IMG/VR virus record: IMGVR_UViG_3300021964_012356
Span: 1 to 31,370 of that record
Reading direction: 5' to 3' (one strand)
Source: a virus
DNA length: 31,370 nt
The translations under genes and the position numbers were made by a program. The notes under the pieces were generated by a model. That model ran no database searches. It was not told where the DNA came from and saw only the letters and a list, made by a program, of their open reading frames with translations. Shown in pieces: positions 1-31,370 of the stretch; positions within the stretch are counted from its first letter, which is position 1; every line of letters starts with the position of its first letter.

Positions 1-1896
1 GATGTTATCATTGTAGAGATAGACGAGAAGTCCATTGAGCAGTATGGTCAGTGGCCCTGGAAGAGAGATGTCATTGCAGACATAATAGGACGCCTGCGAG
101 AAGCCGGTGCTGGAGTGATAGTATTGCCTATTTTATTTTCAGAAGAGGATAGACTGGGCGGCGATGATGCCCTGATCAGCCAACTGTATCAGAATGGTGT
201 GGTCATAGCACAGGTAGGAACCACACAGACCAATCGTAACGCGGTACCACGTGGAGTAGCCAAGATAGGTGATCCATTACCATGGTTATACGAATGGCCG
301 GGTATGCTGGGTCCTATCAAAGACATTGGATCATCAGCAGACGGTGTGGGAGTGATCAACACAGCACCCGAAATAGACGGTGTGGTCAGACGTATCCCAT
401 TATTGATGCGTGTTGGAGAAGAAGTGTATCCTGCAATGGCCATTGAGGTCATCAGGGTAGCGGTGGGTGATCCTTCCTATCAGGTCAAGGCCGGACAAGG
501 TGGAATCATTGCGATGAGAATTCCCCAGTATCAAACCATACAAACAGACGCCAATGCTCGAATATGGTTGCGTTGGAACAAACAATTTGACAGCATCTCG
601 GCAGTGGATGAATTTAAAAATTTAAATGGTAAAATTGCCATAGTTGGTATTACCGCGGAAGGCCTGGGCGGTGTTATAGCCACACCAAATGGAGAAGCAT
701 ATTCACACCTCACAACCGCTGTTTCTCTACAGACCATCATCAATGGAGACACAATCGTTAGATTCGATTATGCGACCTTTTTGGAGTATACGAGTGCCGC
801 TATAATAGCCTTTATTCTAATTTTAAGCGCCGCTTACGCCCCATATTGGTTGGTGGGCACACTGTTGATCCTGACCTACACAGGCACCGCATACGCTTCG
901 TATTTTGCGTTTACAAGGCACCTACAACTGTGGGACGTCAGTTGGTTATGGATGGTTATTACCATTACCAGTTTCCATGCTGTGTTCAATCGCTTCATCA
1001 AAGAATTTTTTGAGAAACAACAGATCAAGAAACAGTTTGGCGGTTATGCTTCACCCATGGTGGTGGAGATGCTTCAGAAGAATCCTACGTTGATCAAACA
1101 AGGTATCAAGAAAGAAGTCAGCATATGTTTTTCAGACCTGAGAGGATTCACTCCACTGGGAGAATCATTCGGAGACGATGTGCAAGGATTGACTCGCATT
1201 ATGAATGGTTACATGGATGCCATCACGCAACCTGTGTTGGATGCCAATGGCATGATAATCAAATACATCGGCGATGCCTCCATGCACATCCACAATGCTC
1301 CCATCGATGATGTTGATCACCCTAAAACAGCAGTGCAGACAGGGTTGAACATGTTGAAAGCGGTTGAAAAGTTCAATGAAAAAATCATGCTCGAAGGCAG
1401 ACCTGCTGTGGGCATGGGTGCTGGCATCAACACTGGACTGGGCTACATCGGTGAGATGGGTAGCACACAGCGGCATTCATATGACGTGCTGGGAGATGCT
1501 GTTTCAACAACTGCCAGATTGGAGTCACAGTGCAAGAACTATGGGGTATTATTGATAGTTGGGCCAGAAACCTATCAGAGAACCAAAGACGACTTCCTGT
1601 ATCTCAAACTGGACGACCTTGCAGTCAAAGGCAAGACAGTTGGTTTAGAGATCTATACGGTACTGGACCTGGACCGATCAAAACATAAGGAAGAGGTCGA
1701 TCGCCATAACGAGATGCACAAGTTGTACAGGCAACAGGAGTTTCAGAAAGCAATAGGCAAGTGTGTTAATCTACAGGATGCTTTCGAAGGGCATATGGCG
1801 GATTATTACAAGATGTGGATGGAACGTTGCCAATACATGAAAACCCAGATGCTACCAGCCGACTGGAACGGCACGTTCGTTGCTACTTCAAAATAG
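1..1896 (+). CDS. CHASE2-domain class III adenylate cyclase, 5' truncated by window edge
   Basis: The reading frame is open from base 1, so the true start lies to the left; 631 residues are visible. Residues 1 to about 255 are a CHASE2 sensor domain (opening VEIDEKSIEQYGQWPW and later a PILFSEEDR stretch match its conserved start). About 256-335 hold three membrane segments, so the sensor faces the periplasm. After a linker (FGGYASPMVVEML) comes a class III cyclase domain: metal-binding Asp379 (CFSDLRGFT) and Asp425 (KYIGDAS), adenine-selecting Lys421 and Asp495 (YDVLGDAV) and transition-state Arg506. The partner transition-state Asn is Ser502. These residues predict ATP to cAMP, possibly at reduced rate. 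CHASE2-3TM-cyclase proteins are known from bacterial chromosomes; in a phage context this is unexpected. It ends 1 nt before a convergent gene. Family call is firm; activity is inferred. Confidence 0.93.
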   Translation, partial: DVIIVEIDEKSIEQYGQWPWKRDVIADIIGRLREAGAGVIVLPILFSEEDRLGGDDALISQLYQNGVVIAQVGTTQTNRNAVPRGVAKIGDPLPWLYEWPGMLGPIKDIGSSADGVGVINTAPEIDGVVRRIPLLMRVGEEVYPAMAIEVIRVAVGDPSYQVKAGQGGIIAMRIPQYQTIQTDANARIWLRWNKQFDSISAVDEFKNLNGKIAIVGITAEGLGGVIATPNGEAYSHLTTAVSLQTIINGDTIVRFDYATFLEYTSAAIIAFILILSAAYAPYWLVGTLLILTYTGTAYASYFAFTRHLQLWDVSWLWMVITITSFHAVFNRFIKEFFEKQQIKKQFGGYASPMVVEMLQKNPTLIKQGIKKEVSICFSDLRGFTPLGESFGDDVQGLTRIMNGYMDAITQPVLDANGMIIKYIGDASMHIHNAPIDDVDHPKTAVQTGLNMLKAVEKFNEKIMLEGRPAVGMGAGINTGLGYIGEMGSTQRHSYDVLGDAVSTTARLESQCKNYGVLLIVGPETYQRTKDDFLYLKLDDLAVKGKTVGLEIYTVLDLDRSKHKEEVDRHNEMHKLYRQQEFQKAIGKCVNLQDAFEGHMADYYKMWMERCQYMKTQMLPADWNGTFVATSK

Positions 1897-1897
1897 A

Positions 1898-2224
1898 TTA
1901 TTTTTTAGTGTCACCTGTTGAATCGAACGATTCCGATTGGCTCTTATATTTTTTAAGTATCTCGTCCAGTTCATCACTACGACCGGACTTTATGATCTCT
2001 TCCTTGTACTCCAGCACCATGGCCAGTTTGGTGTTCAAACGGATCATGTCATTGTCCAACATTCGCACACGATCCACTAATTTAATAAGTGTGCTAGAAG
2101 CGTCACCTAATACTGGTTTGATTTCTTCTGTGACCCATTTCCAAATGTAGAATACAAAATAGCCAAGGCCCATGGCGGCCACGATGGGAAATCCAAAATC
2201 TTTGATTGTCTGTGCTATGTCCAT
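1898..2224 (-). CDS. Small membrane protein with coiled coil (YvrJ-like), paralogue 1
   Basis: 108 residues. An N-terminal GFPI motif leads into one membrane segment (about residues 10-30), then a predicted coiled coil (about 38-80) and a charged C-terminal tail ending DTKK. It aligns along most of its length with the protein at 2354-2635: both have the GFPI start, the membrane helix, then a heptad-like stretch with a D-N-D/N-N-D core and a hydrophobic L-x-x-VL end. The GFPI-plus-helix start resembles the YvrJ family of small phage and Bacillus proteins, a weak match. Its ATG overlaps the stop of the upstream 48-aa gene (TAATG), so the two are probably translationally coupled. Function unknown; a membrane-anchored oligomer is the reasonable guess. 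Confidence 0.8.
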   Translation of the reverse strand: MDIAQTIKDFGFPIVAAMGLGYFVFYIWKWVTEEIKPVLGDASSTLIKLVDRVRMLDNDMIRLNTKLAMVLEYKEEIIKSGRSDELDEILKKYKSQSESFDSTGDTKK

Positions 2225-2370
2225 TATTTTTTTCTACCTAACTTCTTGATCAATTGCAACCTTCTTTTTATCTTGGTGTCTCTTCTCGCTGTATAGAGCA
2301 CATATGCCATACAACCCAAAATACCAAGCAGGCAAAATATCATTATGTAATGATTAATCACGCCTAGCAT
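2224..2370 (-). CDS. 48-aa single-pass membrane protein between the two YvrJ-like genes
   Basis: A short frame of 48 residues, starting MLGVINHYIMIF, with one hydrophobic segment (about residues 3-27, containing two Cys) followed by a strongly basic tail (ARRDTKIKRRLQLIKKLGRKK has the pattern; the tail is about 20 residues with many Lys and Arg). The positive tail predicts N-out, C-in topology. Its start lies 17 bases inside the end of the upstream gene and its stop TAA shares one base with the ATG of the downstream gene, the spacing expected of a real coupled operon member. No family recognised. Small size is the only reason for doubt. Confidence 0.65.
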   Translation of the reverse strand: MLGVINHYIMIFCLLGILGCMAYVLYTARRDTKIKRRLQLIKKLGRKK

Positions 2371-2635
2371 CCTCCTTGCCCTCGTTGGCGGCTATACGTT
2401 CCACGTTGGGTCTGATCTTCAACACGTGGCTCAACAGTGCATCGATCTTGACCAGGTCATTGTTCATGGTCTGCACCCTGTTGTCCAGTGCGCCTATTAT
2501 GGCCTTCAAAGAATTCACAGATCCTGTCACAGATGCCAGTATGAACTTCAGCGTCACGAACACGAAAAGTCCAGCCGCTATCGCACCTGCGATGGGAAAT
2601 CCTACTTCTGCTACCAATGTTAAAAAATTCATCAT
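2354..2635 (-). CDS. Small membrane protein with coiled coil (YvrJ-like), paralogue 2
   Basis: 93 residues, first gene of a three-gene minus-strand operon. It has a GFPI motif at about residues 12-15, one membrane segment (about 12-34), then a helical heptad-rich region (about 42-72) and a charged tail. It is a diverged copy of the 108-aa protein at 1898-2224. Two starts are possible, ATG at 2635 or the next codon at 2632. A TAAATAC element resembling a phage late promoter lies only 3 nt upstream of the first ATG, which would favour the second ATG or a leaderless message. Function unknown; YvrJ-like or holin-related are the two ideas, neither proved. Confidence 0.8.
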   Translation of the reverse strand: MMNFLTLVAEVGFPIAGAIAAGLFVFVTLKFILASVTGSVNSLKAIIGALDNRVQTMNNDLVKIDALLSHVLKIRPNVERIAANEGKEDARRD

Positions 2636-2638
2636 GTG

Positions 2639-2644
2639 TATTTA
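2639..2644 (-). promoter_or_regulatory. Late-type promoter element, minus strand
   Basis: TTAAATAC read on the minus strand, 3 nt before the ATG at 2635. It matches the core of the T4 late promoter (TATAAATA). It forms a divergent pair with the plus-strand copy at 2682. Confidence 0.4.
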
Positions 2645-2681
2645 ACCATTATATGATTTGATTTAGAACGCAACTAACCAG

Positions 2682-2687
2682 TAAATA
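2682..2687 (+). promoter_or_regulatory. Late-type promoter element upstream of small secreted protein
   Basis: GTAAATACTTT ends directly before the ATG at 2692. A TTGATT at 2658-2663 with an 18-nt spacer could alternatively make this a weak sigma70 promoter. Confidence 0.4.
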
Positions 2688-2691
2688 CTTT

Positions 2692-2907
2692 ATGAAGTTT
2701 ATCTTAGTGATTGTGTTCTGTTTAAATGGACTGTGTGAGACAGTGTATGAAACAGCACCCTACAACAGCAAACAAGAATGCGACGCACAGGCAGATATCA
2801 TGGTGACCGAAGTACAGAATGACTACCCGGACAGTTATGGACAGATGTACTGCATAGAGCAGAGCGAGTTTGATAGTATAAATCAAAAGCCCGGCGAAGA
2901 CGCCTAA
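2692..2907 (+). CDS. Small secreted Cys-containing protein of unknown function
   Basis: 71 residues. It begins with a hydrophobic stretch typical of a signal peptide (MKFILVIVFCLNGLC) and continues as a small acidic domain with a further pair of cysteines (near residues 30 and 54), which could form a disulfide in the periplasm. The start follows a TAAATAC element by 4 nt and there is no convincing ribosome binding site. Product unknown; proteins with this layout occur in marine phages but I cannot name a family. It lies between the divergent membrane-protein operon and speD. Confidence 0.7.
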   Translation: MKFILVIVFCLNGLCETVYETAPYNSKQECDAQADIMVTEVQNDYPDSYGQMYCIEQSEFDSINQKPGEDA

Positions 2908-2974
2908 TTAGATTGACTTTTTCCTCCAAATATTCTTAAATAGCATTTTTAATTTGTCACAGGAGGACAATGCT

Positions 2975-3406
2975 ATGAGACCATTAGTACACAAACATTT
3001 GATTGTGCGTGCCGAGGTAAACCATCCACCCAAGGATGAAACTAGGGCAAAAGAATTTTTAAGAGAGCTGATAGAAGGCATCAACATGAAGATCCTGTTT
3101 GGTCCGGAAGCCAAATACGTTGACATGGTCGGCAACAGGGGTCTCACCTGTTTCGCCATCATAGAAACATCTCACGTTGTGATGCACACCTGGGACGAAT
3201 CGTATCCGGCCATGATACAGTTGGATGTCTACACCTGTGGAGAGTTGGACACGGATGTGGTGTTCGATTTTATTAAGCAGTTTGATCCTGTCAAGATAGA
3301 TTACAAGTACCTGGATAGGGAAAAGGACCTGCACGAAATTTCCATGGATAAAAATGCGGACATGGTGATTACCGATATAGCAAAAAGTGAAAATTTCTTG
3401 ATATAA
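2975..3406 (+). CDS. speD: S-adenosylmethionine decarboxylase proenzyme, phage type
   Basis: 143 residues from the ATG at 2975, chosen because a perfect AGGAGG (2961-2966) precedes it by 8 nt; the upstream TTG at 2954 would place that site inside the gene. The small bacterial SpeD/SpeH family self-cleaves at a Ser to make a pyruvoyl group and decarboxylates S-adenosylmethionine for spermidine synthesis. Visible here: cleavage Ser66 in ETSHVVMHTWDE, His71 and Cys88 in LDVYTCGE, the trio that drives processing and catalysis. The residue before the cleavage Ser is Thr rather than the usual Glu. SpeD is a known auxiliary gene of T4-like marine phages, thought to raise polyamines for DNA packing or metabolism; no spermidine synthase is next to it. 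Confidence 0.9.
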   Translation: MRPLVHKHLIVRAEVNHPPKDETRAKEFLRELIEGINMKILFGPEAKYVDMVGNRGLTCFAIIETSHVVMHTWDESYPAMIQLDVYTCGELDTDVVFDFIKQFDPVKIDYKYLDREKDLHEISMDKNADMVITDIAKSENFLI

Positions 3407-3429
3407 CAGTCGAGTCTTCAGCGGTCTGA

Positions 3430-3458
3430 TTGACATTACCATCATATAGTAGTACACT
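3430..3458 (+). promoter_or_regulatory. Sigma70-type promoter before the DexA-like gene
   Basis: TTGACA at 3430-3435, 17-nt spacer, TACACT at 3453-3458, then 5 nt to the ATG at 3464. Transcription would begin at about the start codon. Confidence 0.6.
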
Positions 3459-3463
3459 ACGCT

Positions 3464-3994
3464 ATGACCATTCATGCCATGATAGATCTGGAAACTCTCA
3501 GCACTAGACCAGATGCCGTGATCCTGTCATTGGGTGGTATCAAATTCGATCCCTACACACAGAATCAACCACACGATCCCCTATATTTCAAAGTCGATGT
3601 AGATTCACAGACAAACATGGGGCGTCATGTCATGCAGGAAACCTTGGACTGGTGGGCCACCCAACCGGAAAAAATACAGGAAGATGCCCTGGGCGAGCAG
3701 GACAGAATAAGCCTGGAAGAATGCGTGAGATCGATCAATAAATGGTCCGTGGGCGTCGATGTTTTTTGGTGTCAGGGTCCTCTGTTCGATTATGCCATTC
3801 TGCAGAACCTTTATGCCCAACTGGAGAAACCGGTTCCGTGGCAGTATTGGTCCATAAGAGATTCAAGAACACTTTTCAGCCTCTTCAGAGAACAGGAAGT
3901 GGCCAAACAAGATGCTCACAACGCCTTGGCCGACTGTGACTATCAGGCCAAGAAAGTTCAGAGATATTACAAGGCATTGGGACTGAAGCCATGA
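3464..3994 (+). CDS. dexA: DexA-like 3'-5' exonuclease (DEDDh family)
   Basis: 176 residues. RNase H-fold exonuclease with the DEDDh pattern in order: Asp8 and Glu10 in MIDLETL (ExoI), an Asp in the GPLFDYAIL segment (ExoII), and His and Asp in HNALADCDYQA (ExoIII). The overall layout (WWATQPE, SIRDSRTLF) matches the T4 DexA / Rv2179c-like exonuclease group. In T4, DexA is a dispensable exonuclease that helps degrade DNA ends. It has its own sigma70-like promoter with essentially no leader, and its stop overlaps the next start as ATGA. Confident on family; substrate (DNA or RNA) cannot be told from sequence. Confidence 0.88.
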   Translation: MTIHAMIDLETLSTRPDAVILSLGGIKFDPYTQNQPHDPLYFKVDVDSQTNMGRHVMQETLDWWATQPEKIQEDALGEQDRISLEECVRSINKWSVGVDVFWCQGPLFDYAILQNLYAQLEKPVPWQYWSIRDSRTLFSLFREQEVAKQDAHNALADCDYQAKKVQRYYKALGLKP

Positions 3995-4359
3995 ACATAG
4001 AATGGCACCCCATCAAGGATTTCTACACATTTACCAGTGATCACAGATGTCGGCATAGAAAAGACCCTCCAAGAAAATGGTTACGTCTGTCTTGCGTCTA
4101 CAAGATAAAAGTCGGAGACACCGTGGTACACATAGGCAAAAGCAATACCTGTAAGAAACACGGACCCGCGGAAAAAGTGAGGAAGGCCATAATTCAATTG
4201 CTGGGCATAGAGCAATACAATCCCTCAGTGTCCAAAACCAAAACATGGACAAATATCAGGTTGCGACACAGACCAAATTCCAGTAACATAATGATAGGAG
4301 TTATTGAAACAAAAAATGTCGAATCAGTTTACGCCAAAGAATCTAAGACAACCGATTAG
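3991..4359 (+). CDS. Unknown protein, possible GIY-YIG-like fold
   Basis: 122 residues, basic, start overlapping the exonuclease stop by 4 nt (ATGA). The segment CVYKIKVGDTVVHIGKS (residues about 35-51) looks like the paired strands of GIY-YIG nucleases (x-VYKI ... YIGKS), and a basic helix with Arg64 follows where that family has its catalytic Arg. The first Tyr is kept but the second motif reads HIG instead of YIG, and no clear metal-binding Glu can be placed. So it is either a degenerate GIY-YIG protein or a chance likeness. Its 3' end overlaps the HIT gene by 44 nt. Confidence 0.65.
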   Translation: MNIEWHPIKDFYTFTSDHRCRHRKDPPRKWLRLSCVYKIKVGDTVVHIGKSNTCKKHGPAEKVRKAIIQLLGIEQYNPSVSKTKTWTNIRLRHRPNSSNIMIGVIETKNVESVYAKESKTTD

Positions 4360-4714
4360 TTGTTATGAAGAGTCGACATGGCTGGCAAACGGTGATCCAG
4401 AGTACGAGAATTCTATCTATTCCATCTGGAAAGATAAGTTTCCTGTGACACCCGGACACATGCTGTTCATTCCAAAGAAGAATGATCTGCCGCACATGAG
4501 GATAACTTATGGAGAGGCCTTCGACTACGCACAACAACACGTGGAACGCGGAGATTGGGACGGATTCAACATAGGACAGAACATAGGCGAGGCGGCCGGG
4601 CAGACAGTGATGTGGCCCCATATTCATGTGATTCCCAGGCATAATGGTGATTCAAAAGATGTTGGTGGTATTAGAAGGGCTATACCAGACGGAGACAATA
4701 AAAAGTATTATTGA
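4316..4714 (+). CDS. HIT-family nucleotide hydrolase/transferase homologue
   Basis: 132 residues from ATG 4316 (TTG at 4304 is an alternative, nearer an AGGAG at 4296). Histidine-triad proteins cleave nucleoside phosphoramidates or dinucleotides. The fold signature is clear: FPVTPGHMLFIPKK near residues 42-55, GFNIGQNIGEAAGQTV at 83-98, and the triad region ending HIHVIPR. In place of the normal His-x-His-x-His the sequence has Trp100, His102, His104: the nucleophilic middle His is kept, the first His is lost. Activity is therefore possible but altered. It is in a run of overlapping genes; the next short frame starts within its stop (TGATG). Role in the phage is unknown. Confidence 0.85.
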   Translation: MSNQFTPKNLRQPISCYEESTWLANGDPEYENSIYSIWKDKFPVTPGHMLFIPKKNDLPHMRITYGEAFDYAQQHVERGDWDGFNIGQNIGEAAGQTVMWPHIHVIPRHNGDSKDVGGIRRAIPDGDNKKYY

Positions 4715-4872
4715 TGAATAGTAGAAAGTCAAAAAGAAACCTAAGTGCCCAGGAATGGCAACTGTATTCTTTGTTTCAAAATTATGACATCAGTGACAAA
4801 AACCTTAACCTAACAGTGAAACAATGGCGAGAAAAAAAACTAAAGGAATTCAGAGAAAGAGGCGCTCTTTAA
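4714..4872 (+). CDS. 52-aa basic hypothetical protein
   Basis: A short frame starting MNSRKSKRNLSAQEW that shares one base with the HIT stop (TGATG) and overlaps the next gene by 49 nt. It is rich in Lys and Arg with a central hydrophobic/aromatic helix (QEWQLYSLFQNYD) and a second amphipathic helix ending KEFRERGAL. The coupled start argues for real translation, but the long overlap with the next gene argues for caution. No family recognised. Confidence 0.5.
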   Translation: MNSRKSKRNLSAQEWQLYSLFQNYDISDKNLNLTVKQWREKKLKEFRERGAL

Positions 4873-5105
4873 CAAGGCCCATATACGTGTCACCGGACGG
4901 AGGACACACAGTTTACGAACAGGCCCGTGACGGCAGTCGAGGTAAATTAATTTCCGAGGACAGTCATGCCAAAGCACTTAATGAACTATCCGAAGATGCC
5001 GAGATGTGGAGTATCGAAGCGTACGAACTACGGCAAAAGTATCCAACATTGAAAGAGGCCTACAACCGATACAAAACAATATATAAACTGGTATGCGAGG
5101 AGTGA
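4824..5105 (+). CDS. Conserved-looking phage hypothetical protein
   Basis: 93 residues. A Lys/Arg-rich N-terminus (MARKKTKGIQRKRRS) is followed by a compact domain with a two-strand element (RPIYVSPDGGHTVYEQ) and a helical C-terminal half (about residues 45-90) rich in Glu and Tyr. The basic tail suggests nucleic-acid contact. The end of the gene carries the GAGGAG ribosome binding site used by the downstream glycosylase. I do not recognise a family. Confidence 0.7.
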   Translation: MARKKTKGIQRKRRSLTRPIYVSPDGGHTVYEQARDGSRGKLISEDSHAKALNELSEDAEMWSIEAYELRQKYPTLKEAYNRYKTIYKLVCEE

Positions 5106-5110
5106 CAGCC

Positions 5111-5527
5111 ATGGCAAAACCAATGCGTGATGATCTCATGGTTCAGCAACAGGTCAAAACCAAATGGCAACACATGGTCGGGGTGATATGCCTGAACCAG
5201 ACCTACAGGAAACAGGTCAAGGAGTGCTTACCGATATTGTTTTCCAAATGGCCAACCCCGGAAAAGATGGCCAAGGCACCATTGAGGAGCATACAAAAAA
5301 TTATCAAACCATTGGGAATGTGGCGAGTGAGAAGCCGTAGGATAAAAAAAATGAGCCAACAGTTTCCAACATGGGATCAACAGGAAGCCTCGGAACTTTA
5401 CGGCATAGGAAAATACGGATCGGACAGTTATAAGATATTCTATCTAAATAAAACAAACATTAGGGTACAGGACAAGGAATTGAAAAAATACTTAAGGAGT
5501 TTTAGGAAAAATGACCAAATTCGTTAG
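5111..5527 (+). CDS. MBD4-like HhH-GPD DNA glycosylase
   Basis: 138 residues from ATG 5111, preferred because GAGGAG (5096-5101) sits 9 nt upstream; the ATG at 5093 has no site. It is a minimal helix-hairpin-helix glycosylase: an N-terminal helical core with ICLNQTYRKQV (residues 26-36), WPTPEKMAKA, KIIKPLGMWRVRS, then the hairpin and active-site loop ELYGIGKYGSDSYKIF (about 95-110) with catalytic Asp105. The last segment and the tail (KELKKYLRS) resemble the C-terminal glycosylase domain of animal MBD4, which removes T or U from G mismatches. There are no Fe-S cysteines, unlike endonuclease III. It overlaps the next gene by 17 nt. Family assignment is good; the base removed is inference. Confidence 0.82.
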   Translation: MAKPMRDDLMVQQQVKTKWQHMVGVICLNQTYRKQVKECLPILFSKWPTPEKMAKAPLRSIQKIIKPLGMWRVRSRRIKKMSQQFPTWDQQEASELYGIGKYGSDSYKIFYLNKTNIRVQDKELKKYLRSFRKNDQIR

Positions 5528-6152
5528 TGTAATAGGTAATGGAGAAAGCAGGAGAGGCTTTGACCTCACCCCGCTTAAAACATTCAGCACTGTGATTGGG
5601 TGCAATGCCCAATTCCGAGATTATGTTTTTGACTACTTTGTCTGCTGTGACAAACATATGTGCCAGGAAGCCGCCAACAGCGTTGGCAAGAACAGTGTGA
5701 TATACACCAGGCCTAATTGGAGTTCTCAGTTCGCGATGTGGCCCAATGTAAAAACTCTACCATCACTGCCCTACCAAGGTGAAGAAAGACCCGACGACCC
5801 ATGGCATTGGGGTACAGGACCGCATGCGGGCAACGTCGCTTTGACTTTTAAACCCAAGGCAGTGTTCATGATAGGGTTTGATCTATATCCTATAGACAAG
5901 GAAACAATCAACAACATCTACAAGGATACCAAAGGCTACACATATATCAAGCGTCCGGTGGACCCTAGATATTGGATACATCAATTTTCCAAATTATTTG
6001 AACATTCTGACTGCCGTTGGATCTTGGTCAACACACAGGATTGGAAAATACCACAGGAATGGCAAAAGCACAAAAACGTTTTTTCGGAGACCTATGAAGG
6101 AATGGCTAAATTCATTAACAAGCAATTGACAAACAACACCAAAGGAGTATAA
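5511..6152 (+). CDS. GT42/DUF115-like Rossmann protein, paralogue A
   Basis: 213 residues. It begins with a nucleotide-binding-like motif VIGNGESRRGFDL (residues about 7-19), followed by VIGCNAQFRD, a D-x-F-V-CCD stretch, GTGPHAGNVALTF and FMIGFDLYPID. This order (GNGxS, GCNA, S/T-G-x-x-A, IGFD) is that of CST-I-type sialyltransferases and the DUF115/MptE-like group. The same motifs recur in the protein at 11672-12436, including a shared NNIYK stretch, so the two are paralogues within one genome. A sugar-nucleotide transferase acting on a glycan or on modified phage DNA is plausible; no sugar donor can be assigned. The 5' end overlaps the glycosylase gene. Confidence 0.75.
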   Translation: MTKFVSVIGNGESRRGFDLTPLKTFSTVIGCNAQFRDYVFDYFVCCDKHMCQEAANSVGKNSVIYTRPNWSSQFAMWPNVKTLPSLPYQGEERPDDPWHWGTGPHAGNVALTFKPKAVFMIGFDLYPIDKETINNIYKDTKGYTYIKRPVDPRYWIHQFSKLFEHSDCRWILVNTQDWKIPQEWQKHKNVFSETYEGMAKFINKQLTNNTKGV

Positions 6153-6153
6153 T
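6126..6153 (+). promoter_or_regulatory. Consensus sigma70-type promoter before queD
   Basis: TTGACA at 6126-6131, 16-nt spacer, TATAAT at 6148-6153, then 7 nt to the ATG at 6161. All twelve consensus bases are present. It lies in the last bases of the upstream gene. An AGGAG inside the spacer would not be in the transcript. Confidence 0.75.
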
Positions 6154-6160
6154 ATAAAGT

Positions 6161-6610
6161 ATGGCATTTTATTCTACAAAAACTTACGGACACAACATCG
6201 GTTTGTCATCGGTATTCAGACAGCCAAACGCAGATCATTCACACTGCCATTTACTGCACGGATACAGCCTGCAGTTTAGATTCACGTTTGGATGCGATGA
6301 GTTGGACAACAAGAACTGGGCGGTGGACTTTGGAGGACTCAAACCCTTGAAGGCATGGCTTGAAGATCACTTCGACCATAAACTTGCCCTCGACAAAAAT
6401 GATCCACACCTTGAAAAATTCAAAGAGCTAGAAGCAATGGATCTCGCCGAGATAAGAATTTTCGATGGTGTTGGTGCTGAAAAGTTTGCGGAACACGCCT
6501 TTAACTTTGCGGACAAACTGATACGCGAAAAGACCAACAACAGGTGTTATGTCGTTGAAGTGGAGTGTGCTGAACACGGAGCAAACAGTGCCATCTACAG
6601 AAGAGATTGA
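6161..6610 (+). CDS. queD: QueD-like 6-carboxytetrahydropterin synthase / PTPS homologue
   Basis: 149 residues of the pterin synthase (T-fold) family, which converts dihydroneopterin triphosphate in 7-deazaguanine or pterin routes. Seen: SHCHLLHGYSLQF (residues 27-39) with Cys29 and His33, WAVDFGGLKPLK (53-64), the catalytic FDHKLALDKNDP (71-82), and VECAEHGANSAIY (134-146). The usual zinc set HGH reads HGY here, and the first-strand His appears to be Phe19, so metal binding must differ or use the extra His26, His28 and His30. This belongs to a divergent QueD subgroup that I recall from alphaproteobacteria and phages. No queC, queE or folE is in the window. It heads a three-gene run driven by a near-perfect promoter. 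Confidence 0.82.
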   Translation: MAFYSTKTYGHNIGLSSVFRQPNADHSHCHLLHGYSLQFRFTFGCDELDNKNWAVDFGGLKPLKAWLEDHFDHKLALDKNDPHLEKFKELEAMDLAEIRIFDGVGAEKFAEHAFNFADKLIREKTNNRCYVVEVECAEHGANSAIYRRD

Positions 6611-7721
6611 AATTGTACTGAGAAATCCTAACAGTAAGGAAGATTTTTTCTCATACTACATCGACGTTCCTATCACAGATTTTAACAGCAGATGGCTGGA
6701 TCTTCTCAACCAAAACCTAAGTGCCGACCTTCACCTTGAAAAAAATTACTGCTGGCTGGGTTGGGCGGATGGTCCAAGGAATGCAGGGTACATCTGTGAT
6801 AAAATCAATGAGGCCATTGCCCAGATTAACCAATTCAACCAGACAGGATATTGGCAGTCACACGGACTCGACTCCTACGAGATAAAAGACAATTTTAACG
6901 ATAAACTTGTTATAATGCCCGGAAACGTGGGCGTGGATCTGCCGGGACTGAAACTCAATCATGAGCCAATGAACAGACTGCATAGATATTTCGAGGACCT
7001 GCAGGGAGAAACCTGGAACATAAGCAAGTATTATAAATTGGCCGATTATGAGACCAAATGGGCGATCAGGCAACTAAACGACCTGTGCCATGAGTTGGAA
7101 AGTTGGGTATTGTCCAACAGGAAGAAAGTTCAGGCCCCGGAATGGCAAAGACCATCTCAAATAACCACCTTTCTCAATGCTCCTAGGAAGAACCTAAAGC
7201 AACAAGATTATGATCTTTTTCTATCCAATAGATATGACAGAGAGTTTGGAGGAGTGTATCTACACTGGGCACAGATAGGCAAGACACAGTTTGAAGTTTT
7301 CAGAGACGAGCATGGCAAGGACATAGATCAGGCCACCTGCTCTGCCATTAGCAGTTTGAAATTTTTTTCTGGAGAATTTGATGTGGAATGGGGCAGAGAC
7401 ATCAACGAAAACAACCACGAGTGGCACGCTCGCGAACAAAGTGAATTCAGAGAATGGCTACAGCGTAATGGGTTTGATTGGAATGACCCAAAATTGAGCC
7501 TCGGTTACATCAAGATAGGACAAATTAATTTGGACAAAAGTTTCGGCAAAATGGACTTTTTCAATATCATCGATAAAATTTCAAAGTACCTCGATATATA
7601 CAAGATCAAAACTTCGCATACAGAAAATATTTTTGACTACGTGTGGAGTGATCCAGACTATAAAAACATGCAGATAGAATTCCTTAAACCCGGATATGAT
7701 TGGAGCAAGAAGAATGCCTAA
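6588..7721 (+). CDS. Large phage protein of unknown function (377 aa)
   Basis: The frame is open from an ATG at 6549 but I favour GTG 6588, which has GGAG 6 nt upstream and reduces overlap with queD to 23 nt. The protein is soluble, acidic and unusually rich in Trp, Asn and Tyr (for example WLGWADGPRNAGYICD, EFGGVYLHWAQIGKTQ, EVEWGRD-like FDVEWGRDINEN). No signal peptide, membrane helix or catalytic motif is evident. Position between QueD and a DxD glycosyltransferase suggests a shared transcription unit, not a shared pathway. I do not recognise the family. Confidence 0.75.
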   Translation: MPSTEEIEIVLRNPNSKEDFFSYYIDVPITDFNSRWLDLLNQNLSADLHLEKNYCWLGWADGPRNAGYICDKINEAIAQINQFNQTGYWQSHGLDSYEIKDNFNDKLVIMPGNVGVDLPGLKLNHEPMNRLHRYFEDLQGETWNISKYYKLADYETKWAIRQLNDLCHELESWVLSNRKKVQAPEWQRPSQITTFLNAPRKNLKQQDYDLFLSNRYDREFGGVYLHWAQIGKTQFEVFRDEHGKDIDQATCSAISSLKFFSGEFDVEWGRDINENNHEWHAREQSEFREWLQRNGFDWNDPKLSLGYIKIGQINLDKSFGKMDFFNIIDKISKYLDIYKIKTSHTENIFDYVWSDPDYKNMQIEFLKPGYDWSKKNA

Positions 7722-8412
7722 CCATGTTGTGTGTGTTAAATGGGGATCCAAGTATTCAAGCGAGTACGTCAACAAACTTCACAGCATGTGTTCACGTCAT
7801 CTAACTCTACCATACGAATTCCACTGCATCACCGAAAACGCCACCGGGATTGATACGGGCATCGACATCATCAACCTGCCTGATCTGCCAGGAATCAAAT
7901 CATGGTGGTCGAAATTATATATGTTTTCTAACGATATCAAATTACAAGGCACAATATTATTTTTCGATCTAGACGTGGTCATATTCAAAAACATTGACTG
8001 CCTATTCCAACACAAACCCGGGACTTTCCAGATTATAAGAGATTTCAACAGGTGCAGAGTCAAGGATTGGACACTCTGCAATTCATCGGTAATGCGTTGG
8101 GAGGCAGGAAAACTGTTATACCTATGGGAAGACTTCAGACACAACTCTGCACAGATAATGGGACAGAATCACGGAGACCAAGACTACATCACTAAACGTG
8201 CCAAACAAGACACCACGCACTGGCCAGACGAATGGATAAGGAGTTATAAGTGGGAGATGATTGGCAGGAAAGATACCAAGATAGTTCATGGAAAGAAGAA
8301 AGTTTTCGTACAGCCACCAACTATCGGAGCAGAAAATAAGGTGGCCGTGTTCCATGGAGAGCCAAATCCACACAACTGTGGCGATCAATTCGTGATTGAC
8401 AACTGGCGTTGA
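7714..8412 (+). CDS. GT-A fold glycosyltransferase (GT8-like)
   Basis: 232 residues from ATG 7714 (an in-frame ATG at 7696 is less likely because it overlaps the upstream gene further). The arrangement fits a GT-A enzyme: an N-terminal strand VVCVKWGSKYSSEYVN, INLPDLPGIKSWWSKLYMF, then the DxD metal/nucleotide motif FFDLDVVIF (Asp85, Asp87), a later GDQDYI segment and C-terminal VAVFHGEPNPH. GT8-type enzymes transfer sugars from UDP-sugars. Phages use such enzymes to decorate DNA or virions or change host surface glycans; which applies here is unknown. The last bases of the gene carry the -35 box of the uvsE promoter. Confidence 0.8.
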   Translation: MPNHVVCVKWGSKYSSEYVNKLHSMCSRHLTLPYEFHCITENATGIDTGIDIINLPDLPGIKSWWSKLYMFSNDIKLQGTILFFDLDVVIFKNIDCLFQHKPGTFQIIRDFNRCRVKDWTLCNSSVMRWEAGKLLYLWEDFRHNSAQIMGQNHGDQDYITKRAKQDTTHWPDEWIRSYKWEMIGRKDTKIVHGKKKVFVQPPTIGAENKVAVFHGEPNPHNCGDQFVIDNWR

Positions 8413-8423
8413 TGTGTTACAAT
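8396..8423 (+). promoter_or_regulatory. Sigma70-type promoter before the UV endonuclease gene
   Basis: TTGACA at 8396-8401, 16-nt spacer, TACAAT at 8418-8423, then 5 nt to ATG 8429, so the message has almost no leader. Confidence 0.68.
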
Positions 8424-8428
8424 AAGAT

Positions 8429-9463
8429 ATGGTAAAAAGAATTGGATTCTGTTGTAAGTGGTTGAATGATCATTCAGAATTTGGAGGAATGAAAGTAAAT
8501 GCCAAAGACAGAGATCTGAATGGCAGAAGCACCACAATGAGATGGTTGCGAGAACACCCCGAAGATGCCGAACAAAGACAGTGGGACATCATGAATCACA
8601 ACGCCGAAGCGGCGAGAAAGATGGTGGAAAGAGTTGGTTCCTTGCCACCCGAGCGTAGAATGGTGAGACTAGGCAGTGAAATGCTCCAAGGGTACACAGA
8701 GGCCAATTGGATCGATTGGTGGCAACAACCTAACATACAAAACCATTTAGGAAAAATATTTGCCCCAGTGGGTGATGCCGCTAGGAAACTTGATGTCAAA
8801 GTCAGTTTCCATCCAGGTCAGTTCTGTGTGCTGGCATCTCACAACGAAGATGTCGTAGAAAGAAGCATCAAAGAATTCGAGTACCACGTGGACATGGCGA
8901 GATGGATGGGCTTTGGAAAGTCGTGGCATGACAACTGCAAGATCAACGTACACATATCGGGACGACAAGGACCCGATGGCATTATAAAAGTGTTACCCAG
9001 GTTGTCACCAGAGGCACGTAATCTTATCACTATCGAGAACGACGAGATGGGCCATGGACTTGAAAAGAGTTTGGAACTTGCCAAGCATGTGGCATTGGTT
9101 CTAGATATACACCATCATTGGATACGTGACGAGGAATACATAGATCCCAGCGATGACAGGGTAAAAATGGTGATAGATTCCTGGCGTGGGATCAGACCCA
9201 CACTGCATTATTCTTACAGCAGAGATGAACACCTTGCACCTGCGGGACTGGGAGAAAACATGCATGGAGAAATGCATGACATCAAGATGCTGTTGGAAAG
9301 AGGCTGTAAGAAACAAAAATTACGTGCCCATTCGGACCTGTTACCCAACCGTGCCGTGAACCAATGGGCATTGAGTTTTTCGGATAATTTTGACATTCAG
9401 ACAGAGGCCAAAGGCAAAAACATGGCGGCTGAACAACTGTACCTGCAGAGTTTGGAAGTTTAG
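8429..9463 (+). CDS. uvsE: UV damage endonuclease UvsE/UVDE
   Basis: 344 residues, full length for the bacterial UVDE family, a TIM-barrel metal enzyme that nicks DNA 5' of UV photoproducts. Signature segments appear in order: RIGFCCKW at the N-terminus, MVRLGSEML, VSFHPGQFCVLAS, INVHISGRQG, ITIENDEMGHG, VLDIHHHWI and PTLHYSYSRDEH, supplying the His, Glu and Asp residues that hold the metal cluster. UVDE genes occur in marine phages and fit a sunlit habitat. It has its own leaderless-type promoter and is followed after 16 nt by the superoxide dismutase gene. Confidence 0.93.
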   Translation: MVKRIGFCCKWLNDHSEFGGMKVNAKDRDLNGRSTTMRWLREHPEDAEQRQWDIMNHNAEAARKMVERVGSLPPERRMVRLGSEMLQGYTEANWIDWWQQPNIQNHLGKIFAPVGDAARKLDVKVSFHPGQFCVLASHNEDVVERSIKEFEYHVDMARWMGFGKSWHDNCKINVHISGRQGPDGIIKVLPRLSPEARNLITIENDEMGHGLEKSLELAKHVALVLDIHHHWIRDEEYIDPSDDRVKMVIDSWRGIRPTLHYSYSRDEHLAPAGLGENMHGEMHDIKMLLERGCKKQKLRAHSDLLPNRAVNQWALSFSDNFDIQTEAKGKNMAAEQLYLQSLEV

Positions 9464-9468
9464 CAAAA

Positions 9469-9474
9469 TAAATA
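9469..9474 (+). promoter_or_regulatory. Late-type promoter element before superoxide dismutase
   Basis: AATAAATACC with no recognisable -35 box 17 nt upstream; 5 nt separate TAAATA from the ATG at 9480. Confidence 0.45.
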
Positions 9475-9479
9475 CCACT

Positions 9480-10028
9480 ATGCGATTCAACGAAATAACA
9501 AAGATGTCATGTCCTAGGACCATGTCCGAGAAATGTTATTGCGAGCAGATCAAAAGCATAACCGAGTCAACGCAGTCTGTTAAAGCCATGTGCGAACTAC
9601 AACACAGTGATAAAGTATCTGGCAAAATACTGATGTTGCAGTCACCTGGTGGTCCTACCCTGATCAAGGGAAGAATATCCGGACTTGATAAAGGACAACA
9701 TGGTTTCCATATACATGAATTTGGTGACCTTTCCAAAGGTTGTGAATCCGCAGGAGCTCATTACAATCCAGACGGTGTCGATCACGGCGACCTAGACAAA
9801 GGACACGTGGGAGATCTTGGAAACATATCCGCGGATGATTCTGGTGTCGCTGAATTCACAATCGTTGCCAAGAGAGTGGATCTCACAGGAGAACGTTCTG
9901 TGGTTGGTAGAAGTATAGTGATCCACAAGGATCAAGACGACCTCGGCAAAGGCGGGGACGCAGAATCATTAAAAACTGGTAACGCTGGCGACAGGCTTGC
10001 TTGTGGCATCATTGTTCTCAAAGGGTAA
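9480..10028 (+). CDS. sodC: Cu/Zn superoxide dismutase
   Basis: 182 residues from ATG 9480, next to a promoter-like TAAATACC; the longer frame from 9390 would run through the uvsE 3' end and is unlikely. A 40-residue N-terminal extension with several Cys (CPRTMSEKCYC) precedes a complete Cu/Zn SOD domain. Ligands are all present: Cu His77, His79, His94 and His149, Zn His94, His102, His109 and Asp112, the disulfide pair Cys88 and Cys175, and the guiding Arg172 (GDRLACG). Strand-loop GKGGDAESLKTGNAGD is intact. There is no signal peptide, so it should act in the cytoplasm or be packaged in the virion, unlike typical bacterial periplasmic SodC. Reaction: superoxide to oxygen and peroxide. Confidence 0.94.
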   Translation: MRFNEITKMSCPRTMSEKCYCEQIKSITESTQSVKAMCELQHSDKVSGKILMLQSPGGPTLIKGRISGLDKGQHGFHIHEFGDLSKGCESAGAHYNPDGVDHGDLDKGHVGDLGNISADDSGVAEFTIVAKRVDLTGERSVVGRSIVIHKDQDDLGKGGDAESLKTGNAGDRLACGIIVLKG

Positions 10029-10040
10029 TTGTTGTATAAT
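10012..10040 (+). promoter_or_regulatory. Sigma70-type promoter before the radical SAM gene
   Basis: TTGTTC at 10012-10017 (weak -35), exact 17-nt spacer, TATAAT at 10035-10040 (perfect -10), then 6 nt to ATG 10047. Confidence 0.58.
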
Positions 10041-10046
10041 ACAAAG

Positions 10047-11060
10047 ATGTTTGATAATATTAATCAATGGCCGTTAGATCATTGGCACATAGAGATCAGT
10101 AGCAAGTGCAGTCTTATGTGTCCGCGGTGTAGCAGGCAGGAAGTGCCTGAGGGTTTAGTAAACACAGATCTAGGATTGGATTGGTTCAAAGGAAATTTCG
10201 ATAGATTAATTACCCATGCCAAAAAAATAACCTTCTGCGGGGATGACGGAGATCCTATCTATGCCCGAGAGTTTATACCCGTGCTCAAATGGATGCGTAA
10301 AAGTAATCCCGATATTCAGTTTGTAATTGTCACGAATGGTAGTTACAAAACTCCTAAATGGTGGGAAAATCTCAACAGGGTATTGAATGAAAGAGACAAC
10401 GTGCATTTCAGTATTGACGGATGGGATCATGAATCCAACAATCAATATCGTGTGAACAATGATTGGGACAGCATTATGAAAGGTGCTGATCTACTGACCA
10501 ACCCCATCAAGACCTGGGCCATGATAGTTTTTAAATACAACGAGGATCACATAGACAGGATAAGGACAAGAGCCGTAGAACACAATTTTGATTATTTTCA
10601 GATTACTCATAGCAGTAAGTTTGTGTCTAACTATGCGAACTATCCCACTCTAGATCCCTTAGAGCCAAATAAAAATTATGTAGCCAAAGGTAGATTTGTA
10701 AGAGAATTAGAAAATATATCTAAATACAAATGGAAAGATAGTTGTTATGAAACATTCGCCAGCACCTATAGAAATATGTCAAAATCAAAGATAATGCCAT
10801 TGTGCAGGGTCGGTAACAAAGGACTTTACATAAATTCCAGAGGTGAATTCTATCCTTGTTGTTGGACAGGACTTAGATATGACCACAACAAAAATCTTTT
10901 TCACGTCAGTATGATAAAGGCGAATACGTTGGAAGAATCGATGAACAATCAGGGCTGGACAAAATTTTACAAAGAGATGAATTCTGGCAACTGTCCAAAA
11001 GAATGTTCAGAGAAATGTAATCTAGAAAAATGGAACCTCGAACACGCTACACAATGGTAA
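10047..11060 (+). CDS. Radical SAM protein with SPASM-type C-terminal cysteines
   Basis: 337 residues from ATG 10047 (TTG codons at 10029 and 10032 lie inside the promoter). Cys21, Cys25 and Cys28 (CSLMCPRC) form the CxxxCxxC site for the catalytic 4Fe-4S cluster; FCGDDGDPIYAREF takes the place of the SAM-binding GGE motif. The C-terminus has further cysteines in a SPASM-like arrangement: CRVGNKGLYINSRGEFYPCC followed by NCPKECSEKC, expected to hold auxiliary clusters. SPASM enzymes usually modify peptides or proteins, but no precursor peptide is obvious. An A-type Fe-S carrier lies two genes downstream and could mature this enzyme. Substrate unknown. Confidence 0.88.
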   Translation: MFDNINQWPLDHWHIEISSKCSLMCPRCSRQEVPEGLVNTDLGLDWFKGNFDRLITHAKKITFCGDDGDPIYAREFIPVLKWMRKSNPDIQFVIVTNGSYKTPKWWENLNRVLNERDNVHFSIDGWDHESNNQYRVNNDWDSIMKGADLLTNPIKTWAMIVFKYNEDHIDRIRTRAVEHNFDYFQITHSSKFVSNYANYPTLDPLEPNKNYVAKGRFVRELENISKYKWKDSCYETFASTYRNMSKSKIMPLCRVGNKGLYINSRGEFYPCCWTGLRYDHNKNLFHVSMIKANTLEESMNNQGWTKFYKEMNSGNCPKECSEKCNLEKWNLEHATQW

Positions 11061-11338
11061 AACATAAAACTAAAAATGGATATCTTCAAAAATTCAGATA
11101 CAACATGACTTGGGGAGATCATGGAATATCGGGAGAGATAATCGAATGGTGCCGTAAAAACTGTAAAGGAAATTGGGGTTGGTGGTTTTATGAAAATGGA
11201 AACAAAAATGAATGGCACCCAGAAAACTATACTGCCTACGTCAGTTTCAGCAGAAAAAGAGATTATATGAAATTCTGGATGACTAACTGCAGATTGATAG
11301 AACAACTTAAAAAAGAAAATCAAAAACATGACCGATAA
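11054..11338 (+). CDS. Small aromatic-rich phage protein
   Basis: 94 residues from ATG 11054, which overlaps the radical SAM stop (ATGGTAA); an ATG at 11030 would add eight residues. It is rich in Trp, Tyr, Lys and Asn, with a conserved-looking centre CKGNWGWWFYENG and a following strand TAYVSFSRKRDYMKFWM. The pattern, WxxWF then YVSF then a RD-containing helix, is one I associate with short unnamed proteins of T4-like marine phages. Between a radical SAM enzyme and an Fe-S carrier it might be a partner or substrate of the former, but nothing in the sequence proves this. Confidence 0.75.
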   Translation: MVKHKTKNGYLQKFRYNMTWGDHGISGEIIEWCRKNCKGNWGWWFYENGNKNEWHPENYTAYVSFSRKRDYMKFWMTNCRLIEQLKKENQKHDR

Positions 11339-11672
11339 AGATATATTCACAATCACAGAAAACGCAAAAAAACAGATGGAAAAACTGTTGCTAAACAATC
11401 CAAACAAACATGCGGTCAGCCTTTCAGTGCTTGGTGGCGGCTGTGCTGGTTTTAAATATCACTGGGATTTCATTGACAAAGCGAGCGACATAAAGCAAGA
11501 TGATCATGTTGTGGAATGGAACGACGGAAAGTTTGTGGTAGATGGAGTAAGCATGTTTTACGTTATGGGCACAATTATAGATTGGAAAGAAGAAGTCTTT
11601 GGTTCAAACTTTGAGATAAAAAATCCTAACGCTACAGCAGGGTGTGGATGTGGAGAGAGTTTCGCTGTGTGA
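11328..11672 (+). CDS. A-type iron-sulfur cluster carrier (IscA/ErpA-like)
   Basis: 114 residues, normal length for the family. The three cluster-binding cysteines are in place: Cys39 in LGGGCAGFKY and Cys106 and Cys108 in the terminal GCGCGESF. The N-terminal ITENAKKQMEKLL also matches. A-type carriers receive Fe-S clusters and pass them to apo-enzymes; phage-encoded copies are known in marine T4-like phages. Here the likely client is the radical SAM protein at 10047-11060 in the same transcription unit. The start overlaps the preceding gene and the stop overlaps the next start (TGATG). Confidence 0.92.
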   Translation: MTDKDIFTITENAKKQMEKLLLNNPNKHAVSLSVLGGGCAGFKYHWDFIDKASDIKQDDHVVEWNDGKFVVDGVSMFYVMGTIIDWKEEVFGSNFEIKNPNATAGCGCGESFAV

Positions 11673-12436
11673 TGGACACTGCATTCATTATAGGTAACGG
11701 CGAGAGCCGCAAAATTTTCAATCTAGATCTACTCAAAGGAAAAGGCACGATCTATGGTTGCAATGCCATTTATCGAGATCATGCAGACCTTTGCGACAAA
11801 ATATTCTGTGTTGCTCCTGAAATGCAACACGAGTTGAAGATATGGTATTCGGCCGCAAATGATCACAAGCCAAATCTCGAGATAGTAGGTCCAGAAAGTT
11901 TGCCACGCTGGAACTTTGTGCTGGACGGTGACAAGGAATCACATGTTCCTGCCGGACTTAAAATCTATAGGAAATGGGCCGGCGGCGACCTAAAAAAGAA
12001 CAGATACAAGATCAGGGATTTCTCAGAGGCAAAAGGATCAGGGTGTAGTGCGGTGCTTTCAGCGGCCGAATCCGGATTCAGTAACATTCTGATAATAGGT
12101 TTTGACCTATTGGGAGCGAGACAATGGGAATTGCCCGAGGGAGAATCCAGCAGAGAACAAAACAACATCTACAAGAACACCAATAACTATCCATCCAGAC
12201 ACAGCATGAAGGCCTATCTCAAATACGAGTGGCTGTTCCATCTTACCCAAACTTTTAGAAAATTTCCCAACACTAATTTTTATTACATCAACAGGAAAGA
12301 ATACCTCGACAGCAATCATTTCCTAAAACTTTATTTTAGGTATGCCCCTGGAAATATAAAAACCGGTATATATGCTGACCTTATTAGATGGATCAACGAT
12401 GAACGCGAAAAGATAAACTGGAGATCGTTCTCCTAG
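11672..12436 (+). CDS. GT42/DUF115-like Rossmann protein, paralogue B
   Basis: 254 residues from ATG 11672 (TGATG overlap with the Fe-S carrier; the GTG at 11642 would extend it into that gene). Motifs in order: FIIGNGESRKIFNL, TIYGCNAIYRDHADLCD, KGSGCSAVLSAAESG, ILIIGFDLLG and NNIYKNTNNYP. These match paralogue A at 5511-6152 and the CST-I/DUF115 pattern. The central insertion and the longer C-terminus (FYYINRKEYLDSN) differ, suggesting different substrates. The stop codon overlaps the stop of the convergent zinc-ribbon gene in a CTAG palindrome. A glycosyltransferase-like role is the best guess. Confidence 0.75.
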   Translation: MDTAFIIGNGESRKIFNLDLLKGKGTIYGCNAIYRDHADLCDKIFCVAPEMQHELKIWYSAANDHKPNLEIVGPESLPRWNFVLDGDKESHVPAGLKIYRKWAGGDLKKNRYKIRDFSEAKGSGCSAVLSAAESGFSNILIIGFDLLGARQWELPEGESSREQNNIYKNTNNYPSRHSMKAYLKYEWLFHLTQTFRKFPNTNFYYINRKEYLDSNHFLKLYFRYAPGNIKTGIYADLIRWINDEREKINWRSFS

Positions 12437-12726
12437 ATCTGTCTTCTGCCTATTTCAACCACACTGCTGGCGTCCATCTTGTAGATGTTCCTCATCTTGA
12501 CACCAACCGATTGGGCAAATTTTTTTGTGTTACAACCACTGCATACGTGTTTGTAATCGTTGGTGGCTCTTGAGGGGTCAACTTTTGCTCGGGGCCTCAG
12601 AAAGGTACTGTTACAGCAGTCACAACGGAAAATATACACAGTGTTTGATCTTTTGTAGGTGTGATAGAAGCCAAGTTTGCTTTTGCGTTCGTATAGCCGG
12701 ATCATCTTGATTGTTTCTAGGAACAT
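12433..12726 (-). CDS. Zinc-ribbon protein, possible DNA-binding regulator
   Basis: 97 residues. Two cysteine knuckles, FRCDCCNSTFLRPR (near residues 33-46) and HVCSGCNTKKF (near 60-70), form a Cys4-type zinc ribbon with basic residues around it. N-terminal MIRLYERKSKLGFYHTYKR is basic and could contact nucleic acid. This layout is familiar from short proteins of T4-like marine phages, without a tested function. It is read away from the fibre cluster, from a TAAATA element at 12740-12745, and ends tail-to-tail with paralogue B. ATG 12726 is used; an internal ATG at 12705 is possible. Confidence 0.72.
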   Translation of the reverse strand: MFLETIKMIRLYERKSKLGFYHTYKRSNTVYIFRCDCCNSTFLRPRAKVDPSRATNDYKHVCSGCNTKKFAQSVGVKMRNIYKMDASSVVEIGRRQI

Positions 12727-12739
12727 AACAGTTCAACAA

Positions 12740-12745
12740 TATTTA
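12740..12745 (-). promoter_or_regulatory. Late-type promoter element, minus strand half of a divergent pair
   Basis: TTAAATATTG on the minus strand, 13 nt upstream of ATG 12726. Only one base separates it from the plus-strand TAAATA, making a TATTTA/TAAATA palindrome. Confidence 0.45.
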
Positions 12746-12746
12746 A

Positions 12747-12752
12747 TAAATA
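12747..12752 (+). promoter_or_regulatory. Late-type promoter element driving the tail-fibre cluster
   Basis: TTAATAAATACTCG is the closest match in the window to the T4 late promoter (TATAAATACTCC). ATG 12767 follows the core after 14 nt. Confidence 0.6.
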
Positions 12753-12766
12753 CTCGTACATTATAT

Positions 12767-13246
12767 ATGGCAAGATTAACAATTGATTTAGGAACAACAG
12801 GAAATTCAGCAACGGGCGACTCCGTTAGGGGCGCATTCAACAAATGCAATTTAAATTTCCAAGAACTCTATAACACTTCCGCCGCGGATGGTGTGCTCAC
12901 CACTGGGGTAACCAACGGTGACGTGAGGATACAACCCAACGGCACCGGATCGATCGAGATAGATCAACTTAAAATAGACAGTTCTGCCATCACTTCCATA
13001 GGCACCAATTCGGACATTACAATCACTGCCAACGGTACCGGAAATATCGTACTAGGACAGATCACCATTGCTGACAACGTAATCAAGACAAACACATCGA
13101 ATTCAAATCTACAGATCGACGCTTCCGGAACAGGGGCAGTTGAAATTTTAACACAGAAGGTAATAATGGCGAATTTGCCAACATCGGCGGCTGGGCTGGC
13201 CACGGGCCAACTTTACAACGACGGTGGAACTCTTAAGATAGCATAA
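12767..13246 (+). CDS. Short tail-fibre protein with repeat strands (fibre 1)
   Basis: 159 residues from ATG 12767. The N-terminus (LTIDLGTTGNSATGDSVR, then F-x-x-LNFQELYNT) is a diverged copy of the motif that opens the next three fibres. The body has about three copies of a 28-30-residue repeat, (I-x-x-N-x-I-x-x-x-x-SN-x-DI-x-I-x-x-x-GTG-x-V), expected to form a beta-helix or triple-stranded rod. The C-terminus is short: GLATGQLYNDGGTLKIA, a trimming-type end seen in phage fibre tips. It heads a polycistronic run; its stop overlaps the next start (TAATG). Structural role is inferred from repeats and context. Confidence 0.78.
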   Translation: MARLTIDLGTTGNSATGDSVRGAFNKCNLNFQELYNTSAADGVLTTGVTNGDVRIQPNGTGSIEIDQLKIDSSAITSIGTNSDITITANGTGNIVLGQITIADNVIKTNTSNSNLQIDASGTGAVEILTQKVIMANLPTSAAGLATGQLYNDGGTLKIA

Positions 13247-14280
13247 TGCCTAGGAACATATTAAACGTGGGTATAGTGGCCAATGATGGCACCGGTGACG
13301 ATTTCAGGGTGGCAGGGCAAAAGATCAATGATAACTTCGAAGAACTTTACGCGGAAACCGGTGTAGACACACAGATCGATTTTGACGGCAACAACATAAT
13401 AAGCACACTGTCAAACGCGGACATCAATATCATTCCCAGTGGGTCGGGTGTGGTTAGACTGCCTGCTCTGCGTTTCAATGGCAACAACATTGAGGCTATC
13501 AGGTCCAACGATGACATAAATTTGATAGGTTCGGGATCAGGCGGCGTTGCTTTGTCCCAGGTGGTGTTTACACAAAACGAGATCAGCGTCGCAGGCAACA
13601 ACAGCGACATAGACTTGACGCCAAGTGGTATTGGCCAAGTTGCGATTGATAACCTTGTAGTGGATAACCAGATCAATATTGTTGGAACCAGGATAGATGC
13701 AGTTGCCAGCAATTCGGACATCGTTCTTTATGCATCGGGTACAGGACAGTTGAAGATCGACAGTGTTATTATCAAACACAACACGGTCAAAACCAACATC
13801 AGCAACGAAGACCTAGAATTGACCGCCAGCGGATCAGGCACTGTAAAGTTAAATGATTTTAATTTACCATCAACAGATGGCACCACCAACCAATTTCTTA
13901 CCACTGACGGAAACAAAAACCTGTCATTCTCAACCCCGAGTCTGACGCTGTCTCTGTCCGACATCGACGACAACAGTGTTTCCAATACCGGAAGTGCCCA
14001 ATTTACGTTGGACAGTTTTGATTCGGCCACTTTCAGTGGTGCGGCTTACACACTGAGCATATCAGACACTACCAACGACAGGCATGAATGCGTAGATGTT
14101 GGTGTGATACACGACGGCTCCGTCGCATATGTGAACGATAATACATCTGTGACCAACTACACAGGATCTCTTTTGACCCTAGACGCAGATATAAGTGGTG
14201 GCAACGTTAGATTACTTGCTACTCCAATAAGTAACGACAGCATTACAATTAAATTTATAAGAAGGATTTTTGATGCCTAG
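13246..14280 (+). CDS. Tail-fibre protein with beta-rod repeats (fibre 2)
   Basis: 344 residues. N-terminal anchor motif ILNVGIVANDGTGDDFR, KINDNFEELY; about five repeats of the SN-x-DI-x-L-x-x-SGSG-x-V type between residues 35 and 210; then a hinge (TTNQFLTTDGNKNLSF) and a globular C-terminal domain (about 230-344) that includes SFDSATFSGAAYTLSI, HECVDVGVIHDG and DADISGGNVRLLATPIS. The whole architecture and length match fibre 3 downstream, so the pair arose by tandem duplication. The C-terminal domain is the likely receptor-binding or trimerisation tip. Start and stop overlap the neighbouring genes. Confidence 0.8.
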   Translation: MPRNILNVGIVANDGTGDDFRVAGQKINDNFEELYAETGVDTQIDFDGNNIISTLSNADINIIPSGSGVVRLPALRFNGNNIEAIRSNDDINLIGSGSGGVALSQVVFTQNEISVAGNNSDIDLTPSGIGQVAIDNLVVDNQINIVGTRIDAVASNSDIVLYASGTGQLKIDSVIIKHNTVKTNISNEDLELTASGSGTVKLNDFNLPSTDGTTNQFLTTDGNKNLSFSTPSLTLSLSDIDDNSVSNTGSAQFTLDSFDSATFSGAAYTLSISDTTNDRHECVDVGVIHDGSVAYVNDNTSVTNYTGSLLTLDADISGGNVRLLATPISNDSITIKFIRRIFDA

Positions 14281-15304
14281 ACATATTATCGACATAGGAA
14301 GCAACGCGAACGACGGCACCGGTGACACTCTGCGTGACGCCATGATCAAAATCAACGACAATTTTATTGAGTTGTACAACGAAACAGCGGTTGACTCGGG
14401 CATCACTATTTCGGGTAACAACATATCAGCAAACAGGTCAAATGACGACGTAGTTTTCGTGCCGGCAGGATCCGGCGCCGTGACATTTCCTGGTATAAAA
14501 ATAGATGACAACAACATTGTGGCCACAAGGTCAAATGATAATCTTAACCTTGTTCCAAGTGGATCGGGCGTTGTGAACTTGGGCTCTATCACGATAAGCG
14601 GAAACAATATATCAGGCACAAGGTCAAACGAAGACATCAATATAACTCCTTCAGGAACAGGAACGGTCAACATACCAAACCTTACTGTGGATGGTAGTAT
14701 CAACATCACAGACAACGAGATCAAAACTATTGCCTCAAACACGGACCTCTTGCTTTCTGCTTCTGGCACAGGATCGGTGATTGTGGACAGCATATCTATC
14801 AGAGACAACACGATCACAACCAATCAATCAAACGCAGATCTCGAGCTTTCCGCCAACGGAACAGGAACAGTGAGCATTAACGCCCTTAAATTCCCCACCG
14901 CTGACGGAGGGGCAGGAACATTCCTTAAAACAGATGGTAGCGGTAATTTGAGTTTTGCCAGTGCGGGACTCACGCTCAACCACAGCGAGATATCAGATTC
15001 CACTTACACCAGCAGTTCCAGTTCACAACAAAGTATCAATAGTTTTGATGCGGCATCATACAGAAGTGCCAAATACTTTATTTCGGTCAAAGATGCAGAT
15101 AATAATAGATATGAATTATCAGAGGTAGTAGTCACACACGACGGAGTAAACGGTTACGCGGCATCCACATCAGTGTCCAGCACCGGTGGAGCACTGGCAT
15201 CGTACGATGCCGATATAAGCGGCGGAAATGTTAGATTGCTCATGACACCAATCAGCAATAATTCCACAGTTTTCAAACTTCAAAGACTGTTAATTGACAT
15301 TTAG
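14273..15304 (+). CDS. Tail-fibre protein with beta-rod repeats (fibre 3)
   Basis: 343 residues from ATG 14273, with an AAGGA site upstream. It repeats the plan of fibre 2: IIDIGSNANDGTGDTLR, KINDNFIELY; five repeats such as GNNISGTRSNEDINITPSG; FLKTDGSGNLSFASAG hinge; C-terminal domain with SINSFDAASYRSAKYFISV, YELSEVVVTHDG and DADISGGNVRLLMTPIS. The SGGNVRLL-x-TPIS end is nearly identical to fibre 2 while the middle of the tip differs, the pattern expected if the tip is under selection for host range. Overlaps fibre 2 by 8 nt. Confidence 0.8.
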   Translation: MPRHIIDIGSNANDGTGDTLRDAMIKINDNFIELYNETAVDSGITISGNNISANRSNDDVVFVPAGSGAVTFPGIKIDDNNIVATRSNDNLNLVPSGSGVVNLGSITISGNNISGTRSNEDINITPSGTGTVNIPNLTVDGSINITDNEIKTIASNTDLLLSASGTGSVIVDSISIRDNTITTNQSNADLELSANGTGTVSINALKFPTADGGAGTFLKTDGSGNLSFASAGLTLNHSEISDSTYTSSSSSQQSINSFDAASYRSAKYFISVKDADNNRYELSEVVVTHDGVNGYAASTSVSSTGGALASYDADISGGNVRLLMTPISNNSTVFKLQRLLIDI

Positions 15305-15331
15305 ATTACATCAGGTTTATAAAAAATAAAA

Positions 15332-15337
15332 TAAATA
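15332..15337 (+). promoter_or_regulatory. Late-type promoter element before fibre 4
   Basis: AATAAATAACT, 7 nt upstream of ATG 15345, in the 40-base gap after fibre 3. Starts a new unit inside the fibre cluster. Confidence 0.45.
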
Positions 15338-15344
15338 ACTGCAT

Positions 15345-16886
15345 ATGGCACAACAGACAATTAACATAGGTTCTACAGCAAATGACGGTACAGGTGATCC
15401 GTTAAGAACAGCATTTGATAAAATAAACGACAACTTCAATGAGTTGTATGGAACAACAGCAGAAGCCAATGACTTGATCGAGGATACATCTCCACAACTT
15501 GGAGGCAACCTTGATGTAAATGGACAAAGAATAGTTACAGTAAGATCAAACGAAGACATCGTGTTAGATGCCGCTGGAACTGGTGAGGTTGTCATGGAAG
15601 GTGACACCAGAGTCAAAGGAGACCTTTACGCAGAAGGAAGAATTTATCTAGGTGATGATGCCGCTGATATCACACAGATCACAGGAAAATTAGAAGTCGA
15701 TTCTTTGGAATTCGATGGAGCCACAATAACAGGTTTAGTGACCAACGGTGATATCACAATCACACCAGAAGGTACAGGAAATGTTGTGCTATCCAAAGAA
15801 ACTACAATAGCAGAACAACTTACCGTAGACAGCAATATCAGAATCAGAGATAACGTAATTGAGGCCACTGCTTCAAATTCAGATATTGTGATCAATGCCG
15901 CTGGCACAGGAAATGTAGTAGCCGGAGCAATCAGAATAGCAAACAGCACAATCAGTTCAGACGATTCAACATTGGTAACCATAGCAGATGGTGTAAGGAT
16001 CACAGGAAACTCAGAGATGCAAGGAACAGCATCAGTGACAGGTGCCACCACTTTATCAAGCACACTGGCAGTGACAGGTGCGGTGACTTTGAGTGATACT
16101 CTTTCTGTCTCGGGTGCTACCACCATGGTGGGAAACACAACTATAGACAATATTATCATTAATGATTCTACAATCTCAACAGCGAGTAACGCCGACCTGA
16201 ACCTACAACCAGGTGGCACAGGAAATATAGTGGCTGGTGCTGTCACAATCAATGGAACAACTTTCAGTTCAACAGATTCTACAAAAATAACACTAGCAGA
16301 AAATGTTGACGTCACAGGCACATTAACCACAGCAAACATCAGCACGGTGGGAACACAAACAATCAACGGCACTTTAAATGTTGACTTCATAACAATCAAA
16401 GACAATGAAATTACCTCGAACGCTTCCGACAGCGATATCAACATCACCGCATCAGGCACAGGAAGTGTTGTAATCAACAGTCCGATAAGTTTACCAAACA
16501 ACCAAGACGTGAGCATCACAGGTTCGTTGGCAGTTGACAACATCACTGTAAATGGAAACACAATTTCAAGCACAACCGGTGGAATCACATTGACAGCGGC
16601 CGCTGGACAAACGGTTACTTCGTCAAGTCTGTTCACAGCAGGTGAGATACAGGCTACATTGATCGAAGGTACGACTATCAGAACAGACAAAATCCAAAGT
16701 GATACCTCCAACGGAGATATCTTGATAGACACTCAAGGAACTGGTGTTCTCGACATCAGAACAGCAACACAATCATCAGTTGGATCGGCTGGCGGAGCAA
16801 GTGCTTTACCTGCCACACCTACCGGTTACATCGAAGTAAAAGTCGGTGGTACAGCATACGTTATACCGTACTACGCTAAATCATAA
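15345..16886 (+). CDS. Long tail-fibre protein (fibre 4)
   Basis: 513 residues. It opens with the clearest version of the shared anchor, TINIGSTANDGTGDPLR, KINDNFNELYGTT, then runs through about a dozen related strands: GTGEVVMEG, LEVDSLEFDGATITG, TASNSDIVINAAGTGNV, and a Ser/Thr-rich part (ATTLSSTLAVTGAVTLSDT). The C-terminus is short and distinct: ASALPATPTGYIEV, KVGGTAYVIPYYAKS, as in other marine myovirus fibre tips. Long antisense open frames across this gene are caused by its repeat codons. Likely the distal fibre or baseplate-attached fibre; the exact T4 counterpart cannot be told. Confidence 0.8.
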   Translation: MAQQTINIGSTANDGTGDPLRTAFDKINDNFNELYGTTAEANDLIEDTSPQLGGNLDVNGQRIVTVRSNEDIVLDAAGTGEVVMEGDTRVKGDLYAEGRIYLGDDAADITQITGKLEVDSLEFDGATITGLVTNGDITITPEGTGNVVLSKETTIAEQLTVDSNIRIRDNVIEATASNSDIVINAAGTGNVVAGAIRIANSTISSDDSTLVTIADGVRITGNSEMQGTASVTGATTLSSTLAVTGAVTLSDTLSVSGATTMVGNTTIDNIIINDSTISTASNADLNLQPGGTGNIVAGAVTINGTTFSSTDSTKITLAENVDVTGTLTTANISTVGTQTINGTLNVDFITIKDNEITSNASDSDINITASGTGSVVINSPISLPNNQDVSITGSLAVDNITVNGNTISSTTGGITLTAAAGQTVTSSSLFTAGEIQATLIEGTTIRTDKIQSDTSNGDILIDTQGTGVLDIRTATQSSVGSAGGASALPATPTGYIEVKVGGTAYVIPYYAKS

Positions 16887-16901
16887 TACATAAAAACCTA
16901 A

Positions 16902-16907
16902 TAAATA
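16902..16907 (+). promoter_or_regulatory. Late-type promoter element before the Ig-like gene
   Basis: AATAAATACC, 21 nt upstream of ATG 16929, giving room for a short leader with a GGGAAG stretch. Confidence 0.5.
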
Positions 16908-16928
16908 CCATTGGGAAGTAAGACAAAT

Positions 16929-19475
16929 ATGGCAAATGTCACATGGTCAACGCCAGCGGGATCGCTAGGCATTATCAATGAACGTGATTTGTTTTCTAAG
17001 CAATTAGAAGCAAACACAGGCGACAGTACCAGTTTGACTTACTCCAAAATCGCAGGAACCCTACCTCCCGGTATAAATCTTACTTCCACAGGTTTACTGC
17101 AAGGAACTCCATTTGAAGTTGCGACACGATCTCTTTATGAGTTTGTGATTCGTGCTTCAGATGGTTCCATCATAAGCGACAGGACTTTCAGCCTACAGGT
17201 GCTGGGTGCAGATATTCCTTCCTTCACTACTCCAGAAGGAGTGATTGACTTGTCAGATTCAACTCGTGTGGGAAATAAATGGGTTCTGGATGGTTCATAC
17301 ATAGAATTTCAAGTTCAGGCCACTGACACAGATACTGCGGCTGGACAACAATTGATATACGATATAAAATCCGGTACATTGCCACCTGGTGTTTCCATGA
17401 GTCCATCCGGACTTATTTCTGGAACAGTCCTGTTGACCGATGACCAAAAGTTTGGAGTGTATGGTGGATACGATAATGTGTTTGCCTATGATGATATACC
17501 CTACGACCCTACTGCTTTTTCCAAATCACGTTCACAAAATTTTGAGTTCGTTGTAAGAGTATCCGATGGCGCATCCACCGTAGAACAGGTCAATAGTATA
17601 TTTGTTTACACCGCCGACTTTTGGAAAATTGACAACAACAGGATCACAGTAGATCAAACAGTATATGATGGTTATCCATTGTTGATGAGTTTGAGTTCCA
17701 ACCGGAGACCAGTCTTCCAGACGGAATCAAACTTGGGCACATTCAGACATGACAACAATGTTGTCATAAAGATCGATGTGGTTGATTTTGATCCATTACA
17801 AGCAGACCTACAGTACAGTATCGTGTCCGGAGCATTGCCAACAGGACTTTCCATAGATATAAACACCGGAGAGATAAGTGGCACACTTCAATCTCAGCCG
17901 GCAGTCGAGAGCAGTTTCACTTTCACAATCAGGGCATCGAGAATCGCATATGATGGAGTGACGGTGTTCAGCGATAAAACTTTCACCATGACGGTGATAG
18001 GAGAAATAGATGTGGGCATAGCATTCACAACTGCGGCAGATCTAGGAACTGTCACGGCCGGGATACCTAGTTTGCTGTCTATTACCGCAGAGGCAGAACA
18101 GTCCGGAAGCGTTTTGAATTACACGGTTACCCAAGGAAGCCTGCCCACTGGACTTTCTCTGAGTGACCAAGGAAACATAATCGGCAAGGTTGATCTCACA
18201 GAATTCACAACGCTTGATACCAACCAGGTTACTTTTGATACAAACACAATGAGTTTTGATAGGAAATATAGTTTCACGGTAAGCGTGACGGATCAATATC
18301 TGCAGTCTAGCACCACGAGGGAATTCTCTCTCACAGTTAAATTGCCATATGGTCAGGAATACGGAAATCTTTCTGCACATGGTCTCATAAGCAAGATCGA
18401 TAGAGATATATTCTATCAGATATCTCAGGATCCAAACATCAACAATAGCGAGAATATTTTCAGGTCAGAAGATGATAGTTTTGGTATAAAAACAAATGCT
18501 GAGATGCTTCTGGTATCAGGACTACAACATCAAACTCTAAACACTCTACAACAACAAATGGAAAGAAATCACGAACCCAAAACACTTTATTTTGGAGAAA
18601 TAAAAACAGCAGTGGCCAAATCCAATGGCGTGCCTATATACGAAGTTGTTTACATAGAGATGAAAGACAACTTGGTCAACAATCTTGGAACTCCGATTTC
18701 GTCAACAATTGACCTTAGATCAAATATCTATAAACCATTGATAGGTCCGTTGGCCGATGCCTCTAGAATTACTGCCGACTACGAAGTTTACAACGTCACT
18801 ACCAACACTGGCTTGAGTTTCAGCATAGCAGGATCAAAATTAAGATACGCTAATCCTTTGAGTGCTGACTTAGGAATATTTGAACAACTTTTTCCAAACG
18901 CTGTGGAAAATATGAGAGCCAGGATGAAGTCACTTGGTCAGAGAGAATATGTTCATTTGCCATTATGGATGAGGACCAGCCAAGACAACACCGGGGTGCC
19001 TTTGGGCTACAAACCTGCTATGGTCATTGCCTACTGTAAACCAGGAAGGGCACAATTTGTAAAAGGCAAAATATTACAAAAAAATATCGATTTCAAGGAC
19101 ATTGATTTCAAAATCGAAAGGTACGTGACTGATATCAATCTAGTCGACACTCCGGACATAGTAACAGACGGAAGCACAAAACAGTTCACGTTGAACGAGA
19201 TAGTTCACGAGGAAGAAATAAAAATCAGAGAGGATTCAAACGTATTGATATATGGCGATCAAATTACCTCGGACAACAGCAAGGACCCTGTCTATCTCAC
19301 CGCGGATACATTATTGAGAAGTGTTGACTACGAACCACAGTTCAATTTAACCCACGATGGAAGCACACAAAAAACCACCATTAACTTTACCAACGCTCCG
19401 GCAAGCACGAGTAAGATAAGAGTGGAAAGGATTGGTGATAAATACCTTGGATTCAAAAAGAAGTTAAAGGAATAA
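16929..19475 (+). CDS. Large virion adhesin with putative Ig (He_PIG) domains
   Basis: 848 residues from ATG 16929; the TTG at 16911 lies in the promoter region. The N-terminal half has four He_PIG-type Ig folds, each marked by a (G-x-LPPG-x-x-x-x-x-x-G-x-I/L-x-GT) turn: GTLPPGINLTSTGLLQGTP, GTLPPGVSMSPSGLISGT, GALPTGLSIDINTGEISGT and GSLPTGLSLSDQGNIIGK. The C-terminal half (about 480-848) has no repeat I recognise: it includes YGNLSAHGLISKIDRD, a Leu/Gln-rich helix and a final DGSTQKTTINFTNAP strand pair. Ig-like domains on phage virions usually bind surface sugars weakly. Position among fibres makes a virion protein likely. Confidence 0.82.
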   Translation: MANVTWSTPAGSLGIINERDLFSKQLEANTGDSTSLTYSKIAGTLPPGINLTSTGLLQGTPFEVATRSLYEFVIRASDGSIISDRTFSLQVLGADIPSFTTPEGVIDLSDSTRVGNKWVLDGSYIEFQVQATDTDTAAGQQLIYDIKSGTLPPGVSMSPSGLISGTVLLTDDQKFGVYGGYDNVFAYDDIPYDPTAFSKSRSQNFEFVVRVSDGASTVEQVNSIFVYTADFWKIDNNRITVDQTVYDGYPLLMSLSSNRRPVFQTESNLGTFRHDNNVVIKIDVVDFDPLQADLQYSIVSGALPTGLSIDINTGEISGTLQSQPAVESSFTFTIRASRIAYDGVTVFSDKTFTMTVIGEIDVGIAFTTAADLGTVTAGIPSLLSITAEAEQSGSVLNYTVTQGSLPTGLSLSDQGNIIGKVDLTEFTTLDTNQVTFDTNTMSFDRKYSFTVSVTDQYLQSSTTREFSLTVKLPYGQEYGNLSAHGLISKIDRDIFYQISQDPNINNSENIFRSEDDSFGIKTNAEMLLVSGLQHQTLNTLQQQMERNHEPKTLYFGEIKTAVAKSNGVPIYEVVYIEMKDNLVNNLGTPISSTIDLRSNIYKPLIGPLADASRITADYEVYNVTTNTGLSFSIAGSKLRYANPLSADLGIFEQLFPNAVENMRARMKSLGQREYVHLPLWMRTSQDNTGVPLGYKPAMVIAYCKPGRAQFVKGKILQKNIDFKDIDFKIERYVTDINLVDTPDIVTDGSTKQFTLNEIVHEEEIKIREDSNVLIYGDQITSDNSKDPVYLTADTLLRSVDYEPQFNLTHDGSTQKTTINFTNAPASTSKIRVERIGDKYLGFKKKLKE

Positions 19476-19478
19476 ACA

Positions 19479-20051
19479 ATGGCTAGTGATATAGTACCAG
19501 GAAATATAGATGGAACTTTCCCAATAGCAGGGCAAGACAATTCATCACAGGGATTCAGAGATAATTTTACCGCTATCAAAAATAACTTTACAGAAGCAAA
19601 ATCAGAGATTGAGGATCTCCAGGCCAACAAAGCCAGCCTAAATGCTACGTCTAATTTTGCGGACAACACAGTGTCTAGAGCGGTGTTCAAAGATACAGCA
19701 CTGACTGTGTATGACCATGGAACAGTTGCCAGTGGCACACTTACATTGAACCATGAGAACGGACACTACCACAAAGTTATCTTGACAGGTGACATAGATT
19801 TGGCCTACAGCAATTTACCAGCGGCTGGAACTGTTGGTAGATTTTTACTTCAGGTTACCTATTCAGGAACGCCGAGGACTATCACTGTGACAACAGCAAC
19901 AAAACTTTCAACAGATATCACCGGAGTGGACGGATCATCTAGACAGATAACTGTGCCAACAACCGGCGTATACATATATGAATTGTTTACCCCAGACGCA
20001 GGAACCAATGTGTTCATGCATCAATTGGGCCAGAACTATTTTAGTGGATAG
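19479..20051 (+). CDS. Fibre- or virion-associated protein with N-terminal coiled coil
   Basis: 190 residues, 3 nt after the Ig-like gene with an AAAGGA site. N-terminal SDIVPGNIDGTFPIAGQDN, then FRDNFTAIKNNFTEAKSEIEDLQANKA, a short coiled coil that mirrors the (KINDNFNELY) motif of the other fibres, followed by a beta-rich domain (about 65-190; GTVASGTLTLNHENGHYHKV, RTITVTTATKL). This product is commonly found beside fibres in T4-like marine phages as far as I recall, and is called structural there. A TAAATACC at 19441-19448, inside the previous gene, could be an extra late promoter. Confidence 0.72.
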   Translation: MASDIVPGNIDGTFPIAGQDNSSQGFRDNFTAIKNNFTEAKSEIEDLQANKASLNATSNFADNTVSRAVFKDTALTVYDHGTVASGTLTLNHENGHYHKVILTGDIDLAYSNLPAAGTVGRFLLQVTYSGTPRTITVTTATKLSTDITGVDGSSRQITVPTTGVYIYELFTPDAGTNVFMHQLGQNYFSG

Positions 20052-20056
20052 ATGAT

Positions 20057-20311
20057 ATGTATTTCCACCCACTCCAACAGGAATTAGGAAATCTTTCAGA
20101 CGAAGAATTGTCAAAAAAGATACAGGAGTTGACCAAAAAGAAAACTTCCGCAGTCAGATTCTCACGTAACCCCCAATTGTTATCACAATTAACCGAAGCG
20201 TTAGAAAGTTATCGTTCAGAACTGAGACAAAGAAGAATCAAGAACTGGCAAGACAATTTCAAAAAAGCCAGAGGGGAACCAGATCTAGGCGAACTGATAA
20301 ACATCGAATAA
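20057..20311 (+). CDS. Small helical phage protein
   Basis: 84 residues, highly charged and almost wholly helical: LSDEELSKKIQELTKKKTSA, a middle ALESYRSELRQRRIKNWQDN and an acidic tail EPDLGELINIE. No membrane segment. The helical pattern fits an assembly chaperone or oligomeric scaffold, but I cannot name a family. It starts 5 nt after the previous stop, so it is in the same message. Confidence 0.72.
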   Translation: MYFHPLQQELGNLSDEELSKKIQELTKKKTSAVRFSRNPQLLSQLTEALESYRSELRQRRIKNWQDNFKKARGEPDLGELINIE

Positions 20312-20323
20312 TAATTAAGTTTG

Positions 20324-20965
20324 ATGTCTAAAAGATCGTTCACTTGGAACACTAACTTCAAATCAATAATAGTTGTAGACAGCGAACTGTTCGTCAACAC
20401 CTATGATGTCAAACTTCATATCCAACCAGTGACAGGTGATCTACAGGAACAAAGTTACTACTTTGAGAGACTAAAATTTTTATTCAGCAGTGTTTTTGGT
20501 AACACCATTGTATTAGATACCAACGAACCTTTGTACCAAATACTAAAAACCAGCACATCAAACAGGTTTATTCAATTACCAAAACCGCCTTTTGATCAAA
20601 TCATGGCCGGTGTCTGTTTTACAAAGTCAAATGCTGTTCTTGATGGTAAGATATTTGTTAATCAGTTAGAACTATCAAGTTACCAAGGCGACGGAATTAC
20701 CTACAGTGTGGGCAAGGACTCACCCGAATTAGATCTTTTAGATGTTGACAATTGGTTCTCAGAAAAATATAATACATTTGACCCATGGTGGTTGAGAGCC
20801 GACACAGCAACATATGACGAAGAACTTAAAAAAGGCATATACACAGGTCACTTCAATTGGTATGGAAACAATAATGAAAAACTAGTCGACGACAAAGAAA
20901 AACATGCTAAAATATTTAAATTTAACTCAAAGGTTATAGAAGGTGGCAAAGACAAAAAGAAATGA
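20324..20965 (+). CDS. Phage protein of unknown function upstream of DnaE-like gene
   Basis: 213 residues from ATG 20324 (an in-frame TTG at 20321 is less likely). The N-terminal two thirds look like an alpha/beta domain (SIIVVDSELFVNTYDVKL, FGNTIVLDTNEPLYQIL, IMAGVCFTKSNAVLDGKIF); the C-terminal third is acidic and aromatic (NTFDPWWLRADT, FNWYGNNNEKL) and ends in a Lys-rich tail. No catalytic motif seen. It overlaps the next gene by 23 nt, so it may work with the DnaE-like protein, which is inference from position only. Confidence 0.72.
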   Translation: MSKRSFTWNTNFKSIIVVDSELFVNTYDVKLHIQPVTGDLQEQSYYFERLKFLFSSVFGNTIVLDTNEPLYQILKTSTSNRFIQLPKPPFDQIMAGVCFTKSNAVLDGKIFVNQLELSSYQGDGITYSVGKDSPELDLLDVDNWFSEKYNTFDPWWLRADTATYDEELKKGIYTGHFNWYGNNNEKLVDDKEKHAKIFKFNSKVIEGGKDKKK

Positions 20966-21464
20966 GTATGGACAATGTTTTTTTGAAGAGGACGAAGTTT
21001 TGGAACATATCTACAGCAACCCAGATGCTGAACTTCACAAACTGTATATAAACAATTACGAAAAATTCAATCAATCTATAAAGTCCACAGGTATAGACAT
21101 GACACTGTTACCGGAACCACCTGTGGTCCAACATTCAATAGAAACTTTTGATCAGACTTATATCAACGACTGGAACATGCCCGACAGTTACAAACAAATG
21201 GATCTTAAGTCATATCTGTTAGACAAATGTCAAAATGAATCTGAAATACAAAGAGTAAATGATGAATATAGTCAGTTCGAAAGTAAAAAGTTTTTAGACG
21301 TACTTAAATTTTTGGTATATTTTGTGGACACTCTTAGGAAAAATAATGTTGTATGGGGACTCGGAAGAGGCAGTTCAGTGTCCAGTTTCTGTCTTTTTCT
21401 AATCGGAGTACACAAAATAAACCCAATTGTGTATGATTTAGATTTCAACGAATTTATGAGATGA
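20943..21464 (+). CDS. DnaE-like (C-family polymerase) palm fragment
   Basis: 173 residues from GTG 20943; no other start is near. The C-terminal third aligns with bacterial DNA polymerase III alpha: KFLDVLKFLVYFVDTLRKN matches the helix before the palm, WGLGRGSSVSSFCLFLIG matches the nucleotide-binding GRGSAAGS loop, and HKINPIVYDLDFNEFMR matches the DPLxYDLLFERF stretch. The frame stops exactly there, before the PDxDxDF residues that hold the catalytic metals. There is no second part downstream: the next gene is unrelated. The N-terminal part has no PHP domain. It cannot be a polymerase as it stands; a structural or regulatory remnant is possible. The likeness is fairly strong. Confidence 0.75.
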   Translation: MAKTKRNEYGQCFFEEDEVLEHIYSNPDAELHKLYINNYEKFNQSIKSTGIDMTLLPEPPVVQHSIETFDQTYINDWNMPDSYKQMDLKSYLLDKCQNESEIQRVNDEYSQFESKKFLDVLKFLVYFVDTLRKNNVVWGLGRGSSVSSFCLFLIGVHKINPIVYDLDFNEFMR

Positions 21465-21492
21465 TAAGTAAAAATAAGAAAAAGGAGAAGTA

Positions 21493-21882
21493 ATGGTAAA
21501 CAGACCAGCGAACAAGAAAATGTATAGAACCATGCAGGGAAGGTTAGTCGACATCGACCGTTTGAGGGCATCCAACGAAAACGTGCCAGCAGTAGGCAAT
21601 ATGAATGTGAATGCCAGAGGAGATGTTTTAGGACCCAGAGGAAAGATTGCCAAAACAAAGGAACAGGTAATGAAACAATATTACCAAACACCAAAAGGCA
21701 AAGCCGACGACACACCTATTCAAAAGGTACCAGAACCCAAGCCTATACCACAGGTGAGAGTTGAACAGGTCAAAACTATGAACCCTACTGTTAAAACAGC
21801 AGTAAAAAATACGGTCCAAAAAGAAACTACCAAAACAGAGAACAAAAGCGGTATAGACGCGGCTCTTGACGGCATAGAATAA
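21493..21882 (+). CDS. Conserved T4-like phage protein, Pro/Lys-rich tail
   Basis: 129 residues preceded by AAAGGAG. N-terminal half is compact and conserved-looking (KKMYRTMQGRLVDIDRLRAS, VPAVGNMNVNARGDVLGPRG); the C-terminal half is a low-complexity linker rich in Pro, Lys, Thr and Val ending in a small acidic helix SGIDAALDGIE. I recall the MYRTMQG and NARGD segments from T4-like marine phage proteins of unknown role. Probably cytoplasmic or virion-internal. The end of the gene holds the -35 box of the co-chaperonin promoter. Confidence 0.75.
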   Translation: MVNRPANKKMYRTMQGRLVDIDRLRASNENVPAVGNMNVNARGDVLGPRGKIAKTKEQVMKQYYQTPKGKADDTPIQKVPEPKPIPQVRVEQVKTMNPTVKTAVKNTVQKETTKTENKSGIDAALDGIE

Positions 21883-21894
21883 ATCATATATAAT
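21866..21894 (+). promoter_or_regulatory. Sigma70-type promoter before the co-chaperonin gene
   Basis: TTGACG at 21866-21871, 17-nt spacer, TATAAT at 21889-21894, 8 nt to ATG 21903. Eleven of twelve consensus bases. Confidence 0.7.
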
Positions 21895-21902
21895 AGTTCT
21901 TG

Positions 21903-22346
21903 ATGTCAACGATAGAACAACTTCAAGCAAAAGGATTCGGAAGTCACGGTGGAAAACAATACACCGTTGACAGAGACATAACACCTTTAAAAAAACGTGT
22001 TCTTGTTTCTCACATGCATTTTGGAGAAACCAAAACAGAAGGTGGATTGATATTGCCCGACGACGACGGAAGTGCTTCTGGAATTCATCCAAGATGGGCC
22101 AAAGTATATGCTGTTGGCAAAGATCAAAAAGATGTCCATGTGGGTGAATGGATATTGGTATCACATGGCAGATGGTCCAGAGCCTTTAAAATAAAGAAAC
22201 AAGATCAAGAATTAGAAGTACGCATGGTGGACGAGAATGATATACTTCTTACTTCCGAGGAAGAACCTAAACAAAATAGAAAGCAGGCCGGGTACGTAAA
22301 CACAGGTGGACATCAACAAATGACATCACTACCGGGCAATGACTAG
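21903..22346 (+). CDS. GroES-like co-chaperonin (gp31 role)
   Basis: 147 residues from ATG 21903. A GroES barrel: ITPLKKRVLVSHMHFGETKT is the first strand and the start of the mobile loop, GGLILPDDDGSASG the loop that docks on GroEL, then AKVYAVGKDQKDVHVGEWILV and a C-terminal strand VRMVDENDILL as in GroES. It is longer than host GroES, with an N-terminal extension and a Gln/Gly-rich tail, like T4 gp31, which replaces GroES so that GroEL can fold the large capsid protein. Own promoter with the start point near the ATG; shares a message with the ParB-fold gene. Confidence 0.87.
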   Translation: MSTIEQLQAKGFGSHGGKQYTVDRDITPLKKRVLVSHMHFGETKTEGGLILPDDDGSASGIHPRWAKVYAVGKDQKDVHVGEWILVSHGRWSRAFKIKKQDQELEVRMVDENDILLTSEEEPKQNRKQAGYVNTGGHQQMTSLPGND

Positions 22347-22734
22347 GCTCAAAATAAAAAGAATCAAAGCACCCATAGATAAAATCTGCACAATGGCAGA
22401 TCTAGGCGTGGGCGTAGCCAGACCCCTCAACAAAGAAAAAAGAGCATGGATCAAAAAATTGGTCAATAACCCAGATATGATGAAACCTATAATATTGACA
22501 CCCATAAAAGATTCGGGCTACTACCTCATGACCGATGGATGGCACAGGTTACAAGCCGCCAAAAAGAAAAGGCAAAAAACAATCAACGCAATTACCTTAC
22601 CCGCTGACGCAGGCATCGCCTTGGCAAAAGCAAATAAAGTTCTCAGAGACATCGACAGAGAATATAATTTCCAATTGGAGGTCAGTGACATCATAGGTCA
22701 CTGGGCCATGATGAAAGGACTTTTTAATGATTGA
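22339..22734 (+). CDS. ParB/sulfiredoxin-fold protein
   Basis: 131 residues overlapping the co-chaperonin stop by 8 nt. The central motif MTDGWHRLQAAKKKRQ is the nucleotide-binding/active-site helix of ParB/Srx-type domains (DGxHRLxAA). The preceding PIILTPIKDSGYYLM strand pair and the helix NKEKRAWIKKLVNNPDMMKP fit the same fold. Such single-domain phage proteins bind CTP or ATP or act as nucleases in some cases; here no choice can be made. There is no helix-turn-helix, so it is unlikely to be a plasmid partition protein. Confidence 0.78.
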   Translation: MTRLKIKRIKAPIDKICTMADLGVGVARPLNKEKRAWIKKLVNNPDMMKPIILTPIKDSGYYLMTDGWHRLQAAKKKRQKTINAITLPADAGIALAKANKVLRDIDREYNFQLEVSDIIGHWAMMKGLFND

Positions 22735-22759
22735 TATTTGCAGAAAAGGATGTTACTAT
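22731..22759 (+). promoter_or_regulatory. Sigma70-type promoter before the clamp-loader gene
   Basis: TTGATA at 22731-22736, 17-nt spacer, TACTAT at 22754-22759, 6 nt to ATG 22766. Confidence 0.55.
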
Positions 22760-22765
22760 TAGGAT

Positions 22766-23695
22766 ATGAAAGAATTATGGGTAGAAAAATACAGACCAAA
22801 AAGCCTAAAAGAATATGTTGTTCGTGATGAAAATCAAAGACAGCAGATACAAGGATGGATAAAAGATGGTGCTGTGCCTCATCTATTATTTTCCGGTGCT
22901 CCAGGCACAGGAAAAACAACACTAGCAAAAGTTTTGTTCGAGGAATTGAAGGTTGACCCATACGACATCTTAGAGATAAACGCATCGAGAGAAAATTCTG
23001 TGGACACTGTGAGAGACAAGATTATAAATTTTGTACAGATAATGCCTTTTGGGGCATTCAAATATGTTTTATTGGACGAGGCGGATTATATTACGCCAAA
23101 TGGTCAAGCGGCACTGCGTGGTGTGATGGAGATGTATCATACATCTGCTAGGTTTGTGTTGACCTGTAACTATCCAAACAGGGTGATCCCGGCACTACAT
23201 TCTAGGTGTCAAGGATTCCATATCGAGACGTTAGACAAAAATGAATTTACAGCACGTGTGGCAGAGATACTGATTGCAGAAAAAGTAGACCCAGACATCG
23301 AGTTGATAGACACATACGTTAAGGCAACTTATCCTGACATGAGGAAGTGCATAAATTTGGTGCAGATGAATTCGCGTGATGGCAAATTACATGCTCCCGA
23401 TAAATCGGACAAAGGTCAAGCAGACTATAGATTAGACATGGTGGAATTATTTAAAGCAGGCAAAATATTAGAAGCAAGGAAACTTGTGTGTTCTCAGGCA
23501 AGACCAGAAGAAGTTGAAGAGATATTTAGGTGGTTGTATGATAATCTTGATCTTATATCAAAGGATGATGACGGTCAAGACAAAGCCATTCTCGCAATAA
23601 AACAAGGATTGGTAGATCATTCATTCGTTGCTGATCCAGAAATTAATCTTGCGGCAACAATGATAAAATTAGCAAGGATACACAATGGGCAGTAA
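22766..23695 (+). CDS. 44: Sliding-clamp loader ATPase (T4 gp44 / RFC small subunit type)
   Basis: 309 residues, AAA+ protein that with gp62 loads the gp45 clamp. WVEKYRPKSLKEYV at the N-terminus is the RFC box; Walker A GAPGTGKTT at residues 44-52; Walker B VLLDEADYI; sensor 1 in FVLTCNYPNRV; and the SRC motif with arginine finger in LHSRCQGF. The C-terminal collar helices follow. Length fits T4 gp44 (319 aa). Neither gp45 nor a clear gp62 is in the window; the 89-aa gene that follows sits where gp62 would be but does not resemble it. Confidence 0.93.
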   Translation: MKELWVEKYRPKSLKEYVVRDENQRQQIQGWIKDGAVPHLLFSGAPGTGKTTLAKVLFEELKVDPYDILEINASRENSVDTVRDKIINFVQIMPFGAFKYVLLDEADYITPNGQAALRGVMEMYHTSARFVLTCNYPNRVIPALHSRCQGFHIETLDKNEFTARVAEILIAEKVDPDIELIDTYVKATYPDMRKCINLVQMNSRDGKLHAPDKSDKGQADYRLDMVELFKAGKILEARKLVCSQARPEEVEEIFRWLYDNLDLISKDDDGQDKAILAIKQGLVDHSFVADPEINLAATMIKLARIHNGQ

Positions 23696-23954
23696 AAAAC
23701 AAAAGAAAAGATTCATGCTAGTATCTTACAGATTCAAACCCGGTAAGAAGTTTGATGAATTTGTTGAATTTACAAAAAAGAAAATAGGTACAGGAAAGAT
23801 GGCCGGTGCTATGGTAGTGCTAGACATGGTTCATCATGAAGTGCTTAAATGTGAACTACCAAATACGCAAGGAATAGACATACCTTATGAAAACATCTAT
23901 AAACATTACTACAAGTGGTATGGTGACGCCATGACCGCTTTTGAAAATTCCTAA
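23685..23954 (+). CDS. Small protein after the clamp loader, unknown
   Basis: 89 residues, start overlapping the gp44-like stop (ATGGGCAGTAA). It is basic at the N-terminus (GSKKQKKRFMLVSYRFKPGKK), has a central strand KMAGAMVVLDMVHHEVLKC and a C-terminal Tyr-rich helix (YENIYKHYYKWYGDAMTAF). In T4 this place is held by gp62; size and sequence do not support that name. Ends tail-to-tail with phoH, the two stop codons overlapping in CTAA. Confidence 0.72.
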   Translation: MGSKKQKKRFMLVSYRFKPGKKFDEFVEFTKKKIGTGKMAGAMVVLDMVHHEVLKCELPNTQGIDIPYENIYKHYYKWYGDAMTAFENS

Positions 23955-24664
23955 TCCCCGTAAATGTTCAAGACCTCGGTAACTGCCGGGTGCCTTTGAA
24001 TATCCGCTTTACCTAACTCCACAAACTTAATATATTCCGGATTGAAAAACCTTTCGTAGTGTCTACGGAAGTCTGTAAGACCATTATCAATCATTCTGTC
24101 GGATTGTCTCGTGTCACCAGTGATAACCATCTGTGATCCTCTGCCCAATCTTGTCATCAACATCTTCATTTGTGAGGGTGTTGAATTCTGCATTTCATCA
24201 CCTATTATGAAAGCGTCCTTGAATGTCCTTCCTCTCATGAAAGCCAAGGGTGCTATTTCAATAGTGTTACGTTTCATCATCTCGTCTAAAGTGTGTGGCA
24301 TAAAATGATTTTCCAAAACGTCCAGAATGGGCTTCATCCATGGCTCCATTTTGTTTTGGATATCACCGGGAAGAAAGCCTATTTCTTCATCAACACTAGA
24401 CGCAGGCCTAGTGATTACAATTTTATCTATCTCTCCGTTCTGCATTCGTTGGACTGCTCTTTCTGTCGCCAGCATGGTCTTTCCTGTGCCGGCAGGACCT
24501 GTTGCTACAATGATTTTGTTTTTGTAATCTAGCAAAATATCTAGGTAGTATTGTTGACCCACCGACCTGGCCGTGGGTCTGGCCGTATGACTTTTTTCCT
24601 GTAGATAGTTCATAAAGTTAATGATGTTTGATTGTTGTTTTTTACGTCTTTGTTTACGAGACAT
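23951..24664 (-). CDS. phoH: PhoH-like ATPase
   Basis: 237 residues. P-loop protein of the PhoH family: Walker A GPAGTGKTMLA (about residues 56-66), ITRPASSVDEEIGFLPGD, Walker B FIIGDEMQN, and GDTRQSD as the third motif. The N-terminus is very basic (SRKQRRKKQQ). PhoH is among the commonest genes in marine phages; its role, often linked to phosphate stress or RNA metabolism, is not settled. Read on the minus strand from a TAAATAC element 9 nt upstream of its ATG, against both neighbouring units. Confidence 0.93.
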   Translation of the reverse strand: MSRKQRRKKQQSNIINFMNYLQEKSHTARPTARSVGQQYYLDILLDYKNKIIVATGPAGTGKTMLATERAVQRMQNGEIDKIVITRPASSVDEEIGFLPGDIQNKMEPWMKPILDVLENHFMPHTLDEMMKRNTIEIAPLAFMRGRTFKDAFIIGDEMQNSTPSQMKMLMTRLGRGSQMVITGDTRQSDRMIDNGLTDFRRHYERFFNPEYIKFVELGKADIQRHPAVTEVLNIYGD

Positions 24665-24673
24665 GTGTAAAAG

Positions 24674-24679
24674 TATTTA
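24674..24679 (-). promoter_or_regulatory. Late-type promoter element before phoH
   Basis: AGTAAATACTT on the minus strand, 9 nt upstream of ATG 24664. No -35 box seen. Confidence 0.45.
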
Positions 24680-24684
24680 CTGAT

Positions 24685-24713
24685 TTACCAACAAAGATAT
24701 GTGTGCATATAAC
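24685..24713 (+). promoter_or_regulatory. Possible weak sigma70-type promoter
   Basis: TTACCA at 24685-24690, 17 nt, TATAAC at 24708-24713, 11 nt to ATG 24725. Weaker than the others; listed because it is divergent to the phoH promoter. Confidence 0.35.
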
Positions 24714-24724
24714 GTGATACAGAT

Positions 24725-25219
24725 ATGCGAGGTAAATATGATACAATGCATGACGTATTAGACATAATCAAAAACACGCAAAATTTGTACGCATTGACTC
24801 CGAGTCTGGATGCCCTAAAGGATTTCGAACGGGTAATAGACGAGTTAGATGTATATGTTTACAAAAACTGGGAGGATGGGGAATTGTTGACGGGTCCTAT
24901 CGACTCCAGACATTTTGTCACCTGCAGTTTTATGTGGCCAGCAGAGAGCATGCCTGATCCCTCCGGCGGTAAGAGGCTTTTAGACAAAGGTTGCAAAGTT
25001 ACATATAAGAAAGACACATTGTTCAAACCGAGAGAAATCAAAACGCCAGACGATTACAGGCCGGGAACCACAAAAGGAAAGATCGACGGCCATGACATAT
25101 GGGTGGTAGAAATCAGAATGCCCAAGAGTCTTATTTCAAATTTCAAGTCGGGTGTTGATCTAAAGTCAGACCAAAAAAACTTTGAACCTGCCAGCGAGGA
25201 ATTAGATGATCAAGATTAA
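24725..25219 (+). CDS. Conserved phage protein, unknown (164 aa)
   Basis: 164 residues. N-terminal helix DVLDIIKNTQNLYALTPSLD, then LDVYVYKNWEDGELLTGP, a SRHFVTCSFMWPAESMPDP strand pair and a GHDIWVVEIRMPKSLI end. The (YKNWEDGEL), (MPDP) and (RPGTTKGKIDG) segments are ones I recall from T4-like phage proteins without an assigned role. No membrane segment or catalytic motif. The next gene starts inside its last codons, so the two are coupled. Confidence 0.77.
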   Translation: MRGKYDTMHDVLDIIKNTQNLYALTPSLDALKDFERVIDELDVYVYKNWEDGELLTGPIDSRHFVTCSFMWPAESMPDPSGGKRLLDKGCKVTYKKDTLFKPREIKTPDDYRPGTTKGKIDGHDIWVVEIRMPKSLISNFKSGVDLKSDQKNFEPASEELDDQD

Positions 25220-25946
25220 TGAAGGCCTCAGAGCGGGAGACCTTGAAGGAACAGTTGAAAAAAGGTTCAGCGTAGACCAATTTAAATCAAAGATGGGCAA
25301 GGACGACGACGTCTTAGTATTGTCTTTTGTTGTAAACAATCCAGAAGCGGCGAAAGACTTTGAAAAATTTTGTGAAAAAGACACCAAAGTTCTAGATGCA
25401 GATAGCACTCCCGGAACACTGGAAGATGGCAAATACAGAGTGTTTGTTGAGTTTCCCAGGCAGGAGGGAATAGATAGGCACATATTTGATTTCCTAAATG
25501 ATATAAAAAAACTTACAAACATCGACACATTGGAATTCACCTATCATAAGAAAACTATGCCTTTTGAGGCCAACAGTGAAAACCTAGCCAATGTTTTGCC
25601 GTTGACTCCGATAGCCTATAGGAAAAAAATCAACTCGTTGAAATTGGGAGAAATTCACAGTTTTTTCGACAAGTTCCAACTTTTAGAATTTAAACTAGAC
25701 AACAATATAATAACTGTTAAAAAAAGTGGACAGAAAGAATCCTTAAATTTCCAACTTCACGCATACGGCAATACACAGATGATAATGAAAGAGACAAAAG
25801 CATTTTTAATAGACGACAAGTCAATGGCGGAGTGTATGCATCTCACTAAATTTTTTGGTCCATATCATATAACCAAGACCATGGAAAATCAGTTCATTTT
25901 CACCAAGGATGGAAACTCCGCGGTGATAAGTAAGTACAAATGGTAA
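25206..25946 (+). CDS. Phage protein of unknown function (246 aa)
   Basis: 246 residues, overlapping the previous gene by 14 nt. Soluble, mixed alpha/beta, Lys/Asp-rich: LVLSFVVNNPEAAKDFEKFC, YRVFVEFPRQEGIDRHIFDFL, a middle PLTPIAYRKKINSL, and C-terminal strands ending NSAVISKYKW. It looks like two small alpha/beta domains joined by a linker. No family recognised; coupling to the 164-aa gene and to the endolysin gives no clear functional hint. Confidence 0.73.
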   Translation: MIKINEGLRAGDLEGTVEKRFSVDQFKSKMGKDDDVLVLSFVVNNPEAAKDFEKFCEKDTKVLDADSTPGTLEDGKYRVFVEFPRQEGIDRHIFDFLNDIKKLTNIDTLEFTYHKKTMPFEANSENLANVLPLTPIAYRKKINSLKLGEIHSFFDKFQLLEFKLDNNIITVKKSGQKESLNFQLHAYGNTQMIMKETKAFLIDDKSMAECMHLTKFFGPYHITKTMENQFIFTKDGNSAVISKYKW

Positions 25947-26404
25947 GACTAAGTCAAAATTTTACTCTGCAGGAATTCACCAAAAGTCAAACTGCCCTTA
26001 GACTAGGCATAGACAACACCCCGGGCCCGGAACATCTATCAAATGCAACAGAACTGTTTAGAAACGTTGTTCAAAAAGTCAGAAACAAATTTGGAGTAAC
26101 AGTAATCAATTCAGGATACAGAGGTCCGAAACTTAACGAAGCAATAGGTGGAGCATCTTCATCACAACATTGCAAAGGCGAGGCAGTGGACATAGAATGT
26201 CCTGGCACACCGAACTATGATGTTGCCAAGTTCATCGAAGACGAACTGGATTACGATCAATTGATATTAGAATTTTATACCCCCGGAATACCCGACAGCG
26301 GCTGGGTACATGTAAGTTATAAATCAGAAGGCAACAGAAAACAAAGCCTCACTGCTATGAAAGAAAACGGCAAGACAGTATACAAACCTGGACTTATTGC
26401 CTAA
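25940..26404 (+). CDS. Peptidase M15-type endolysin
   Basis: 154 residues, single catalytic domain. The M15 (D-Ala-D-Ala carboxypeptidase / L-Ala-D-Glu endopeptidase) zinc site is visible: His77 and Asp84 in SSSQHCKGEAVDIEC and His124 in SGWVHVSY, with the substrate-binding SGYRGPKLNEAIGG before it. N-terminal NFTLQEFTKS matches the usual start. It would cut peptidoglycan stem peptides at lysis. No signal peptide, so a holin is needed to release it; holin-like genes lie 2.4 kb downstream. Start overlaps the upstream stop (ATGGTAA); its 3' end overlaps the convergent gene by 11 nt. Confidence 0.88.
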   Translation: MVRLSQNFTLQEFTKSQTALRLGIDNTPGPEHLSNATELFRNVVQKVRNKFGVTVINSGYRGPKLNEAIGGASSSQHCKGEAVDIECPGTPNYDVAKFIEDELDYDQLILEFYTPGIPDSGWVHVSYKSEGNRKQSLTAMKENGKTVYKPGLIA

Positions 26405-27266
26405 CCCTGCCATCCCAGATTCTAGAAAAGCACAATCGATTTGAAGGACCTCCCCTGCTGTAGTCTTGAAAAATGTTCTTACGGTCTATTCCAAAAATCA
26501 CACAGTTGGAAGCATCCACATTAAGTTTTTTACAGGCATCCAATTGTCTGCCACGATATTTCTTCACCACATAGTCGTTGTCAAAATTTTCGATAAAGTG
26601 TTGTCCTATGCTAATTCCTATTTTGTTTACATAATCATTTTCATTATAGGCAACGAGACTGTCATCTTTGAAATTCTGCATCAAACGTATTCCGATTCTG
26701 TAGTGTTCAACAGGAAAAACCTTTGACAACGAAGTGGTTATGGTGTCTATACATTTGTACTGCAGGTTGATATTTTCCAAATCTGAGATATTGAAGTAGG
26801 CCATGTCCAACAACACAGGCACATCATTTTCCTCACATTGAGATAATATCTTGTAAAAATTTGTTGGTAGTTCTCCTGTGTCAGCAAATGGCAGGCTAGT
26901 CACAAAAATATCACCCGGCTTGATATCTTCTTCTTCAACCCATTTGAAATTTTTTTGGTATTTTACTTTGGCCATTATTTGATGGTAAAAATATTCGCCC
27001 TTGTAAAGCCTCAGTCTGTGTGCGTTAAACCTATGGTAAAATTTATCAAAAGTTTCTGTTGTGCCATTACTGTATTCAATATGACAGAAATTTTCTATGC
27101 CCTTGATGTGTTTGTTCCTAGAGAACCATTGTGCGTAATTACTGGCAAATAGTTTAGTATCTATTATAGTTCTAGGGGCTGTTTCTACATGGTCTACAAA
27201 TTCTTTATCATGAATACTCCATGCTCCCCCGTATATTTTGTTTTTAAGATGAGGTAAAGTTTTCAT
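26394..27266 (-). CDS. Short PLP-dependent aminotransferase-like protein
   Basis: 290 residues, against about 350-400 for fold-type I aminotransferases. The large-domain core is recognisable: DIFVTSLPFADTGELP (where the family has the N/P loop), then VPVLLDMAYFNI with Asp154 and Tyr157, which normally hold the pyridine ring and phenol oxygen of PLP, and TTSLSKVFPVEHYRIGIRL with the Schiff-base Lys182 and phosphate-binding Arg190. The Asp to Lys spacing of 28 is normal. The N-terminal cofactor-binding Gly/Ser loop is not clear and the C-terminal small domain is shortened. It interrupts the lysis region on the opposite strand. Family by motifs; substrate unknown. Confidence 0.75.
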   Translation of the reverse strand: MKTLPHLKNKIYGGAWSIHDKEFVDHVETAPRTIIDTKLFASNYAQWFSRNKHIKGIENFCHIEYSNGTTETFDKFYHRFNAHRLRLYKGEYFYHQIMAKVKYQKNFKWVEEEDIKPGDIFVTSLPFADTGELPTNFYKILSQCEENDVPVLLDMAYFNISDLENINLQYKCIDTITTSLSKVFPVEHYRIGIRLMQNFKDDSLVAYNENDYVNKIGISIGQHFIENFDNDYVVKKYRGRQLDACKKLNVDASNCVIFGIDRKNIFQDYSRGGPSNRLCFSRIWDGRVRQ

Positions 27267-27272
27267 TGTAAA

Positions 27273-27280
27273 TATTTATA
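27273..27280 (-). promoter_or_regulatory. Late promoter, exact T4-type core, minus strand
   Basis: TATAAATA on the minus strand, 6 nt upstream of ATG 27266. Divergent partner of the element at 27297. Confidence 0.6.
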
Positions 27281-27296
27281 GACCCCTTTCGACACA

Positions 27297-27302
27297 TAAA
27301 TA
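27297..27302 (+). promoter_or_regulatory. Late-type promoter element before the spanin genes
   Basis: CATAAATATTTTAT, with 6 nt between TAAATA and ATG 27309. Same geometry as the divergent minus-strand element 16 nt away. Confidence 0.5.
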
Positions 27303-27308
27303 TTTTAT

Positions 27309-27785
27309 ATGTTTTCATCTATAAAAATAATATTTGCTGTTCTGCTAATGGCAGGCATTTCCGGAGCGGGATTGTACGTGATGAAACTGAGATCAGACAA
27401 CGCTATCCTAAAAGCAAATCAAATAAAATTGGAACAGAGTGTTGAATCACAGAAGAAAGTATTGGAACAACAAAAGAAAGATTTCCAAGACATATTGAGT
27501 GCCAACAAAGAATTGAATGGACTAATAAACAATCTCAAAAAAGATTTGGATGACTTGGACAAAAGATTCACAAAGAAGAATAGAGACATTGGCAAACTGG
27601 CAATTGAAAGAACAGGAGCCATCGAAAGAATCATCAACAAAGCCACAGACAAAGCGGCAAGATGTATAGAAATTGCCTCAGGTGCTCCTCTCACGGAACA
27701 AGAAATTAAAGCCACATTGAAGAGCGAAATCAACACAGAATGTCCATCAATAGCAAACCCCAACTATGTACCACACAATGAATAA
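27309..27785 (+). CDS. Inner-membrane spanin (Rz-like)
   Basis: 158 residues. One N-terminal membrane anchor (about residues 6-25, IIFAVLLMAGISGAGLYVM) then a long coiled coil (about 28-100; QKKVLEQQKKDFQDIL, NNLKKDLDDLDKRFTKK) and a C-terminal globular part with two Cys (AARCIEIASGAPLTEQEIK, TECPSI). This is the layout of lambda Rz-type i-spanins, which span the periplasm and fuse the membranes in the last step of Gram-negative lysis. The o-spanin gene starts 8 nt before its stop, a classical embedded/overlapping arrangement. Driven by a late-type promoter. Confidence 0.83.
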   Translation: MFSSIKIIFAVLLMAGISGAGLYVMKLRSDNAILKANQIKLEQSVESQKKVLEQQKKDFQDILSANKELNGLINNLKKDLDDLDKRFTKKNRDIGKLAIERTGAIERIINKATDKAARCIEIASGAPLTEQEIKATLKSEINTECPSIANPNYVPHNE

Positions 27786-28149
27786 ATTTTTTATCATAAT
27801 ACTATCTGCATTACTGCTCACAGGGTGTTCTGTAGGTGAAAAACGTTTGAAGGTGTTCACATTGGAAGAGCCTAGAGCCAAGCTCAATATCGACGCTCCA
27901 ACTCCACTGACTATGGAGCAGATACGTTGGATCATAATCACTTCTGAAAACGCCCAAGAAGTGTTCGCCAAACTGGAAGCGGAAGGCATAGACCCTGTGC
28001 TGTTTGGTTTGACGGACAAAGACTACCAAGTGATAGCGAGAAACTTTGCTCAGATCAGGGCGAAACTTGTAGAGTCTAATAAAATTTTAGAAAAGTACAA
28101 AGAATATTACGAAGCACCGGACAATAAAGAATCTACCCCCAAAGAATAA
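27778..28149 (+). CDS. Outer-membrane lipoprotein spanin (Rz1-like)
   Basis: 123 residues from ATG 27778 (GTA/ATG codons before it lie in the Rz-like end). Signal peptide with lipobox: NKFFIIILSALLLTGC, so Cys17 would be lipidated and the protein held in the outer membrane. The mature part is mostly helical, with a Pro-rich start (LEEPRAKLNIDAPTPLTMEQ) and a coiled-coil end ILEKYKEYYEA. Longer than lambda Rz1 but of the right type as partner of the upstream i-spanin. Together they predict a host with an outer membrane. Confidence 0.8.
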   Translation: MNKFFIIILSALLLTGCSVGEKRLKVFTLEEPRAKLNIDAPTPLTMEQIRWIIITSENAQEVFAKLEAEGIDPVLFGLTDKDYQVIARNFAQIRAKLVESNKILEKYKEYYEAPDNKESTPKE

Positions 28150-28161
28150 CATAAGATTTGG

Positions 28162-28167
28162 TAAATA
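28162..28167 (+). promoter_or_regulatory. Late-type promoter element before the DUF1353 gene
   Basis: GGTAAATACC, 24 nt upstream of ATG 28192; leaves a leader long enough to include the AAAGGAG ribosome binding site at 28181-28187. Confidence 0.5.
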
Positions 28168-28191
28168 CCATTAAATTACTAAAGGAGTATT

Positions 28192-28776
28192 ATGGAATTT
28201 ATTATCGCACTTGCTGTAAAATTTTGGCAATGGAGTATTTTGATTGCAGTTGTTATTGTTGCCGCTTTCATCAACAAAATAGATAAAAAAGCAAAGACAA
28301 AACTTACCTTCTCATACGATCAACTTCCTGATCTAAAACCGTTAAGAATACCAACCAAGGACAAAGGATTCTGGGGAGCAATAGTCATGTGGTTGCTTTC
28401 GACAAGAAATTGGGAGATAACAAAAGATTGGCACTATAAATTAAACGGTGTCGACTATGTGATACCAGCAGGTTTTACATTCGACGGTGCTAGTATTCCG
28501 AAATTTCTGAGAACATTTTTTTCACCAGTGGGTGTTTTACTTGTGGGTGGTCTGGTTCATGATTACATGTACAAGTACACAGCCTGCAAACCTGTGAACA
28601 AAAAAGAGGCACTGTTGCTTGTTAATCAAAAAAGAGCAGATGAGATATTCAGAGATATCAACATTAACGTGAATGGCTTCTACGTAATGAACTATCTCGC
28701 CTATTACTCTTTAAGATTAGGCGGCTTTGTGGCTTGGAATGGTCATAGAAAAAGAAACGAAAAGATAAAGGATTAA
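28192..28776 (+). CDS. DUF1353 family protein with N-terminal membrane anchor
   Basis: 194 residues with an AAAGGAG site 4 nt before the ATG. An N-terminal membrane helix (about residues 8-28) precedes a DUF1353 domain, recognised by YVIPAGFTFDGASIPKFL, GLVHDYMYKYTACKPVNKKEA, RADEIFRDI and a final aromatic stretch YYSLRLGGFVAWNGH. The HD in LVHDYMY and the AD in RADEIF are conserved in the family and could form a metal site. DUF1353 occurs in many phages, often near lysis or tail genes; no function is proven. Here it is between spanins and holin-like genes, and the membrane anchor fits a role at the envelope. Confidence 0.87.
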   Translation: MEFIIALAVKFWQWSILIAVVIVAAFINKIDKKAKTKLTFSYDQLPDLKPLRIPTKDKGFWGAIVMWLLSTRNWEITKDWHYKLNGVDYVIPAGFTFDGASIPKFLRTFFSPVGVLLVGGLVHDYMYKYTACKPVNKKEALLLVNQKRADEIFRDININVNGFYVMNYLAYYSLRLGGFVAWNGHRKRNEKIKD

Positions 28777-28980
28777 ATGATAAAAAATTTTAAAGATATT
28801 GTAATATTATTAATAACAACTGGTGTATTAGTGTTACTTGGAATTATTATTCTTGGTGATTATTATGTTGCTTTACAAGAAAATAGACCAGTAGATGAAA
28901 GCATAATAACACTTATGAAAATGTCAGTCACAGGACTTATCGGTGTTATTGGTGGTTACATTGGTGGAAGTAGAAATTAA
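28777..28980 (+). CDS. Small two-helix membrane protein, holin-like
   Basis: 67 residues, directly after the DUF1353 stop. Two membrane segments (about residues 8-27, IVILLITTGVLVLLGIIILG, and about 48-65, KMSVTGLIGVIGGYIGG) with a short acidic loop between and a basic end. Size, topology and place in the lysis region fit a class II holin or a holin partner. Another two-helix protein follows, so holin and antiholin roles cannot be divided. Confidence 0.75.
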   Translation: MIKNFKDIVILLITTGVLVLLGIIILGDYYVALQENRPVDESIITLMKMSVTGLIGVIGGYIGGSRN

Positions 28981-28992
28981 AGGAGTCAAATA

Positions 28993-29331
28993 ATGTCAGA
29001 ATTAAAAGAAGACAAATTGGTTGTGCCACACAGTCAAGACACTGCCAAAAAGAAAGTGTCTGTTGAATTGGAAGTGGACACATCTGTAAAAGACTTAGGT
29101 CCTAATCCTTTTGCTTGGATCATTCATTTGGCAAGAGCAGTTGATGCCTGGAGAATATTTCCAAGAGTATTCATTACAACCTATATCTATTTGCTGTACA
29201 AAGTGGTAGTTTGGTATATGGAATTACCAAATCCTACTATGGAGCAATCAGGTTTGGTCAGTATAGTGGTAGGTGCTGGTGCGGCTTGGTTTGGTTTGTA
29301 CACAGGATCAAGAGCAAAGTCTAGCAAATAA
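28993..29331 (+). CDS. Holin-like membrane protein
   Basis: 112 residues with an AAAGGAG site at about 28979-28985. A 45-residue charged cytoplasmic N-terminus (SELKEDKLVVPHSQDTAKK) is followed by two membrane segments (about 55-75, RVFITTYIYLLYKVVVWYM, and about 84-104, GLVSIVVGAGAAWFGLYTG). The second segment, with a (GAGAAWFGLY) core, is of a kind I recall from proteins annotated as phage holins in marine myoviruses. Likely the pore-forming holin for the M15 endolysin, with the 67-aa gene as partner. Confidence 0.77.
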   Translation: MSELKEDKLVVPHSQDTAKKKVSVELEVDTSVKDLGPNPFAWIIHLARAVDAWRIFPRVFITTYIYLLYKVVVWYMELPNPTMEQSGLVSIVVGAGAAWFGLYTGSRAKSSK

Positions 29332-29340
29332 TACCAATAG

Positions 29341-29368
29341 TTGACAAAACCCGCATCTAGTATAAAAT
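29341..29368 (+). promoter_or_regulatory. Sigma70-type promoter before dnaJ
   Basis: TTGACA at 29341-29346, 16-nt spacer, TAAAAT at 29363-29368, 7 nt to ATG 29376. Confidence 0.65.
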
Positions 29369-29375
29369 AATACTA

Positions 29376-30230
29376 ATGAAGAACTATTATGACGCCTTAG
29401 GTGTGAACGAAACAGCCAGCGACGCAGAAATAAAAACCGCATTTAGGAAGTTGGCCGCACAACATCATCCCGACAAAGGTGGCGACAAAAATAAATTTCA
29501 AGAAATCAACGAAGCATACGATACACTTAAAAACACACAAAAGCGTCAGGAGTACGATGCCATGAGGAAATATGGTGCCAGACATTCCGGTTCTGGTGAT
29601 GGATTCTCATTCAATATGAATGACTTTTTTTCAGAGGATGTGTTCCAAGATTTCTTTTCAGGATTCAGTTACGGACCCGGGGGCAGGGGCAGGACAAGGG
29701 TCTACCGCAGTACTCCGAGAAGCAACAGAAGTGTAAACATCAGAATCAGCGTAAGTATAAAAGAAGTCACTAAACAGGTCGAGAAGACCATAAGTTTAAA
29801 ATTACCCAGCGGTCGAGATGAAATAGTGCAGGTTAAGATACCGGCAGGTTGCCAAGATGGTGTAACATTCAAATATAGAAACCTTGGCGATGATTCCGAC
29901 AAAAACATACCAAGAGGTGATCTGTTAGTGAATGTAAATGTTTTAGATTGTGATGGCTACACGAGAAAAATGAATGACCTTTACACCGATCACAGGCTGT
30001 CATGTTTTGAGGCCGCACGTGGCAGTGAGTTCAAAATAAAAACTCTCGACGATAAAATATTAAAAGTGAGAGTACCTCCCGCGACTCAGCCCGGGGCAGT
30101 GATTTGTCTCAAAGGACACGGCATGCCAGTCTCAGAATCATTAAATATACGAGGGAATATCTACGTTAAAATAAGTGTCTATGTGCCAGAACTTAATGAA
30201 AAACAATTAGAGAAAATAAAAGACCTATGA
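29376..30230 (+). CDS. dnaJ: DnaJ/CbpA-type J-domain co-chaperone
   Basis: 284 residues. J domain at residues 3-62 (YYDALGVNETASD, HPD at 31-33, FQEINEAYDTL), a Gly/Phe-rich linker (about 65-105, including FSFNMNDFFSED and FSGFSYGPGGRGRG), then two C-terminal substrate-binding domains (RSVNIRISVSIKEV, VKIPAGCQDGVTFKYRNLGD, VPPATQPGAVICLKGHGMP). The zinc-finger region is absent, so it is the CbpA/class B type. It should recruit the host DnaK. First gene of a coupled trio with peptide deformylase and ClpA (starts overlap stops), read from a leaderless-type promoter. Confidence 0.93.
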   Translation: MKNYYDALGVNETASDAEIKTAFRKLAAQHHPDKGGDKNKFQEINEAYDTLKNTQKRQEYDAMRKYGARHSGSGDGFSFNMNDFFSEDVFQDFFSGFSYGPGGRGRTRVYRSTPRSNRSVNIRISVSIKEVTKQVEKTISLKLPSGRDEIVQVKIPAGCQDGVTFKYRNLGDDSDKNIPRGDLLVNVNVLDCDGYTRKMNDLYTDHRLSCFEAARGSEFKIKTLDDKILKVRVPPATQPGAVICLKGHGMPVSESLNIRGNIYVKISVYVPELNEKQLEKIKDL

Positions 30231-30709
30231 AAAATTTAAACATATACAGTTATCCATATCCCACATTGAACCAAGTCAGTACACAAAGCCATTTTTTTAG
30301 ACCTCCGATGGGATATGAAAATTGGGATAGATTTGAAAAAGACATGATCAAACTCATGGTAATGAATAGTGGAATCGGATTGGCCGCTAATCAAGTCGGT
30401 TGCACAGAAAGATTTTTTAGCATCGGTTATCAATCATTTGACGAATTTAAGATTCCTGCTATAATTTACAATGCTAGGATTACAAAAGCATCTGATGAGT
30501 TGGAGATCGGCGAGGAAGGATGTTTAAGTTTTCCTGGTGTAACTTATAATGTGTATAGACCAATAGAGATAGAAGCAGAATGGCAAAACAACAGAGGCGA
30601 GACAACAGGAGCAGTATTAAAGGGTTTAGAAGCAAGATGTTTCCAACACGAGTTGGATCATCTCAACGGAATAACGTTCAATCTAAGAGCAGAGGAGAAT
30701 AATTTATAA
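30227..30709 (+). CDS. def: Peptide deformylase
   Basis: 160 residues. All three metal/active-site motifs are intact: GIGLAANQ (residues 49-56), EGCLS (97-101, metal ligand Cys99) and HELDH (141-145, with His141, His145 and catalytic Glu142). The enzyme removes the formyl group from new proteins. Phage deformylases are known from cyanophages, where they are linked to photosystem protein turnover; here there is no photosystem gene. Start overlaps the dnaJ stop by 4 nt and its stop overlaps the clpA start (TAATG). Confidence 0.94.
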   Translation: MKNLNIYSYPYPTLNQVSTQSHFFRPPMGYENWDRFEKDMIKLMVMNSGIGLAANQVGCTERFFSIGYQSFDEFKIPAIIYNARITKASDELEIGEEGCLSFPGVTYNVYRPIEIEAEWQNNRGETTGAVLKGLEARCFQHELDHLNGITFNLRAEENNL

Positions 30710-31370
30710 TGTTAGACGCAAGTGATAGTTTAGAAAGCATTTTCGAAAATGCAGTTAAAGAAGCAGAGTCAAGGCGACATGAGTACGTGACCATAGAACA
30801 TTTGTTGTTGGCGTTGGTCAAGGACAAAGACGTTGGACAGGTACTGTTAGATTTTAAAATAAATGTGTCTGCGTTGATAAAAGAAATAGAAAATTACCTC
30901 GATATGCGATGTAGTGACATCATGTCTAAATCTAAGAATCCCGTATCGCCGAGAAAAACTGCATCTCTAGAAAGACTAATGAATCGTGCCTTCACGCAGG
31001 CGCTGTTCCAAGGACGTCAAGATGTCAACAGCCTCGACGTGCTATTGAGCATATTTGCCGAAAAGAAAAGTTACGGAGCAATGTTTTTAAAACAACACAA
31101 AGTAAACAAAGAAGATATCCAGGACCTTGTACAGGCTGAGAATATTTTAGGAGAAGAAGGAATTCCTAGCCACGGGCCTGAACAAAAATTAAGGCCTAAC
31201 CAAGCAGATAAGATTTTAAAAAACTATTGTGAGAATCTTAATCAAAAGTATTTTGATAAAAAAATCGACCCGGTGATCGGAAGAGAATCGGAATTGGAAG
31301 TTCTCAAACAAATATTGGCAAGGCGTAACAAATCCAATGTTCTAATAGTCGGAGACCCTGGAGTGGGTAA
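30709..31370 (+). CDS. clpA: ClpA-type AAA+ unfoldase, 3' truncated by window edge
   Basis: ATG 30709 shares a base with the deformylase stop (TAATG); 220 residues are visible and the frame is open at the right edge. The N-terminal double Clp-N repeat is clear: LESIFENAVKEAESRRHEYV, IEHLLLALVKDKDV, then SLERLMNRAFTQALFQG, DVLLSIFAEKKSYGAMFLKQ. After an acidic linker comes the first AAA+ domain: YFDKKIDPVIGRESELE and LIVGDPGVGK, the Walker A just reached as the window ends. ClpA unfolds proteins for the ClpP protease; a phage copy could redirect proteolysis. Whether a phage ClpP or the C-terminal domain is present lies outside the window. Confidence 0.93.
   Translation, partial: MLDASDSLESIFENAVKEAESRRHEYVTIEHLLLALVKDKDVGQVLLDFKINVSALIKEIENYLDMRCSDIMSKSKNPVSPRKTASLERLMNRAFTQALFQGRQDVNSLDVLLSIFAEKKSYGAMFLKQHKVNKEDIQDLVQAENILGEEGIPSHGPEQKLRPNQADKILKNYCENLNQKYFDKKIDPVIGRESELEVLKQILARRNKSNVLIVGDPGVG

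Follow-up and report, generated by a model that had tools for sequence, protein, structure and literature searches.

The window, meaning the whole 31,370-nucleotide stretch of DNA that was analysed, has the same length as its viral record, and the record begins at base 1 inside the reading frame of a gene for a CHASE2-class III nucleotidyl cyclase (Table 1). This frame runs without interruption from base 1 to a stop codon at 1894–1896 and encodes 631 C-terminal residues. The window protein enters the PHROG 35576 profile at position 52 of 681, and its full-length relative, gp104 of phage Melnitz, has 683 residues; approximately 52 N-terminal residues, the first membrane helix among them, are therefore missing.

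Table 1. Positions of the cyclase gene, its domains and active-site residues, and the two genes that follow it
Feature	Position (nt)	Strand	Basis
CHASE2-class III nucleotidyl cyclase gene, 5′-truncated by the record end	1–1896	+	ORF, Pfam, PHROG, comparison with Melnitz
CHASE2 extracytoplasmic sensor domain, residues 2–275	4–825	+	Pfam PF05226, E 9e-38, 130.7 bits
Three membrane helices, residues 258–279, 282–307 and 314–346	772–1038	+	AlphaFold secondary structure; predicted topology
Exchangeable catalytic cassette	1042–1860	+	DNA alignment with relatives whose catalytic type differs
Class III cyclase catalytic domain (Guanylate_cyc), residues 370–546	1108–1638	+	PF00211, E 4e-16
Metal-binding Asp379	1135–1137	+	Alignment
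Base-recognition Lys421	1261–1263	+	Alignment
Metal-binding Asp425	1273–1275	+	Alignment
Base-recognition Asp495 (Ser/Thr in all examined bacterial CHASE2 cyclases)	1483–1485	+	Alignment
Ser502 replacing the transition-state Asn	1504–1506	+	Alignment; Asn there in solved cyclases
Transition-state Arg506	1516–1518	+	Alignment
C-terminal helical tail, end motif PxDWxGxxxATxK	1675–1893	+	Alignment, AlphaFold model
Small phrog_18771 membrane protein, tail coiled-coil-like; part of the curli/FecR/cyclase module	1898–2224	-	PHROG, relatives' loci
Second small membrane protein, same family; 68% identical to Melnitz gp97	2354–2635	-	PHROG, relatives' loci

The protein has the layout of a CHASE2 sensor protein, in which CHASE2 is followed by membrane helices (residues 258–346) and then by an output domain. 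Hydropathy gave a single strong segment, at residues 257–291; the three helices were taken from an AlphaFold model built with 33 homologues (mean pLDDT 88), in which the third helix continues into the cyclase transducer region. The catalytic domain scored 59.8 bits against PF00211, for which the cut-off is 21.9, and its closest solved fold was that of Pseudomonas aeruginosa CyaB (3r5g; TMt 0.89, Foldseek E 1.7e-16).

Alignment and Pfam agree with the preliminary description, made from the sequence alone, which had identified a CHASE2 cyclase that keeps both metal-binding Asp residues, the Lys/Asp pair and the transition-state Arg, and has Ser502 for Asn; the kept residues are Asp379 and Asp425, Lys421 and Asp495, and Arg506. 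Fold, profile and both metal-binding Asp residues are those of a class III cyclase. The transition-state pair of Asn and Arg is incomplete, with Arg506 kept and Ser502 in place of Asn, both in the window protein and in every relative with Asp at 495 and Ser at 502 (referred to as D/S, the other types being S/N and T/N). The assignment to class III is thus made on the predicted fold and the other features, and no canonical catalytic set is claimed. In studied class III cyclases the Asn at this position orients the substrate, and Asn mutants are poor enzymes; the Lys/Asp pair serves adenine recognition in class IIIa adenylate cyclases. The C-terminal tail with its PxDWxGxxxATxK motif is common to most sampled bacterial CHASE2 cyclases and missing from most S/N-type phage cyclases.

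In tblastn comparisons the window protein matched proteins of two isolate phages, Melnitz (66% identity over the full length) and HTVC008M (49% identity over 81%), whose genes are already annotated as adenylate/guanylate cyclases. A scan of IMG/VR found relatives of the cyclase, with 40–82% identity, on at least 80 contigs. The search for homologues in phage genomes proposed in the preliminary description therefore succeeded, and the claim of a phage-borne CHASE2 cyclase is upheld by both isolates and many contigs. The accompanying statement that such sensor-cyclases belong to bacterial chromosomes is too narrow, as the two isolate genes are annotated and PMC9599517 discusses such a cyclase.

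The gene adjoins the record boundary and has cellular relatives, as would also be the case for a fragment of host chromosome, a prophage edge or a chimeric contig. However, relatives of the cyclase are flanked by phage genes on both sides, in complete isolate genomes and in dozens of contigs, and the small genes that follow the cyclase keep their linkage to it in relatives. Phage sequences are also separated from all 79 bacterial ones on the CHASE2 tree (support 0.999), and even the best bacterial relatives share only about 32% identity with the window cyclase. As the record stops at base 1, what lies to the left was judged from these relatives, and they contradict the leftward host chromosome or chimeric contig against which the preliminary description had cautioned, and we reject this reading as hardly credible. 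The window cyclase is truly phage-borne.

The remainder of the window is a tailed-phage genome, with a clamp loader, PhoH, baseplate and tail-fibre proteins, clp and head genes. The clamp loader (22766–23695, +) has its nearest matches in the PA5oct group of Pseudomonas jumbo phages (52%), and HTVC008M and Melnitz are not among its best ten matches; the phage may therefore belong to a distant lineage that shares the module described below with these two isolates. Other genes of the window include a Cu/Zn superoxide dismutase (9390–10028, +; PF00080, E 5e-45), a radical SAM/SPASM protein near an Fe-S assembly (HesB-type) protein (10029–11672), and four tandem, related tail-fibre/baseplate-connector-like proteins with internal repeats (12677–16886, +), which have one N-terminal motif in common, around ANDGTGD...INDNFxELY. 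The window also encodes a short, free-standing DnaE-like fragment of 173 residues, part of a C-family DNA polymerase (20943–21464, +; PF07733), and PHROG 11127 was matched along almost its entire length.

The gene order in both isolates is csgF-csgG-curlin repeat-FecR-curlin repeat-cyclase, with the cyclase last. Genes for CsgF, CsgG and FecR were present in 34 of the 36 loci whose flank upstream of the cyclase measures at least 6.5 kb; the two exceptions (L056 and L058) stop no more than 1.3 kb downstream, on the side where the csg/FecR cassette lies in their sister locus L057. From these relatives we infer csg/FecR partners for the window cyclase, whose place would lie beyond the record edge. 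The pair of phrog_18771 genes is found with the module in most loci; it precedes csgF in HTVC008M and in Melnitz (where gp97 is upstream of csgF), and elsewhere it follows the cyclase. The two minus-strand genes that follow the window cyclase are part of the same module. The preliminary description had placed the end of the cyclase 1 nt from a phage-like gene cluster; the spacing is correct, but these neighbours are convergent with the cyclase and belong to its own module. Searches of the two small proteins against Pfam and NCBIfam gave nothing significant. The genes before csgF in the isolates (L082:7147–7785 and L083:6782–7344) encode hypothetical membrane proteins of about 92–115 residues. 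Histidine kinases before csgF are reported in podoviruses in PMC9599517; Pfam detected no kinase domain in the Melnitz pair at this place. An S-adenosylmethionine decarboxylase gene is found at 2954–3406 (+) in the window and also near the cyclase module in L022, L038 and L039.

Among 80 bacterial CHASE2 cyclase loci, a FecR gene was next to or near the cyclase in 26, so the pairing of FecR with CHASE2 has a cellular precedent; csgG was near the cyclase in none of the 80. A FecR-CHASE2 kinase operon affects biofilm in Burkholderia (PMC5192318). In this analysis the union of FecR-CHASE2 with curli export was seen only in phages.

The residues at positions 495 and 502 could be read in 78 phage sequences, of which 36 were D/S, 28 S/N and 14 T/N, with no other pair. 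The 80 bacterial cyclases, taken as the best CHASE2 cyclase loci in the genome collection, were S/N (58) or T/N (22). When a profile of the D/S catalytic domain was run against 786 genomes of Alpha- and Gammaproteobacteria, the best 77 matching proteins all had Asn at 502. The D/S type was thus found in none of the 157 bacterial CHASE2 cyclases examined, all of which have Asn at 502 and Ser or Thr at 495, and no cellular source of the D/S domain was seen among the best 80 loci or the best 77 profile matches. D/S sequences are monophyletic on the catalytic-domain tree (support 1.0) and have Ile at position 420, where all 122 other sequences have Asp. A second phage sample of 78 loci was D/S throughout, with invariant Ile420, His429, His431, Glu485, Asp495 and Ser502; this sample was collected with the D/S catalytic domain as query, and is hence biased, and some of its loci are on contigs of the first. 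The combination of Asp495 and Ser502 marks a monophyletic catalytic lineage, confined to phages among the sequences examined. The replacement of Asn by Ser pointed out in the preliminary description is therefore real, and marks the whole lineage rather than a local mutation.

The metal-binding Asp pair, Lys and Arg were kept in all D/S sequences read. The median dN/dS was 0.054 in the D/S catalytic domain and 0.114 in the CHASE2 domain of the same D/S sequences. We take the D/S form to be a maintained enzyme variant under strong purifying selection, and not a product of decay.

Catalytic type requires three changes on the phage catalytic tree versus 11 on the phage CHASE2 tree. The clearest pair is L002 (D/S) and L034 (S/N), whose proteins are 97% identical in CHASE2 and 42% identical in the catalytic domain. 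Their DNA is 92% identical up to L002:1165, cannot be aligned through the catalytic domain, and is 96% identical again from L002:1980, just past the stop codon. An assembly chimera is unlikely as the cause, because identity resumes after the domain and because the swapped form occurs in two metagenomes, L033 having the same form as L034. Similarity of the window DNA to L034 and L022 ends at nucleotide 1041 and restarts at 2027 and 1861 respectively, whereas similarity to the D/S-type L002 is unbroken across the catalytic domain. Conversely, the window and L042 are 83% identical in the catalytic domain and 35% identical in CHASE2. These alignments indicate that phages exchange the catalytic domain as a cassette beneath a conserved sensor, which suggests that among phages diversifying selection acts on the output enzyme as well as on the sensor.

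We think that the D/S cyclase is catalytically active, and cAMP would be its likelier product because the Lys/Asp pair is kept. Given the role of Asn in studied cyclases, Ser502 may mean low activity or a different reaction. The gene probably encodes an active, homodimeric phage sensor-cyclase that forms the output arm of the curli/FecR module and signals to a host receptor, with presumed activity, product, ligand, receptor and benefit. The module would comprise a CsgG/CsgF outer-membrane pore, curlin-repeat proteins, a periplasmic FecR-domain protein, the two small membrane proteins and the cyclase. CHASE2 would lie in the periplasm, linked by the membrane helices and the transducer helix to the class III domain in the cytoplasm. 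A homodimer is suggested by the presence of a single cyclase in each of 12 phage records out of 12. The gene neighbourhood points to FecR or the state of curli export as the probable input, so that during infection the state of the periplasm or envelope would be converted into a cyclic nucleotide in the infected cell and sensed by a host receptor. Proteins with the cNMP-binding domain PF00027 were found in none of 20 phage records, which included two complete isolate genomes, while a control was positive in 10 of 14 genomes; the signal would therefore be expected to act on a receptor of the host.

The same active-site differences could mean that the D/S domain makes a product other than cAMP (cGMP, cCMP, cUMP or another), which differs from the host signal or escapes host receptors or phosphodiesterases. 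The changes in or near the active site are coordinated and fixed in the lineage (Ile420, His429, His431, Glu485, Asp495, Ser502 and Thr503), and domains of different type are swapped beneath the same sensor. However, Lys/Asp is the adenine pair of class IIIa and the base pocket gives no pointer away from ATP, and we consider another product unlikely. That every member has lost a conserved transition-state residue would also fit a degenerate domain with the role of a scaffold, of a switch that binds nucleotides or of a heterodimer subunit; this is quite improbable, as the metal-binding Asp pair, Lys and Arg are invariant, dN/dS is very low and no second cyclase that could act as partner was seen in the 12 phage records. 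PADLOC profiles of PycC match the window catalytic domain (E 2e-14), and match other phage cyclases more strongly, as would be expected of a Pycsar-type defence cyclase directed against competing phages. Common descent within class III accounts for this match. Pycsar systems are not characterised by a CHASE2 sensor or curli partners, no cNMP-binding effector was found in the 20 phage records and the module neighbours are without a PF00027 domain. We reject a Pycsar identity, whose likelihood is very small.

A bolder extension of the sensor-cyclase reading, doubtful but worth stating, is that a phage-invented cyclase lineage, marked by Asp495/Ser502, Ile420, His429 and His431, produces a signal, or uses a way of producing one, that is foreign to cellular CHASE2 cyclases, and that marine phages swap the cassette beneath a fixed sensor to alter the output, for example to match or evade host receptors. 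If the cyclase is active, phages would bring second-messenger signalling into marine bacteria, tied to a phage-encoded amyloid export pore. The D/S lineage also offers a natural case in which to ask if a class III cyclase functions when the transition-state Asn is missing, and what it then makes.

A module of T8SS, FecR and adenylate cyclase genes in SAR11 podo- and myoviruses is described by Wittmers et al. (2022; PMC9599517), and csgGF is reported in HTVC008M and pelagimyophages (PMC7029224). A curli module with a cyclase in pelagiphages has thus been known since 2022. The window would share with it the genes and their order, in marine tailed phages, its own csg/FecR part being predicted from relatives; the HTVC008M cyclase is of the S/N type, whereas that of the window is D/S. 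The parts of PMC9599517 considered do not discuss the CHASE2 sensor, types of catalytic residues or exchange of catalytic domains, and the word 'catalytic' is absent from its text. We found no report of the D/S lineage or of catalytic-cassette exchange in the literature, and a direct-phrase search on phage adenylate cyclases returned nothing; both appear to be new as far as the literature was searched.

Melnitz gp104 (MZ577097, PMC9004378), the full-length match noted above, resembles the window cyclase in being of the D/S type and in belonging to the same module, and differs in the place of the small gene pair, which precedes csgF in Melnitz but in the window follows the cyclase and lies on the opposite strand. 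The Melnitz paper (PMC9004378) discusses CsgGF as a candidate gate for lysis and does not contain the word cyclase. Bacterial CHASE2-class III cyclases such as Sinorhizobium meliloti CyaD1 (PMC5498481) share with the window protein CHASE2, the membrane helices, a class IIIb-like domain and the C-terminal tail, and sometimes adjoin a FecR gene; they differ in their Ser/Thr495 and Asn502, constant in all 157 examined, and in overall sequence. P. aeruginosa CyaB, the best solved fold, is 29% identical to the window protein across the catalytic domain and has Thr and Asn where the window cyclase has Asp and Ser.
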